From a virus, in IMG/VR virus record IMGVR_UViG_3300035698_012596, positions 1-48,979 of that record: a DNA stretch of 48,979 nucleotides, one strand, 5' to 3'. The notes below the pieces were generated by a model. The model ran no database searches, was not told where the DNA came from, and worked only from the letters and a program-made list of their open reading frames with translations. Below, in pieces: positions 1 to 48,979 of this stretch (position 1 is the stretch's first letter; every line of letters begins with the position of its first letter). The position numbers were made by a program, and so were the translations under genes.

Positions 1-1077
1 AATGTTCATGCTAATACACCACCAACGAGTACATCAACAACCATTAGTAGTTTTGATAGTGCTACTAATGTTATTGGAGAACAGTATGTTTCATATTCAT
101 TCAGAAATGTTCCAGGTATTTGTAAAGTTGGAACATATAAAGGAAATGCTAATGCAATTAAGTCACCATTTATCCATACAGGATTTAAGCCAAGATGGAT
201 TTTAATTAAGAGTACAAGTACAACTGATTGGATTATAATTGATACTGCGAGAGATGAAATAAATCCAATATCATTCCGTCTAAAGACCAATTCAAATGGT
301 ATTGAATTGACAGATAGTGTCGCTGATATTGATATTTTGGCAGATGGTTTTAGAATTAGAAGTTCGAATTCATCAATCAATGGTTCATTAGATTATATAT
401 ATATTGCTATGGCGCAGGTTGCTGGTAATGGCTCACTTCCACCAATCCCAGGATCTGTTGGTGGACCGATAAGCGATTGTATTGATCAACTTGTTCAGAA
501 TCCTACAGGATTTAGTACATGGGATGGAGCAACATCATTTTATATCTTCACTGGTCAAAATAGCATTGTTTCCCAAAATTCTGGTACTAACTCTAGAGCC
601 AATATAAGAAAAATTGATAGTGTGATTAAGGGTGACTTTGAAGTTACGTGGAATGTTTCTGGCAACACATCGGCAACATCACCAAATGGATTCGTTGGTG
701 TTTATGATGCAGCTAAGGATGCACAATTCTTACCAAGCAATGGCGGAAACAATTTCGGTGGTGGATTCTTTGGATCAGCCCCGGCCCATGGATCAGCCCC
801 GGGAAACATAGCGTTTGGATATTTCTTTGGATCTGGTTCAACATCATCGGTCAGTAACCAATTCACCGACGATGGAGTAAATTCTACAGGACCAGTTAAT
901 ACATCATCAGATGAATATAAGATTAAACGAGTAAATGGTGAAACTGTGTTATTGAAAAATGGTACGTTGTTCCACACATTTAACGCTAATTTCTCAGGAG
1001 ATATGAGATTGTTTATTTGTGCTAATGGTGATGGTTTCTTGTTTCCAGTAGCCAATCTTCGAGTATGCAGTCTTTGA
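1..1077 (+). CDS. Tail fibre / lectin-like protein, 5'-truncated by window edge
   Basis: The frame is open from the first base, so this is the last 358 residues of a longer protein; the ATG at 307 is internal. The first ~135 residues repeat a module also found three times at the end of the 1536-aa neighbour (Y-x-G-N-[AG]..., G-F-K-P..., D-G-F-x-[IL]-R, ending Y-I-x-[MA]-A), like the DUF7483-type repeats of phage tail proteins. The last ~200 residues are Gly/Ser/Asn-rich beta structure resembling a jelly-roll lectin. A short GC-rich duplication gives GSAPAHGSAPGN. Probable virion adhesin; fibre role inferred from context and composition. Confidence 0.7.
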   Translation, partial: NVHANTPPTSTSTTISSFDSATNVIGEQYVSYSFRNVPGICKVGTYKGNANAIKSPFIHTGFKPRWILIKSTSTTDWIIIDTARDEINPISFRLKTNSNGIELTDSVADIDILADGFRIRSSNSSINGSLDYIYIAMAQVAGNGSLPPIPGSVGGPISDCIDQLVQNPTGFSTWDGATSFYIFTGQNSIVSQNSGTNSRANIRKIDSVIKGDFEVTWNVSGNTSATSPNGFVGVYDAAKDAQFLPSNGGNNFGGGFFGSAPAHGSAPGNIAFGYFFGSGSTSSVSNQFTDDGVNSTGPVNTSSDEYKIKRVNGETVLLKNGTLFHTFNANFSGDMRLFICANGDGFLFPVANLRVCSL

Positions 1078-1084
1078 TAAATAG
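1077..1084 (+). promoter_or_regulatory. Candidate late promoter motif ATAAATAG
   Basis: ATAAATAG begins at the last base of the preceding stop codon and lies 36 bp before the next start. T4-group late promoters use TATAAATA. The same octamer sits in the next intergenic space, ahead of the third fibre gene, which supports a shared signal. Confidence 0.4.
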
Positions 1085-1120
1085 TAGTGCAAATATCACG
1101 TGAACAAATAAGGATCAGAA

Positions 1121-1948
1121 ATGGCTAAAGTATTCCAATTACGCCGCGGCATAAGAACAGAAAACGACCAATTTACGGGCGTCGAGGGTGAAATTGTCGC
1201 TGTCATAGATCAAACGAATACATCTGATACAACGATAAGACTTCACGATGATATCAAACTTGGTGGATTCGAGGTAGCTCGTGCTGATCTCTTAAACACT
1301 GGGAATGGTGCGGTAACCATTATTGATTTCGCTACATCCATTTCTCAACAGCCCGGAACCGAAAATACAATTATCCGTTATGATAGTTTCGGAGTTGGTC
1401 AATTTATCTTTGATTTTCCTGGTGATCAAATTACTCCAGGAACATTGAATGTTTCTACATTAGTTGGTCCCGCAAATCTGTTTATGACATTTGATGGAGC
1501 AGGTTTGGTTATCGGCCAACCAACAATTGCTAATATTGATATCGAAGATGAATCTGTTGTTGATTATAATATTCCCGATAATGAAATTCAAACTGTGAAA
1601 ATAGCTGATTTATCAGTAGGAACGCCAAATTTTGGTTATTTGGTTATTGATTCAGATAAATTAACCGATATTTCAATCACTGAAGCTAAGATCGAAAATG
1701 GTTCAGTTATAACTTCTAAAATTGCAGATTTAAATATTACCCCAGCGACGCATTTTGCACTTAATTCAGTAACTAATGCCAAATTTGCAAGCAATGCAAT
1801 TACTGAAGATGCATTGGAAAATAATACTATATTGAAAGAGAATGTTGATGCTAATTCGGCAGGTAATGCACACGGAGAAAGACATATAGATACTGTCGCA
1901 CCACTCGATGTAAACGGCAACGATGAAGATTTATTTTATCAGGTATGA
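1121..1948 (+). CDS. Tail fibre protein with Mtd-N-like domain
   Basis: Residues 1-55 (MAKVFQLRRG..., G-x-x-G-E-I, L-H-D, G-G-F-E-V-A-R) match the N-terminal trimerisation/attachment domain seen in the Bordetella phage major tropism determinant and many tail fibres. The remaining 220 residues are beta-rich with imperfect repeats of the type [IV]-x-[DN]-x-[AS]-[IV]-T-x-x-K-[IF]-A, as in trimeric fibre shafts. It ends HGERHIDT...FYQV without an obvious receptor-binding lectin, so it may be a connector. AAGGAT lies upstream of the ATG. Probably co-expressed with its two flanking fibre genes. Confidence 0.75.
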   Translation: MAKVFQLRRGIRTENDQFTGVEGEIVAVIDQTNTSDTTIRLHDDIKLGGFEVARADLLNTGNGAVTIIDFATSISQQPGTENTIIRYDSFGVGQFIFDFPGDQITPGTLNVSTLVGPANLFMTFDGAGLVIGQPTIANIDIEDESVVDYNIPDNEIQTVKIADLSVGTPNFGYLVIDSDKLTDISITEAKIENGSVITSKIADLNITPATHFALNSVTNAKFASNAITEDALENNTILKENVDANSAGNAHGERHIDTVAPLDVNGNDEDLFYQV

Positions 1949-1957
1949 TGGACGAGC

Positions 1958-1965
1958 ATAAATAG
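1958..1965 (+). promoter_or_regulatory. Candidate late promoter motif ATAAATAG
   Basis: Second ATAAATAG octamer, in the 42-bp space between two fibre genes, 25 bp before the ATG at 1991. It resembles the T4 late -10 element TATAAATA. Two of two fibre junctions in the window carry it. Confidence 0.4.
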
Positions 1966-1990
1966 TTGCATATATTAGAAGGACGGAATT

Positions 1991-4900
1991 ATGGTTGCTA
2001 AGACTTATATTAAGCAAGACGGTACATGGAACGAAGCGGGAAATATTCTCGTTAAAGAAAATGGTGAATGGGTAGATATCAAAACTGCATGGGTTAAGCA
2101 AGGTGGAGTATGGAAACAATTCTTTGAATCTGGAAGTTCTACACCTGTTTCACCATCAGTAATTCCTCCGTCAACTGAACCTCCACGCTCATTGCTATTT
2201 GAAGCATCAAAACAACAATCAATCGGACATGTATTTGGTAACACCATAAATCCAATTAAATGGACATTTAGTGGTTGGGTTAAACGCGGAATAACTGGCA
2301 CTGCGCAAACCGTTTTTTGCGGCGGACTAGAAGGAACTGGTGTAACCCAAGATAGTGTTGATATTTTATTTACAGCTAGTAATCAAATTGAAATCCGAGC
2401 CCAAATCGATGACTCTATTACTTGGCAAATTCGATCAAATGAGTCATTTACAGATCCAACTTTATGGTATAATATTGTTATTTCATATGACAGCGCAAAT
2501 CCAACTGCTTCTGAACGAGTAAAGATGCACATCAACGGTATTACTGTAACTGTTTTCTCTGTAAATACTCAACCGACGCTAAATGAATCAGCTTTGATTA
2601 ACCTTGCAAGACCAACCTTTTATGGAAAGCTAGTTGATGATGGATTGGATATCCAATATTTTGATGGATATATGGCTGAAGATGTTTTCGTTGATGGTGA
2701 AGCATTGCTACCAACTTCATTTGGTGCATTTACTTCTTGGTTATGGAGAAAGATTGATTTCGTTGAAGCTGTGGGAACAAATGGTTACAATCTAGATTAT
2801 CGTAAAAATGAAATCGATACAAACATTACCGCAAGTGAAGGTGATGTTGGAACAAATCCTTCAACTACTCCAAACAATGCAAAGGACGGTGATCCGTCGA
2901 CAACATTTATTACAGTATCAACTCCAGCAAGTAATGATGTAATTTTAAACTATAATTTAGGAAGTCCTAAAACTGTAACTGAAGTCCATGTTATTGGTTA
3001 TCATCAGATTGCCGTTGCAGCTGACGTATCGTTTAGGGTTGAATTCTCAAGTGATAATTTCGTTGGTGATATTAATATCTTTGATGTAGCAAAATCTAAT
3101 ACTCCAGTACAAATAGCACAAGATCATATTCTTACAGATATCGCAACCGCTCGATTTTGGAGAATTATCGCTGATCAAAACCATGATAATCCAGTTGAAA
3201 TAACCGCGTTTAGATTATTTGATATTAATGGCATCGGTAATGATACTAGCACTAATACGAATAATTATTCAACCATAGAAAACTTTACGGCAACTGATCA
3301 AACGTATGATCACCCACTTTCTAACCATGTTACTCTTAATCCAAATAATAAGTCAGCTAACAGTATTATTGAGCGAGGAAGGTTAACTGTTTCATCAGTA
3401 ACTCCCGCTCCAGCAAATGCTCACGGTGTTCTAGGAACAACCGGGGTTGATAGTGGTAAATGGTATTATGAAGTTAGTAGAATTGTCGTGGGTTCAACCG
3501 GACGAAGTGCATCAATTGGTTTTGCTGAATTTGATACTGATCTAGATTTAGTGGCAGTTGATTTGAGCAAAGTTTTCGTATATAGTGAGACTGGTAACAA
3601 ACTTGGTAATGGCGCATCAGTTGCTTATGGTAATGCATGGGGAAGTTCTAACGGAGATAAAGACACCATTGGTATTGCTCTTGATATGGATAACGGTACC
3701 TTGGAATTCTTTAAGAATGGTATCACCCAGGGAGTAGCATTCAGTTCCGGAATATCAGGAAAAACATTATATCCAGTTATTCTGATTAACAACGGTGGTG
3801 GTACAACTGCATCCAAATCGACATGGGAAATGGATCCAGGAACTTTTGGTTTCAGGCACGCTGTTCCATCTGGTTTTAAGGCGATTACACAACAGAACAT
3901 TGGTAAGCTTAACAATTCTATTTTGTTTAACCCATCCTCACTACCTTCCTTATCTAGAGCACAAACAGTACCAACTGAAGAAAGTAAATGGACGTTTAGT
4001 ACCTGGATCAAACTTGGAGATACAACACCAACTAATGTGACTCTTCTAGGATCCACTAGTTCTCAGGATTCGATTAGTATACAAAGTGACAAGATACAGG
4101 TTAATTTTAATGGCGGATCTGTTATGATCTCATCGGCAATATTTGTAGATACAACAGCATGGTATCACATCGTAGTTCGCTGGGACGGTCTCAATCCAAT
4201 AGTTGATGAGAAAATACGAATATATGTTAATGGTATTGAACTTACTGAGTTTGATGTCGATCAAAGAAACTTGATTGCAGCAAACGGATTTGAATCAAAA
4301 ATAAACAAGAATGGTGAGACGATATTCGTTGGTTCAGTAAATGGAACTCTTGAACATTTCGATGGTTACATGGCAGAGACGACATTTATTGACGGTCAAA
4401 GTCTTCCACCAGAATCATTTGGTAGTATTGATCCAACAACTGGAGTATGGGGTACAGACGAATTCCGAATTTCCAACCCAGGCCCAATAACCGATGAAAC
4501 AGCGGGTGGTCTTGCTGGTACAGTTACTTCGGACTCTGACTCATTGCCCGCAAGTAACGTGGTTGATGATGATCTCAATACACATATTGATAAATTGGGG
4601 TCAAGTATGTTTACATCATTTGATTTTGGTGTTTCTAATGAAAAGGTAATCACGTCTTATTCCGTAACAGCCGTTGCGGCATTTGCATTTACTGTGAATT
4701 CAGTAGCAAGTGCATGGACACTAGAAGCATCTAATACTGGTGTATTCGGCGGAGAAGAAGTAATTCTTGACACGGTAACGGGTCAGACATGGTTCGCCAG
4801 TGAAAAGAAAGTATTTACACTTGATAACCTTAATGCATTTAGACATTATCGACTTAACATTACAGCAAACGGTGGAGGCTCAAATGTTCGAATCGCTGAG

Positions 4901-6601
4901 TTTGAACTACTAACATCAACCCCTGTACCTGGCGCCATTACCGCGTTCGGAAATAACGGTTTTTATCTGCGTTATCACGATAAAGACAACATTGGTTTGA
5001 ATACAATTGTTGTTGGAAATGAATTTACACCAACTAATTTAGACTCAGAAGATGTAACAAAGGATTCACCATTTAATAATTATTGTGTTTGGAATACACT
5101 TGAACTCGTCGATCCGCCACTAACATACAGTAATGGTAATTTGAATCTTTCAATTGGTGTTGCTAGTAGTTCTTCTAGAGGAACATTTGGTGTTAGTAGT
5201 GGAAAATGGTATTGGGAATGTAGCCCACTTAGCTTTGTTAATGGTATTGTTTTTGGTATAGTTGATAGTGATGCCGATCTAACGTTGGCCGGAAGGATCA
5301 TTACTACCCCATCATATTTCTATGAATCATCACCATCCGTTTCATTGAAAAGTATCAGTGGTGTAGGTACTGCATATGGTACTAGGATTTTTCGAGATGA
5401 TATTATTGGTATTGAATTGGATCTAGATGGCTCAACAATTGAATTTTATAAAAATGGTGTTTCTCAGGGCATAATACCAATTACTGAACCAGCCGGCACT
5501 GTGTGGTTCCCGTCGACGGGCTCCACTGCTGGATCTGACACATGGAATGCTAATTTTGGACAGAGACCATTCAAATTTCCTATTGCAGATGGATTTGCCA
5601 GATTGAATACTGATTCCTTACCAGAGTCAAATGTTATCAATTCAGGAGAATTCTTCAAGCCTATTCTTTATACAGGTAACGGTTCTTCCCAGGAAATAAC
5701 TGGATTTGGGTTCTCTCCAGATTTAACTTGGGCTAAACCAAGAAATTTAGCTAGTAACAATCTAATTTTTGATACTTCGAGAGGACCTACCAAGAGATTA
5801 ATAACTGATGCCTCGGACGTAGAGTCTATTCAAGCAAATGAACTTGTTTCATTCGACGCAAATGGATTTACTGTTGGGAATGGAAATGCTATAAACCAGA
5901 CTAGCATTAAGTATGTTTCATGGAATTGGGATGAAAGTCCTGCTTCTGGATTTGATATTCTTTCATATACTGGTAATGCAACAGCAGGCCGACTAATATC
6001 ACATACTCTTGGTAAAGCACCTGAATTTATGATTGTTAAGTCTAGAACTGCTGGAAGAAACTGGTTAGTGTGGCATACTGGTTTTCCTGGTATCACAAGC
6101 ACTGATTATCTAATGTTGGATTTGGCTATCAGTCTTGGTAGTGCGGGAACATCAAATACTTGGAATAATACTCTACCAACGAGTACTGATATTGTTCTCG
6201 GTGCCGATTCTAACTCAAACGGTTTAGGTGAAGATTATATTTTATATTCATGGACAAGTGTTGACGGATTTAGTAAATTCGGATCATATGATGGTAATGG
6301 AAATGCTGATGGGCCGTTCGTTCATTGTGGATTTAAGCCAGCGTATGTCCTAAGTAAGAGAGTTAACACTGGTGGGGATTGGACCTTATATGATAATGCA
6401 ATTCATCCGTTCAATGGGATTGATAGTTATTTAGAACCAAATAATTTCCAGGTAGAGGCATTCACCGCAGGGTTTAAAATTGATTTTACATCTAATGGTT
6501 TCAAAATTCGTGGAAATGCTGCAACTGTTAATGCGAATGGTGACCAATACATATTTGCAGCGTTTGCAGAAACACCATTCAAAACTGCTACCGCACGTTA
6601 A
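1991..6601 (+). CDS. Giant mosaic tail adhesin (LamG, discoidin, SPRY, repeat modules)
   Basis: 1536 residues. Visible order: N-terminal phage fibre repeats (residues 1-45, W-x-E/x-x-G with 'VKENGEWVDIKTAWVKQGG'); LamG/concanavalin-like domain (~66-250, TFSGWVKRG, HINGI); discoidin F5/8-C-like (~272-410); SPRY/B30.2-like (~489-606, GKWYYEVS, FFKNG); a second LamG (~641-820); a second discoidin (~840-976); a second SPRY (~1071-1170, GKWYWECS, FYKNG); then three ~100-aa DUF7483-like modules (~1220-1536). The LamG-discoidin-SPRY cassette is thus duplicated. All are carbohydrate- or protein-binding folds, fitting a receptor-binding tail protein. GAAGGA precedes the ATG. The TAA stop overlaps the stop of the convergent gene. 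Confidence 0.85.
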   Translation: MVAKTYIKQDGTWNEAGNILVKENGEWVDIKTAWVKQGGVWKQFFESGSSTPVSPSVIPPSTEPPRSLLFEASKQQSIGHVFGNTINPIKWTFSGWVKRGITGTAQTVFCGGLEGTGVTQDSVDILFTASNQIEIRAQIDDSITWQIRSNESFTDPTLWYNIVISYDSANPTASERVKMHINGITVTVFSVNTQPTLNESALINLARPTFYGKLVDDGLDIQYFDGYMAEDVFVDGEALLPTSFGAFTSWLWRKIDFVEAVGTNGYNLDYRKNEIDTNITASEGDVGTNPSTTPNNAKDGDPSTTFITVSTPASNDVILNYNLGSPKTVTEVHVIGYHQIAVAADVSFRVEFSSDNFVGDINIFDVAKSNTPVQIAQDHILTDIATARFWRIIADQNHDNPVEITAFRLFDINGIGNDTSTNTNNYSTIENFTATDQTYDHPLSNHVTLNPNNKSANSIIERGRLTVSSVTPAPANAHGVLGTTGVDSGKWYYEVSRIVVGSTGRSASIGFAEFDTDLDLVAVDLSKVFVYSETGNKLGNGASVAYGNAWGSSNGDKDTIGIALDMDNGTLEFFKNGITQGVAFSSGISGKTLYPVILINNGGGTTASKSTWEMDPGTFGFRHAVPSGFKAITQQNIGKLNNSILFNPSSLPSLSRAQTVPTEESKWTFSTWIKLGDTTPTNVTLLGSTSSQDSISIQSDKIQVNFNGGSVMISSAIFVDTTAWYHIVVRWDGLNPIVDEKIRIYVNGIELTEFDVDQRNLIAANGFESKINKNGETIFVGSVNGTLEHFDGYMAETTFIDGQSLPPESFGSIDPTTGVWGTDEFRISNPGPITDETAGGLAGTVTSDSDSLPASNVVDDDLNTHIDKLGSSMFTSFDFGVSNEKVITSYSVTAVAAFAFTVNSVASAWTLEASNTGVFGGEEVILDTVTGQTWFASEKKVFTLDNLNAFRHYRLNITANGGGSNVRIAEFELLTSTPVPGAITAFGNNGFYLRYHDKDNIGLNTIVVGNEFTPTNLDSEDVTKDSPFNNYCVWNTLELVDPPLTYSNGNLNLSIGVASSSSRGTFGVSSGKWYWECSPLSFVNGIVFGIVDSDADLTLAGRIITTPSYFYESSPSVSLKSISGVGTAYGTRIFRDDIIGIELDLDGSTIEFYKNGVSQGIIPITEPAGTVWFPSTGSTAGSDTWNANFGQRPFKFPIADGFARLNTDSLPESNVINSGEFFKPILYTGNGSSQEITGFGFSPDLTWAKPRNLASNNLIFDTSRGPTKRLITDASDVESIQANELVSFDANGFTVGNGNAINQTSIKYVSWNWDESPASGFDILSYTGNATAGRLISHTLGKAPEFMIVKSRTAGRNWLVWHTGFPGITSTDYLMLDLAISLGSAGTSNTWNNTLPTSTDIVLGADSNSNGLGEDYILYSWTSVDGFSKFGSYDGNGNADGPFVHCGFKPAYVLSKRVNTGGDWTLYDNAIHPFNGIDSYLEPNNFQVEAFTAGFKIDFTSNGFKIRGNAATVNANGDQYIFAAFAETPFKTATAR

Positions 6602-7239
6602 GAAGTTTGTTTGCTCCACCATTCGTATTCTTTGTCAACTGCATTCCATTGAAAAATTTGAAGCAAGCGGCTGTCATCATCATTTGATCCGAAAAGATCT
6701 CCGTGACTATGGAAAGCATCACCTCTGAATAATACTAAACGGTTATATTGGAATGAAATAACATTTGATTTAATCCAAAGAGATTCATCTACGCCATCAA
6801 TATTATTAAACCAATTTAGTGATGAAGAAGCATCGCTATTACCATATTGGTGATATTTGTATGGATCGGTTGGTGCATGAGTCAACCCTGTGCGCTTGTG
6901 TCTCCAAAATACCGTCCCGGGAATATCGTCATAACCTTTTGATAGATAGATGACGCCAATCCAGGAGACTCCTGGGTTGCAATGGATATATTGTTTAAAT
7001 GATGAGTCTTTCCGGCTCATTCGAAAATGACCAAACACGGTTGGATTTACCGGCCATGCATTTGTACAATTGCCCATAAAGTCTTCATGGAACTCTTCGC
7101 AATACGGATGGATAGAATTGAGGCCAGCATAAGGCCCAGCCACTTTTTCATCCTCCCACTCAAAATCGTTGAGAGCGATATGCCGGACTTCATCCGGTTC
7201 TAAATAAAAATTATCAAAAACAAATACTGATGGTTTCAT
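6598..7239 (-). CDS. Double-stranded beta-helix protein, 2OG-Fe(II) oxygenase-like
   Basis: 213 aa. It has the look of phage 2-oxoglutarate/Fe(II) dioxygenase-like proteins (DUF6445-type): an N-terminal 'VFVFDNFYLEPDEVR', a central strand 'YIHCNPGVSWIGVIYLS' and a C-terminal 'NRLVLFRGDAFHSHGD' followed by 'SRLLQIFQWN'. A metal-binding H-x-D motif is not clear (the equivalent reads H-C-N), so activity is uncertain. No Shine-Dalgarno is visible before the ATG; a TATAAATA sits only 5 bp upstream. Convergent with the tail adhesin, sharing TTAA. It could hydroxylate a protein or nucleotide; the substrate cannot be told. Confidence 0.5.
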   Translation of the reverse strand: MKPSVFVFDNFYLEPDEVRHIALNDFEWEDEKVAGPYAGLNSIHPYCEEFHEDFMGNCTNAWPVNPTVFGHFRMSRKDSSFKQYIHCNPGVSWIGVIYLSKGYDDIPGTVFWRHKRTGLTHAPTDPYKYHQYGNSDASSSLNWFNNIDGVDESLWIKSNVISFQYNRLVLFRGDAFHSHGDLFGSNDDDSRLLQIFQWNAVDKEYEWWSKQTS

Positions 7240-7244
7240 GTAAA

Positions 7245-7252
7245 TATTTATA
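7245..7252 (-). promoter_or_regulatory. TATAAATA late-promoter-like element
   Basis: A perfect copy of the T4 late -10 octamer on the minus strand, 5 bp upstream of the ATG at 7239. With T4 spacing, transcription would begin at or next to the start codon, giving a leaderless message. It could also be chance in AT-rich DNA. Confidence 0.35.
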
Positions 7253-7263
7253 AAAGATAAATT

Positions 7264-8058
7264 TTAGACTTCAAAAATAAAATTCATATCGAAATCTGGG
7301 TTTTGTGCTTCCCCGTTAGCTTTCGCATATCCTCTTGGATTCGTCAATACTCGACAATCACCGAGCATATAATCTGAACTAGAATGCATGTGACCGTGAA
7401 CCCAGACATTGGGGAGATTGAAGTTGTAATCAGCATCAACTCGATTAGCGTAATAAACGTTATCAGCCCCACCACGGAATTCTGGGGAACAGCTAAGTTG
7501 TGACGGCGCGTGATGAGTCATCACAACAGTCTTCCACCCATTTTCTTGATAAAACCCAATGGTTTCGTTTAACCATTCATAACTCTTTGTATTTTCATCC
7601 TTGACGTGTTCTGGACGAAGTTTATCACCTCGGGTATATGAACACCACTTGTAATCATTCATAACATCACTTGCCCGCAGTATATCCAACGGCTCATTAC
7701 CGTTCAAATCAAATCCAGTCCAGAGCGTGCATCCAAGAACGGCGATCTTTTCATCTGGAAACTCACGAACACTGTTCTGGAGAAACCACACGTGATTACT
7801 GGTCTTAGCCAACAAATGGTCATTGAGATCAAGCAAACCATATTTGTTCGTATAGAATTCATGATTGCCGGCAACATACAGAACCTGTCTATAGTTGGCC
7901 CTTTTCGCAGAAAAGTTCCTTTCCGCCCAATGGTATCCAGAACCACCTGGGCCGATGTCTCCGGCCAGCAGTACAACATCACACTCGGGAACCTCGCCCT
8001 TTTTATGTGACATATTCTGAAACTCTAAATGGATGTCTGATAGAAGAAGAAATTTCAT
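7264..8058 (-). CDS. Calcineurin-like metallophosphoesterase
   Basis: 264 aa with all family signatures: D8-x-H10 (LLSDIHLEF), G-D34 (LLAGDIG), G-N65-H66-E67, a later T-H-H ('VVMTHHAPS'), and G-H-x-H ('VWVHGHMHSS') near residue 220. These residues hold the two-metal centre that hydrolyses phosphomonoesters or diesters. Substrate is unknown; such enzymes in phages are usually annotated only as phosphoesterases. First gene after a near-consensus promoter (TTGACA...TATACT, 8083-8110), so probably early. The DSBH gene follows 24 bp downstream. Confidence 0.88.
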   Translation of the reverse strand: MKFLLLSDIHLEFQNMSHKKGEVPECDVVLLAGDIGPGGSGYHWAERNFSAKRANYRQVLYVAGNHEFYTNKYGLLDLNDHLLAKTSNHVWFLQNSVREFPDEKIAVLGCTLWTGFDLNGNEPLDILRASDVMNDYKWCSYTRGDKLRPEHVKDENTKSYEWLNETIGFYQENGWKTVVMTHHAPSQLSCSPEFRGGADNVYYANRVDADYNFNLPNVWVHGHMHSSSDYMLGDCRVLTNPRGYAKANGEAQNPDFDMNFIFEV

Positions 8059-8082
8059 CTGCGGTCCTTTTTGTTATTTCTT

Positions 8083-8110
8083 AGTATAGCAGATGTTTGG
8101 TGATTGTCAA
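8083..8110 (-). promoter_or_regulatory. Sigma70-type early promoter
   Basis: TTGACA (8110-8105), 16-bp spacer, TATACT (8088-8083) on the minus strand, with the start codon of the phosphoesterase 25 bp beyond. Member of the recurring TTGACA...TATAAT/TATACT set in this window. Confidence 0.75.
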
Positions 8111-8114
8111 TCTT

Positions 8115-8348
8115 TTAGAACCCACCACCATCCATATCTTCAGCCCCGGAAGAAATATTTGTTGGTTTTGCTTGAATTAATTCTTTTTGCAATTGTATAA
8201 CCAAACGCTGTACAGCCACCATCTCAATAGCAAAACCAGCTATTTCTGTGGAAAGATCCTCAGCCAGATCAATACTGATGCGTAATTCTTTACTTCGACT
8301 TTTCTTAGCTTTTTGATATAAGTCGTTAAACCTGGTTGCTGCCGTCAC
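8115..8348 (-). CDS. Hypothetical small helical protein
   Basis: 77 aa, not recognised. Residues 1-60 look wholly alpha-helical (NDLYQKAKKSRSKELRISID..., FAIEMVAVQRLVIQLQKELIQAK) and could form a coiled coil; the C-terminus is Gly/Asp-rich (EDMDGGGF). The start overlaps the end of the upstream gene by 23 bp, indicating translational coupling. Last gene of the operon that starts with the exonuclease; the next promoter follows at once. Confidence 0.6.
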   Translation of the reverse strand: MTAATRFNDLYQKAKKSRSKELRISIDLAEDLSTEIAGFAIEMVAVQRLVIQLQKELIQAKPTNISSGAEDMDGGGF

Positions 8349-8775
8349 CGCGCAATTTCTCCTTCGGAATTGGTTTATAATAATTGTTATTTCCGGTTAA
8401 TCGGTGATCGTCGTTTTTATCGTTAATCCAATTCGTAACAATAAACCCCTCTCGAGCAATAACGTATGTGTAATCATATTTATCACTTAACGTGGTAACG
8501 CGAATTACACACTTTTGTAGTTTATTCATCCGCATACCACGGTTATCCAAGATTTCATAACATTCGATAAGGGTATTCTTTGGATCGAATAAGTTTCTTC
8601 TCGATGGGTGTGGTATCTTACCCCTTTTATCTAGCGTCTTCTCATCTTTGGCATGGTACGTATCATCGATGGCCTTCGATCCAGCAGCTTCAATAAATTC
8701 TGCCAAGAGATCTCCAATATTTTCTGGGAGCCAAACCTTATGATGATATCGACGAAGCCTACGAGGGTTTATCAT
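8326..8775 (-). CDS. Conserved hypothetical phage protein
   Basis: 149 aa, basic N-terminus (INPRRLRRYHHK). The C-terminal half (YTYVIAREGFIVTNWIND, then K-N-D-D-H-R-L) resembles small phage proteins whose core reads 'vItrdGkIVTvWiNdkdDxH', a fold sometimes compared with RelE-type toxins, but no catalytic pattern can be assigned. It overlaps the CYTH gene by 17 bp and the 77-aa gene by 23 bp, so all belong to one translationally coupled operon. Confidence 0.6.
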   Translation of the reverse strand: MINPRRLRRYHHKVWLPENIGDLLAEFIEAAGSKAIDDTYHAKDEKTLDKRGKIPHPSRRNLFDPKNTLIECYEILDNRGMRMNKLQKCVIRVTTLSDKYDYTYVIAREGFIVTNWINDKNDDHRLTGNNNYYKPIPKEKLRGDGSNQV

Positions 8776-9370
8776 TGTTCCGATCCTTTAATAAATTTTC
8801 CATTAGTTCAGTGGCGTAAGTTGGACTTGAGATTTTCTTACTACTAAAAACGGTATTGTCAGCACAATCAAGTAATAAGTTGTCCTTAACAAATTGTGGC
8901 ATCTCTGTTGGCTTATCTTTACCATGATACATTTCACATTCAGCCATAACAAAATAAATTTTACCGGCTGAATTATGAAAGAAATCAATTTCCCAATGTT
9001 CATTGTGATAACTAATCGGCGTATCTGAACTAAACCGCGTCTTAGTTAGTCGGTATTTGGTTTCATCCCATAGTCGATCAAAGTCGTTTGGTGATATGTC
9101 GGTTTCAATCTCAATAACATTTCCATCAATTTTATGTTTATATGTGAAAATATGTTCTGTGGCCATATTATGACCTGATACTTTTTCTTCTTTATATCCA
9201 CCAATATATCGCCAATCAATGCTTCGGATACGTGAGCCCTTGTGTAGATAACCTTGTTTGAAATCACCAACTGAGAATTCAATTTCTGAATTCTTAACTT
9301 TCTCCATCAAATCAATGAATAAATCTTCACCAGCATGAAGAACATATTTATTTTCTCTCTCAATTGGCAT
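8759..9370 (-). CDS. CYTH-domain (triphosphate tunnel) protein
   Basis: 203 aa from the ATG at 9370, which has GGTGA just upstream and overlaps the exonuclease stop by 11 bp; the longer reading to 9424 lacks a ribosome site. Motifs fit the CYTH/triphosphate tunnel metalloenzyme fold: PIERENKYVL (E-x-E-x-K-like), KQGYLHKGSRIR, a charged strand (IEIETDIS), KTRF, HWEIDFF, and VMAECEM. Known CYTH enzymes hydrolyse inorganic triphosphate, thiamine triphosphate or RNA 5'-triphosphate, or make cAMP. Which applies here cannot be told from sequence. Sits in the exonuclease operon. Confidence 0.7.
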   Translation of the reverse strand: MPIERENKYVLHAGEDLFIDLMEKVKNSEIEFSVGDFKQGYLHKGSRIRSIDWRYIGGYKEEKVSGHNMATEHIFTYKHKIDGNVIEIETDISPNDFDRLWDETKYRLTKTRFSSDTPISYHNEHWEIDFFHNSAGKIYFVMAECEMYHGKDKPTEMPQFVKDNLLLDCADNTVFSSKKISSPTYATELMENLLKDRNNDKPS

Positions 9371-10355
9371 TTTTGTCACCATATCGCGCAGTAAACATTG
9401 GGGTGATTGTTGCAAAGTTATCACTAAGTCGTTTTAGATCATATTCGCTACAGAAGCGCATAAACGAATGTCCAATTTTAGCGTTTGGTATTTCTTCTTT
9501 AGCCACGGATTGGATAATTGATTTTGCCGCCGTGTCTCGAATTTCTTGTGGCTGTTTTGTTAAATCAATAAGCCGTTCATTCTCAGAAAACCGATTAATG
9601 GTTTTTACTGATTCTCCAGACATTGGGTCATCAAACTCTGTGAGCATAAGATTGTTAAAATCAAAGCCTTTGTTATTCTGATCTTCATATGCAGATCGAA
9701 TTTTTGTTTCGCGTGTTCGCGGCGCAGTTGCTGGAAAAATATTATCTGTTGAATCACCCCGGCAAATTTTCTTAAACAATTCCCACTTTGGTTCTGGTGG
9801 CAATTTTGGCTTTTTTGTTTTCCCATCGATAATAGTTTTATCCGTCTCGGAATCAATGATCGATGTTGTGTCAATAATTTGTTTCTGCTGGGGACGATAG
9901 ATTGTTACATTTGGTGCAAGCAACTGGTAAAAATCAGTATCATTGGATACTATTACATGTTTGTCATCGGGATGTAATTGAACCCAACGGGCGATCATGT
10001 CATCTGCCTCGCATCGAGATGCCTGCAATACGGTGATGTTTGTCCTATCAGCTACGAATTTTACAAAACCATCAAGATAACTAAAGAAAATCTCATCATC
10101 CTCGATGTCACGCGCTGTTCGTTCAAGCTGTTTGAGCCTACGTTGCCCCTTGTAATTTTTTAAATGATCATAACGCCAATTGTTTTTGCTTTCAAGCGCC
10201 ATTACAACATGATCGATATTGAACATACGCCATGCTTTAGCCATACTTTGGATTGCAATGTGAACTGCCATCGCACCCTTCTGATCCGCGTCTCCTCGAA
10301 CGACATGTTTCGTCGCGAAGAATAAGTTCATGGCATCAATTAACTGAAACTTCAC
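9360..10355 (-). CDS. 5'-3' exonuclease / flap endonuclease (RNase H-type)
   Basis: 331 aa using GTG at 10355, which is 7 nt after GGAG; a GTG two codons earlier touches that GGAG. FEN/PIN-fold metal ligands are visible: FQLIDAMNLFF at the N-terminus, 'RCEADDMIARW', 'VSNDTDFYQLL', and 'CRGDSTDNIFPA' of the helix-hairpin-helix region. T4 Rnh has this layout and removes Okazaki RNA primers; the same role beside a phage polymerase is likely. Its own promoter (10380-10409) places it first in an operon with the CYTH gene and two hypotheticals. Confidence 0.88.
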   Translation of the reverse strand: MKFQLIDAMNLFFATKHVVRGDADQKGAMAVHIAIQSMAKAWRMFNIDHVVMALESKNNWRYDHLKNYKGQRRLKQLERTARDIEDDEIFFSYLDGFVKFVADRTNITVLQASRCEADDMIARWVQLHPDDKHVIVSNDTDFYQLLAPNVTIYRPQQKQIIDTTSIIDSETDKTIIDGKTKKPKLPPEPKWELFKKICRGDSTDNIFPATAPRTRETKIRSAYEDQNNKGFDFNNLMLTEFDDPMSGESVKTINRFSENERLIDLTKQPQEIRDTAAKSIIQSVAKEEIPNAKIGHSFMRFCSEYDLKRLSDNFATITPMFTARYGDKNAN

Positions 10356-10379
10356 AATCACTCTCCAATGTTAAGCGTA

Positions 10380-10409
10380 AGTATAACATTATTATTATGC
10401 AACTGTCAA
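10380..10409 (-). promoter_or_regulatory. Sigma70-type early promoter
   Basis: TTGACA (10409-10404), 18-bp spacer ending in TGT, TATACT (10385-10380). Drives the exonuclease operon; the predicted leader is under 25 nt. Confidence 0.72.
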
Positions 10410-10410
10410 C

Positions 10411-11064
10411 TCAAGAATATACACGTTTTCCGTCTTTTTCTGGACCACGATCATTAACCTGCGCTGGTTTCGGTTCTTCTTTTTCAGGGCTTTCCTTTTC
10501 CATAAAGTCCAAAGCTAGTCCCTCTTCCAAAGCAACGGTCCGGCAAAGTTCCCCATACCACAGCTTGACGGCAATTTCTGGAGTGGGTGCTTTATAACCT
10601 TCTCCCTCCAATTCCTTAACAAACTCATCGTTCCAATCAAGGTCAAAGAAAAAACCAAGTTTTCCTTCAGTATCTCGCTCTAACCCGTGTTCTTTGTAAC
10701 CAACCCATGGTTCACCGTTAGCTGAAGCAACACCTTTATCATACTCGTGTTGTTTTAGTGAGCCCTGAGAAAATTCATAGTGTAGCAATGCTAGTTTGTA
10801 TTCTTTTGAATCTTTGTCTTCTGTTAACTCTAAAGTAATTTTAACCATTTCTTCTTCGGAAAGATTTTCATAATCCCTGCGGATTTCTAGCATACGTTTT
10901 TTGTAAGAATCAGTGTCTTTCCCATGCTCTAATTCAGCAAGGCGTTCCATAAGCTCACGACCATCCATAGTGTAATACGCTTCGGCGCGCTCACGGTCTT
11001 TACCTTTAAGTCCTAATCCAGCAGGGGTGGCACCAAACGGCCAAAGTCTTTTCTTTTTAGCCAT
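10411..11064 (-). CDS. Conserved hypothetical protein
   Basis: 217 aa. Basic start (MAKKKRLWPFG), acidic helical middle, then 'FFFDLDWNDEFVKELEGEGY' and 'KLWYGELCR', a motif I recall from large-phage hypothetical proteins, and a Pro/Glu/Lys-rich tail. No enzymatic motif seen. Start overlaps the Nudix stop as TAATG, so the two are translationally coupled. Confidence 0.6.
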   Translation of the reverse strand: MAKKKRLWPFGATPAGLGLKGKDRERAEAYYTMDGRELMERLAELEHGKDTDSYKKRMLEIRRDYENLSEEEMVKITLELTEDKDSKEYKLALLHYEFSQGSLKQHEYDKGVASANGEPWVGYKEHGLERDTEGKLGFFFDLDWNDEFVKELEGEGYKAPTPEIAVKLWYGELCRTVALEEGLALDFMEKESPEKEEPKPAQVNDRGPEKDGKRVYS

Positions 11065-11477
11065 TAAAATTGTCCTTTATAATAATTCTGTATTTTCTGA
11101 TAAGCTTGAGTAACTGCCGCTAAATGAATTTTTCTACCTCTTATCTTGAATTTATCCATAGTTAGCCAATGCGTTTTACCCGTTTCAAAATGTGGTTTGT
11201 CAAACTTTATAGCATTGGCAACTTCTGCGGCGAAGACATGAATTTTTAGATTGCTATTTGAACCACAATCAATAACAGAAAGAACATTTTTTTCACGTAG
11301 TCCAAGTTCTTCCTTTCCCTCTCTCATAGCGGCTTCACGCAGGCTTTCGCCATCATCGACGTCTCCTTTAGCGATCTGCGGATCTATTCCACCATATGCT
11401 GGATCACTTGGGACCATAAAATACATATGAATTATGTTTTTATTATCTCGGTAGAACGGTATAACTCCGGATTTCAT
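11064..11477 (-). CDS. Nudix hydrolase
   Basis: 137 aa. The Nudix box is complete: G-x5-E-x7-R-E-x2-E-E-x-G spans about residues 40-62 (GDVDDGESL... REGKEELGL). Preceded by 'GVIPFYRD' and followed by a strand-rich C-terminus. Nudix enzymes cleave nucleoside diphosphates linked to another moiety; phage versions may act on damaged dNTPs, (p)ppGpp, Ap4A or capped RNA ends. Substrate not predictable. AAGGAG precedes the ATG and a TTGACT...TATACT promoter lies directly upstream. Confidence 0.88.
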   Translation of the reverse strand: MKSGVIPFYRDNKNIIHMYFMVPSDPAYGGIDPQIAKGDVDDGESLREAAMREGKEELGLREKNVLSVIDCGSNSNLKIHVFAAEVANAIKFDKPHFETGKTHWLTMDKFKIRGRKIHLAAVTQAYQKIQNYYKGQF

Positions 11478-11499
11478 TGTTTCTCCTTATTATAGTAAT

Positions 11500-11529
11500 A
11501 GTATATGTTAATACCGAGTATTTAGTCAA
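11500..11529 (-). promoter_or_regulatory. Sigma70-type early promoter
   Basis: TTGACT (11529-11524), 18-bp spacer, TATACT (11505-11500), starting 2 bp after the T-run of the terminator of the upstream queE operon. Confidence 0.72.
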
Positions 11530-11530
11530 G

Positions 11531-11560
11531 AAAAAAATGGGAGGGTTTTGGGCCCTCCCA
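11531..11560 (-). terminator. Rho-independent terminator after queE
   Basis: On the minus strand TGGGAGGG, loop CCCAAAA, CCCTCCCA form a perfect 8-bp stem followed by seven T residues. It lies 27 bp past the queE stop and abuts the next promoter, so it separates two transcription units. Confidence 0.88.
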
Positions 11561-11586
11561 GTTTCATTATTATTGCTATTTTATTT

Positions 11587-12459
11587 TTATGGTAAAGAAG
11601 CAAATAAATGTATCTGCAAGTTTAGAATAAATCCATATTTCATTGCGTACTCTGCGGTATATTCATGGTTGCGTTGGTTTGCCTTCATATCAAGAAGCCC
11701 TTCATCCCAAAAACTAATCGTCTCGTCTACAGTTGATCGTTCATCGATGGTAATTTCCTTATTTGATGAACGCATTTCTTTAGCCTTTTGTGGTTCTTGC
11801 TTATAGATATTCATCGGACTGACGAAGATTGGTTTACTAGTTTGAATAGCCCATTCATGCGCCCAATCAGGAACTTCGCTGTATGGTGTAAATTGCTCAT
11901 TATTTGGTGAAGTCATAACAAACTTTAAACAATCTGCTCTATCAAGAACTTTTTGGTTGGGTTGTAAATATTTAATAGCAACTTCACCTTTTTCTAAACA
12001 CTTCGGACTAACCACATAAGTAGTCGCTGAACTCAAGTCCAAGTGCAAAATACCATTAGATTCAATTTGTGTATGGAAAAATGTTTTATCGGCTTCTGCA
12101 AGAAACTTGGTTAGATTTTGTTGTAATGACGGTTCACCACCTGTAACAACGAGAACAATTCTTCTATTTGTTCCTTGTGCCCAGCTTGGAATTTCCATAT
12201 TTCTCTCTTCGTAGAACTTGGCAATATCAATATCGATTTGTTTGAAGATTTCGTCGAACGAAAGGTCATCTCCTTGGTCGAAAAAAGTGTCACAAAAACT
12301 ACACGCCAAATTGCATTTAGTCAGTCTAACAAAATAGGCTGGAAAACCACGGAATGGCCCTTCGCCTTGTAATGTATAGAATCGGCTGGTAACTGTTAAT
12401 GTATCTTTTGTGGCATTTGCAAAATAGTTGCGGCCGACTTTTTCATTCATTCCAAACAT
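11587..12459 (-). CDS. queE: 7-carboxy-7-deazaguanine synthase (radical SAM)
   Basis: 290 aa. Radical-SAM cluster C49-x3-C53-x2-C56 ('KCNLACSFCD'), preceded by 'FYTLQGEGPFRG', and the SAM-binding 'TGGEPSLQQN'. This matches QueE, which rearranges 6-carboxytetrahydropterin to 7-carboxy-7-deazaguanine (CDG), the core of queuosine, archaeosine and phage deazaguanine DNA bases. A longer C-terminus than typical bacterial QueE is visible. FolE, a QueD-like and a DpdA-like gene lie 2.4-7.4 kb upstream on the same strand; QueC is not in the window. AGGAAT precedes the ATG. Confidence 0.88.
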   Translation of the reverse strand: MFGMNEKVGRNYFANATKDTLTVTSRFYTLQGEGPFRGFPAYFVRLTKCNLACSFCDTFFDQGDDLSFDEIFKQIDIDIAKFYEERNMEIPSWAQGTNRRIVLVVTGGEPSLQQNLTKFLAEADKTFFHTQIESNGILHLDLSSATTYVVSPKCLEKGEVAIKYLQPNQKVLDRADCLKFVMTSPNNEQFTPYSEVPDWAHEWAIQTSKPIFVSPMNIYKQEPQKAKEMRSSNKEITIDERSTVDETISFWDEGLLDMKANQRNHEYTAEYAMKYGFILNLQIHLFASLP

Positions 12460-12521
12460 TATTTTATTCCTGTTATTGTTGTAACTTACTATATTTAGAC
12501 CGCGAAGATTTAGCTATATGT

Positions 12522-13043
12522 TTATGGATATATGTCATATGGATTATGTGCAATATGGTTTTGAAAATTTTTCACATAATATTTCCACCCATTGGCATGA
12601 ACATCCTTGTGAAATTGTTCTGCAAGTATAATTAGGTTATTCGACTGATGTGTCCCATTTGCGCCATCTTGCTGTAATGGTATAATATGATGAACATGCA
12701 CTTGATTCCCTGGATGCACAGAATTCCATGCAGCTTGTGTTTTGTATATTTCTTTAATAATTAATTGTTCTGTGATAGATAGCGATGACATCCTCATCTT
12801 AGCTCTATACGCCGCATCCCGTATTAATTTGCAAACATAACATTGATTCTTTTGATGGCTAGTTGATGGATTACCGTAACCAAGTTGTCTAATATATGAT
12901 CTACATTTTGTGCAATATTTACCATGGTAATATTTCCATCCATTTTTATAAGCTTGTTTCCAGGTTACTGTATTTAAAAAAGGTCCTCCGTTTTTTCGTG
13001 ATATCAATAAATCATTCTCACCATTATCATATGCTGTCACCAT
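12522..13043 (-). CDS. HNH endonuclease
   Basis: 173 aa from the ATG at 13043, 8 nt after GGAGG. Two CxxC pairs (YCTKC, QCYVC) form a likely zinc ribbon, followed by the HNH core 'VHVHHIIPLQQDG' and 'SNNLIILAEQFHKDVH'. HNH nucleases in phages are often free-standing homing enzymes; its position inside the deazaguanine region, directly after coupled genes, fits insertion. It could instead be a packaging or host-DNA nuclease. Confidence 0.82.
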   Translation of the reverse strand: MVTAYDNGENDLLISRKNGGPFLNTVTWKQAYKNGWKYYHGKYCTKCRSYIRQLGYGNPSTSHQKNQCYVCKLIRDAAYRAKMRMSSLSITEQLIIKEIYKTQAAWNSVHPGNQVHVHHIIPLQQDGANGTHQSNNLIILAEQFHKDVHANGWKYYVKNFQNHIAHNPYDIYP

Positions 13044-13046
13044 CAA

Positions 13047-13406
13047 TCAATCCTCCATTAACTTTCCCATAACCATTATTTCATCCCACATCTCTTTGAG
13101 GGTTTCATCTTTTTCGCAACGTTCTTGTAATCGATCCCATGCATCACGCCGCCGAATTTCTTCACTGGTAGTAGGCCAACCAGTTTCATTCTTTAGTACA
13201 CGGAACTTCCGACAGCCTTCATATAATCCTTGAACATGCCGCAAGAAATCCTCTGATACATTTTCTCCATCAATGATAATTTTTACATTCTGGTGAAATA
13301 TGTTATCCTTATATTTTCCATCGTATAGTTCCATTTGCCCTTTTGCATATCTATCTGCGACTTCGGCACGATTGGTTAATTCATTGTCTGTAAAAAATCC
13401 AACCAT
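13047..13406 (-). CDS. Hypothetical protein
   Basis: 119 aa from the ATG at 13406, which overlaps the phosphoribosyltransferase stop as TAATG. Not recognised. Acidic and helical, with a Trp-Asp-Arg-rich C-terminal half (EEIRRRDAWDRLQERCEKDETLKEMWDEIM). No metal or nucleotide-binding motif seen. Probably translated together with the phosphoribosyltransferase. Confidence 0.6.
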   Translation of the reverse strand: MVGFFTDNELTNRAEVADRYAKGQMELYDGKYKDNIFHQNVKIIIDGENVSEDFLRHVQGLYEGCRKFRVLKNETGWPTTSEEIRRRDAWDRLQERCEKDETLKEMWDEIMVMGKLMED

Positions 13407-13888
13407 TATTCCCACCAATTTTCCCAAGGAAAAACTATCCAACAGTCGTCTTCGGCCTTATTAATCTCGTAATGGTTGTATGTTGTTGAGAACTCACTAG
13501 AGATATTTTCAATAACAGCCGCAGTTCGAACGTTTCGACCTAATCGTTCTATACATTGCCAATCATCGATGACCCATTTGAAAGTTTCACCTGAATCATT
13601 GATGTCATCTACGATGAGAATATTCTTAAACTTATCAGCATCATCAGACATCCAAGCATTGTGCTCTGGACCAAAATGCTCAACGTTTGTTGGTGCATCA
13701 CGAAGCCGGCAATCTAATGCATAATGGTTACACTTCAAATAATGACTAAGAAGGACACTCGGAAACAAACCGCCACGGTTTAGACCAACAATATAATCTG
13801 GTCTCCATTCATCAAACATCATTTGACGTGCTATACCAAGAACGCCCTTTTCAACCATTTCGTTCGTGTAATAAACTTTGTTAGTCAT
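13406..13888 (-). CDS. Phosphoribosyltransferase
   Basis: 160 aa from the ATG at 13888 (an upstream in-frame TTG is less likely). The PRPP-binding loop is clear: 'NILIVDDINDSGETF' around residues 95-110, with an N-terminal 'YIVGLNRGGLFPSVLLSHYL' matching the PP-binding loop. Type I PRTases transfer phosphoribose to purine or pyrimidine bases (hypoxanthine/xanthine/guanine or orotate/uracil types). In a phage it may salvage purine bases. Substrate is unknown. Coupled by TAATG to the next gene. Confidence 0.82.
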   Translation of the reverse strand: MTNKVYYTNEMVEKGVLGIARQMMFDEWRPDYIVGLNRGGLFPSVLLSHYLKCNHYALDCRLRDAPTNVEHFGPEHNAWMSDDADKFKNILIVDDINDSGETFKWVIDDWQCIERLGRNVRTAAVIENISSEFSTTYNHYEINKAEDDCWIVFPWENWWE

Positions 13889-13892
13889 GATA

Positions 13893-14123
13893 TTATACAA
13901 TCTTAATTTTTAAAAGATTGATTTTGGGACCACCGTCTTCACCACAGTTTGTGGTAACTCTAACGATTCCCATATTATTATCGTTAACCTCGACGGCATC
14001 GGTCATCCGAGATAAAATTCCTATGTCAGAATAATTGGATATACTATCACGATGAGGTATTTGTAAGAAATCCTCTAAGGACATTTCTTCTGGTACATCA
14101 AAAATTGTATTAATTATTGTCAT
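13893..14123 (-). CDS. Hypothetical small protein
   Basis: 76 aa from the ATG at 14123, which has GGAG 6 nt upstream and overlaps the previous stop as TAATG; an earlier ATG lacks a ribosome site. Contains 'EEMSLEDFLQIPH', echoed by 'KEEEFLNLPF' in the 75-aa gene at 14610-14837, and a strand 'MGIVRVTTNCGEDGGPKINLLKIKIV'. The two may be distant paralogues. Function unknown. Confidence 0.6.
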   Translation of the reverse strand: MTIINTIFDVPEEMSLEDFLQIPHRDSISNYSDIGILSRMTDAVEVNDNNMGIVRVTTNCGEDGGPKINLLKIKIV

Positions 14124-14617
14124 TAAATTCTCCATTGTATTAGTTGATCTAAATAATAAACCGGTGTGTATTCATCTGGATTATCATTATGGATATTGTT
14201 GAATTGTCGAAGATCGTCGACGGCATCATATTCAAAGAAATAAATTATACCTGGTATCGTATCAATACCCATTATAATCCAAATTTCTTCACCCAATTTG
14301 TCACTTAGTTTTTTACATTTACCCCAGAATTTTGGATCAAGTGATGTAGCATTCCGATTATTGTGTGGGAAGAAATTTGATTTCCTTTTTGCATCAACCC
14401 AAATTGGAACACTCTTATATCCTAGTATCATAAAATCCGGAAGAACCAAATCATCATTAGTTGAAAATGCTCTTGGGTCTAAATCACTTTGACCGTGATT
14501 ACTACTGAATCTCGTCGATATAACATAATTCCCTTCAAACTGTTTTATGAGAATCCTTTGCGCCTTTTTTTCAAATTCCTGACCATATGCTAATTGTGTT
14601 TGAAAATTATTAGTCAC
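14123..14617 (-). CDS. PD-(D/E)XK-like nuclease
   Basis: 164 aa, GTG start at 14617 overlapping the previous stop by 8 bp. The core looks like a PD-(D/E)XK fold: 'YGQEFEKKAQRIL' helix, then 'LVLPDFMIL' and, 14 residues on, 'IWVDAKRKS' (P-D...D-x-K). A second half with 'WGKCKKLSDKLGEEIWIIMG' matches the helix-strand after the active site. Endonuclease or resolvase activity is inferred; the match is short and unverified. Confidence 0.55.
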   Translation of the reverse strand: MTNNFQTQLAYGQEFEKKAQRILIKQFEGNYVISTRFSSNHGQSDLDPRAFSTNDDLVLPDFMILGYKSVPIWVDAKRKSNFFPHNNRNATSLDPKFWGKCKKLSDKLGEEIWIIMGIDTIPGIIYFFEYDAVDDLRQFNNIHNDNPDEYTPVYYLDQLIQWRI

Positions 14618-14837
14618 CGTTTATTCCCTTAATCAGTTTAACTGTCCGGATATCAAAAGTTTCAACTGAATTATCAAATTTAATGATACATATTCCTTCT
14701 CCATCGTTTGATTTATTATAACGATAAAGAACACCTGGTACCATATTAGTAATAATATGATTGAATGGAAGATTTAAAAATTCCTCTTCCTTCATGGCTA
14801 ATGGCATATCCAGACTTGATGTTACTTTTCGTACCAT
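14610..14837 (-). CDS. Hypothetical small protein
   Basis: 75 aa. ATG at 14837 overlaps the folE stop (TGATG). It shares an E-E-F-L-x-[IL]-P segment with the 76-aa gene at 13893-14123 and ends in strands 'GEGICIIKFDNSVETFDIRTVKLIKG' suggestive of a small SH3- or Tudor-like barrel. Function unknown; translationally coupled to folE. Confidence 0.55.
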   Translation of the reverse strand: MVRKVTSSLDMPLAMKEEEFLNLPFNHIITNMVPGVLYRYNKSNDGEGICIIKFDNSVETFDIRTVKLIKGINGD

Positions 14838-15733
14838 CAGTCCTTATGACCCTTCATACTCAAACAGATATTATAAAATTCCTGCTTCAAACTGCTATCG
14901 TCACTGAAGTGACCAGTCATAATAGCTGTGGTCATATCGCTTTCATGTTCACGCACACCTCGGTGTGTCATACAGTGATGTTCAGCTTTAACAAGAACAG
15001 CAACATGTTCAGTCTTTGCATATTCTTGCAGGGCATCTGCAATCTGGGTTGTCATCTCTTCCTGAATCTGTGGACGTTCAGCTATATGATGAATTAAGCG
15101 GTTGAATTTTGAAAGACCGATTACTTCATCTTCTGGGAAGATACCAACCCAACATTTCCCCACAATGTTCTGGAAGTGGTGGGCGCATGTTGAGCGTATT
15201 GTGATGGGCCCAGTTGCATACAAACTCTGATATCCCATATTGGGGAAGCTTGTTACCTTGGGTACCGGTGCATAACGGCCAGCAAATGTTTCTTTAACAA
15301 ACATCTTAGCCACACGACGCGCAGTATCATGAGTGTTATGATCGTTCTCCGTATCAATTACAAGGCTTTCAAGTACACCCTGCATCTTTTCTGCTACTTC
15401 ATCAACCAACAGTTCCATTTCATCAGGTTCAATATACTTGCTGATGTTCTGGTTGCTGCGGAATTCCGCACCATCTTGCTTAATGCGATCACGAATAATA
15501 TCTGAAATACTTGATTCTTGAATCGTGTTCAATACGATTAATGAATTTTTAATATCATCTGTATAGTTATCGGAAATTTGTGATGTGTCAATACCATTCC
15601 CTTGGAGGATCTTAAGAGCATTTATAATATCTTGATTTGGTTTATTCATTTCATTTATTTCTCCTATAATATCTTGATTTGGTTTATTCATTTCATTTAT
15701 TTCTCCTATAATATCTTGATTTGGTTTATTCAT
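14837..15733 (-). CDS. folE: GTP cyclohydrolase I
   Basis: 298 aa from the first of three repeated ATGs (15733, 15691, 15649). The C-terminal ~190 residues are FolE: 'CAHHFQNIVG' (zinc Cys/His site; E. coli reads CEHH, so the Glu is Ala here), 'VIGLSKFNRLIHHIAERPQIQEEMTTQIA' in two parts, and 'HHCMTHRGVREHES' with the second zinc Cys. It converts GTP to dihydroneopterin triphosphate, the precursor for folate and 7-deazaguanines. With QueE, QueD-like and DpdA-like genes nearby it probably feeds phage base modification. The N-terminal 100 residues are extra. Confidence 0.85.
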   Translation of the reverse strand: MNKPNQDIIGEINEMNKPNQDIIGEINEMNKPNQDIINALKILQGNGIDTSQISDNYTDDIKNSLIVLNTIQESSISDIIRDRIKQDGAEFRSNQNISKYIEPDEMELLVDEVAEKMQGVLESLVIDTENDHNTHDTARRVAKMFVKETFAGRYAPVPKVTSFPNMGYQSLYATGPITIRSTCAHHFQNIVGKCWVGIFPEDEVIGLSKFNRLIHHIAERPQIQEEMTTQIADALQEYAKTEHVAVLVKAEHHCMTHRGVREHESDMTTAIMTGHFSDDSSLKQEFYNICLSMKGHKD

Positions 15734-15748
15734 TTCATTTATTTCTCC
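15623..15748 (-). repeat. Three perfect 42-bp tandem repeats carrying RBS and start codon
   Basis: Three identical 42-bp units (15623-15664, 15665-15706, 15707-15748). Each holds GGAGAA, a mini-ORF ATGAAATGA and the in-frame ATG of folE, so the initiation region is triplicated in frame, adding a 14-residue peptide repeat (ending MNKPNQDII) to the N-terminus. Confidence 0.95.
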
Positions 15749-15757
15749 TTAGTTTCC

Positions 15758-16831
15758 TTATTTTAACGTATCAAGGAAGTTATTGCAATTAAAAAAGTTA
15801 ATTTCAAGTAAATTGGCTTCATTATTTGTTTCTTCAACTAATGAATCATAATTATTAAGCATATTCACTATATGAACAGACAGTACATCTCTGTTTTTCA
15901 TATAACTGTTAAAAGATGTAGTCCATTCACTTGGGTACTTAAACCGGTCTGAATACATTTCTACGTAAGAAAGTCGGTTCGGAACCAATGGGATAGCACC
16001 TGTTAATGCACCCTCATAGCAGCTGATACCCAAAGTCTCTTGTAGGTTAGCACTGAACACCATCTTTGCTTTTCCAAGTAATTCATGGTATTCATCTTTT
16101 GTTAGTTGCTCATCCTGACAAACAATAAATTCCCAACCATTGATATATTTTCCAAGGTCTCTGAATATGTCTACTTGTTTTTCAGGAGCAATACGATGTG
16201 GAAACAATACGATATTCTCTTTCTTCATACCCATGTATGGAGTCAACACATCACGCATATATTCCATCGGCCACCCTGTACGGATGATCTTATTGCCTTG
16301 CCAGTTATCGAGAGTTATTGCATCCACTGTTGGTAGTATTTCATCAGCAAACATTTTGATATGGAAATCAGTTGCGAAATGGTTGTGATCAATAGCATAG
16401 AACAACGCTCGTTCTGTATTATACGTCCATTCTTTATTCGTAATCAATCTTCCCAGGAAGTCCTGTGGGTCATATGAACCCGCATGCCATAATGCGTGAA
16501 TTTTAACTGATATACCCAACAGATCACTCATATAGCGGATTTGTAGGATACCAGGGTTCCAAGCATCAGTGAATACGATATGGTCACCTTTTTTGACTCG
16601 TCCTTCTGTAAAGTGGCGACTCATTTGCTCCATCTGGTTACTCTTGTATACATTGGTGCCTCCAAAATTCAGAAACGCACCTGGTGTCGTAGCAGCGGGG
16701 ATATCTGTTGGTCCTTCAATCTCAATGACCTCCTGATTGGTGGCCCGCCTCACCATGTCTGGAATATATTTCTTCCATTGCGCTGTATAGCGTGATTCAA
16801 CAGGCTCAATCTCTACAATCCAAATAGTCAT
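15758..16831 (-). CDS. GT-B glycosyltransferase (GT4-like)
   Basis: 357 aa. Two-domain GT-B look: an N-terminal half with 'GDHIVFTDAWNPGILQIRY' and 'HALWHAGSYDP', then 'NKIIRTGWPMEYM', 'ENIVLFPHRIAPEKQ' (donor-domain entry) and 'KMVFSANLQETLGISCYEGAL', the E-x7-E signature that binds the sugar nucleotide, followed by 'GAIPLVPNRLSYVEMY'. Acceptor is unknown. Its position between folE and the MazG-like, QueD-like and DpdA-like genes suggests it may glycosylate modified phage DNA; a surface or protein target is also possible. Confidence 0.75.
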   Translation of the reverse strand: MTIWIVEIEPVESRYTAQWKKYIPDMVRRATNQEVIEIEGPTDIPAATTPGAFLNFGGTNVYKSNQMEQMSRHFTEGRVKKGDHIVFTDAWNPGILQIRYMSDLLGISVKIHALWHAGSYDPQDFLGRLITNKEWTYNTERALFYAIDHNHFATDFHIKMFADEILPTVDAITLDNWQGNKIIRTGWPMEYMRDVLTPYMGMKKENIVLFPHRIAPEKQVDIFRDLGKYINGWEFIVCQDEQLTKDEYHELLGKAKMVFSANLQETLGISCYEGALTGAIPLVPNRLSYVEMYSDRFKYPSEWTTSFNSYMKNRDVLSVHIVNMLNNYDSLVEETNNEANLLEINFFNCNNFLDTLK

Positions 16832-16836
16832 ATTTC

Positions 16837-17151
16837 TTATTCCTTTGTATGTTCAATTGGGTCATTGGGATCAGTCCCCCGCCAATCAGGCCAATCTCTA
16901 TTTTTGTTAATTTCAAGCTTTTCTGAGATTGCTTTGACTATAATTTCTGGTGGAATATTTGCACGCATGGCACCATCAAAAGATAATAGAATCAAGTCTG
17001 CCCACTCATATGGGTCTGTTGGTTCATCCTCAATCTCAATAAGTTCTTTCCTAATATGATTCAATGGGCCCATATGGTTTTTGAACTCAATTGGACCAAA
17101 TGTTTTTTGTGAAAACTCCCACTGATCCTTTAAATGTGTTAATAAATCCAT
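16837..17151 (-). CDS. MazG-like dNTP pyrophosphohydrolase (DUF550-type)
   Basis: 104 aa. Matches the small all-helical dATP/dGTP diphosphohydrolase group: 'FGPIEFKNHMGPLNHIRKEL' start, 'EIEDEP-D-EWADLILLSFDGAMRA' (E-x2-E...E-x2-D metal site), and 'KLEINKNRDWPDW'. Such enzymes cleave dNTPs to dNMP and PPi. In a base-modifying phage this could shape the dGTP pool, which is an inference. Lies 8 bp after the QueD-like stop and 5 bp before the glycosyltransferase start, in one operon. Confidence 0.75.
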   Translation of the reverse strand: MDLLTHLKDQWEFSQKTFGPIEFKNHMGPLNHIRKELIEIEDEPTDPYEWADLILLSFDGAMRANIPPEIIVKAISEKLEINKNRDWPDWRGTDPNDPIEHTKE

Positions 17152-17159
17152 GTGGTCTC

Positions 17160-17516
17160 TTATTCCGCGATATGTTCTACAATACCATCTGACTCACCAT
17201 CTTCTGAGACGATGATTTCATAATAACGGTTAGAACCATATTTTGGAATTAGGTGGTCATCCAGGATATCAGTAGCAATCATCTCACATGATTTGTGATT
17301 CATCTTCCCAGATTCAATGAACTCTTGTAGGTCCCATTTAACTAGGAAGAATTCCAGTTCACGGTCTAGATGGTTGACTGAAATTTTAACATCAACCTTA
17401 AACATATGGCGATGTTCAGTTTCCAGGAATTTAATACGTTGATCAATTTCACTAGCGTTTGGATAGAAGTGAAATCCCTCAAACTCTGTACGAACTTTAA
17501 TAAAAGTATTTCTCAT
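17160..17516 (-). CDS. QueD / PTPS-like 6-carboxytetrahydropterin synthase homologue
   Basis: 118 aa, usual family length. 'EFEGFHFYPNA' supplies the first zinc His and 'LETEHRHMF' the H-x-H pair; later 'MNHKSCEMIATDIL' and 'IVSEDGESDGIVEH' match the family's active-site segments. The catalytic Cys of QueD, normally four residues before the first His of the pair, is absent; a Glu three residues before it recalls the PTPS-III type. It should act between FolE and QueE. TAATG-coupled to the DpdA-like gene. Confidence 0.7.
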   Translation of the reverse strand: MRNTFIKVRTEFEGFHFYPNASEIDQRIKFLETEHRHMFKVDVKISVNHLDRELEFFLVKWDLQEFIESGKMNHKSCEMIATDILDDHLIPKYGSNRYYEIIVSEDGESDGIVEHIAE

Positions 17517-19012
17517 TATATTGTCTCCTCAAACATTGTGCTGAAGTTATTATCATCAGCGACGTCGTGTAATTCACCTTCAATATCTTCCACATCATAT
17601 GTGTCTGAATCTTTAATCTGTTGTTCAAACAGTGGTGAAGTATTTAGGTCTGGTTTCTTCTTGACCATTGCACTGATATAGCGTTCTAGGAAGATTCTGT
17701 TATCCTCCAATATCAAATCACCCTTGTCTTTGGGTGCATCAAAGAATTGATTAACAATATCTTTGAATTTGACAATATCCATTGGAATAAATTCTTCAAC
17801 AAAACGGTCTGTTCTCTTGTCCACCGCGCCATGTAGATCAAAGATTTTGAGCGCCTGGTGTACTGACTTGATGTGTAAGTATGTGGAGTGCGCCATTAGC
17901 ACACCATATGATAACCCATCCCAAGCACTTTTGAACTTTGGATCACCATTATAGCAAAGCTCACCAATTTTCATACCATCAAAGAATGGACTACCCATGA
18001 TTGGCCATAATTCCGTACTACCCACAAGATCCTTTGAGTCGGGCATTGCATTCATCTTATGTGATAGCTTTCCCTTACCCAGCGGACCGCCCTCAAGCGC
18101 ATAGCCCGTATAGATGCGACCTTTAGCTACACTAACGAATGGGCTTGCTGCATCAAAGCTTAGACGCACGTTGGAACCATAACGTTCACGGATTTTCTTT
18201 TGGATAATAGTATATGCAAGACCGGCTTTGATTTTACCAACACCTAGAATATGGATCCAGCTTGTATTCTCAAGTAAACCACTTTCACCCATATCACGTA
18301 GGATTCGTAACTGACTGAACATATCACGTACTGAGTTACCAGCAAACGCCCAACCCTCTAGGCGACGGTCACCGTATTCAGCTGGATCACTATAATGCTT
18401 GTATTCCTGATACCAGTCCCAGTTTTCTTCTGCGTTACGTCCCTGTAGAACGTTCAAGAAGTCAGTCTTACCTGGCACGCGATGTTCAATCATCGTCTTG
18501 ATGTTAGCGTGAGTAAATGACTTACAATCTTCAATAGTGTTGATTGTTGGAGCCTTCTCGTTGAAAATGCCTGATGTTGGCATATCCAGGATCATGCTGT
18601 AGTCTGCGGTATGTTCAAGCCAGCGTGTGATCTTTAAGCATGTTTCTTTGATCGCCTCACTGTCATCCCAATTAAGTTTCAACACGCCAGAACAGATCTG
18701 GAAGCCACCTGAGTCACCAACGATAATACGGCCTGGCTCACGATTCTGAATCATGCTTTCCTGAACGTTACTTCGTTCTATGTCCAATTGCGCATGGCCA
18801 GCCGAGTACAGCGCATGATCATACCGATATAGGCCTTTGGATGAGTTAAAGAAATCTAAGCCATCAATACTACCAATGTTAGCAGGGACAGGGCGTTTAA
18901 TACCTGAATCACCTTTTGATACTAGCTTGGAATACAGTGATGAAATAGATGGAAGAAATACCGCCCATTCATCATCAAAATTTAGGTTTTCTACATTATT
19001 TTCTTCTGCCAT
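17516..19012 (-). CDS. dpdA: DpdA-like DNA 7-deazaguanine transglycosylase (TGT superfamily)
   Basis: 498 aa. 'GRIIVGDSGGFQIC' (D100) matches the TGT acid/base Asp region and 'LSFDAASPFVS' (about D285) the nucleophile region; 'TDFLNVLQGRNAEENW' and 'GWAFAGNSVRDMF' resemble the substrate-binding barrel loops. The zinc site of tRNA TGTs is not evident, as in phage and bacterial DpdA. DpdA proteins exchange guanine in DNA for a 7-deazaguanine base. First gene of an operon running DpdA, QueD-like, MazG-like, glycosyltransferase, FolE. AAAAGG precedes the ATG. Confidence 0.82.
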   Translation of the reverse strand: MAEENNVENLNFDDEWAVFLPSISSLYSKLVSKGDSGIKRPVPANIGSIDGLDFFNSSKGLYRYDHALYSAGHAQLDIERSNVQESMIQNREPGRIIVGDSGGFQICSGVLKLNWDDSEAIKETCLKITRWLEHTADYSMILDMPTSGIFNEKAPTINTIEDCKSFTHANIKTMIEHRVPGKTDFLNVLQGRNAEENWDWYQEYKHYSDPAEYGDRRLEGWAFAGNSVRDMFSQLRILRDMGESGLLENTSWIHILGVGKIKAGLAYTIIQKKIRERYGSNVRLSFDAASPFVSVAKGRIYTGYALEGGPLGKGKLSHKMNAMPDSKDLVGSTELWPIMGSPFFDGMKIGELCYNGDPKFKSAWDGLSYGVLMAHSTYLHIKSVHQALKIFDLHGAVDKRTDRFVEEFIPMDIVKFKDIVNQFFDAPKDKGDLILEDNRIFLERYISAMVKKKPDLNTSPLFEQQIKDSDTYDVEDIEGELHDVADDNNFSTMFEETI

Positions 19013-19233
19013 TATATTGCCTTTTTGTTAGTTGTTAGATCTTCTCTAATATATTTTCAAATACACGGACGAATTCAACCATATTTTTTGTATTATTCTT
19101 AACTTGGTGGAATTGCCAAACCAATATATGTAATTTGTTTACACAATTCTTATACTTGGTTTATGATAATATTTAGACCTAGTTATTGTAGCTTTAAGTA
19201 TGATTATAACTAAATGTGTGGTGATTTACAATA
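19013..19233 (-). other. 221-bp intergenic region upstream of dpdA
   Basis: AT-rich, no convincing gene or tRNA. It holds a 15-codon ORF (ATG 19082, no ribosome site) and a minus-strand GGTCTAAATAT near 19170 that is also found upstream of queE (near 12500). It presumably carries the dpdA operon promoter, but no clear -35/-10 pair is visible. Confidence 0.4.
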
Positions 19234-19530
19234 TTATTCATCTATCTGCAACCGCATCATTACTACTTTACTATTGAATTCACTAATGGCTAAATCAATA
19301 TTAGAGTTGCAAAAGTAAATATCTTGATTTAGATTTGGATACTTCTTGGAAGCTCTACGATTTCTAGATTTATGTTGCACCGCTTCTTTGATACGAAACC
19401 AGCGGTCGACATTACTAGCTAGTTCAAGGATCTCTTTATAATCTTCATAAAATTTGATATCGTTGGAACCTGACCTGATAGAATATAAACTTTCTGCCCG
19501 TTGCGTCTTCCACATTTTTTTATTAGACAT
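19234..19530 (-). CDS. Hypothetical basic protein
   Basis: 98 aa, Lys/Arg-rich (SNKKMWKTQRAES, HKSRNRRASKKYPN) and mostly helical. AAAAGGATAGGGA precedes the ATG, giving a fair ribosome site. No known domain recognised. Separated from the clamp by 112 bp with two hairpins and from dpdA by 221 bp, so perhaps a separate message. Confidence 0.55.
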   Translation of the reverse strand: MSNKKMWKTQRAESLYSIRSGSNDIKFYEDYKEILELASNVDRWFRIKEAVQHKSRNRRASKKYPNLNQDIYFCNSNIDLAISEFNSKVVMMRLQIDE

Positions 19531-19549
19531 TCCCTATCCTTTTCGATCT

Positions 19550-19569
19550 GGGCGGCATGATGGCCGCCC
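19550..19569. repeat. GC-rich perfect hairpin GGGCGGC / GCCGCCC
   Basis: A perfect 7-bp inverted repeat with a 6-nt loop, 20 bp upstream of the 98-aa gene. No T-run on either side, so not a classic terminator; it may be a leader hairpin or processing/stability element. Confidence 0.6.
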
Positions 19570-19582
19570 CTTCCAACTAAAA

Positions 19583-19614
19583 CCAGCGTGATAAAAATCA
19601 CCTCCTAGGGCTGG
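19583..19614 (-). terminator. Hairpin downstream of sliding clamp, with embedded Shine-Dalgarno
   Basis: In minus-strand RNA CCAGC...GCTGG encloses GTGAT-TTTT-ATCAC, with TTTTAG after it; located 29 bp past the clamp stop. It may be a weak terminator. The bulge and stem contain AGGAGGTGAT, a 10-nt match to the 16S rRNA anti-Shine-Dalgarno, with no ATG at useful distance. Confidence 0.45.
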
Positions 19615-19642
19615 GGGGTACATTAGTTGGGTATAATAATTT

Positions 19643-20380
19643 TTACTTGACCTGAGGGAAAATATACTGCCACTCAGCGAGTTTGGTATCCACGCGAACC
19701 TGCAAAGCACCAGAACGTGGATCATCAAGAATATCAACTTCAACATTCCCTTCATCCAACTTTAGGACTGAAAGTATAAGTGCTGTGGGCCAACGTAGTT
19801 CAAATTTTAGCTTATGGTCTGTACCGTCACCAAACAGGATGGATGATGAACTCATACCTTCTCCCACTGCAATTATGATGTCACCATCATCATTACTTGA
19901 AGTTGTGAAGTTGGCTGACTCAGAACCAGCGGCCGCCGCCTTATAAGCAAAGTTGCTTACAATGCTCTTGCTTGGGCTAAAGGAAACGGTCCAGTCGGCG
20001 CCCTTGAAATCAAAATAGTCACGGCATAGTTCTGGACTAACCAGACGATACACGGTGCTATCCTTTGCACCAACGTTTTCAAATAATATTTCAACAGGTG
20101 TCTTCTTTCCGTTGCGAGTATCAGTTTTGATGCTAATGTTTGCATCATCTGACTTATAGTTTGGATCGTTCAAGTATGCCTTTAGGCGATCCAAATAACG
20201 CAAGCCGTATTCACCTTCAAGGGCAGCATTTGCAGTTTTTAGCTTGCCTTTGATTACGACTGCATTGTTTTCATCCATTGCATCAATTAGTGTCTCGGTG
20301 CCAGAGCCTGTAATCTTAATCTCAGTAATAACACCCAGACCAAGTGTATGCTGTAGGATATCCAGTAATTCATCACGCAT
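19643..20380 (-). CDS. DNA polymerase sliding clamp (gp45-like)
   Basis: 245 aa, close to T4 gp45 (228 aa). It has the alternating strand pattern of a PCNA-type clamp: 'NNAVVIKGKL', 'YLDRLKAYL', 'VYRLVSPELCRDYFDF', 'DGDIIIAVGEG' and a final 'QVRVDTKLAEWQYIFPQVK'. It should encircle DNA and tether the polymerase encoded just upstream, which carries a likely clamp-binding tail. GGAG lies before the ATG and a TTGAAT...TATACT promoter 34 bp further up. Identification rests on size, fold pattern and position. Confidence 0.72.
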   Translation of the reverse strand: MRDELLDILQHTLGLGVITEIKITGSGTETLIDAMDENNAVVIKGKLKTANAALEGEYGLRYLDRLKAYLNDPNYKSDDANISIKTDTRNGKKTPVEILFENVGAKDSTVYRLVSPELCRDYFDFKGADWTVSFSPSKSIVSNFAYKAAAAGSESANFTTSSNDDGDIIIAVGEGMSSSSILFGDGTDHKLKFELRWPTALILSVLKLDEGNVEVDILDDPRSGALQVRVDTKLAEWQYIFPQVK

Positions 20381-20414
20381 TAGTAATTCTCCATGTGTTT
20401 GCGATTATGCTATA

Positions 20415-20443
20415 AGTATACTTTAATGGTTTTATTAATTCAA
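20415..20443 (-). promoter_or_regulatory. Sigma70-like promoter of the clamp gene
   Basis: TTGAAT (20443-20438), 17-bp spacer, TATACT (20420-20415). Weaker -35 than the main early set. Just upstream, the octamer TGATGATT is repeated with an 11-bp period (20484-20506), a possible operator. Confidence 0.5.
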
Positions 20444-20553
20444 TATTATTCGTAAATATTTTTGAAGTTGTCAATCTAACTGTATCAATAATCATCAAGT
20501 AATCATCAAATTATTATCAGTTTTTTTTTAATCATACGGTTATGAATCCTTAA

Positions 20554-23298
20554 TTACTTCTTCTGCATACCAAACAGATCACTAAAATTGCTGTTCTGTT
20601 TTGTGCTATCAAGATCCCATTTTAAAATACCGATAAGATTTTGTAATTTCTTTTCAATAATGCTTGCATCCATTGTATCATCATCGAACGGTAATTCTTT
20701 AAACCATTTTGGAAGATGCGGTTCATCGACCGGAAAACCAATACTGGTCATATTATATTGATTGGGTCGCAGTTTGCAAACAACAGTTTTGAAACCATCC
20801 ATAATAGTTAAACTATGTAGATCATCATTCAACTTTTTCAAAGTATTCCAATTCATTGCTGCTCTAACGTGACCTGGCATATTGACTTTCGCACCTTTGG
20901 CTTTTGTTGCGAGTTCACCATACTTAGTAAGACCATTAACTCCCTTCGGAGTACCCTTTAACCATCCAGGCCATTTCTTAAATTCACCTCTGAACTCTTT
21001 GATATAATCCAATACTTCTTGCTCGGTATTGCCAGATAGAACTTTCTCAAGAATTTGTTCAAGGAATTTTTGTATTTCTTTTGATGTATCGGTGCGCTTT
21101 GTTTCAACTCCCATAGCTTTAATCTTACCGAAACCATAAACATATCCTTTGTCTTCGGCTTCTTCTTCACTAACTTTATCAATACGGAAGCCTTCATCAT
21201 CATAGATCATAAGAGCATAACGCTTCTTTTTGATAAACATTCCTCGACTTGCGACTAGTTCACGACCCGCCTCAATAATACCACCACGGTCAGTTGTGGT
21301 ATGAAATGTATCAACCATGAAATTGATAAAAGTATCATTAACACCATCAGCGATAGCATCATATAACTCAATTACATTTTCTTTATCCCATGAGAAATCG
21401 TCAAAGTCTGGATTACCGCGCATTGTTGAAACCGCGGAGAAATAACAGCTATCCGTATCACCATAAATAATTCCATCACCGTTTTTATCGCGTTTTCCGG
21501 TGATCAATTCATTAGTTGTTTCAATCATATGGCGTGTAATGCAGCGACCAGTAAGTGTTACTGATTGACCAATGCGTGGATCATAAAATCTGCAATGGGA
21601 ATTTAGCAACGCGCCATACAAACTGTTCAATAGAATTTTACGCACATATTGTCGCTTATCCCAGAAACTAACCAACGCATTGTATTCTGCTTTCTTAACT
21701 GGATCATCTTCTTCCTTCACCAATTTTTTATATTCACCAACCTTCGCCCGCATCTCTACACGTTCATTGTACCATTTTCCAAGAATACCTGCAATAACAC
21801 CAACTCGATCAGTGGCAAAAAGTGTACCATTTGCCGAGATGCATACTTGGTTACTCCAGATCCAGCGTTTAATTGTTTCTATATTCCCTTTAAGAACATT
21901 ACCATCTTCGAATGATATTGATAACTCTGGTCCTTCAGTACGATCACCAGTAAATTGTTGAAATTCTATGGTACCAAACATATCATGCCATGCATCAGAA
22001 CCACTGATGCCTTTAGCCATTAGATCATTGATATGTTTCGCTGTTTGATCTAACTCAATTTGACCAACAATTGTTTCTGGACCCATATTCAACGCGCGAA
22101 TTACTGACGGGTATAGAGAGTTAATATCAATAGCGCCAATCTCTTCATGCATCCCAACTACGGGATCTGCAACATATGCACCCGCAACTGGAAGAGTATC
22201 ACCATGATTTGCTTTGTCCATAACTACCATGCCGCGTTGATGTGCTTCATTAATGATAGCTTGTTCAACAACTTGCACGGTTCCCAAAGTAGCTTTCAAT
22301 AAAACCGTATTGGTGTGTGCAACAGCGTTCGCAAGATCGATGTATTGGTTTTTCTTGTCAATATCTACCAACAAATCCGTATCTTGGATACTGTAGTCAA
22401 TAAACTTTTCAAAATCATCATTGTAAAGTTGATGCAAGGTTCCTTCGTATTCGACCTTCTTTCTTTTTACTTCAATTTCGCCGACATAATCTAGTTTATA
22501 TGAATGTAGTTCCTGCATGGAATGCTTTTTGTACAAATCCAAATAATCCAAATGAACGCGACCAACTAAATCGAATGTTAATTGTTCCTTACCAAATTTT
22601 TCAACGGTTTTGCGTTTGGGTTTTTGTCCCCATAAGCAAAGTTTGCGAACATAATCAGATCCCAATATTTCTACAATTCGTCCGATGATATATGGAATAT
22701 CAAAGAATGCTGAGTTCCATCCTGATAATATATCACAATCTTCAATTATGTCTAAAAATGTTTTAAGTAATTCTCTTTCATCATCGAATAAAATTACTGT
22801 ACCATTAAATTTATCGGCAATGCCCTGTGATTCTTCTTCCGACATCCCTTTTGGTGGAATTGTAAGACAGATAGTTTGCCCAATGTGAGTACAATGAACA
22901 CTAATAGCGGTAATCATCATAAACGGATCTTCGGGATTGGCATAACCGCGGACGGGATCAAAATCAACCTCAATATCAAAGAACCCAATGTTTAGCTCTG
23001 GCTGCTCAGCGCCGTAATAGTTTTCTTCTAAACAAATATTCAGTGGATTGATATCGCTTTCATAAACTGCGCGTTGGCTATCGCCACGGTACATTGTGAG
23101 TTCGCGTCTGAACTTCATCTGATCGCGGGTCTCAAATTTTGCAACCTGGGTACCATAAACAGTGGTAAATGATCCTTTCGGATCGTCATAGTAAAAACGA
23201 TATTTGGCAGGATATTCTTCGTAGATGCGTTTCCCATTGCGACGTTCCACAACGAGAATCTTATTCTTCTTATTATCAAATAGAGCGTCTACGTACAT
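20554..23298 (-). CDS. DNA polymerase, family B (gp43-like)
   Basis: 914 aa, near T4 gp43 (898). Exonuclease motif I 'IGFFDIEVDFD' (D108, E110), exo II region 'LSGWNSAFFDIPYI', polymerase motif A 'AIDINSLYPSVIRA' (~390), motif B region 'RKILLNSLYGALLN' (~550), motif C 'IIYGDTDSCYF' (~612) and 'KKKRYALMIYD' (~690) are all present, so both polymerising and proofreading sites look intact. The C-terminus 'FSDLFGMQKK' resembles a clamp-binding peptide. It replicates the phage genome with the adjacent clamp. Confidence 0.95.
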   Translation of the reverse strand: MYVDALFDNKKNKILVVERRNGKRIYEEYPAKYRFYYDDPKGSFTTVYGTQVAKFETRDQMKFRRELTMYRGDSQRAVYESDINPLNICLEENYYGAEQPELNIGFFDIEVDFDPVRGYANPEDPFMMITAISVHCTHIGQTICLTIPPKGMSEEESQGIADKFNGTVILFDDERELLKTFLDIIEDCDILSGWNSAFFDIPYIIGRIVEILGSDYVRKLCLWGQKPKRKTVEKFGKEQLTFDLVGRVHLDYLDLYKKHSMQELHSYKLDYVGEIEVKRKKVEYEGTLHQLYNDDFEKFIDYSIQDTDLLVDIDKKNQYIDLANAVAHTNTVLLKATLGTVQVVEQAIINEAHQRGMVVMDKANHGDTLPVAGAYVADPVVGMHEEIGAIDINSLYPSVIRALNMGPETIVGQIELDQTAKHINDLMAKGISGSDAWHDMFGTIEFQQFTGDRTEGPELSISFEDGNVLKGNIETIKRWIWSNQVCISANGTLFATDRVGVIAGILGKWYNERVEMRAKVGEYKKLVKEEDDPVKKAEYNALVSFWDKRQYVRKILLNSLYGALLNSHCRFYDPRIGQSVTLTGRCITRHMIETTNELITGKRDKNGDGIIYGDTDSCYFSAVSTMRGNPDFDDFSWDKENVIELYDAIADGVNDTFINFMVDTFHTTTDRGGIIEAGRELVASRGMFIKKKRYALMIYDDEGFRIDKVSEEEAEDKGYVYGFGKIKAMGVETKRTDTSKEIQKFLEQILEKVLSGNTEQEVLDYIKEFRGEFKKWPGWLKGTPKGVNGLTKYGELATKAKGAKVNMPGHVRAAMNWNTLKKLNDDLHSLTIMDGFKTVVCKLRPNQYNMTSIGFPVDEPHLPKWFKELPFDDDTMDASIIEKKLQNLIGILKWDLDSTKQNSNFSDLFGMQKK

Positions 23299-23340
23299 AC
23301 TTTAACCTCAGGTGTTATTATTGCATAATATTTAAGCACA

Positions 23341-23371
23341 GAAAGCCGTAGGAAAATATCCCACGGCTTTC
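23341..23371 (-). terminator. Hairpin between dsbA-like gene and polymerase
   Basis: GAAAGCCGTGGG and CCTACGGCTTTC pair over 12 bp around a 7-nt loop. The one mismatch is A-C in plus-strand RNA but a G-U pair in minus-strand RNA, so the minus strand is the folded one. Lies 8 bp past the dsbA-like stop; T-run is short (CTTTCTGTG). Confidence 0.6.
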
Positions 23372-23379
23372 ATATACAA

Positions 23380-23652
23380 TTAAATTTCCGCAATTTCCAA
23401 CAACTGACCAACAGTATCGAGCTCTTCCTGGGCATTTTCATATGCCTTGTGGTCTTCGCGCGCCTTAAACGCAATTGAAATAGCCTTGTTCAGCTCTTTC
23501 TTTGGTACACCCGTTTCTTCGGCAACGTGAGTTACAACATCTTTGAGACCTTCTGTAAGATCAGCAATTTCCTGCTTGACCCTAACGGCTTCAACGATGG
23601 TGTTCTTAATCTTTGCCTTTTCGTCGGCTGATAGTATGGTATCCAATGACAT
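23380..23652 (-). CDS. DsbA-like small DNA-binding protein
   Basis: 90 aa, the size of T4 DsbA (89 aa), a double-stranded DNA-binding protein linked to late transcription. Shared style: long helices, 'LTEGLKDVVTHVAEETGVPKKELNKA' (T4: LIKDIRIRAKDELGV...) and an acidic helical end. Similarity is modest and judged by eye. Position next to the polymerase fits a T4-type replication and late-transcription set. GGAG lies before the ATG. Confidence 0.5.
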   Translation of the reverse strand: MSLDTILSADEKAKIKNTIVEAVRVKQEIADLTEGLKDVVTHVAEETGVPKKELNKAISIAFKAREDHKAYENAQEELDTVGQLLEIAEI

Positions 23653-23668
23653 ATTTACTCTCCATTAT

Positions 23669-23700
23669 GTTAGTATTATTAATTAATAACTAATACTAAC
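23669..23700. repeat. Perfect 10-bp inverted repeat upstream of dsbA-like gene
   Basis: GTTAGTATTA and TAATACTAAC separated by 12 AT-rich bases, 17 bp upstream of the dsbA-like ATG. Could be an operator or an RNA leader hairpin. Confidence 0.6.
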
Positions 23701-23728
23701 ACCACACAAAGTAAAAATGCAATATAAT

Positions 23729-23911
23729 TTAACAGTCGTCAGGATTTACCAAGTATTCGCGCTTAACCATTTTGCAAACAGTTGATTCAACTTGGGATTC
23801 ATATCCCATTGAATAATTGAAAGATCGATTAACATACCAGGGGATGAAAAAATAGGCAAAGATTGCCAATCCAACCACCGCGATGATTGCAATCACTTTA
23901 ATCTTGGACAT
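23729..23911 (-). CDS. Small single-pass membrane protein
   Basis: 60 aa from the ATG at 23911, 1 bp after the upstream stop with AAGGAAACG as ribosome site. Residues 3-22 (IKVIAIIAVVGLAIFAYFFI) form one transmembrane helix; the rest has two Cys (STVCKMV, NPDDC) on the distal side, perhaps disulphide-bonded in the periplasm. Function unknown. Confidence 0.65.
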   Translation of the reverse strand: MSKIKVIAIIAVVGLAIFAYFFIPWYVNRSFNYSMGYESQVESTVCKMVKREYLVNPDDC

Positions 23912-23912
23912 T

Positions 23913-25007
23913 TTACGTTTCCTTGTATACATTACCAAAAGGTTGTTTCACAAACCAGTCGAATTTGACTGCTTCTGAAGTTACAAAACCAGTATACATT
24001 TTTTTCTTGGCAAATGCAAGGATTAAAGGCACAACACCACTTGCGGTTGCAACTTGTATAGCGGAGAAATCACACCCATTTATCGTATCACCGTAAATTT
24101 TATTGGTGTATGAACGTTGTGCTAATAATCCATCCTTGGTATAACCAACACAATTGACATGGATAACAACAACATCAGATGTAGTATACGGAACTTCTTG
24201 ATCCATAATTTTAACAAATAGGTCCCTATTATTGCCTAAATTCAAATCCTCGATAAGGAACCGCATATAGTCACAATGCCCTGGGTAACGTAATGTTTTA
24301 TAAGTTAAATTTTCCGCTTTATCTTGATAAGTATCGATCATAGACGCAACACCACCAGAAGTATTGAAAGCTTCATAAACAGTACCATCAAGCGATACGG
24401 TTTCATACCCTTCTAATGGTTTGAGCATAACCTTTTCACCATTCCATAATCCTTCACATGGGTTGCAATATTCATTAACTACGCCAGCAGTTGACCAACT
24501 CAAGTAATATTTCATATGGTTCATTGGTGATAATGGTAAGGCACCAACACGGAGTTCGAGATCCTTAATAATTTCAAAATCAGAAGCAACATAATTGGCA
24601 ATAATGTTAATCGCACCAGGTGCCAAACCCATTTGTGGCATCAATGGGATAGATGGTTTATGTTTATCAGCTAATTTTTTGATAAATTTTGTAGTTTCAA
24701 CATCTTCTGTAAGATCAAAATATGCTGTGCCTGTTTTAACACACGCCTTGGCAATTTTTTTATTCACAAAAAAGGGAGCAGATGATACAATGGCATCATG
24801 CTCCTTAGTAGCGTCTTTCGGATCTTCTGGCATACGTTTATAATTTACATGACTAGCCTTGCCCGCATACATTTTTTCATTCTTGCGAAAATCCTTTTCA
24901 GGTAATACATCATATACAGTATATAAAACATCGTCGTGCATAGAAAGCATATGTGCAATTGTTAAACCAATCTTCCCACCACCGATAATACCTACAGAAT
25001 AAACCAT
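23913..25007 (-). CDS. Saccharopine dehydrogenase-like oxidoreductase
   Basis: 364 aa from the ATG at 25007, 7 nt after GGAG (an upstream TTG is less likely). N-terminal Rossmann motif 'VGIIGGGKIGLTIA', then 'HDAIVSSAPFFVNKKIAKACVKTGTAYFDLTED' in two parts and 'PQMGLAPGAINIIA', the pattern of saccharopine dehydrogenase / carboxynorspermidine synthase-type enzymes. These form or split imine-linked amino-acid adducts with NAD(P)H in lysine or polyamine metabolism. In a phage it would be an auxiliary metabolic gene; product unknown. Sits among replication genes. Confidence 0.75.
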   Translation of the reverse strand: MVYSVGIIGGGKIGLTIAHMLSMHDDVLYTVYDVLPEKDFRKNEKMYAGKASHVNYKRMPEDPKDATKEHDAIVSSAPFFVNKKIAKACVKTGTAYFDLTEDVETTKFIKKLADKHKPSIPLMPQMGLAPGAINIIANYVASDFEIIKDLELRVGALPLSPMNHMKYYLSWSTAGVVNEYCNPCEGLWNGEKVMLKPLEGYETVSLDGTVYEAFNTSGGVASMIDTYQDKAENLTYKTLRYPGHCDYMRFLIEDLNLGNNRDLFVKIMDQEVPYTTSDVVVIHVNCVGYTKDGLLAQRSYTNKIYGDTINGCDFSAIQVATASGVVPLILAFAKKKMYTGFVTSEAVKFDWFVKQPFGNVYKET

Positions 25008-25054
25008 ATTCAATCTCCGTTGTTATATTACTTATTTAACAACTTGGAGAATTG

Positions 25055-25885
25055 TTATTTCAAATTATGTTCTCTGATTAGTCGCTCAATTTCTCGATTG
25101 ACATCACCTTCAAATTCATCCTTTGGATTATCATAGATTATTGAATAACCCTCCTTCAGTTTCATATGTACAAAGCTAGATTGTTCCTGCCCCATTTCAA
25201 GAAATCTTAGGTTGTAGTGTTCATCTAGAAACATATCAAATTCAGGCATTTTTTTAATATGATCATACCATCTTAACAAATCAAATGGTTTAGCATTATT
25301 TCGTTCAGTGAGAAACCTATTTGTATATAACGAATTGGTCCAGAATGTTTCCTTCAAATACCCACAATTTCGCAATTCTTTTATAAATGGGCGATGCTCA
25401 TCCGGAATAAATAATTCGCTATATCTTTTCTGGTTCTTAGATACGAAGGCATAAGCGTTGATATGTTTCTGTATGTAGTCATAAGCATGGTCTAAAAGAC
25501 TATTTCGTAATGTTTGTACCTGATTAGTTAATTGTTGAAGGTGTTGAAGGTGTTGGTTGTGTTGCTGTATTTGTTGTTTTATTGCTATTTCCATTTGTTG
25601 TTGTTCTCGACGATCAATTGCTGCAAAATCAGAGCATTCATCCGAGTGCATCAGTTTGAGCATGACAAAAATCTCTTTGAACATGTCATTGGCGTTTTCA
25701 TCATCCACTAAGAGGAATTTTTGAAAATAGAAATCAAATTCTCTCTGATCTACAATTTGGTCACTAAGAAGGGAACGAATTCGTTCTTCGAATTTTTCGT
25801 AATTGCTGAGTTGGGGATTTTCATCATCACTGAATAGTGTTGAACTTGTTTTATACATAATACCGGAATTGCTCATAAGCGCCAT
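25055..25885 (-). CDS. Paralogue 1 of a three-gene family (LKLxxSDxCxDF)
   Basis: 276 aa, ATG overlaps upstream stop as TAATG. N-terminal part: 'RSLLSDQIVDQREFDFYFQKFL' then 'MFKEIFVMLKLMHSDECSDF'; middle Gln/His-rich coiled coil (QQIQQHNQHLQHLQQL); C-terminal domain 'YIQKHINAYAFVSKNQKRY'. The same order is seen in the next gene upstream (25885-26745), showing tandem duplication. No known domain recognised. The LKL segment is reminiscent of, but distinct from, the FKLxW family elsewhere in this window. Confidence 0.65.
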   Translation of the reverse strand: MALMSNSGIMYKTSSTLFSDDENPQLSNYEKFEERIRSLLSDQIVDQREFDFYFQKFLLVDDENANDMFKEIFVMLKLMHSDECSDFAAIDRREQQQMEIAIKQQIQQHNQHLQHLQQLTNQVQTLRNSLLDHAYDYIQKHINAYAFVSKNQKRYSELFIPDEHRPFIKELRNCGYLKETFWTNSLYTNRFLTERNNAKPFDLLRWYDHIKKMPEFDMFLDEHYNLRFLEMGQEQSSFVHMKLKEGYSIIYDNPKDEFEGDVNREIERLIREHNLK

Positions 25886-26745
25886 TATATCAATCCCTTT
25901 TCCTTCACAATATGTTGAATTTTTTCTTGTATTTCACACTTGACCAGCATACATAATTCATCGTTTTTGGTATTTTCTGGCAGATTTAATTGTTGCCCAA
26001 ACAATATGTTTTCGTTTATTTCTTTGAGTTTCAAATTCATAGAATATTCTCGGAAATTTTTTGTAGCGATTGAGTCTTGTTGTGAATCTCGCCAATTGAG
26101 TCTACAGAATTCCGGTGATGTCCTGGGTGGACTATTTGCGTAGACATTGGTAATTGATAATTTTGGATTCAATCCCCACCAGCTATGTTTTATATAATTG
26201 CAACTCTGTAGATGTAATATATGTTGTTGGTCAAATATATTATACAGATCTTCATGTGTGTATTTGTTATTGTTTTCACTTATAAATTGGTAAATTTCGA
26301 TATGTTTTAAAATCCAAGCCATTTTTTCTTCGATGAAATCAGGCCTAGCGGTTTTCAATCTTTCTATACGTTCAAGACGCTTTTGTTCCTTTTCTTGTTC
26401 CCGCAATTTAGCGGCGGTACGAGCCCTATTCTCCATACCCACATAATCGGGACATTGGTCTGAATATTGCAATTTAAGTAGAACAAATAATTCTTTAAGA
26501 ATATCATCGACATTGGGATCTTGATGCTCAACAAATCTGTCCAGATAGAAACGCAATTCATCGTGGTGGAGATTGACGACATCGTTCATCCGTTTTCTCA
26601 ACGATTCTAATGTATGTTCAACTGCAACCTTTTCCATACGTTGTTTCCTCTTTTTCGCCTGAGCTTGCGTTTTTTTACGTTGAGCAGCCGCATATTTTCG
26701 ACCGTATTTTAGTTCACCGAACATATTATAAACTAAGTAATGCAT
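25885..26745 (-). CDS. Paralogue 2 of a three-gene family (LKLxxSDxCxDF)
   Basis: 286 aa (ATG at 26724 just after the upstream stop is an alternative start). Basic N-terminus (AAAQRKKTQAQAKKRKQR), then 'NLHHDELRFYLDRFVEHQD', 'ILKELFVLLKLQYSDQCPDY', a charged coiled coil (KLREQEKEQKRLERIERL), and 'WILKHIEIYQFISENNNKY'. Aligns with paralogue 1 through both the LKL and the I-x-K-H-I-x-x-Y-x-F-[IV]-S segments. Function unknown; possibly DNA- or protein-binding given the basic start. Confidence 0.65.
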   Translation of the reverse strand: MHYLVYNMFGELKYGRKYAAAQRKKTQAQAKKRKQRMEKVAVEHTLESLRKRMNDVVNLHHDELRFYLDRFVEHQDPNVDDILKELFVLLKLQYSDQCPDYVGMENRARTAAKLREQEKEQKRLERIERLKTARPDFIEEKMAWILKHIEIYQFISENNNKYTHEDLYNIFDQQHILHLQSCNYIKHSWWGLNPKLSITNVYANSPPRTSPEFCRLNWRDSQQDSIATKNFREYSMNLKLKEINENILFGQQLNLPENTKNDELCMLVKCEIQEKIQHIVKEKGLI

Positions 26746-27083
26746 TTTGTAAGTTGTTTTGGTTCATAAAATTAACTAATTTTTGTACATCTGATTTACT
26801 TATGTTACCATTAGAATCTCGGTATTTTTCTTTTTCCTTAAGAATGATTTCTTTTTCTTCTTTTAATTTTTTGTCTTCATAAACGAAATCCGGACATGAA
26901 TCTCCCCCATTGTAATTTAAGAACAAGAAATAATTTTCGAATTGCCTCATCTGTCATATCATCTTCATTTTTGACAAATTTCTCCCAGAAGAATTCTATT
27001 TCTCCGGGGTCTATCTTTAAGAGTTGGCTAACTTTTGCAATAAGCAAATCGTAACAATCTGTTTTTACTGGTTTATACATCAT
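26726..27083 (-). pseudogene. Paralogue 3, frameshifted at a G5 run
   Basis: Starts at ATG 27083 (GGAGG 6 nt upstream), reads 'DDMTDEAIRKLFLVLKLQWG' and then leaves the family pattern and stops at 26877. One base less in the GGGGG run near 26909 restores '...LKLQWGDSCPDFVYEDKK' and continues to 26726. Both siblings have LKLxxSDxCxDF here, so the shift is well supported. Even if repaired it is short (~118 aa) and lacks the C-terminal domain. It may be a pseudogene, a +1 programmed shift, or a sequencing error. Confidence 0.7.
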
Positions 27084-28957
27084 TCTTTTCCTCCAATTCG
27101 TCCCAGGAGATCATCACCGGCCAAAATTTCAATGCCTTTATCCTGGGCCTTCTTTAGCTTACTAGTGATCTTCGTTGGGTCCTTTGTTACAACATGGGTT
27201 GTATCACTTCGGATACTACTCTGCACTTCACCACCACCAGCTTCAAACTTTTCAAGAGCATCATCCTTCAACCGGAAGCCAGTGCAAACAATTCGCATAC
27301 CATCAAACGCTCCACCCACACTCACAGCCTTAACCTTCTCTTCGATAGTAAAATTGCCATCAATGCTATCCATCCAATTCTGGAAATCATCTACACCGTC
27401 CATGAACTGTTGGGCGGTGTTATGGGAAAATCCTTCGACTTCTAGAACTTCTTCTAGCGTTAAACCGTGCAGCTTGCAGTGGTGGTTAACAATCTTTTGC
27501 ATCCGTCGTTCCCCCATTCCGCGACCAAATACGCCACTGGTGCTGGCCAGTTTCGCAATACTAACAGATCCCAATGTATTACGGAGACGTTCAAGACCCT
27601 TGTACGCCGTCTTGCTACCAACAATCCCGTAAACATCATCAGCATCAGCTACGATGATCTGTGCAAGGTTGCGGTAGCCAGCATCAAACAGCTTCTCTAG
27701 GCCGCTTGTGCTAATGAACTCAAGCCCAATACTCTTTGCCTGGCCCTTGAGCTTTTCCAATTGCGCATCGTCGCTTGCATCAACATCATCGAGAATGATA
27801 TCAACCTTGTTTTCATCCCATGACCAGGCACCATGCATTGTTTCGTCCGGAAGTTCTGCCGTTACGCTCTGGACAACATTCTGGATATACGGAATGACAT
27901 CCCCTGCTCGAACAATTTCAATCTCTGCACCAACACCAATACCACTGTCAACTACAAATTTCGCGTTGAACGCGGTAGCATGACGGATGGTTACACCCTG
28001 GAGATCGATGGGCTTAACTTCAATTCGTGGCTTAATCCGCCCGTCCTTACTGACCTTCCATTCGACGCCAACGATGGTTGTTTTGGCGATATTATCCACA
28101 TCGTTAATCTTGAACTTGAATGCAAATTCTGGATTGATCTTCGTGTTGTTGCGATTAGCTTCCATCCGTTCACGAACAGCCCATCGGTCGACTTCAACCA
28201 CTACACCATCTAACGCAAATTCGCTTTTCGATTTATGATCATCAATCATTTTCTCTAGTGAATTACCGTTTAAATTTTCTCCAATCACAACGTCTACTTG
28301 GGGCAAACTAAATCCAATAGACCCCAACGTGGACATTTGAAAAACTTTAGCCATTTTCGGGATAACAACTTCGTAAGCAATCACGCTTACATTGTCATAA
28401 AACAGTGCATCAGCATCTTTTTTATTCATCTTGCCGGCGACATAGTTCCTAGGATTCTTATAATCAATTTCCAAATCCACAAATAATTTATCGGAAAAAA
28501 TAACTTCTGCACGAACAACCAACGGGCCTTTATCAATTTTCTGGGGGACATTGGCCATCTGCTTAACATGACGCGTAACATCTTGTCCTTGATGACCATC
28601 GCCGCGGCTGTAAGCAATTTGCAAATCGCCTTCTTCACTGTAAACAAGCATGAGACTCACACCGTCTTCTTTACTTGTTACAACAAAAGTTTCGTCTTCG
28701 AGATCATTTCGTTTAATCCAACCTTCAATTTCATCGTGGCTAAGTTGGTTCAAACTTCCCATCTTAAAGGGGAGGTTAACTTTATCTCCCCGAACTGTGG
28801 CGCCAACACCAATAAGGAACGGGTTAGTGGGGTCAAGGGAACGAAGGTCATTTTCCATGGCATCATACTGTGAATCAGTCAACGGGCTATTACCACTGCT
28901 ATAATAAAGCTCACTTGCGTGGGTCAACGTGTTAACTAATTCTTGTATGCGATTCAT
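27080..28957 (-). CDS. ligA: NAD-dependent DNA ligase
   Basis: 625 aa. N-terminal Ia-like helices ('SELYYSSGNSPLTDSQYDAM'), adenylation motif 'TSKEDGVSLML' with nucleophile K96 (usually K-x-D-G), 'YSRGDGHQGQDVT', OB fold ('RAGDVIPYIQNV'), helix-hairpin-helix region and a C-terminal BRCT ('GMRIVCTGF...VVTKD'). The four-Cys zinc finger of bacterial LigA is missing: only two Cys occur in the whole protein, neither in that position. It seals nicks during phage replication. Own promoter at 28981-29009; its TGA overlaps the next ATG. Confidence 0.93.
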   Translation of the reverse strand: MNRIQELVNTLTHASELYYSSGNSPLTDSQYDAMENDLRSLDPTNPFLIGVGATVRGDKVNLPFKMGSLNQLSHDEIEGWIKRNDLEDETFVVTSKEDGVSLMLVYSEEGDLQIAYSRGDGHQGQDVTRHVKQMANVPQKIDKGPLVVRAEVIFSDKLFVDLEIDYKNPRNYVAGKMNKKDADALFYDNVSVIAYEVVIPKMAKVFQMSTLGSIGFSLPQVDVVIGENLNGNSLEKMIDDHKSKSEFALDGVVVEVDRWAVRERMEANRNNTKINPEFAFKFKINDVDNIAKTTIVGVEWKVSKDGRIKPRIEVKPIDLQGVTIRHATAFNAKFVVDSGIGVGAEIEIVRAGDVIPYIQNVVQSVTAELPDETMHGAWSWDENKVDIILDDVDASDDAQLEKLKGQAKSIGLEFISTSGLEKLFDAGYRNLAQIIVADADDVYGIVGSKTAYKGLERLRNTLGSVSIAKLASTSGVFGRGMGERRMQKIVNHHCKLHGLTLEEVLEVEGFSHNTAQQFMDGVDDFQNWMDSIDGNFTIEEKVKAVSVGGAFDGMRIVCTGFRLKDDALEKFEAGGGEVQSSIRSDTTHVVTKDPTKITSKLKKAQDKGIEILAGDDLLGRIGGKE

Positions 28958-28980
28958 TCTATATCTCCTTGTTATCTCGT

Positions 28981-29009
28981 ATTATAACACACTAATAAAA
29001 AAAAATCAA
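28981..29009 (-). promoter_or_regulatory. Sigma70-type promoter of ligA
   Basis: TTGATT (29009-29004), 17-bp spacer ending TGT, TATAAT (28986-28981). Extended -10 (TGTTATAAT) as in the other early promoters. Confidence 0.7.
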
Positions 29010-29016
29010 CTTTTCG

Positions 29017-29214
29017 TCAAGATTTGAATTTTTTATAAATAATTGAAATTAATACAAATACTAATAGCGGCCAAACCATACCTAAAATAAGTGCATCCTT
29101 CACCCTAATCCAGGTTGGTTTAGCTTTGTTGTCAGGATTAATTTTATAGTCGTTTGTCCCAAACATGAATCCCACAAATACATATATTATACCTATTATA
29201 ATTAGAAAAGCCAT
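29017..29214 (-). CDS. Small two-helix membrane protein
   Basis: 65 aa. Two hydrophobic segments, residues 2-18 (AFLIIIGIIYVFVGFMF) and 43-60 (LILGMVWPLLVFVLISII), flanking a short polar loop, and a basic end (YKKFKS). A holin-like or inner-membrane accessory protein is possible; nothing specific can be assigned. Last gene of the 30570-29017 operon. Confidence 0.6.
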   Translation of the reverse strand: MAFLIIIGIIYVFVGFMFGTNDYKINPDNKAKPTWIRVKDALILGMVWPLLVFVLISIIYKKFKS

Positions 29215-29225
29215 AATAATATTCC

Positions 29226-29519
29226 CTATAAAAGCCTAATAGATTTAAATTTTGATCGAACATTAAGTTTCAAATACACAATTAACGCACCAGGGTTACC
29301 TGTTTCAACTATGAAAGAACTGACCACACTTTTGAATTTTGCACCATTAAGCCACTTGGGAACCTTCTTCTGTAGAACGCCGTTCGTCTTGCTATGATTC
29401 CCTTGACCGGTTATAACCCTTACTTTGTCTTCTCCTTGAGCTTTGAAAACCAGTAATTGCTTGGATAGGAACACTTGTGCTTCAGTCTGATTCTTTCCAT
29501 GGAGATCAATTTCTTTCAT
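29226..29519 (-). CDS. Smr-domain protein
   Basis: 97 aa from ATG 29519, which overlaps the upstream stop as TAATG. 'KEIDLHGKNQTEAQ' and 'VRVITGQGNHSKTNGVLQKKV' are the two signatures of the Smr fold (LDLHG and TGxGxHS). Smr domains nick DNA or RNA; bacterial examples include the MutS2 C-terminus and mRNA-cleaving SmrB. Here free-standing, so possibly an RNase or a branched-DNA nuclease used early in infection. Confidence 0.78.
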   Translation of the reverse strand: MKEIDLHGKNQTEAQVFLSKQLLVFKAQGEDKVRVITGQGNHSKTNGVLQKKVPKWLNGAKFKSVVSSFIVETGNPGALIVYLKLNVRSKFKSIRLL

Positions 29520-30046
29520 TACAAGCAAGCCAATTTAAAGTTAACAGCGTCCTGGGGATCAACAAACAAAAAACCAACACATATAACTTTTTCTTCTGTT
29601 GTTTCCGTAGTGGTAACAGATGATCTGTTAAAAAATTTACCTATTGTTCGTTTTTCAGTTTTTTCGACTGTTGCTTCTTTGGTTGATTGATAATGACAAA
29701 TATAAACATCCTTAATTAAATTATCATCATGCAACCAATCCCAAATTCTATCTGTTTTATTTTTTTCGACCAAGTCACTAAGTAGTAGTTCAATTGATCG
29801 ATCGCTGTTACTTTCGCACGGAACAACTCCGCCCTCTTCCAATAAACCTAAACGCCGAATTGCCCACCATTCGGCTGGGTGGTGGTGAAATACATCAAGA
29901 CCACCATTGCTTCTTTCTAATTTCTTTTTATTATCCTTAGTTCTTTCGTTCTGGCTTTTAATGTAATCCATTGCACCAATGGTTGATTTCGGTCCCATAT
30001 ATGAATTATTATTAGAAATATCAATAAAAATTGGTTTACCTGACAT
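29519..30046 (-). CDS. FKLxW-family protein, long form 1
   Basis: 175 aa from ATG 30046 (AAGGAAAG upstream). Clear paralogue of the next gene upstream (30058-30570): 'AEWWAIRRLG', 'DRIWDWLHDDN', 'DVYICHYQST' and a C-terminal 'VGFLFVDPQDAVNFKLACL'. The W-L-H-D-[DE]-N plus D-A-x-x-F-K-L ending is the same module as in the small proteins at 32-34 kb and 41-45 kb; the ~85 N-terminal residues with WWxIRR are specific to this pair. Function unknown. Confidence 0.65.
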   Translation of the reverse strand: MSGKPIFIDISNNNSYMGPKSTIGAMDYIKSQNERTKDNKKKLERSNGGLDVFHHHPAEWWAIRRLGLLEEGGVVPCESNSDRSIELLLSDLVEKNKTDRIWDWLHDDNLIKDVYICHYQSTKEATVEKTEKRTIGKFFNRSSVTTTETTEEKVICVGFLFVDPQDAVNFKLACL

Positions 30047-30057
30047 CAATCTTTCCT

Positions 30058-30570
30058 TTACATACAAGCTAATTTAAATGTGAGTACATCCGTTTCTTCC
30101 ATAAAAACAAGTCCCATGCATGGGACCTTAATTTCCTCGGTATTTTCTTTATCACTTTTCGAGAAAAATGCACCACCCACGGACCATTTTTTTGTTACTT
30201 CGATATTAACGGTTTTGGCATAATGGCTTACATAAATGTCTCCGCTGAAATTTTCTTCATCATGCAACCAATCGTAAATTCTGTCACATCGGTCCTGATC
30301 TTCGAGTTCCTTTATTGGTATCTCCACGCATTGAGTAATATTAACAGCACCGCCCGGAATTAGTTTATTACTGGCCCTACGCCTGCGAATATCCCACCAT
30401 GATTTCGGATCATCAAAGAATAAATCTTTTGATTTTTGTTTCTTCGCCCACTCAGTGCTATTTTCCAGGGTATGTTTGTTATTCTCTATAAAATCCATAA
30501 CCTTTTGGATCGTCGCGGGACCTTTGTAATTATGAACATCATAGATACTAACCCAATGAACTGTTCCCAT
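30058..30570 (-). CDS. FKLxW-family protein, long form 2
   Basis: 170 aa. Paralogue of the preceding entry: 'KSWWDIRRRRAS', 'DRIYDWLHDEENFSG', 'DIYVSHYAKT', ending 'VFMEETDVLTFKLACM'. First gene after a TTGACT...TATACT promoter, so probably early. The N-terminal segment (VHWVSIYDVHNYKGPATIQKV) is matched by 'FIDISNNNSYMGPKSTIGAM' in its partner. No enzyme motif seen. Confidence 0.65.
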   Translation of the reverse strand: MGTVHWVSIYDVHNYKGPATIQKVMDFIENNKHTLENSTEWAKKQKSKDLFFDDPKSWWDIRRRRASNKLIPGGAVNITQCVEIPIKELEDQDRCDRIYDWLHDEENFSGDIYVSHYAKTVNIEVTKKWSVGGAFFSKSDKENTEEIKVPCMGLVFMEETDVLTFKLACM

Positions 30571-30597
30571 TATAGCAACTCCAATATTTTCAAGTTT

Positions 30598-30625
30598 AGT
30601 ATAACATAATTATATTGAAAGTCAA
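30598..30625 (-). promoter_or_regulatory. Sigma70-type early promoter
   Basis: TTGACT (30625-30620), 16-bp spacer ending TGT, TATACT (30603-30598). Serves the operon of the two long FKLxW proteins, Smr protein and membrane protein; divergent from the vWA gene. Confidence 0.75.
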
Positions 30626-30651
30626 ACTTATTTTATAGTATGCTAAATAAT

Positions 30652-30677
30652 AATGTAGCGCGATTGCTACATTTTTT
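30652..30677 (+). terminator. Terminator-like hairpin in the leader of the vWA gene
   Basis: AATGTAGC, loop GCGATT, GCTACATT then more T (six in a row from 30672). An intrinsic-terminator shape on the plus strand, but 45 bp upstream of the vWA start; there is no plus-strand gene before it. A second small hairpin (CCGCA-AGGA-TGCGG, 30684-30697) follows. Could be an attenuator. Confidence 0.65.
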
Positions 30678-30722
30678 AACAAGACCGCAAGGATGCGGCA
30701 GAACATAAAGGAGGGTCAATCT

Positions 30723-31532
30723 ATGACCTATATGCAGAGAAGAACTCTACCAAACGCTTTCCCCGGAATTAATGCAACAGCAACCGTTAGTTTTACGCCT
30801 AGCCCATTCCCCGGGAATGCCAAAATAAATTCAAAAACAACAAAACAATTACCAAAAGGCATTAAAGCCGGAACCAACGGAACAATCGTCGCTGTTATTA
30901 TGGACGAATCTGGAAGTATGTCTGGTGTGGTTGATTCAACTATTGATGGATTCAACGAATTTGTTTCTGGCCAGAAAAAAGACAAAGATAAAACAGACAT
31001 TATGGTCAACAAGTTTGAGGGCGGAAACGTTGTCAATCTATGGGGCATCAAAGATGTTAATGACGCGCCACCAATGAGCAACGAGTTATATCGCCCATGC
31101 GGAATGACAAATTTGTATGACGCCATTGGCCAAACAATTCTCGAAATTGATGATCACCTACGTGGCATCAAGAAGAAGAACCGCCCAGCAGTAATCATAA
31201 TGATTATGACTGATGGTGCCGAAAATGCTTCAAGTAAGTATAACAATGAAGATATCAAGCAATTGGTTGCATTGCGTGAAGATAAGAATTGGGTCTTCCA
31301 GTTCTTTGGTGCTAATATTGACGCATTTGATGCCGGTCGTAACTTCGGTATGTCGGCTAACAATACTATGCAGTATAGCACTGGAAATATGATGGATACA
31401 ATGGCAGTCGCTTCAGCAGCAACAAGTCGTATGAAGATGTCACTAAATGCTGGTTCATCAACTCACGAGCTTTATTCAACTGACTTGTACACTAGCGAAG
31501 AGCGTGGTAGAACAATGAAGGGAGACAAGTAA
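30723..31532 (+). CDS. von Willebrand factor A domain protein
   Basis: 269 aa from ATG 30723, with AAAGGAGG 8-15 nt upstream. The MIDAS metal site is complete: D-E-S-G-S-M at ~65, 'PCGMTNLYDAIG' (Thr) and 'IMTDGAENAS' (Asp). vWA domains bind partners through a chelated metal ion. A proline-rich N-terminal ~55 residues and a Ser/Thr-rich C-terminus flank it. It forms a TAATG-coupled pair with the next gene and is isolated on the plus strand among minus-strand operons. Role unknown; in several phages vWA proteins accompany tellurite-resistance-like modules, not seen here. Confidence 0.85.
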   Translation: MTYMQRRTLPNAFPGINATATVSFTPSPFPGNAKINSKTTKQLPKGIKAGTNGTIVAVIMDESGSMSGVVDSTIDGFNEFVSGQKKDKDKTDIMVNKFEGGNVVNLWGIKDVNDAPPMSNELYRPCGMTNLYDAIGQTILEIDDHLRGIKKKNRPAVIIMIMTDGAENASSKYNNEDIKQLVALREDKNWVFQFFGANIDAFDAGRNFGMSANNTMQYSTGNMMDTMAVASAATSRMKMSLNAGSSTHELYSTDLYTSEERGRTMKGDK

Positions 31533-32440
31533 TGCGAGACATGACAAATCAATACGAAGCCCGCATTACCATTCAAAGTAATAATAGAGCATCACCAGTT
31601 GATGAGTATTATCACACAGATGGCAACACATATTTTGAAGCTCGTCAAGGATCAGAATTTGTTCTTGACCTGTTTAATCGTTCATCTGAACGTGTTGCGA
31701 TGATTCCGGCAATTGATGGTCTTTCAACCGTTGATGGACAACCAGCTGGTCTCGATAGCCCAGGGTTTGTTGTTGAACCTTGGGGTTCAGTTCGTGTACC
31801 AGGATGGAGTAAGAGTGAACACTCAGCTGCTCATTTTGTTTTTTGGGATAAAGAAAACTCATACAGCAACAAGACTGGCCGAGGCAAGGAAAATGTTGGG
31901 GTAATTGGTGTTCTTGTATTTCGAGAGAAGCCACGGTCTAATATGTTTACACCATATCCATATGATACGTTTTCTGTTGGATCATTACCTAATTCATTTC
32001 CTGAAACACAGTCTTGGAACGGTAACGAGTCATCGGGAAATTCATGGGGAGGACTGGGTGGAAATATTGATTCAGCTGGTATCTCCGTAAGTAATGCAGT
32101 TGATACACAAAATTCAATTCTAGGCTCGTCGGCTTCTGCTAGTTCTTCAACTAGTGCTACACGATCTACTCGATCTACTCGAAGACTTACTAAAGGTCTA
32201 ACTACCAGTGGTGCAGTTCAAGAAGCTGGTACTGGCCATGGTCGTATTACTGAGTTTAACACAACAGAAGTTAATTTTGAGAAGAGGGATCCAAAACATC
32301 CTGACGCTCAGGTTGTGATATATTATGACACCAGTCGTGGTTTGGAAAAGCGTGGAATTGTTCTTAAATACAAGAAGAACTTTGCTCCGGACCCATTTCC
32401 GAGCAGCCCTGGTTATTATAACAACACTCGAAAAGGTTAA
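31532..32440 (+). CDS. Conserved hypothetical partner of the vWA protein
   Basis: 302 aa, ATG overlaps the vWA stop. Residues ~1-135 are a beta-rich domain: 'YFEARQGSEFVLDLFNRSSE', 'AIDGLSTVDGQPAG', 'GFVVEPWGSVRVPGWSK', 'GVIGVLVFRE', a pattern I recall from conserved hypothetical proteins of gammaproteobacteria and phages. A low-complexity Ser/Thr/Arg linker (SASSSTSATRSTRSTRR) leads to a short C-terminal strand-rich segment. Possibly a secreted or virion-associated domain; the coupling to vWA suggests a complex. Confidence 0.65.
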   Translation: MRDMTNQYEARITIQSNNRASPVDEYYHTDGNTYFEARQGSEFVLDLFNRSSERVAMIPAIDGLSTVDGQPAGLDSPGFVVEPWGSVRVPGWSKSEHSAAHFVFWDKENSYSNKTGRGKENVGVIGVLVFREKPRSNMFTPYPYDTFSVGSLPNSFPETQSWNGNESSGNSWGGLGGNIDSAGISVSNAVDTQNSILGSSASASSSTSATRSTRSTRRLTKGLTTSGAVQEAGTGHGRITEFNTTEVNFEKRDPKHPDAQVVIYYDTSRGLEKRGIVLKYKKNFAPDPFPSSPGYYNNTRKG

Positions 32441-32451
32441 AAACATTGGAA

Positions 32452-32474
32452 GGCGGGGGCTTTATGTCCCCGCC
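32452..32474. terminator. GC-rich hairpin between convergent genes
   Basis: GGCGGGG and CCCCGCC form a 7-bp stem with a 9-nt loop, between the plus-strand pair and the minus-strand array. No T-run on the plus strand; ATGTTTTTAA follows on the minus strand, so a weak bidirectional terminator is possible. Confidence 0.5.
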
Positions 32475-32482
32475 AATCCATG

Positions 32483-32731
32483 TCAAGTGCTACTTCGGCG
32501 ATGCTTTTGTAATATCAGTTCTGGAAAGGTTAGTTTTAGTTGGACAATTTCATCTTCTAACAAATCGAATAGAAAATATTGTAAATGATATTCTTTATTG
32601 ATTGATTTGTTCGTGTATGTCCAACGCTGTTCATTAAAGACAACCGAAAACGGACCAATATTGCTTCTAAGCCAATAATTTAGTTCCGAGCGATATATAC
32701 AACTAAAAGGTATTATAAAACTCCAGTCCAT
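32483..32731 (-). CDS. FKLxW-family small protein (LKLxFP subtype)
   Basis: 82 aa. 'LNYWLRSNIGPFSVVF' matches the family's W-L-x-x-N helix, and 'LLEDEIVQLKLTFPELIL' its terminal motif in the LKLxFP form shared by the four genes upstream of it. A basic tail (QKHRRSST) follows. ATG is directly after the upstream stop. Last gene of the 35052-32483 operon. Confidence 0.65.
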   Translation of the reverse strand: MDWSFIIPFSCIYRSELNYWLRSNIGPFSVVFNEQRWTYTNKSINKEYHLQYFLFDLLEDEIVQLKLTFPELILQKHRRSST

Positions 32732-32974
32732 TTAAGTGTCCATTGTTCTTATATCAAGAAAAGGAAATACCAATTTCAATTTCACAATGTCTTCATATGG
32801 CACATCGCGCAGTTTGTATCGATAATAGATCGTTTTATAATCGTTAAATGTACTTGCTCGATTTTCTTCATAGAATGAAAATTCCCAAGAATGTTTTTTA
32901 AAATTCTCAAGCATCCAACGACAAACTTGTTCATCTTGCGATGAAAAACTTTCCTCTATATCAAAATAATACAT
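32732..32974 (-). CDS. FKLxW-family small protein (LKLxFP subtype)
   Basis: 80 aa. 'VCRWMLENFKKHSWEFSF' and 'RDVPYEDIVKLKLVFPFLDI' align with the neighbours on both sides. Between them lies a strand 'YKTIYYRYKL' found in the same place in three siblings. Acidic. Unknown function. Confidence 0.65.
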   Translation of the reverse strand: MYYFDIEESFSSQDEQVCRWMLENFKKHSWEFSFYEENRASTFNDYKTIYYRYKLRDVPYEDIVKLKLVFPFLDIRTMDT

Positions 32975-32987
32975 TTATATACCCATA

Positions 32988-33224
32988 TTATTCCTGAACT
33001 ATCTCAACCAATGGAAATGTTAATTTCAACTGTGTTAAAATTTCACCATCAATATCAGTAAGCGTGTACTTAAAATTAAATTTAGAACCAAGCCCATCAA
33101 AATCGTCATTAAGTTTAGTCATACCGGAATAGAACCATTCTCCTGAATAATTTTCAGTTAACCAAAAACATAATTCTAATACTTCATACTGTGGCTCTGC
33201 TGGTATATTAATATGACACTTCAA
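32988..33224 (-). CDS. FKLxW-family small protein (LKLxFP subtype)
   Basis: 78 aa. 'LCFWLTENYSGEWFYSG', 'SKFNFKYTL' and 'GEILTQLKLTFPLVEI' give the family order helix, strand, terminal motif. Its start overlaps the upstream gene's end by 17 bp. Unknown function. Confidence 0.65.
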   Translation of the reverse strand: MKCHINIPAEPQYEVLELCFWLTENYSGEWFYSGMTKLNDDFDGLGSKFNFKYTLTDIDGEILTQLKLTFPLVEIVQE

Positions 33225-33438
33225 TTTCGACCCCCGTAATATTAATTTCGGGAAAATTTAGCTTGAAATCAACTATAAATTCGATAGTTGCTTCCCTAAA
33301 TTCATAGGTCCAGCTCAAGTCCATACTATATACGAATCCCCAATTATTAACCATTTCTGGATATGTACTATTAACCCATTCATCGATTTGTTTTTGAATA
33401 CTTATGGGATTTTTTAACAATGTGAATTGATATTTCAT
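33208..33438 (-). CDS. FKLxW-family small protein (LKLxFP subtype)
   Basis: 76 aa from ATG 33438, overlapping the upstream stop (GGATGA) and preceded by TGTGGGG. 'IDEWVNSTYPEMVNNWGFVY' and 'IEFIVDFKLNFPEINI' match the family; this member bridges the LKLxFP and FKLxW forms (F-K-L-N-F-P). Unknown function. Confidence 0.62.
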   Translation of the reverse strand: MKYQFTLLKNPISIQKQIDEWVNSTYPEMVNNWGFVYSMDLSWTYEFREATIEFIVDFKLNFPEINITGVEIEVSY

Positions 33439-33884
33439 CCCCACACCATTTTAAATAATGCAGCATCGGATTCACGAAAAAACAAATAGCCGCCATGCCG
33501 TGTCGCCCAATCATATCTCCACGTTAATCTATTTTCGCCAACTTGTTCTAAGAGCCACTTTTGTATTTGTATTTTTTTATCAACATCCAACGTGTAATCC
33601 AATACGACCTGATACATATTTGGTTGGTATGGTATCGGATCCTTGCACCAATTCATTCTAAATAGCATAGCGTCATAATCAGTTTCAAACAGAATATGCA
33701 TAAAGCTTGCGTTCTCTTGATAAGCGTCTTCACAATCGATATCAAACCTGTTCGAAAGATTTTTTTCAAGCCACTCTTCGATATCATTATAAAGTTCTAA
33801 AATATAAAGATTATTTCGACGATCCTCAAATTTCTTCTCATAATGATCAAACTCGAATATTTCTATCGGAACAGAGTAAGTCAT
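33435..33884 (-). CDS. FKLxW-family protein with two fused modules
   Basis: 149 aa, double the usual size. First module: 'DIEEWLEKNLSNRFDI' to 'ETDYDAMLFRMNWCKD'; second: 'KIQKWLLEQVGENRLTW' to 'RESDAALFKMVWG'. Each has the W-L-x-x-N helix and the D-A-x-L-F-[KR]-M-x-W ending, so this is an in-frame tandem duplication or fusion. ATGA overlap with the upstream gene. It gives the clearest internal proof that the motif defines a domain. Confidence 0.72.
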   Translation of the reverse strand: MTYSVPIEIFEFDHYEKKFEDRRNNLYILELYNDIEEWLEKNLSNRFDIDCEDAYQENASFMHILFETDYDAMLFRMNWCKDPIPYQPNMYQVVLDYTLDVDKKIQIQKWLLEQVGENRLTWRYDWATRHGGYLFFRESDAALFKMVWG

Positions 33885-34162
33885 TCTTCACCTTTAGACC
33901 AAACTAACTTGAACATTACAAAATCTTCGTGTAGTTCAAAACCAAATTCCATCTCACCATCAGCATACATTTTACCCACAGTGTTTTCTTTACACCATTG
34001 GATCATTTCTAGCTCAATCTCTTTCATCTTACCGTCTAGTAACGACCTGCCGTTCCCGTGGAAGCAGTATTCATCCCACAAGTCAATGTAATGCGGACAA
34101 GAGTCATAATCATAATGCTTTTTAATTTTTTGTTGCTCTTCTTTAATGATATAAAACTGCAT
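33881..34162 (-). CDS. FKLxW-family small protein
   Basis: 93 aa. A 50-residue N-terminal extension (IIKEEQQKIKKHYDYDSCPHYIDLW... in part) precedes 'MIQWCKENTVGKMYADG' and 'GFELHEDFVMFKLVWSKGEE'. The W-C-x-E-N form links it to the 42-44 kb block. Unknown function. Confidence 0.65.
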   Translation of the reverse strand: MQFYIIKEEQQKIKKHYDYDSCPHYIDLWDEYCFHGNGRSLLDGKMKEIELEMIQWCKENTVGKMYADGEMEFGFELHEDFVMFKLVWSKGEE

Positions 34163-34184
34163 CTCACCACTCTACATTAATCTT

Positions 34185-34400
34185 TTATTCGAACTCAACG
34201 GACGGAAACGTGTTCTTCAATTCATCGAGCAAATCCACAGAAACGTTTTTCAACGTATAGCGAGTATAAAACACTTTTCTGCCCACCCAGTCCCATTTGT
34301 TGTATGTCACACTGAATTGTCCACGAAAATTTTCGCAGATCCATTTGTTGATTGCCATTCCATTACGGTCTGTGCGAGAAACATTAAATTGAGTAATCAT
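34185..34400 (-). CDS. FKLxW-family small protein (divergent end)
   Basis: 71 aa. 'AINKWICENFRGQFSVTYNKWDW' is typical; the end 'VDLLDELKNTFPSVEFE' is a degenerate LKLxFP. Its ATG overlaps the stop of the metallopeptidase-like gene (GCATGA). Unknown function. Confidence 0.62.
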   Translation of the reverse strand: MITQFNVSRTDRNGMAINKWICENFRGQFSVTYNKWDWVGRKVFYTRYTLKNVSVDLLDELKNTFPSVEFE

Positions 34401-34804
34401 GCGACCTTAATCCTTGCCTCGTTGAGCGTATAGTTCAAAACCAAAGGGTTCATATAAAGGTACTTGACCAACAGTTCCTTATATATTTTTACAAACCTAG
34501 GGCCATGGCCATCGCAAATTTCATCGCCGCCGAGCCTGTTAATTGAGTGGGAAAGCTCATGTAGTACAATCCAACGCCGGCGCATATGTTTTGGAAACTG
34601 CACCTCAAATCGCCCACCGGTCGCGCACCCTTTATTACTGCGCGGTTCGACGACCTTGGGAGGATGATTTAGACCTTCCCCAGACCAAACAAATGCCACC
34701 AACTCTTCGATCTCTTTGACACCCATCATCGGTGAATTATCCCAATCACCAACGACTTTGTTTTCCCAAGTATAAACTTTTGATTTCTGAAAATCCGTAA
34801 CCAT
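34397..34804 (-). CDS. SprT-like zinc metallopeptidase
   Basis: 135 aa. H82-E83-L-S-H86 ('WIVLHELSHSINRLGG') followed 13 residues later by 'GHGPRFVKIYKELL', giving the third zinc His in the H-G-x-x-F form seen in phage metallopeptidase-like proteins and SprT/Wss1 relatives. It could cut a host protein during takeover. TAATG-coupled to the upstream gene and followed directly by the FKLxW block. Confidence 0.7.
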   Translation of the reverse strand: MVTDFQKSKVYTWENKVVGDWDNSPMMGVKEIEELVAFVWSGEGLNHPPKVVEPRSNKGCATGGRFEVQFPKHMRRRWIVLHELSHSINRLGGDEICDGHGPRFVKIYKELLVKYLYMNPLVLNYTLNEARIKVA

Positions 34805-35052
34805 TATACGCGCACCTCTGCGTCATTAACTAACTGCATTTCATCAATTGAAAATGTTAAATGCGAGATAGAAATGCCAGCGTTATGTTCATACCGATTA
34901 ACATTTCGTGCAAGGCGCGGCATGCGTTTCGATTGTTTAAAAACGCTAATAGGATTCTCCCAATCCGTTTGTGCATTGGCACGGGTGATAACTAAAACGG
35001 CTAAACGTAAGCGTTCGGCGTAATCCATTTGTTCGACCCTTTTGTTGTTCAT
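34804..35052 (-). CDS. Hypothetical small basic protein
   Basis: 82 aa, Arg/Asn-rich ('QSKRMPRLARNVNRYEHNAG') with helices at both ends. First gene of its operon after the promoter at 35058-35085. Possibly nucleic-acid-binding from composition; no domain recognised. Confidence 0.55.
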   Translation of the reverse strand: MNNKRVEQMDYAERLRLAVLVITRANAQTDWENPISVFKQSKRMPRLARNVNRYEHNAGISISHLTFSIDEMQLVNDAEVRV

Positions 35053-35057
35053 ACTTT

Positions 35058-35085
35058 ATTTTAACATGAATACGGGAGATGTCAA
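35058..35085 (-). promoter_or_regulatory. Sigma70-type early promoter
   Basis: TTGACA (35085-35080), 16-bp spacer ending TGT, TAAAAT (35063-35058). Drives the operon with the metallopeptidase-like gene and the 32-34 kb FKLxW block. Confidence 0.72.
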
Positions 35086-35091
35086 CCTTTA

Positions 35092-35448
35092 CTAGAAACG
35101 CGATTTATAGAATCCATCTGGCTTAACTGTTAATTCATCACCAAAAGGACCAAATATATCATCCCTTGAACGCCATCGGCATCCATCCACTTCGACTTCA
35201 AAACTAACTGGCTGTCCTTTATTCGACCATGATATAGTGGCAATTTCGGCCTGGCATCGAGACATATGTTGACCTTCGGTAACAACAAGGGAGAAGAAAA
35301 AGAGAAAAAAACCAGGCGCAATTGCTACAAACCAGTATACCGAATTTTCTTTAATCCTGACCAATATAAAAGACCCAATGGTTAGGATGAAAACAAAAAA
35401 CACTGACCCCAAGTATAATTCGAAAGCACTAATTTGATCCGCAAACAT
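35092..35448 (-). CDS. Membrane protein, DUF3592-like
   Basis: 118 aa. Two transmembrane helices near residues 12-30 (VFFVFILTIGSFILV) and 38-60 (WFVAIAPGFFLFFFSLVVTEG), then a soluble beta-rich part ('VSFEVEVDGCRWRSRDD'). The layout resembles DUF3592-type envelope proteins of unknown function. Probably inner membrane with an outward C-terminal domain. Confidence 0.6.
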   Translation of the reverse strand: MFADQISAFELYLGSVFFVFILTIGSFILVRIKENSVYWFVAIAPGFFLFFFSLVVTEGQHMSRCQAEIATISWSNKGQPVSFEVEVDGCRWRSRDDIFGPFGDELTVKPDGFYKSRF

Positions 35449-35451
35449 TTT

Positions 35452-35874
35452 TTATCTCCTTGGGCGTTCAATAACTTCGATCAATCCTTCGAGCAAAAGC
35501 ACCGCACTATAGATCTGCTCCATCGCAGCTTCTTGTCGCATCTTCCGCATATCGTGCAAGAATGGATTCTTCGCCGCTGCAAAAATACTAGCTTGAACCA
35601 GATCCATCGTTTCAAGAACAACTTTAAGATTATCAGGAAGGGTTTCGACCTTTGCATCTTCGTATTCCAATCCACCCGGAACGCCGATCGATTTGCAAAG
35701 ACTCATATGTACCTGGCGCAGAATTCGAGTTCCTTTAGCCAGTGAACCCAGGAGAACTTTTTGTTCATCGTCGTTGTTGTGATAAACAATTGCATAAATG
35801 GAACGGATCAAATCGAGTCCGCTATTTGCGGTTTCAATCGTCCCTAGCAATTCCCTAGCATAAAATGTGGTCAT
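35452..35874 (-). CDS. Hypothetical helical protein
   Basis: 140 aa, wholly helical in appearance (LLGTIETANSGLDLIRSIYAIV, LRQVHMSLCKSIGVPGG, MRKMRQEAAMEQIYSAVLLLEGLIEVIERPRR in parts). Not recognised. First gene of an operon with the membrane protein, behind a strong promoter. Could be a small regulator that binds a host protein; this is speculation. Confidence 0.58.
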   Translation of the reverse strand: MTTFYARELLGTIETANSGLDLIRSIYAIVYHNNDDEQKVLLGSLAKGTRILRQVHMSLCKSIGVPGGLEYEDAKVETLPDNLKVVLETMDLVQASIFAAAKNPFLHDMRKMRQEAAMEQIYSAVLLLEGLIEVIERPRR

Positions 35875-35905
35875 ATCCGATCTCCTGTTGTTTGCTTATG
35901 TCATA

Positions 35906-35933
35906 ATTATAACACGAAACGACCTAATGTCAA
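35906..35933 (-). promoter_or_regulatory. Sigma70-type early promoter
   Basis: TTGACA (35933-35928), 16-bp spacer, TATAAT (35911-35906). The first transcribed bases (ATGACATAAGCAAACA) recur after the promoter at 39462 and, with one change, 39829. Confidence 0.82.
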
Positions 35934-35936
35934 CCG

Positions 35937-36599
35937 TTAGCAGGCTTCGCCGCTGGTACTTGCTTCGATAATCTGCGTTACCAGTTCCATTTGCGTAAGT
36001 AGAACATGTTTGATGTTTTCATATGCGGGTTCTTGTTCAACCCACCGTTTCCTAGCAGATTTTAGCATTGGAAGAATGTGATCATCAGTCTCCTGAATAT
36101 ATGATTCTTGTTTCTTGATACTAAACACACCACCCATACTTTGGTGATTATGCATACGATCGCATCCTTTGGCGATGCTTGCAATGGGGTCTTCGATCAT
36201 TTCCAGATAATAACCCACCAACTCTTTCTTTACACCATCAACCTGGTTGGTCATGAGTTCTACTCCCCGAAGTATCCGGGCAACTTGTTTATCGGTTGCC
36301 CTCGCATCGTTGACCAACATATGTTCGACATCGACGAGTGTAACAGATGTATCTTCGACGAGATCGTGCATCGCGATCGTTGCATATGTTTCTTCTGGAT
36401 GCATTAGAATCTTGTCCAATGTCCGAGCGAAGTTCATCTGACTAATTTGGTGCTGAAATTCCGGCGTTACACCGTCCTTACGAAAACCATTATGGTAATG
36501 CTTCGCATATTCCATGCTGGTATAAGCAACCGTATATCCACGCCCCAATAGCCAGTATCTAATGGCGGTTTTGATTGTTTCGTAATTTTGCGTTTTCAT
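35937..36599 (-). CDS. HD-domain (p)ppGpp hydrolase-like protein (SpoT/MESH1 type)
   Basis: 220 aa. Follows the RelA/SpoT hydrolase pattern: 'KHYHNGFRKDGVTPEFQHQI' (H-x-G-x-x-R-x-x-G...H), 'IAMHDLVEDTSVTLVDVE' (H78-D79, E82-D83) and 'SIAKGCDRMHNHQSM' (K-x-x-D-R-x-x-N). There is no synthetase domain. Small alarmone hydrolases remove the 3' diphosphate of ppGpp; in a phage this would blunt the host stringent response. It is divergent from phage pstS, with Pho-box-like repeats between them. Confidence 0.72.
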   Translation of the reverse strand: MKTQNYETIKTAIRYWLLGRGYTVAYTSMEYAKHYHNGFRKDGVTPEFQHQISQMNFARTLDKILMHPEETYATIAMHDLVEDTSVTLVDVEHMLVNDARATDKQVARILRGVELMTNQVDGVKKELVGYYLEMIEDPIASIAKGCDRMHNHQSMGGVFSIKKQESYIQETDDHILPMLKSARKRWVEQEPAYENIKHVLLTQMELVTQIIEASTSGEAC

Positions 36600-36621
36600 A
36601 TCTGTTTCCTTCTATAGTTTT

Positions 36622-36649
36622 ATTATAACACAACTATGGTCATTGTCAA
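36622..36649 (-). promoter_or_regulatory. Sigma70-type early promoter
   Basis: TTGACA (36649-36644), 16-bp spacer ending TGT, TATAAT (36627-36622). Full consensus hexamers and extended -10. Upstream edge lies 20 bp from the 11-bp-period repeats. Confidence 0.85.
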
Positions 36650-36668
36650 GTTTTGAAACCAATGAAAT

Positions 36669-36696
36669 ATTACAATTGGGTTACAGTAATGTTACA
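36669..36696 (+). promoter_or_regulatory. Pho-box-like direct repeats (11-bp period)
   Basis: ATTACA, GTTACA and GTTACA start at 36669, 36680 and 36691, exactly 11 bp apart. PhoB boxes are 11-bp-spaced repeats of CTGTCAT-like heptamers, and TTACA is a tolerated half-site form. Located in the 226-bp divergent region between a SpoT-like gene and pstS. Confidence 0.5.
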
Positions 36697-36825
36697 CGGC
36701 TATTAAGATTTTGTTTATCAGCTCTTTTTGAATATATTTTAAGCAAAAATAACGTTATAGTATAAAAATGCTTAATAAATAATTTTGAGGGAATATGCCC
36801 TTAGTTTTTAATGGAGATAGAAAAA

Positions 36826-37839
36826 ATGAAGAAAGTATTATTGACAACACTAATACTATTAGCATCTGTAGGAATGACGGGTGTAGTACAAGCAAGAGAC
36901 CAAATTAAGATTGTTGGATCATCAACGGTTTATCCTTTTTCAACAACAGTAGCAGAACGTTTTGGTAAGACTACCAATTTTAAGACCCCGGTCGTAGAAT
37001 CAACTGGATCAGGTGGTGGATTTAAACTATTTTGTGCTGGCAACGGAACAGAACATCCAGATTTTACCAACGCCTCCCGCGCAATTAAGAAATCTGAAAT
37101 TGAATTATGTGCCAAAAACGGTGTTAAAAATATCCAAGAAGTTGAGATTGGATTTGATGGGATTGTTATCGCCAACGCAAGGGACGCATACCAATTCAAC
37201 CTCTCCTTGAAGGACGTATTTCTTGCACTGGCAAAATACATTCCTGATGAGAATGGGAAGCTTATTGAAAACCCAAACGTAACCTGGAAAGATATTCGTT
37301 CTGATTTACCAGCAGTAAAGATTGAAGTCCTTGGTCCTCCACCAACATCTGGCACGCGCGACGCGTTTGTTGAGCTTGCTATGGAAGGTGGAGCCAAGCA
37401 GATACCGTTCCTGAAAGACTTACGCAAAACAGATAAGAAAAAGTTCAAAACCATTGCTCACAGTTTAAGAGAAGATGGTATGTTTATTGAAGCTGGCGAA
37501 AATGATAACCTTATCGTACAAAAATTGGTTGCTAATCATTCAGCACTAGGTATTTTTGGTTTTAGTTTCCTTGATAACAATGGAGATGTCGTTAAAGGCA
37601 CAGTCATCAATGAAAATAAACCAACATTTGAAAACATCTCCTCAGGTGATTATCCTTTATCAAGACCACTTTTCTTTTATGTTAAGACGAGTCATATTGG
37701 TAAAATTCCAGGAATACAGGAATATGTTGATATGTTTGTAAGTGATAGCGCGTCTGGAGATGAAGGATATTTGACTGATAAAGGTCTCATCCCATTACCA
37801 GAAGACAAGCGTACAAATATGGTTAGGGAAATTAAGTAA
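36826..37839 (+). CDS. pstS: Periplasmic phosphate-binding protein
   Basis: 337 aa from ATG 36826 (GGAG 9 nt upstream; the earlier ATG at 36811 has no site). Signal peptide 'MKKVLLTTLILLASVGMTG' then V-V-Q-A, cleaved before RDQIKIVGSST. Phosphate-contact loops visible: 'GSSTVYPFSTTVAERF', 'ESTGSGGGFKLFC' and 'PPPTSGTRDAF'. PstS captures phosphate for the host Pst transporter; viral pstS is known from marine phages, where it is tied to phosphate stress. A good terminator follows. Confidence 0.93.
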   Translation: MKKVLLTTLILLASVGMTGVVQARDQIKIVGSSTVYPFSTTVAERFGKTTNFKTPVVESTGSGGGFKLFCAGNGTEHPDFTNASRAIKKSEIELCAKNGVKNIQEVEIGFDGIVIANARDAYQFNLSLKDVFLALAKYIPDENGKLIENPNVTWKDIRSDLPAVKIEVLGPPPTSGTRDAFVELAMEGGAKQIPFLKDLRKTDKKKFKTIAHSLREDGMFIEAGENDNLIVQKLVANHSALGIFGFSFLDNNGDVVKGTVINENKPTFENISSGDYPLSRPLFFYVKTSHIGKIPGIQEYVDMFVSDSASGDEGYLTDKGLIPLPEDKRTNMVREIK

Positions 37840-37870
37840 TTAATTTCTAAATATTAAGTATAGCGGCAAG

Positions 37871-37899
37871 GGTGTTTGGTTTAACTAAGCACCTTTTTT
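37871..37899 (+). terminator. Rho-independent terminator after pstS
   Basis: GGTGTTTGG, loop TTTAA, CTAAGCACC, then six T. Nine pairs including two G-U in plus-strand RNA; on the minus strand those become A-C mismatches and no T-run follows, so the signal is for pstS. Confidence 0.85.
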
Positions 37900-37904
37900 G
37901 CTGA

Positions 37905-38618
37905 CTATGAAGATAACTTCAGCATGATAAGTCGGTTTTTAAGATCGTCATCAATTTTAATTAAGTCTTTTTGTTGACATTTCTTAACTTTATTAAGATA
38001 CCTTGGATAAGCATCATCGTCTGATACCCAAAACACTTCAACAAATACTGTTCCGGTTTTTGTGAATTTTTCGATACGCCCGAAAACCAAAGCTTTTGGG
38101 ACTCGATGTAGAACAATGTCACCGACTTCAAGCTTTTCACCCATACAATCATTGAATGATGTAATATTGACTTTGGTCTTAACTAATTTTTTAAGAACAG
38201 GAACAGCATCTTCCGTTACGCTATGGAATTCTATTTGGTAGCAGTATTCTCCGGAAATGTATACAGGCCTCTCTCCGGGAATTTTAAGTCGGAATTTTTT
38301 GAACACGTGATCCCGCCGGCCATGGTCACGGGTTATTTTAATTGATATTTGATCCAGCAATCCGATAGTACCAATATACTTTGCCGCTGAATCAAACTCA
38401 GGTTTGTATTTTGATTTGAGTTCAATAAGAAATGGTTCCGGTAATGGGTAATGGATCATTTCATCAGGTGGGAGTTTATGGATTTCGGGATAAACGAGCC
38501 CTGCCTCTTTGAATATTTTTTCGCCGCTATCAAAGAATGAAAATAATTCTTTTGCTTTCTTTTTTCTTTTCTTCCGAGAGGGACCACCTGCACCTCCCAC
38601 TATCCCAACTACACTCAT
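37905..38618 (-). CDS. Hypothetical protein with SH3-like segment
   Basis: 237 aa. Starts Gly-rich then very basic (GPSRKKRKKKAKELF), suggesting nucleic-acid contact. The C-terminal third contains 'EVGDIVLHRVPKALVFGRIEKF' and 'VFVEVFWVSDDDAYPRYL', like an SH3/KOW-type barrel. ATGA overlap with the DUF2786 gene, so co-translated. Function unknown. Confidence 0.58.
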   Translation of the reverse strand: MSVVGIVGGAGGPSRKKRKKKAKELFSFFDSGEKIFKEAGLVYPEIHKLPPDEMIHYPLPEPFLIELKSKYKPEFDSAAKYIGTIGLLDQISIKITRDHGRRDHVFKKFRLKIPGERPVYISGEYCYQIEFHSVTEDAVPVLKKLVKTKVNITSFNDCMGEKLEVGDIVLHRVPKALVFGRIEKFTKTGTVFVEVFWVSDDDAYPRYLNKVKKCQQKDLIKIDDDLKNRLIMLKLSS

Positions 38619-39424
38619 GCAATCATTCCCCTTCCTTCTCCAGCACCAACACCGCGATTCAAATTCACCTTCCTACCAGCAGCCCGTCCGGCTGCACCGG
38701 CATTGTAATCACCTCCGCCGTGCCTATTACTGTAGTTCTTGACCAACCTCATACCAATCTTTTCAAATTCAGCTTCAACTGTTTCCATCTTCACAACAAC
38801 GAGGTCAGTACCAGTCCGCCGCATTTCACGAACTTCTTGTTCACGGGCATCCTTCATATCGTTCAGCTTCCACGAAACACCAGCAGCAAACCCATTGCGG
38901 AAACTCTTGTAAGCTGACAATTTCCCGCCCCGCTGTCCGCCGTAATGCGTTTCAGCGAGCAAATAATCATCTGTTTTCTTGAAATCACTGCAAGAATTAT
39001 CTGCACTGGTCAGGATAACCTTGTACAGATACTTAAACAGTGCCACATCCTGTTCGAGACCAAATATACCGTATTTGGAAGAACTGATATCAGTCCATTT
39101 GTACTTGGGTCGACCATTGCGGTTACTACCGACATATTCCTTATAGCGTTGACCCTTGCTAAACCAAATCTTAACATCACAATACCGCGCCAGCGACACC
39201 ATGCAATTGTCAATACCGTCTCGCGTCATTGTCGGGGACAGCACCGAGTCCTGGACGCATTTCTCGTCCCGGATCTGGATATCACTCATTGTCAAACTGT
39301 ATTGGTCCATAAGCTTGCCGGCCAGCATCGCGGCGTTCATTGCTTCAGACTCAGTGCAACCAGCACCAACTGTTTTGTTGAGGAGGTTAAAAATCTTTAC
39401 TTTGATCTTATCAACTTCAGCCAT
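38615..39424 (-). CDS. DUF2786-domain protein
   Basis: 269 aa. N-terminal 'KVKIFNLLNKTVGAGCTESE' and 'AAMLAGKLMDQYSLTMSDIQ' match DUF2786, followed by a region ('MVSLARYCDVKIWFSKGQRY', 'DVALFKYLYKVILTSADN') like the metallopeptidase-like or DUF7168 part found with it. Function of this common phage protein is not established. Basic Gly-rich tail (AAGRAAGRKVNLNRG). First gene after a full-consensus promoter. Confidence 0.75.
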   Translation of the reverse strand: MAEVDKIKVKIFNLLNKTVGAGCTESEAMNAAMLAGKLMDQYSLTMSDIQIRDEKCVQDSVLSPTMTRDGIDNCMVSLARYCDVKIWFSKGQRYKEYVGSNRNGRPKYKWTDISSSKYGIFGLEQDVALFKYLYKVILTSADNSCSDFKKTDDYLLAETHYGGQRGGKLSAYKSFRNGFAAGVSWKLNDMKDAREQEVREMRRTGTDLVVVKMETVEAEFEKIGMRLVKNYSNRHGGGDYNAGAAGRAAGRKVNLNRGVGAGEGRGMIA

Positions 39425-39461
39425 GTCTAACTCCGATCTATGTTTGTTTGCTTATGTCATT

Positions 39462-39489
39462 ATTATAACATATATTGGATAAGTGTCAA
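39462..39489 (-). promoter_or_regulatory. Sigma70-type early promoter
   Basis: TTGACA (39489-39484), 16-bp spacer ending TGT, TATAAT (39467-39462). Shares its first transcribed bases with the promoter at 35906-35933. Confidence 0.85.
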
Positions 39490-39510
39490 ACTTTTCTTTT
39501 AACGTAAAGA

Positions 39511-39633
39511 CTAAACGCAAATATTAAGTCGACGAATGGCCTTGGTCGACTGGCGCTTCTGGTAATGTTTCCGGGGGCGACCCCAAGTACCGGCACGGCG
39601 GCGGCCAAGTTTCTTCAATGCTGCATAAACCAT
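39511..39633 (-). CDS. Tiny highly basic protein
   Basis: 40 aa. Begins MVYAALKKLGRRRAGTWGR and continues Arg/Lys-rich (RKHYQKRQSTKAIRRLN). AAGGAGAG lies 6-13 nt before the ATG, a strong ribosome site, and the gene sits 12 bp after the 51-aa gene in the same operon. Net charge is strongly positive, suggesting RNA, DNA or ribosome binding. Not recognised. Confidence 0.6.
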   Translation of the reverse strand: MVYAALKKLGRRRAGTWGRPRKHYQKRQSTKAIRRLNICV

Positions 39634-39645
39634 TTCGATCTCTCC

Positions 39646-39801
39646 TTAGTTCCTTGTTAATGTTTCATATGCATAACGCGCACTACGATTAAATTCTTCC
39701 GTCATGCATTCACTGAAATCGCAAGACATATGAGCCATAACTTTTTTGGCTGTTTCCAAATCGATGCTTAACAGTTTGGCAATTTCACGGATATGAAGCA
39801 T
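39646..39801 (-). CDS. Small hypothetical protein
   Basis: 51 aa. 'MLHIREIAKLLSIDLETAKK' looks like a helix-turn-helix start (E-I-A-K-L-L-x-I-D-x-E-T-A-K), followed by 'CDFSECMTEEFNRSARYAYE'. GGAG lies 6 nt before the ATG and a TTGACT...TATAAT promoter directly upstream. May be a small DNA-binding regulator; the assignment rests on a 20-residue pattern. Confidence 0.6.
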   Translation of the reverse strand: MLHIREIAKLLSIDLETAKKVMAHMSCDFSECMTEEFNRSARYAYETLTRN

Positions 39802-39828
39802 GTTGTTCTCCTGTTTGTTTATGTCATT

Positions 39829-39856
39829 ATTATAACATAGGTATAGGAGGAGTCAA
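39829..39856 (-). promoter_or_regulatory. Sigma70-type early promoter
   Basis: TTGACT (39856-39851), 16-bp spacer ending TGT, TATAAT (39834-39829). Serves the two tiny genes. Confidence 0.8.
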
Positions 39857-39859
39857 CCT

Positions 39860-40231
39860 TTAGAATTTTTCATACTTATCTTTTAGTCGGGAATGATCCC
39901 ATGTCATTTTAAACCAAACAGCGAGTTCACTATCATTGGTATAAAACCGAATAACGCATTCTTCATGGTTGATCCGGAATGGTATATCTCCGAGCTTTAT
40001 CTTATCATTGTGCTCCATAAGAATTTTCAAAACTTCCTGAGCAAAATCTTCTTCAGGCATGGGTTTAAACCCGTATGGCTCACATGTAAACCTGCAATCA
40101 CCGTCGGGTCCGCATGTACAGAACTCATCGCTGCTGGTCCTAAATTCAAGAGAATATTTATATCCCTCAGGATCCTCGATGTCACATCGATATTTCGGTG
40201 GGTTTTCTTCTGAATTAACTTCTAAGAACAT
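39860..40231 (-). CDS. FKLxW-family protein, Cys-containing variant
   Basis: 123 aa. The C-terminus 'IRFYTNDSELAVWFKMTWDH' fits the family, with a basic tail after it; the usual W-L-x-x-N helix is replaced by 'EVLKILMEHNDKIKLGD'. The N-terminal half has a Cys cluster (EFCTCGPDGDCRFTC) that might bind a metal. Overlaps the NADAR stop by 10 bp. A divergent member. Confidence 0.58.
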   Translation of the reverse strand: MFLEVNSEENPPKYRCDIEDPEGYKYSLEFRTSSDEFCTCGPDGDCRFTCEPYGFKPMPEEDFAQEVLKILMEHNDKIKLGDIPFRINHEECVIRFYTNDSELAVWFKMTWDHSRLKDKYEKF

Positions 40232-40707
40232 TGGTTTCTAACCTCCATAAGTATGACACCCAAATGATTTGCTCCAAGCTTGCCGTCACAAGCATCACAG
40301 GAACAATCTCCCCAAAAATTATCGTGCCATTTATTCCCCTCGATGATTGGAACATCACCAGTCATCTTGAGTAATTCCTCCAGAAAGGGATCTTTAAATT
40401 TCTGTTCAACCAAACTCTTCATGACGCGAAACTTGATCTGTTCCCAGTCTTTTCGAATAGGTGCAGGTGCATTCTTTCCACCTAATCTTTTCGCCTGACC
40501 AGAAGTTAAACTGCTTTGGCGGAATCGTTTTCTGATGTCTAGATCGACAAATTTGGCGGCTTGGTATGCATGTTCAACTGACGCATAAACGGCCGGAGAT
40601 TCATCGTCTAGTGTTACCTGAAAGTTATCCCGGAGCATCCAGAAACTAGATAACCACTGGAAATCACCATCAAAGCTATCAATAATATCGAAATCAGTCT
40701 TTGTCAT
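40222..40707 (-). CDS. NADAR-domain N-glycosidase-like protein
   Basis: 161 aa from ATG 40707 (the frame extends to 40788 but that part overlaps a better-supported small gene). Signatures: 'FQWLSSFWMLRD', 'VYASVEHAYQAAKFVDLDIR' (SVEHxxQAxK), 'WEQIKFRVMKSLVEQKF', 'NKWHDNFWGDCSCD' and 'NHLGVILMEVR'. NADAR/YbiA proteins cleave N-glycosidic bonds; several remove ADP-ribose from guanine in nucleic acid and so counter DarT-type toxins. In this phage an anti-defence role is plausible. Confidence 0.82.
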   Translation of the reverse strand: MTKTDFDIIDSFDGDFQWLSSFWMLRDNFQVTLDDESPAVYASVEHAYQAAKFVDLDIRKRFRQSSLTSGQAKRLGGKNAPAPIRKDWEQIKFRVMKSLVEQKFKDPFLEELLKMTGDVPIIEGNKWHDNFWGDCSCDACDGKLGANHLGVILMEVRNQCS

Positions 40708-40828
40708 TTTTTTCTTTTGGCATTGAGACGAATACGGTGATGAAACCGTCATCCTCAATTTCCTTATTTGATGGCTGAAAACCAACAATCTTTTTTACTT
40801 TATCGTTCTTTTTGGTTGTTTTATTCAT
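40694..40828 (-). CDS. Small hypothetical protein upstream of NADAR gene
   Basis: 44 aa: starts MNKTTKKNDKVKKIVGFQPS, then 'DDGFITVFVSMPKEKND'. AAGGAGATC 5 nt before the ATG is one of the best ribosome sites in the region. Overlaps the NADAR start by 14 bp, so probably translationally coupled. It explains why the NADAR start should be at 40707. Confidence 0.62.
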   Translation of the reverse strand: MNKTTKKNDKVKKIVGFQPSNKEIEDDGFITVFVSMPKEKNDKD

Positions 40829-40843
40829 AACGATCTCCTTCAT

Positions 40844-41107
40844 CTATTTAAGAGTTTCGAAAAGTTCATCAACTGGGTGTTCTTCAAGTATTTTCCAATC
40901 CACGCTATCTTTTTCGCTATACGGGCGAACTGGTTTGTTCTTAATGATTTCACGTAGTTCTATACCTGCAAATTGCATACGGTTCCGGAACACGTCAATT
41001 GTTTCACCATTTGATGATCGCTCAATATACGAAGTAACGGTTTCAGGTCGCGGAGGAAGCTCATTTCCGCTAAAACCATAAACGGTATGTGTAAAAATGC
41101 AAATCAC
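40844..41107 (-). CDS. Hypothetical protein
   Basis: 87 aa from the GTG at 41107, 6 nt after AAGGAG (another GTG lies one codon earlier, too close). 'ICIFTHTVYGFSGNELPPRP' then a helical 'GETIDVFRNRMQFAGIELREII'. Not recognised. First gene of the operon leading to the NADAR gene. Confidence 0.55.
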   Translation of the reverse strand: MICIFTHTVYGFSGNELPPRPETVTSYIERSSNGETIDVFRNRMQFAGIELREIIKNKPVRPYSEKDSVDWKILEEHPVDELFETLK

Positions 41108-41129
41108 CACGTTCTCCTTATTTTGCTAT

Positions 41130-41156
41130 TGTATAACATCATCGCGGTGTCGTCAA
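41130..41156 (-). promoter_or_regulatory. Sigma70-type early promoter
   Basis: TTGACG (41156-41151), 15-bp spacer ending TGT, TATACA (41135-41130). Preceded by AAAGG as at other members of the set. Confidence 0.65.
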
Positions 41157-41175
41157 CCTTTGAATACGTATAAAC

Positions 41176-41463
41176 CTAGACATCGTCAAAGCTCATCTTG
41201 AATAATGCCGCATCTTCTTCTTTGGTAAAAACAAAAGAACGACCATGTTTAATAAGATAATTATCACTAGGGTCGACTCTATGGCATTGATATGTTGACC
41301 ATTCTCCCAAATATGAAATACGAAATTGTTCACGACACCAATCGCTTGCAGATACGCAATCATGATATAACTCAAATACCCATTTCATCCCGCCCATGCC
41401 ATCTGGAACAATAGAGCATCTTCCTTCTGTTGTATTACTACTCCGTCCCATAAAACCTACCAT
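41176..41463 (-). CDS. FKLxW-family small protein
   Basis: 95 aa. 'SASDWCREQFRISYLGEW', 'GRSFVFTKEEDAALFKMSF' (family ending with SF for W). N-terminal 35 residues are Gly/Met-rich. The ATG overlaps the stop of the truncated relative upstream (GGATGGTAG); an internal ATG four codons on is also possible. Confidence 0.63.
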   Translation of the reverse strand: MVGFMGRSSNTTEGRCSIVPDGMGGMKWVFELYHDCVSASDWCREQFRISYLGEWSTYQCHRVDPSDNYLIKHGRSFVFTKEEDAALFKMSFDDV

Positions 41464-41612
41464 CCTCCAATATCTATTAAATTATACAAACACCAATCAT
41501 ATAATATATCTTCATCTTCTCTTGTAAATTCATCAATAGGAGAAAAATGATAATCAAAATGTTCCCAATTTTTAAACCATTTCCGTCCTAAAACAAACGC
41601 ACACTTAGTCAT
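41457..41612 (-). CDS. Truncated FKLxW-family relative
   Basis: 51 aa. 'DILYDWCLYNLIDIGGW' corresponds to the W-C-L-x-N helix of its neighbours, but the frame stops there and the strand plus D-A-x-x-F-K-L-x-W end is absent. 'CAFVLGRKWFKNWEHFDYHFSP' precedes. ATGACTAA overlap with the upstream gene. It may be a remnant or a short functional form. Confidence 0.5.
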   Translation of the reverse strand: MTKCAFVLGRKWFKNWEHFDYHFSPIDEFTREDEDILYDWCLYNLIDIGGW

Positions 41613-41865
41613 TGGCCCATATCAACTTAAATAATGTAGCTTCCTCAGCCAACAAAAATGCATATGTTCGGCCCCCGGAATGATTATCACCGAATTCCCA
41701 GAAAGTCCAACTACCTTCTATGTTTTCTATAATCCAATTCTGTATATTGGTAATATTTCTATTAAGATTGGGGTTATAAATAACAACAGAAATATAACCA
41801 TAATCCATTGGTAATCGCTTACGTCGATCTCCACAAATGGCTCTGATGGAAATATAACGTGTCAT
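41605..41865 (-). CDS. FKLxW-family small protein
   Basis: 86 aa. 'IQNWIIENIEGSWTFWEFGD' and 'YAFLLAEEATLFKLIWAND'. Its ribosome site is formed by the last codons of the upstream paralogue (TGGGGATAAAATG). Basic N-terminus (ICGDRRKRLP). Confidence 0.66.
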   Translation of the reverse strand: MTRYISIRAICGDRRKRLPMDYGYISVVIYNPNLNRNITNIQNWIIENIEGSWTFWEFGDNHSGGRTYAFLLAEEATLFKLIWAND

Positions 41866-41866
41866 T

Positions 41867-42301
41867 TTATCCCCATGCTATAATAAAAGCTAATGCATCG
41901 ACTCTCCGTAGGAAAAACACATTAACTGAAGTCGTTTCTATTGTGTGGTCTGGGTGATAAATCATCCAACCCTTTGGCATGTCTTTGCGACGTCTGTCTG
42001 TACTATCAGGAACATAGTCATTAAGCCACGCAATGACTTCTGGCTTTAGGGTAGTATGATAATCGTAATTTGTGTATTCAATACCATCGATTACTGTGGG
42101 GCGATGAATGGTCGATTCTCGTTTTATTTTTGTAACGCATCGTTGCCATTCGTCAATGCCATGTTGAGAATATTTCCCCAATTCTTCAACTGGGCAATTT
42201 TCAGGAAACATATTTATGGAAACAATATGCCCATAATCATAATGTTTTGTGGGATCAACCAATGGTTTAATAACAAAATAATTTCCCCTGGAATATTCCA
42301 T
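41867..42301 (-). CDS. FKLxW-family protein, extended
   Basis: 144 aa from ATG 42301 (TAATG overlap, GGAA upstream; the longer frame to 42352 is inside the previous gene). About 75 extra N-terminal residues ('YDYGHIVSINMFPENCPVEE') precede 'VIAWLNDYVPDSTDRRRKD' and 'VNVFFLRRVDALAFIIAWG', where F-K-L has become F-I-I. Confidence 0.63.
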   Translation of the reverse strand: MEYSRGNYFVIKPLVDPTKHYDYGHIVSINMFPENCPVEELGKYSQHGIDEWQRCVTKIKRESTIHRPTVIDGIEYTNYDYHTTLKPEVIAWLNDYVPDSTDRRRKDMPKGWMIYHPDHTIETTSVNVFFLRRVDALAFIIAWG

Positions 42302-42576
42302 TAATTGTTTCCTTCCCAACGCAACTTGAAACTTAATGCATCTTCGTAACATTCAAATTCAGCCTGTCGAGAATATGACCAGATTATTCGACCCTTCATT
42401 GTGTGTCGATTTTCCGAAAACCATTCACTTACGCCGTGTTGTTCTTCATCCCAAGTCAAAACGGTATTAATTTCAAAACCATAGGATTCAAGACGTTTCT
42501 GCACTTCTGATCTAGATTCGTCGTCTTGAAAATACTTTATAAATTCATCGACATTATAAGCTGTAATTTCCATCAT
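42301..42576 (-). CDS. FKLxW-family small protein
   Basis: 91 aa. N-terminal helix 'NVDEFIKYFQDDESRSEVQK', then 'VSEWFSENRHTMKGRIIWSY' and 'EFECYEDALSFKLRWEGNN'. All family positions are present. Confidence 0.66.
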   Translation of the reverse strand: MMEITAYNVDEFIKYFQDDESRSEVQKRLESYGFEINTVLTWDEEQHGVSEWFSENRHTMKGRIIWSYSRQAEFECYEDALSFKLRWEGNN

Positions 42577-42591
42577 TAAATCCCAATTTAA

Positions 42592-42807
42592 TTACCACGT
42601 TAATTTGAACAAAATATAATCTTCTTTGAGCTCAAAGAAGATGAGCGGCTTTCCTCTTCTCCAATCATTAATATACCACAATCCGGTTAAATTGTCAATA
42701 CACCATACATAAACATGACAACCAAAAAGTGAGTCGGATCTTCTATAATCATCTATTTCAGTGAAAATTGAGCATTTAAAATATTCATCTGGGCTGGCTA
42801 TGGGCAT
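42592..42807 (-). CDS. FKLxW-family small protein
   Basis: 71 aa, close to the minimal module: 'YVWCIDNLTGLWYINDWRRG' and 'IFFELKEDYILFKLTW', where the protein ends on the motif itself. Confidence 0.66.
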   Translation of the reverse strand: MPIASPDEYFKCSIFTEIDDYRRSDSLFGCHVYVWCIDNLTGLWYINDWRRGKPLIFFELKEDYILFKLTW

Positions 42808-42808
42808 A

Positions 42809-43096
42809 TTAAACCCAAGTCAATTTAGCTAGAGCAGCGTCTTCTTCTGAATAAAAATAAACTGTTATTTTAGTTTCATTATGCCATATATCATGTTCAA
42901 CAAATGCTACTTTATTAGAACAATTCTCTAAACACCAATCTCTAAAATGGGCATATTCTTTGAATTCCTCAGGCTTTCCTCGATATAAAACGACTTCGTA
43001 TTTTATACCACTAAACCATCGAACTTGTTTAATAACGGGGTCTATACTAGAATTCTCGCCTACCTCATAAATTCTAAAATCATCTAAGGAGATCAT
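42809..43096 (-). CDS. FKLxW-family small protein, twin of the next gene
   Basis: 95 aa. 'ISLDDFRIYEVGENSS', 'KQVRWFSGIKYEVVL', 'FRDWCLENCSNKVAFVEHD', 'ITVYFYSEEDAALAKLTWV'. Aligns along its whole length with the gene at 43093-43383, so a recent duplication; both have A-K-L in place of F-K-L. Confidence 0.68.
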   Translation of the reverse strand: MISLDDFRIYEVGENSSIDPVIKQVRWFSGIKYEVVLYRGKPEEFKEYAHFRDWCLENCSNKVAFVEHDIWHNETKITVYFYSEEDAALAKLTWV

Positions 43097-43383
43097 TGAT
43101 TATCCTCCCAAGTTAGTTTAGCCAAAACTGCATCCTCTTTGGAATAGAAAAATACTACAATTTTAATATTACCGTAAGAATCAAAATTGTAGAATACAAC
43201 TTTGTTTGTACAGTTTTCTAAACACCAATCCTTAAATTGAATATGAAAATGAAACTCTCGATCAGCGTTAGCGAGATCAACCCTGTACCCAGTTCCGGTA
43301 ATCCAACGGATTTTCTTTAGTGTTTCTTCTCCATTATCGTGGTTACATTCGTATATATGAAAGTCTTCTTCTTTAATCGTCAT
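43093..43383 (-). CDS. FKLxW-family small protein, twin of the previous gene
   Basis: 96 aa from ATG 43383 (overlap of 11 bp with upstream gene; chosen because MTIKEEDFHIYE aligns with the start of the twin). 'KKIRWITGTGYRVDL', 'FKDWCLENCTNKVVFYNFD', 'IVVFFYSKEDAVLAKLTWE'. Confidence 0.68.
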   Translation of the reverse strand: MTIKEEDFHIYECNHDNGEETLKKIRWITGTGYRVDLANADREFHFHIQFKDWCLENCTNKVVFYNFDSYGNIKIVVFFYSKEDAVLAKLTWEDNQ

Positions 43384-43651
43384 TTGATTCCCATTGTATC
43401 TTAAATAATATTGAATCTTCCTTATTAGCAAATGCGAAAACAGTTACATCTTGTACGCCCATAGCAGCGTAAGATGCCGATGAATCCCATAAATTAAAAT
43501 CACCGGAACAATTTTCTTTGCACCAATTAATAATTTCCTGACATAAATTGCTTCCTGTATCAAAATCAAAAGAACCATGAGCATATTCTAGATGTATATA
43601 GCGTGGATTTCTGTAATATAACAATCCCGTATTAAGTTGATGAAGTTTCAT
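43373..43651 (-). CDS. FKLxW-family small protein
   Basis: 92 aa. 'IINWCKENCSGDFNLWDSSA' and 'VFAFANKEDSILFKIQWE' with an acidic tail. N-terminal strands 'NTGLLYYRNPRYIHLEYAHG'. Confidence 0.66.
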   Translation of the reverse strand: MKLHQLNTGLLYYRNPRYIHLEYAHGSFDFDTGSNLCQEIINWCKENCSGDFNLWDSSASYAAMGVQDVTVFAFANKEDSILFKIQWESNDD

Positions 43652-43655
43652 CTTC

Positions 43656-43859
43656 TTAACCCCACATCATTTTAAATAAACTTGCATCTTCTTCGTTGCG
43701 AAAATAAAAATTACAATCGCAGAATTCGGCTTTACCACGCCATTTCCTAGGTTTATCAACATTCCCTTCTTTACCAAGATTGGTATTGCACCATTGTTTT
43801 GCTTGGGAAAATTTATTCCTATCAAACTCAACGTGGACGACATGATGATATTGTTCCAT
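43656..43859 (-). CDS. FKLxW-family small protein, minimal form
   Basis: 67 aa. 'FSQAKQWCNTNLGKEGNVD' and 'NFYFRNEEDASLFKMMWG'. ATG follows TGGGGATAA of the upstream paralogue by 1 bp, so that W-G-stop serves as its ribosome site. Confidence 0.66.
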   Translation of the reverse strand: MEQYHHVVHVEFDRNKFSQAKQWCNTNLGKEGNVDKPRKWRGKAEFCDCNFYFRNEEDASLFKMMWG

Positions 43860-43860
43860 T

Positions 43861-44127
43861 TTATCCCCACATTATTTTGAACAAAATTGCATCATCTATA
43901 TTGTCGAAAGTATATTTATATATGAAGCCGCTTCGTCCATTTTCATATTCAGATATAGTGTAATTGTTAATGTCATTACAAAATAACCATTTTTTGGCAT
44001 CAAAATAATCAAAGTTCCAGTGATTCTTTTCTTCATTAAAGAAATCATAGATCATAACTTCAAATGATTCTTTAAATAAAAAACGTTTAAAACTACGTAA
44101 ATGGTTCATAAGACGATCAATAAACAT
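43861..44127 (-). CDS. FKLxW-family small protein
   Basis: 88 aa from ATG 44127, again directly after TGGGGATAA. 'DAKKWLFCNDINNYTISEYE' and 'YKYTFDNIDDAILFKIMWG'. Basic N-terminal helix (MNHLRSFKRFLFKES). Confidence 0.66.
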   Translation of the reverse strand: MFIDRLMNHLRSFKRFLFKESFEVMIYDFFNEEKNHWNFDYFDAKKWLFCNDINNYTISEYENGRSGFIYKYTFDNIDDAILFKIMWG

Positions 44128-44128
44128 T

Positions 44129-44398
44129 TTATCCCCATACCATTTTGAACCAAATTGCATCATCTTCTAATTCAAAACCAACTAACCATTGCGGTTGGAA
44201 GATTCGATCTCTCCATAATCCCCGTGCATTTTCAACAAGCCATTCATGACCACCGTTTGTCCAGCTTAAACCGGGAACAACGACTTTGAATTCAGGATTC
44301 CATTTAAGCGTCACCCCTCTTGCAATTTCAGCAGGATGCAAAATCTTAATATCACCAAAGCCTTCCTTTTCTAGATCAATTTCTCTTCGGCATTCCAT
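44129..44398 (-). CDS. FKLxW-family small protein
   Basis: 89 aa from ATG 44398 (GGCGGAG 12 nt upstream; the frame is open to 44443 within the previous gene). 'GHEWLVENARGLWRDRIFQP' and 'LVGFELEDDAIWFKMVWG'. Confidence 0.65.
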   Translation of the reverse strand: MECRREIDLEKEGFGDIKILHPAEIARGVTLKWNPEFKVVVPGLSWTNGGHEWLVENARGLWRDRIFQPQWLVGFELEDDAIWFKMVWG

Positions 44399-44402
44399 GT
44401 TA

Positions 44403-44765
44403 TTAATAATCTCCGCCGAATTGAAGCTTAAACGCAATGGCATCCGATTGTTCAGGAAAATACAAATTATTCAAATCCATAAAAACTTCACTTGAACCAT
44501 TTTCAGGATCATTAAGCCATTCGATAATTTCAGGATCCTCTAAGCGATATTTTGGATAATCTCCGGCGCTTGGGTTCTTAGCTTCTTTTACTTCCATATC
44601 AAGAATACCATGCTTGGTTTCATGAATGAAATCTCCGGAGATTTCATTATCATCATCGACTGCAACCGAGGCGGTAAAAATCAATTGCATGATAGTTGAC
44701 CCTGGCTTTAAGGCAACCGCATAATACTCTTTACCATTAATTGTTTTTGTTTCTATGTTACCCAT
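44403..44765 (-). CDS. FKLxW-family protein, extended
   Basis: 120 aa. The first 75 residues form an added beta-rich part ('KEYYAVALKPGSTIMQLIFT'); then 'PEIIEWLNDPENGSSEVFMD' and 'NLYFPEQSDAIAFKLQFGGDY'. ATG overlaps the upstream stop by 13 bp. Confidence 0.65.
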   Translation of the reverse strand: MGNIETKTINGKEYYAVALKPGSTIMQLIFTASVAVDDDNEISGDFIHETKHGILDMEVKEAKNPSAGDYPKYRLEDPEIIEWLNDPENGSSEVFMDLNNLYFPEQSDAIAFKLQFGGDY

Positions 44766-45076
44766 GTTAATTTAAACTCCACTGCTTCTTCTTGAGATTC
44801 AAAATATATTGATGGACCATTATAACTAAAATGCCCAAGGACATAACGATATTGACAATTATCTCGCAACCATTGGCGGACATCATCCCGCCAATCGTAC
44901 AACATATGGAACATAATCAGATCGCTATCATAGCCAACTTCAACTTCAATCATTCCCTTAACATTGTCTACCGCTTTTTCTCTTTTTGGAACTTCATTCT
45001 TCGTGTACCAGAACAATTGGTTATCGAAGATAAAAAGAAAAAGTTTTTGTATTGACTGTGGTATTGCAAATATCAT
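44753..45076 (-). CDS. FKLxW-family protein, first of the 45-41 kb block
   Basis: 107 aa. Hydrophobic start (IFAIPQSIQKLFLFIF), then 'DVRQWLRDNCQYRYVLGHFS' and 'PSIYFESQEEAVEFKLTWVT'. ATGA overlap with the lipoprotein gene, so coupled to it. Confidence 0.65.
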   Translation of the reverse strand: MIFAIPQSIQKLFLFIFDNQLFWYTKNEVPKREKAVDNVKGMIEVEVGYDSDLIMFHMLYDWRDDVRQWLRDNCQYRYVLGHFSYNGPSIYFESQEEAVEFKLTWVT

Positions 45077-45333
45077 CGAATAAGAAATTTGACTACTTTA
45101 TCACATGGAACAGCAGTAACACCAAGTCCTGATGTACTAAATGATGCAGTCCTTCGACTGGCAATAATACTATAACAAATACCAGTTCTTCCGTCCTTTA
45201 CATAAACAAAATCGTTAGTATCAATATCAATATCGCTTGACGTGTTAACATCACATCCACCAAGCATTGTGCCAATACCCATTAGAAACATGAACATCAG
45301 TGCAGTAGTAACCAAACTTTGAAATTTAACCAT
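45073..45333 (-). CDS. Small lipoprotein
   Basis: 86 aa from ATG 45333 (GGGAG 8 nt upstream). Signal 'MVKFQSLVTTALMFMFLMGI' followed by a lipobox 'MLGGC' (Cys near residue 26), then 'TGICYSIIASRRTASFSTSG' and 'TAVPCDKV' with two Cys likely bonded. Such proteins sit in the cell envelope and in some phages block superinfection or DNA entry; here that role is a guess. Confidence 0.75.
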   Translation of the reverse strand: MVKFQSLVTTALMFMFLMGIGTMLGGCDVNTSSDIDIDTNDFVYVKDGRTGICYSIIASRRTASFSTSGLGVTAVPCDKVVKFLIR

Positions 45334-45338
45334 AACCT

Positions 45339-45695
45339 TTACTCCCATAATTTTCTAAATTGCTTACAAACTTCTTCGGATTTTCCTTCAGACTTGCGTT
45401 CATTTCGACCAAGGGTTTGCATCATCATATTGAAGACCCAAAAGTCGACTTCCCGGATCGCTTGGTCAAGCCACCAATGAAGAAAATCTGAATTATTATA
45501 ATCCCAACAACCATCAAATTGTTCTTGAAATTTATCAAACGTGCTCCACCGTGCATAACCTTCAGCGCCGGCTTTATCGAGCACTTTCTCACCAGACTTG
45601 ATTATCTTCTCCATCAACCCAGTCGAAGATTTGGGCATGACCCGTTTATTAAAGTAGGCCCGATCGGTTGCAGTTGCGTATTCTTTCTTAGCCAT
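45339..45695 (-). CDS. Hypothetical protein
   Basis: 118 aa, helical and Trp-rich ('SDFLHWWLDQAIREVDFWVF', 'EVCKQFRKLWE'). Similar small phage proteins share the pattern C-W-D-Y-x-N-x-D-F-x-x-W-W-L-D-x-A-I, but I know no function. First gene of the operon that carries the main FKLxW block. Confidence 0.6.
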   Translation of the reverse strand: MAKKEYATATDRAYFNKRVMPKSSTGLMEKIIKSGEKVLDKAGAEGYARWSTFDKFQEQFDGCWDYNNSDFLHWWLDQAIREVDFWVFNMMMQTLGRNERKSEGKSEEVCKQFRKLWE

Positions 45696-45726
45696 TGGTG
45701 ATCTCTCTTACTGTTGTTGTGTCACT

Positions 45727-45754
45727 ATTATAACACATAACAAAATGATGTCAA
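45727..45754 (-). promoter_or_regulatory. Sigma70-type early promoter of the main FKLxW operon
   Basis: TTGACA (45754-45749), 16-bp spacer ending TGT, TATAAT (45732-45727): full consensus hexamers with an extended -10. No further promoter of this kind is seen until 41156, so it probably drives all genes from 45695 to 41176. Confidence 0.85.
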
Positions 45755-45757
45755 CTC

Positions 45758-46153
45758 TTAGCGTTTATTGGTTTCTTTGGGATATTTAAGAAGCAACCGT
45801 TGAAGTTCTTCTTTCTCTTTTTTTATTGCCTCGAGCTTCTTTTTCTTTCGAGTCTCGGCGGCAGTTTTCTTAGCTTTCTCCGCTTTCGCAATTCTCTTCT
45901 CAACCTCTTCATCGGTCTCGAGTTGGTACCATGAGAGGAACTGGTTTGACCCCCAATCGCTTTCATACTCCAAAGAAATTAACGCATCATCACCGCATTC
46001 AGCTTTGATAAGTTCGATTGCGTTCATGATATGTTGTACTGTCAAACCATGTTGGATCCCATCCAAAGAATACAACGCTTTCTGGACTTCAACGGGTGCA
46101 TCAGTTAATGACAATTCAACACGCCGTTTTTCCCGGGGATTTTGTTTAGTCAT
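45758..46153 (-). CDS. Hypothetical protein with charged coiled coil
   Basis: 131 aa. The first ~85 residues form a small folded part ('VEVQKALYSLDGIQHGLTVQ', 'NQFLSWYQLETDEEVEKR'); the last 45 are Lys/Glu-rich helix (KAEKAKKTAAETRKKKKLEA). A conserved phage hypothetical of unknown function. Follows the membrane-protein gene by 1 bp. Confidence 0.58.
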   Translation of the reverse strand: MTKQNPREKRRVELSLTDAPVEVQKALYSLDGIQHGLTVQHIMNAIELIKAECGDDALISLEYESDWGSNQFLSWYQLETDEEVEKRIAKAEKAKKTAAETRKKKKLEAIKKEKEELQRLLLKYPKETNKR

Positions 46154-46154
46154 C

Positions 46155-46487
46155 TTAACCGCCGAACCAGGTAAAATATTCAGGATATTTTGCTTGTACT
46201 AGAAGAAGCAAAAACAAAAGACTCATTACTCCACCAATAAATAGAACACCTAGTCCAAGAAATTTAAGACCCTGCAAGTTCCGTTTCAACATGACGGATC
46301 GCCATTCATCTTGGTTGTCGACGACATCGTCACCTTCAAAATGCAAAGCATAATTGGGTGAATCTCGCCCCATTCTATTCATAGAAAAAGTAAACGGGCC
46401 ATTGGTATTCGGATCATTTGTTTGATAATGGTCACTCACGATTGTTGCAATTTGGTTTAGAGACAAAATTAATGAACGTTTAGGCAT
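46155..46487 (-). CDS. Single-pass membrane protein
   Basis: 110 aa. N-terminal soluble part ('SLILSLNQIATIVSDHYQTN', 'GPFTFSMNRMGRD') and a hydrophobic helix near residues 76-97 (FLGLGVLFIGGVMSLLFLLLL) before a short end (KYPEYFTWFGG). First gene of its operon, behind TTGACA...TATACA. Unknown function. Confidence 0.6.
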   Translation of the reverse strand: MPKRSLILSLNQIATIVSDHYQTNDPNTNGPFTFSMNRMGRDSPNYALHFEGDDVVDNQDEWRSVMLKRNLQGLKFLGLGVLFIGGVMSLLFLLLLVQAKYPEYFTWFGG

Positions 46488-46510
46488 GGTTTTATCCTTT
46501 CAAACAATAG

Positions 46511-46537
46511 TGTATAACGATTTTATTGTGTTGTCAA
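46511..46537 (-). promoter_or_regulatory. Sigma70-type early promoter
   Basis: TTGACA (46537-46532), 15-bp spacer, TATACA (46516-46511). The -35 overlaps the last codons of the ligase-like gene. Confidence 0.7.
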
Positions 46538-47490
46538 GTCTTAACTTTAACCCAGTGATTATTTTTTCCAAATTTGTACAAAGAACGCGATTCTTTCACA
46601 ACCGCGTAGCTAAACCCCTGATCTTCCAAATCAGTAAGAGCCTCTTGTAACTTGTTGCTTTCATTAAGAGAAATCTTCTTCTTTGCTAATATTTTTACTT
46701 TACCACCAAACGATTCAAGCAATAATTCATGTAGCCCACAAAGAGCATCATGTCTCTCCATTAATGAATGATTTACGAACCCATCTTTAAATTGCTCAAC
46801 TGGGGCGACGTCAATAACAAACCATGTCTCGCCATCATACATTGTATCTAACACAATGTCAATAGGTAAGGGTTTTAGGAATTCTGCTCCACCATTGATT
46901 TCAATATCAAGATATTTCTTATCCCATACTTTTAGTATATTTTGATTCTTTAACGCAACAATTAGTTGTCGTTTTCCGTCGATAAACGGATCTACGAAAT
47001 ATTCTCCACCAATAAATTGTCCCGCTTCACCAATTTGAAATTTTTGATATCCCAAAGTTGGACATATAAATTTTGTAGCTTGTATATCGTTTTTAGAAAG
47101 ACGATTCATTGCGCGATTGTAAGTTGTAATAGTTATTGTTTGTTCCCAATTCTTAAGAAGTATACGACGATAAAATTCATTCCACATATCAACCGCAGCG
47201 GTATCTACCCACTCAGTGACTTGTGCTTGTAGTTTTCCACCGGTTAGGCTTTTGTTTGATATTAAATTAATGAACCGCTTAAATGATTGCCAGTTAATTC
47301 CATCGTCAGCATCATCTTTTTCTGTAATTAATGCAATAGTGTTAAAATGGTAAAACATATAGGGGTTTAATCCCAATTGCAACCCTTCAAAGAGTTTTCG
47401 CTCTCCTGCTTTCCAAGCTTGTTCAAGTAACTTTTCTTTATCTTTGGCCTTAGAAAGGCTAGATAGTTGTTTAATCCATGTGTAAGTCAT
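46534..47490 (-). CDS. ATP-dependent DNA ligase-like protein, catalytic Lys apparently absent
   Basis: 318 aa. The order resembles T4-type ligases: a helical N-domain ('EQAWKAGERKLFEGLQLGLN', 'NRAMNRLSKNDIQATKFICP'), then 'YFVDPFIDGKRQLIVAL' where K-x-D-G-x-R is expected, 'LPIDIVLDTMYDGETW' like motif III (DGE), and 'FSYAVVKESRSLYKFG' with 'HWVKVKT' like motifs IV-V. The nucleophilic Lys of motif I is Phe. It may be an inactive relative or have another role; the phage also carries LigA. Confidence 0.5.
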   Translation of the reverse strand: MTYTWIKQLSSLSKAKDKEKLLEQAWKAGERKLFEGLQLGLNPYMFYHFNTIALITEKDDADDGINWQSFKRFINLISNKSLTGGKLQAQVTEWVDTAAVDMWNEFYRRILLKNWEQTITITTYNRAMNRLSKNDIQATKFICPTLGYQKFQIGEAGQFIGGEYFVDPFIDGKRQLIVALKNQNILKVWDKKYLDIEINGGAEFLKPLPIDIVLDTMYDGETWFVIDVAPVEQFKDGFVNHSLMERHDALCGLHELLLESFGGKVKILAKKKISLNESNKLQEALTDLEDQGFSYAVVKESRSLYKFGKNNHWVKVKT

Positions 47491-47530
47491 GTTAATATTT
47501 ACACCTTATTAAATCACTATGGTAAAAGTA

Positions 47531-48148
47531 TTATGACTTTTTGTAATATTCACTTTCGGAACAGACATAATAGCCTTCATCTGCAAGGGCATCTAATAGA
47601 ACACCTGGGAGATCCTCGTCTACTTGTCTATAAGCTTCTGGAAGGTCATCCCATCCTCGAAGCATTGGGTGCGTTTTTTCTCTATTATTTTGTTCAACAC
47701 CATAACGCCAACCTTGATCAACCCGCTCTTGCATCCAGCGTTGATGCATATATTTAGCAACTTTCTCAGCAACCGTTTTCTTTTTATAATCAGATAGATC
47801 ATAATATGAGCTTGTATCAAACCCATTCGAATCAGTTACCACTTCAGCTGAACCATCAATTTCAAAATTGATATCGGCATCGAGCTCTTCGGCTAATTGT
47901 TCAAAGATTGGTTGAATTTCACGTTCAGTAAGATCACGAGACAACACAATTTTGTAGCAGATTTTATCATCGTTTTTCTCACTAACCATTTGCACATTTT
48001 TCAAACCATCTTCTGGTTTTCGTAACTGCAATGTAGTTAATACACCATCCGAAAGATTTCTCTTGACAACCTGATAGAATAATTTTCTATTCTCATTGCT
48101 GAGTTTTTCATTTACTGTTATACCAATATAATGCTGTACGTCTGTCAT
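47531..48148 (-). CDS. RyR-domain protein
   Basis: 205 aa. The C-terminal ~85 residues match the RyR repeat: 'KYMHQRWMQERVDQGWRYG', 'KTHPMLRGWDDLPEAYRQVD' and 'LLDALADEGYYVC'. RyR domains occur in ryanodine receptors and in prokaryotic/phage proteins that may sense nucleotides. The N-terminal ~110 residues are strand-rich (HYIGITVNEKL..., KICYKIVLSRDLTE) and unknown. Lies between the fibre gene and the ligase-like gene. Confidence 0.72.
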   Translation of the reverse strand: MTDVQHYIGITVNEKLSNENRKLFYQVVKRNLSDGVLTTLQLRKPEDGLKNVQMVSEKNDDKICYKIVLSRDLTEREIQPIFEQLAEELDADINFEIDGSAEVVTDSNGFDTSSYYDLSDYKKKTVAEKVAKYMHQRWMQERVDQGWRYGVEQNNREKTHPMLRGWDDLPEAYRQVDEDLPGVLLDALADEGYYVCSESEYYKKS

Positions 48149-48158
48149 GAATTTACCA

Positions 48159-48979
48159 TTATGTTAGATAGCTGATTGTTAGAATTAATCTAGTAGTTCC
48201 GGTTAAATCAGTGTCCAATAACTGAGTTGATCCAGTTGATCCAGTATCTATTTTAGATACAATAATATCAGCCGTTGATGCGTTTATATAACAACCTAAC
48301 CAAACCTTCGAACTAGCCATTCCGGTGAAATAACCAACTGATCCACTTTGGATAATACCTGATTTAGCATTAAATGGTAATCCACTAATTGCAATAATAC
48401 CAGACATGGCCCCATCCAATGTAGCCAAGTTCACATCAATATGAGCAGTTACATGATTACCGATTTTAGTGTATGATCCAGCTTGAACAGAATAAGTGTT
48501 TGTTCCAGCAACCGTTTGACCATAAATTACGGGTGTGAAGGTTTCTTCTTCGTAATCATCTAATGTGTTGGCATCACTTGATGCTGATTGTGTTGCTGGA
48601 AATTTAATTTTTCCTGAAGTGACGCTTAACGAACGATCAGATGTTAATACTCTAAATGCTTCTGTGACGGTTGTATCAGCATCATTGGAAACTTGACCAA
48701 ATACAAAGTCGCCTGTTGAAACATTATCACGCCCTAAGACATAACCAGTGCCGGCAGGATTGCCTAAATATAGTTGCCCATCACCGTCTAAATTTGCAAC
48801 TTGAAGTACCGCACCTGCGGTTTGCAATGATGTTTTACCAACTAGTAATTCACCTGCACTGGTTAGACGCATATGTTCAACCGGGGCTGCACCATTCAAA
48901 GCTGTTCTAAATATGATATCACCGGTCTCGTTACCTACTGAACCATTAGTTAAGGCGAAATCAATATTAGCAATTTCAA
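48159..48979 (-). CDS. Tail fibre / phage structural protein, 5'-truncated by window edge
   Basis: The frame stays open to the end of the window; only the last 273 residues are here, and the TTG at 48899 is internal. 'EHMRLTSAGELLVGKTS' and 'GDFVFGQVSNDADTTVTEAF' are typical of repeated phage fibre or intramolecular-chaperone-type proteins, and the last ~130 residues ('EEETFTPVIYGQTVAG', 'GSYTKIGNHVTAHIDVNL') form a beta-rich receptor-type tip. Minus-strand fibre genes here and plus-strand ones at the other end show more than one fibre locus. Confidence 0.78.
   Translation of the reverse strand, partial: EIANIDFALTNGSVGNETGDIIFRTALNGAAPVEHMRLTSAGELLVGKTSLQTAGAVLQVANLDGDGQLYLGNPAGTGYVLGRDNVSTGDFVFGQVSNDADTTVTEAFRVLTSDRSLSVTSGKIKFPATQSASSDANTLDDYEEETFTPVIYGQTVAGTNTYSVQAGSYTKIGNHVTAHIDVNLATLDGAMSGIIAISGLPFNAKSGIIQSGSVGYFTGMASSKVWLGCYINASTADIIVSKIDTGSTGSTQLLDTDLTGTTRLILTISYLT

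Follow-up and report, generated by a model that had tools for sequence, protein, structure and literature searches.

A predicted PhoB-type site between a phage pstS gene and a divergent alarmone hydrolase-like gene

Control of phage genes by the host's phosphate status, read through host PhoB, has so far been established mainly in cyanophages that carry pstS, where the gene is under host PhoBR control (PMC10976474). We analyzed a 49-kb record from a large virus of bacteria (IMGVR_UViG_3300035698_012596) in which three short repeats resembling a Pho box lie in a 226-bp intergenic region, flanked on one side by a minus-strand gene for an HD-domain protein and on the other by a plus-strand pstS. 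This layout raises the question of which gene, if either, such a site would serve. Throughout, the window refers to the whole 48,979-nucleotide stretch of this record, which is probably a fragment. Because its DNA polymerase is most similar to the polymerases of Sinorhizobium phage Phosso and Agrobacterium phage Atu_ph07, the virus is probably of jumbo-phage origin. No tRNA was found in the window as a hint to the host, and a scan of genome contigs returned only two cellular relatives. The same phage fragment encodes a full NAD-dependent DNA ligase (27080-28957, minus strand) together with a second protein weakly matching ATP-dependent DNA ligases (46534-47490, minus strand). It also encodes a QueE-like radical SAM protein (11587-12459, minus strand) that hints at 7-deazaguanine chemistry.

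Table 1. Features of the intergenic region and its two flanking genes.
Feature	Position	Strand	Remarks
HD gene	35937-36599	-	small alarmone hydrolase-like, 220 aa, HD domain
sigma-70 promoter of HD gene, TTGACA-16-TATAAT, TG before -10	36622-36649	-	perfect consensus
Pho-box units, three strong: GTGTAACATTA CTGTAACCCAA TTGTAATATTT	36697 to 36665	-	TTACA repeats on the opposite strand
Half-site TCTTAAT, weak fourth unit	36708-36702	-	11-bp register, 2.06 bits; in best four-unit array
T4-late-like motif AATAAATA	36774-36781	+	ahead of pstS; putative function
Short hairpin then T-run, pstS leader	36785-36804	+	-7.6 kcal/mol, z -1.7
pstS	36826-37839	+	phosphate-binding protein; N-terminus signal-peptide-like

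The plus-strand gene encodes a protein of PstS type, with a phosphate-binding-protein domain (PF12849, 149 bits), the conserved motif PPPTSGTRD, and other invariant columns, although its score against NCBIfam TIGR02136 (139.6 bits) falls below the cut-off of 206.6. Its signal-peptide-like N-terminus was judged by eye. The reading frame is open from 36811, and we infer the start given in Table 1 from a Shine-Dalgarno-like GGAG and from alignment.

The initial annotation had described three TTACA repeats at 11-bp spacing in the divergent region, and their positions on the plus strand (36670-36674, 36681-36685, and 36692-36696) bear this out exactly. No other 5-mer in the window forms a triplet at this spacing, and shuffled sequences gave an expectation of 0.16 such triplets per window and 0.003 per 226-bp intergenic region. 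The repeats had also been read as Pho-box-like, with weight-matrix scoring proposed as a check. We built a half-site matrix from the E. coli Pho promoters of pstS, phoA, phoB, phoE, ugpB, and phoH. With the reservation that the host's PhoB may differ from that of E. coli, the two-unit site CTGTAACCCAATTGTAAT on the minus strand scored 13.9 bits and ranked first among ~98,000 positions. The plus-strand reading of the same repeats scored -3.4, which rules out TTACA itself as the half-site. On the minus strand the array reads GTGTAAC-CTGTAAC-TTGTAAT, giving three 7-bp half-sites at 11-bp spacing in addition to the weak fourth unit. A matrix built from cellular pstS boxes gave this three-unit reading 22.8 bits, compared with 11.0 for the best site elsewhere in the window. 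Judged by its sequence, the array is very probably a Pho box, that is, a predicted PhoB-type site. The earlier reading thus stands as to the kind of site and its place beside a phage pstS, but not as to its strand: the box is directed toward the HD gene and inverted with respect to pstS.

To place the site in context, phage pstS relatives were gathered from viral contigs, and upstream regions sharing at most 25% of their 8-mers were counted as distinct. One candidate relative, Acinetobacter phage MD-2021a (L014, CAKLQF020000007.1), was rejected since ipdC, aroP, and pstSCAB lie on its contig, which has the look of a bacterial chromosome. Without any motif model, 7-bp near-repeats at 11-bp spacing occurred in 27 of 45 distinct regions upstream of phage pstS, compared with 11.2 +/- 2.7 in shuffles and with 21% of 223 control upstream regions from the same loci (p 5e-7 versus phage pstS). 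Other spacings were mostly found in 5 to 13 of the 45 regions, with no excess at 9, 10, 12, or 13 bp; a spacing of 22 bp, twice the repeat, was found in 17. A chance repeat is ruled out by the shuffles and the comparative sets of pstS upstream regions. Helical-repeat or A-tract periodicity is likewise ruled out by the lack of excess at 10 and 12 bp and by the far lower frequency in control regions.

Scoring with a half-site matrix, which includes units from some of the same phages, identified 11-bp Pho-like arrays in 49 of 96 distinct regions upstream of a phage pstS, where about 6 would be expected. Half of these arrays were inverted. The counts of 24 plus and 25 minus, each against ~2.9 expected, are approximate because plus-oriented phage arrays contributed to the matrix that assigned orientation. 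Since the gene upstream of pstS differs among phages and is mostly co-directional with it, it is pstS itself that the array accompanies. This survey extends the Pho-box signature to many phages with a proteobacterial-type PstS.

The HD gene gave a different picture. Viral contigs, in many cases from very large phages, yielded 43 HD-gene loci, and neither a Pho box nor a nearby pstS was found in any of the 42 other HD-gene upstream regions. The sole locus with either was the window's own copy on an identical contig (L181), and in phages Phosso and RaK2 the annotated HD relatives have unrelated genes around them. A box conserved as a trait of the HD gene is thereby ruled out. Because arrays recur at pstS and are absent from other HD loci, the box belongs with pstS, and comparison of these sequences makes pstS the most likely gene to which the Pho-type site should be assigned. 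The initial annotation had also proposed that one site switches pstS and the HD gene jointly. These counts, and the HD gene's possession of its own sigma-70 promoter, leave that proposal unsupported. Little of the basis for a joint phosphate and alarmone switch is left, and we regard it as a minority possibility.

Would the repeats instead bind some other regulator that uses 11-bp direct repeats, either another OmpR-family member or a phage protein? Direct-repeat binding is common to members of the OmpR family, and the TGTAAY half-sites of the window differ from the E. coli consensus TGTCAY, which may not be the consensus of the host. Against this, the arrays recur specifically at pstS, and TGTCAT and TGTAAC units are mixed within one promoter in two 11-bp arrays (L046 and L058). 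Cellular pstS genes can also have TGTAAY half-sites: an AT-rich cellular promoter (L141) carries ATGTAAT-ATGTAAC-GTGTAAC facing the gene. We therefore consider a different regulator quite unlikely.

We compared the placement of the box with that in E. coli, where the Pho boxes of pstS, phoA, phoB, and phoE share its 7-bp half-sites every 11 bp (e.g., CTGTAAT-ATAT-CTTTAAC in phoE). The E. coli boxes are oriented toward their gene, and the -10 follows ten bp later, whereas the window departs from this in both orientation and spacing. On the pstS side, the box is inverted, the expected place lacks a -10, and a search for a sigma-70 promoter of pstS gave no good candidate. On the HD side, the box faces the gene, but TATAAT lies 41 nt away rather than the canonical 10, and the -35 begins 19 bp beyond the box. 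Because the rule on orientation and -10 spacing does not hold, we did not classify the box as a canonical PhoB-dependent promoter. As canonical geometry is absent at both genes, we infer rather than observe regulation of either.

Since the box points at the HD gene, it may affect that gene. Specifically, it could serve the HD gene, alone or with pstS, if binding of PhoB ahead of the HD promoter increased the alarmone hydrolase at low phosphate. In addition to the orientation, this alternative is favored by the distance of 98 bp from the 5' end of the box to the HD start codon, cellular pstS boxes lying at ~65-170 bp, and by a 41-nt gap that exceeds the canonical 10 by about three helical turns. 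However, a consensus promoter should need no activator, the box stops short of the -35 with no overlap, and the 42 other HD upstream regions compared lack a box. On balance, we find service to the HD gene doubtful. The HD promoter belongs to a family of near-identical, early-type promoters on the minus strand (TTGACA-16-TATAAT with TG, at 45754, 39856, 39489, 36649, 35933, and 35085), several of which are followed by AATGACATAA(G/A)CAAACA.

The HD protein had been described as a SpoT-like hydrolase, and both its catalytic residues and its predicted fold favor that description. It matches TIGR00691 (RelA/SpoT) with an E-value of 4e-7, but the match falls far short of that family's full-length cut-off. 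Against PF13328 it scores 24.5 bits, short of the 27.2 cut-off, which a 58%-identical homologue passes with 38.7. The catalytic residues of RSH hydrolases (H, HD, ED, and D-R-x-H-N) are present, and H36, R40, H50, H78-D79, E82-D83, D147-R148, and N151 are invariant in 32 phage homologues. An AlphaFold2 model (pLDDT 93.9) had its best PDB matches in the P. aeruginosa SAH and SpoT/Rel, with MESH1 further down; the TM-score against 6z3o was 0.82 by target length. The protein thus shares its fold and catalytic residues with small alarmone hydrolases such as P. aeruginosa SAH, MESH1, and PaAdele_032 of phage Adele, but at ~20% identity. From fold and residues, we consider it a good candidate for a small alarmone hydrolase, whose substrate could be either (p)ppGpp or (p)ppApp. 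PaAdele_032 is likewise a stand-alone HD protein annotated as a SAH, with either of the two as its possible substrate (PMC12846349).

Inverted boxes were not peculiar to the window, and the two orientations each had a -10-like element at a characteristic, constant distance. Among the 24 plus arrays, 8 had the hexamer [AT]TAAAT or TATAAT beginning exactly 10 bp past the final half-site (shuffled peak <=4 in 2000 trials), a spacing also visible in phoA and pstS of E. coli. Of the 25 inverted arrays, 12 had [AT]TAAAT beginning exactly 14 bp downstream (shuffled peak at most 4), although these are not 12 independent events because many inverted members lie near Mosig. Arrays of the latter kind include L007, L013, L024, L048, L308, L309, L311, L314, L315, L322, L329, L334, and others. 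The longer motif [AT]TAAATA was present in 13 of 26 array-bearing pstS upstream regions and in 0 of 19 without arrays. Near-identical sequence can occur in both orientations, an example being CTGTAACAAAACTTTAAG, which is plus-oriented in L339, and CTGTAACAAAACTTTAAC, which is inverted in L312. A PstS tree, in which bootstrap values were unsettled and part of the orientation labelling was done by eye, grouped the window with two plus-oriented phages (L021 and L018) and intermixed the orientations.

The 14-bp arrangement is possibly an undescribed promoter geometry. We found no inverted or reversed Pho boxes in the literature, which is weak evidence with subscription papers outside the search, and reported work on box orientation in E. 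coli phoE could bear on the matter. Among 60 cellular pstS upstream regions, 23 passed the E. coli matrix, and all 23 boxes faced pstS. A looser cellular matrix gave 30 plus and 8 minus at p < 0.01; the count of 23 is cleaner because the looser matrix was seeded with plus-oriented boxes of the same set. If inverted boxes are functional, PhoB can act on phage promoters in a geometry absent from the 23 matrix-positive cellular boxes.

Pelagibacter phage Mosig EXVC030M offers one of the closest parallels. Its pstS is 50% identical, its 11-bp repeat reads as an inverted array, and its upstream gene is divergent, but that gene encodes a UDP-diacylglucosamine hydrolase instead of an HD protein. In Mosig, TTAAAT follows the array at 14 bp, whereas no [AT]TAAAT was found 14 bp past the window array in the direction of pstS. 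A fifth unit that would place TATATT at 13 bp in the window scored -3.5 and was rejected. Because the window copy fits neither the 10-bp nor the 14-bp rule, its box may control either promoter or none. We considered whether inverted boxes might work as a class of their own in phages, with a late-type -10 as their target at an orientation-specific distance, and whether the window array, between two divergent promoters, might adjust both an early alarmone hydrolase and a late pstS to the phosphate state of the host. In this combined form, we judge the proposal unlikely.

The pstS gene does have a T4-type late promoter motif by sequence (TATAAATA or NATAAATA shortly 5' of late genes), located 64 bp from the box. 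Motifs of the same kind, GATAAATA and CATAAATA, are also seen in front of tail genes, at window positions 1121 and 1991. The pstS copy resembles NATAAATA, a late promoter of cyanophages (PMC2984593). Its closeness to pstS, together with a window array that breaks the spacing rules of other phages, would suit a relic that arrived with pstS and now controls nothing, leaving the late promoter as the sole source of pstS transcripts. Three well-preserved units forming the strongest Pho-like site in the window argue otherwise, and we hold a relic to be at least as improbable as a different regulator.

We favor, at a probability of roughly 0.55, a host-PhoB site that the phage has kept with pstS and that activates this gene at low phosphate. 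When the host is short of phosphate, phosphorylated PhoB would bind the tandem half-sites and increase transcription of the phage pstS. The resulting PstS would act as a periplasmic phosphate-binding protein feeding the host's PstCAB transporter, and the T4-late-type promoter nearer to pstS would probably provide further, late expression. A point against this explanation is that the window box faces away from pstS, whereas the matrix-positive cellular boxes face it without exception. In the Prochlorococcus phage P-SSM2, too, the promoter region of a phage-borne pstS contains tandem Pho-box repeats. However, its array (CTTAACC-TTCT-CTTAGTT) faces the PSSM2_247-pstS unit while that of the window is inverted, and the window differs further in its proteobacterial-type PstS, TGTAAY half-sites, and jumbo-phage-type DNA polymerase.

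Many phage pstS leaders carry a short hairpin where the transcript should begin, immediately behind the -10 or late-like motif. Examples were recognized by eye in L023-L025, L047-L049, L060, and L063, and by folding in the pstS leader of the window.

Follow-up and report, generated by a model that had tools for sequence, protein, structure and literature searches.

The small tandem genes at positions 41176–45076 of the window, a stretch of viral DNA of 48,979 nt, form a real and single protein family named here after its terminal FKLxW motif. This family is new and absent from the libraries searched: in Pfam, PHROGs and NCBIfam, no entry was hit by two or more of the 120 members compared (E ≤ 0.01). 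Giant-phage genes are mostly without known relatives. In one group of these phages, much of the apparent gene diversity belongs to a single, extremely diverged family, which in a phage of 561 kb accounts for roughly one gene in four and for much of the unexplained content.

Evidence for a single family

A profile match was defined over the Trp of helix 1 and the strand-helix half with FKLxW. A profile derived only from 13 members of the window detected 145 ORFs at E<1e-3 in the 561-kb phage versus none in shuffled copies, which excludes chance for the family, and after iteration 262 members were found in this phage (about 27% of its genes), arranged in runs of up to 39. The sequence-only reading had named similarity ending at the terminal motif as an outcome that would refute it. 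For canonical members similarity extends further: after removal of this motif, and with training that excluded the 561-kb genome, a search at E<0.05 retrieved 31 ORFs, every one a member, versus 0 after shuffling. Since window members were among the training sequences of the family profile, the E-values of individual members (Table 1) are partly circular, so that we relied on the non-circular profile test instead. At E<1e-6, the family profile matched M1–M12, M14, M17 and M18, and M13 was matched only across a TAG codon.

Members in the window

All 24 ORFs proposed from the sequence alone were present at their places on the minus strand. The 14 genes of the main array follow each other in an unbroken row, overlapping or separated by at most 15 nt, and every one was matched by the profile. 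The gene previously described as truncated (M13) does exist as a short ORF, but is actually a whole member split by an in-frame TAG, past which the frame, translated across the TAG, continues to ...EDALLFQMAWAG and then a stop. Recoding of TAG was rejected as the reason because other window genes end in TAG, so that a nonsense mutation or a sequence error is likelier.

Seven further genes at 34400–32483 had been assigned to the same family. While M17 and M18 are canonical, the other five represent a divergent subfamily with a weak sequence link, displaying a C-terminal LKLxFP and one extra strand. Comparison of this subfamily with the family by hhalign resulted in E 0.002 yet a probability of only 13%, and HMM analysis in E 0.003–0.007 in a set of 24 proteins; despite this weak link, its predicted fold agrees with that of the family. 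M15 appears to be a weak but plausible member. The pair M23 and M24, also listed before, consists of clear paralogues (34% identity, E 1e-28), but its family likeness is limited to 17 columns of the terminal motif, the outcome named beforehand as refuting, so that the pair is a candidate rather than an established part of the family. M24 matched the family profile at E 0.026 among window ORFs. Among the longest members no fusions to known domains were recognised by eye, and some look like two diverged copies.

In regard to gene borders, an overlap of exactly 10 nt was found in 64 of 156 neighbouring member pairs of the 561-kb phage. This overlap is a product of the longest-ORF rule, since an ATGA start located 4 nt upstream of the gene end is often in frame. 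Use of the terminal Trp codon as start of the next gene was rejected, with A preceding TGG no more often before a member (34 of 60 cases) than elsewhere (17 of 30). By eye, TGG-GG was noticed as a candidate ribosome-binding site of the following gene. The T4-type late promoter TATAAATA occurred at chance level in the window.

Table 1. Genes of the FKLxW family and candidate ORFs in the window (E, profile E-value unless indicated otherwise)
Gene	Position	Strand	Features
M1	44753..45076	-	107 aa; E 1.2e-15
M2	44403..44765	-	120 aa; E 1.8e-7
M3	44129..44443	-	104 aa; E 1.1e-10
M4	43861..44163	-	100 aa; E 3.5e-10
M5	43656..43859	-	67 aa, minimal copy; E 4.3e-15
M6	43373..43651	-	92 aa; E 2.1e-16
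M7	43093..43431	-	≤112 aa, uncertain start; recent duplicate of M8 (47% identity, pairwise E 1e-25)
M8	42809..43096	-	95 aa; predicted structure; E 1.2e-18
M9	42592..42807	-	71 aa; E 6.9e-14
M10	42301..42576	-	91 aa; E 1.3e-9
M11	41867..42352	-	≤161 aa, uncertain start; domain C-terminal; E 4.3e-8
M12	41605..41865	-	86 aa; E 1.1e-13
M13	41385..41612	-	broken; ORF 41457-41612, in-frame TAG, remaining domain; profile match spans TAG
M14	41176..41463	-	95 aa; E 1.4e-9
M15	39860..40231	-	probable member; 123 aa; E 0.002 among window ORFs
M16	34185..34400	-	divergent subfamily (LKLxFP type); sub-profile; hhalign E 0.002
M17	33881..34162	-	canonical; 93 aa; E 3.4e-10
M18	33435..33884	-	two canonical domains in single ORF; 149 aa; domain E 8.7e-14 and 1.1e-10
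M19	33208..33444	-	divergent subfamily; sub-profile
M20	32988..33224	-	divergent subfamily; predicted full beta-alpha-beta-beta-alpha-beta; pLDDT 88.8, pTM 0.74
M21	32732..32974	-	divergent subfamily; sub-profile
M22	32483..32731	-	divergent subfamily; sub-profile
M23	30058..30570	-	paralogue of M24; candidate member only
M24	29519..30067	-	paralogue of M23; resembles family in terminal motif only

Distribution, duplication and selection

As far as searched, the family appears to be confined to giant T4-related phages. Further giant phage contigs (296–465 kb) revealed 25–75 members each, and among cultured phages, Sinorhizobium phage Phosso harbored 43 or more, Atu_ph07 six or seven and Pseudomonas phage PA5oct three, the P. 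aeruginosa phages PA5oct and Paride carrying only three or four copies each. Nine other phages showed zero members or a single weak partial match, and no close relatives of M8 were found in viral contigs. A search of about 85,000 prokaryote genomes with one exact DNA pattern resulted in 8 pattern matches, corresponding to chance level, and 0 members; two of these 8 align briefly at the C-terminus, in the motif only. Copy number, suggested earlier as a point for comparison, differs strongly between related phages. Many Phosso members sit among tRNA and translation genes. The most conserved member is located near clpP in L013-type phages and PA5oct, and one member near clpP is kept from environmental phages to PA5oct with 49% identity, so that this copy at least looks like a constant phage function; clpP linkage as a general rule fails in Phosso and Atu_ph07. 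With Phosso on S. meliloti and PA5oct and Paride on P. aeruginosa as test systems, jumbo genome size and the roles of small orphan genes become testable through one protein family in cultured phages.

The arrays grow through tandem duplication, in agreement with the single, duplicating family proposed from the sequence: the nearest paralogue was the adjacent gene 43 times versus 1.3 expected, M7 and M8 share close to half of their residues, and M18 contains two domains. Copies also turn over between relatives, as seen from copies that have no orthologue in related phages and from the broken M13. Orthologue pairs revealed dN/dS values of 0.02–0.47, with array genes behaving like neighbouring genes, which indicates that the array genes encode real proteins. 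Because these values are well below 1, orthologues of array genes are under purifying selection, and the diversification by positive selection suggested before was not seen; site-specific selection or selection just after duplication may have acted.

Tandem expansion is already known from phages G and 121Q (PMC5646251), which share with our phages a tandem gene duplication feeding genome growth. As far as tested, the tandem genes of these phages do not belong to the FKLxW family: phage G showed one weak partial match (E 0.016) and PBECO4, a stand-in for 121Q, showed none. Compared with those arrays, FKLxW copies have diverged to an extreme degree, occur scattered in addition to lying in tandem, and number up to about 260 per genome. 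The zinc-ribbons of Bacillus phage G, with about 35 copies (PMC7824862), likewise show how a jumbo phage can multiply a single small domain within its own lineage, but the FKLxW domain is a different one without a conserved cysteine set (Cys at one position only, in 65 of 120 members) and its expansion is several times larger.

Predicted fold and possible functions

The small alpha/beta, ferredoxin-like fold suspected by the sequence-only reading was supported by prediction, as the two models made (M8 and M20) are alike rather than unrelated. While M20 displays the complete ferredoxin-like order (Table 1), M8 corresponds to its first five elements, beta-alpha-beta-beta-alpha, canonical members thus lacking the last strand of full ferredoxin-like or RRM-like proteins. 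Based on these models, the family fold is predicted to be small and ferredoxin-like. Searched against the PDB, M20 matched ribosomal S6, PII and CutA with a probability of up to 1.00, S6 being best; these proteins share the predicted topology with the divergent subfamily, and no sequence similarity of proteins of this type to the family was found. M7 matched RRM_5 below threshold (E 0.14). In BFVD, the best viral structure matches of M8 are small proteins without an assigned function from Atu_ph07 and from uncultured Caudovirales, A0A2L0UZT1 and A0A6J5L5R8 among them; they are suggestive only (25% identity over 67 columns, E 0.02–0.06). As the ferredoxin-like fold is too widespread, the fold alone implies no function.

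Members are mostly 65–120 aa in size. Their conserved core comprises a Trp in helix 1, a Phe in strand 3, and Ala, Phe, Lys, Leu and Trp in helix 2. Nearly all remaining positions are near maximal entropy, and both the N-terminal extension and the spacing from helix 1 to the terminal motif vary freely. No conserved surface motif was found, except possibly the Lys of helix 2. Members carry a small negative net charge (about -1.4 per 100 aa); DNA mimicry was rejected, as this charge is not unusual.

In the likeliest reading, which we hold tentatively, every copy would be a small binding protein with its own specialisation, serving host takeover or counter-defence. Copies would be translated from a shared array mRNA, and each would bind, and then block or redirect, a different host protein; duplication would supply new copies that diverge in the variable surface, are then kept by purifying selection and are dropped once useless. 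Should the copies indeed act in counter-defence or host takeover, a single phage would own an exceptionally large set of such proteins. The further step, that hundreds of copies form a repertoire of one scaffold with conserved core and variable surface, each for a different host or defence target, is rather doubtful; if true, the repertoire would be the phage equivalent of the large effector families that have expanded in other parasites. Raised dN/dS would be expected in an ongoing arms race, and its absence among orthologues counts against the binding-protein reading, as does the member near clpP that is kept as far as PA5oct.

RRM/S6-like folds bind mRNA, rRNA or tRNA. It is conceivable, though unlikely, that the copies are RNA-binding regulators tuning translation of different transcripts, comparable to the single-copy RegA of T4, an RRM-fold regulator in related phages (PMC7824862). 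Both the S6 match of the divergent subfamily and the position of many Phosso members among translation genes are consistent with this, but the fold is common to many unrelated functions, PII and CutA stand in the same match list, and the slightly negative charge and the lack of a surface motif, apart from the possible Lys, speak against it. Delivery of host proteins to a phage or host protease (ClpP, FtsH, Lon) by adaptors would fit the most conserved member near clpP; with this link lost in Phosso and Atu_ph07 and most arrays away from any protease gene, we give it hardly any credence.

Small decoration or internal proteins of the virion, or injected proteins, in many variants are very improbable. 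Mass spectrometry of the relative Atu_ph07 is reported to have revealed 112 extra virion-associated proteins (PMC6102473), but none of the three PA5oct members bears an ESI-MS/MS mark, in contrast to several neighbouring genes, a weak point as small proteins are easily overlooked, and a copy number of 3 to about 260 between phages is odd for structural parts. We likewise see little prospect for near-neutral filler, in which tandem duplicates pile up because additional DNA is accepted, or even promoted, when a large capsid is packaged by headful. A ratchet of this kind was proposed for jumbo phages with arrays (Hua et al. 2017; PMC5646251), and the clear tandem duplication and one broken copy (M13) would agree with it. 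Such a reading is already weakened by dN/dS, since purifying selection on orthologues is as strong as on other genes, and core residues are retained in hundreds of copies.

The gene array and its source phage

The window is a complete IMG/VR contig of 48,979 bases and belongs to a giant phage related to T4, with a DNA polymerase B nearest to that of Sinorhizobium phage Phosso (44.5%), followed by Agrobacterium phage Atu_ph07 (43.5%). All 24 ORFs that the sequence-only reading had assigned to the FKLxW family, i.e., small proteins with a helix-1 Trp and a terminal FKLxW motif (M1–M24, numbered from position 45076 downward), were present on the minus strand. Those of the 14-gene run overlap or lie at most 15 nt apart, a spacing as in one operon. 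The gene previously described as truncated (M13, 41457-41612) is indeed a short ORF, but represents a full member split by an in-frame TAG: translation past this codon gave VLWDGVVIQQKEDALLFQMAWAG, then a stop. The TAG at 41457 stems from a nonsense mutation of recent origin or from an error in the sequence. M18 is a single ORF with two copies of the domain, M16 and M19–M22 form a divergent subfamily with the terminus LKLxFP, M15 is a weak profile match, and the likeness of M23 and M24 is limited to 17 terminal columns. By eye, three adjoining genes were also seen to share a motif of about LF[VL]xLKLQ[WY] after a D-rich segment; the FKLxW profile did not match them, and they are possibly a second small duplicated family.

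Features of the window
Feature	Position	Strand	Source
FKLxW genes M1–M14	41176-45076	-	
Probable FKLxW gene M15	39860-40231	-	
FKLxW genes M16–M22	32483-34400	-	
Candidate FKLxW gene M23	30058-30570	-	
Candidate FKLxW gene M24	29519-30067	-	
LF[VL]xLKLQ[WY] genes	25055-27083	-	by eye
NADAR domain gene	40222-40788		Pfam
Phosphate-binding-type periplasmic protein gene	36811-37839		Pfam
HD_4 gene	35937-36599		Pfam, below cut-off
GTP cyclohydrolase I gene	14837-15733		Pfam

Sequence relationship and distribution

Pairwise BLASTP connected many window members, with the adjacent duplicates M7 and M8 being 47% identical (E 1e-25). When IMGVR_UViG_3300046616_000314 (G001), a phage contig of 561,116 bases, was searched with a profile of 13 window members alone, 145 of its ORFs were matched at E<1e-3 and none in the shuffled ORF set; the iterated profile matched 262 and 0, respectively. 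After the terminal helix had been cut and all G001 sequences dropped from training, 31 ORFs were still found at E<0.05, all of them members (shuffled, 0), and 100 at E<1, including 95 members (shuffled, 2). Since matches persist in this non-circular test, the similarity extends past the terminal motif. A DNA pattern for EDAxLFKLxW revealed 49 matching stretches in viral contigs and only eight in about 85,000 prokaryote genomes, which is close to chance expectation; none of these eight was a family member over the domain.

Using a 120-row profile (E<=0.01), we detected at least 150 matches in G001, 67, 75, 72, 25, and 39 in contigs of 465, 436, 415, 369, and 296 kb, respectively, and 3–19 in each of the shorter contigs. 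Among cultured phages, Phosso harbored 58 matches at E<=1 (43 at <=1e-3), Atu_ph07 seven (six), PA5oct four (three), and Paride three. Vibrio phage 2.275.O, PBECO4, SCTP-2, pT24, KVP40, Melnitz-2, and ACG-2014d gave no profile matches; Bacillus phage G and phage Muenster each yielded a single match, weak and partial. In the stretches viewed, member genes were annotated as 'hypothetical protein' or not at all. By a greedy, approximate count rather than a trained gene finder, 249 of 937 G001 genes are members; they include runs of 39, 20, 18, 12, and 11, and many others stand alone or in pairs. TGA served as stop in 161/247 members versus 53/196 long ORFs of the same phage (L085–L113), a difference partly explained by the frequent ATGA start-stop overlaps within the arrays. 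Several members of 165–230 aa (L044:3053-3556, L057:4887-5417, and others) look like two diverged domain copies fused in one ORF.

Pfam, PHROGs, and NCBIfam contained no family describing these proteins, and judged against the open-licence literature we call FKLxW a new family. Tandem arrays exceeding 30 similar genes were described for phages G and 121Q (PMC5646251), and the zinc ribbons of phage G, numbering about 35, were termed unprecedented (PMC7824862); such arrays are the only ones cited in a 2026 jumbo-phage review (PMC13282480). The profile does not detect the FKLxW family itself in phages G and PBECO4. We call its expansion a far larger variant of this known kind.

Conserved positions and predicted fold

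Among 120 aligned members, the strongest columns were W54 (118), F81 (96), A87 (98), F90 (114), K91 (92), L92 (95), and W94 (108), followed by Y/F38, E85, and D86, while most remaining columns showed an entropy of 3–4 bits. The spacing between the helix-1 Trp and the terminal motif varied, mostly from 22 to 51 residues. Conserved positions sit in helices and strands, and most are probably buried.

An AlphaFold2 model of M8 based on these 120 members displayed beta 33–39, alpha 42–58, beta 63–70, beta 74–81, and alpha 84–94 (mean pLDDT 70, pTM 0.59; good in the core, with ten-residue means of 78–93 from residue 41, and poor at residues 1–23). M20, aligned with its four subfamily sisters only, gave beta-alpha-beta-beta-alpha-beta (mean pLDDT 88.8, pTM 0.74), a predicted full ferredoxin-like topology, in line with the fold tentatively suggested before. 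Foldseek against the PDB matched M20 to ribosomal S6, PII, and CutA type proteins (probability up to 1.00, E 0.0025 or weaker) and revealed no significant match for M8, whose best viral structure matches were uncharacterised small phage proteins, three from Atu_ph07 among the best 50 listed. The predicted fold says little on function.

Turnover, selection, and possible function

In G001, the best BLASTP match of a member was the adjacent gene 43 times, compared to 1.3 in 500 position shuffles (maximum 6), which indicates tandem duplication, as the sequence-only reading had supposed. Copy number varied between related contigs with shared gene order, in which some members had no orthologue. Orthologous pairs revealed dN/dS of 0.02–0.47, and pooled values were 0.10–0.26 for members versus 0.08–0.21 for other genes (Nei-Gojobori; several dS near saturation). 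These low values show that the genes are under purifying selection and give no support to diversification by positive selection; whole copies turn over, and each copy does not itself change rapidly. One core member (L013:4959-5186, plus strand) was 81–99% identical in the pairs compared; an orthologue with 49% identity lies near clpP in PA5oct, Paride, Callisto, and relatives.

A fixed core with a free surface, many copies, restriction to phages, tandem birth and loss, and retention by purifying selection would be consistent with binding proteins that are each specialised on their own. Phage accessory genes of this type usually serve in host takeover and counter-defence. Rival readings are RNA-binding regulators, protease adaptors, virion parts, for which the three PA5oct members without mass-spectrometry marks are weakly adverse, and packaging-driven filler, against which, in its pure form, dN/dS speaks. 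DNA mimicry was also considered and is disfavoured by the composition of the members.
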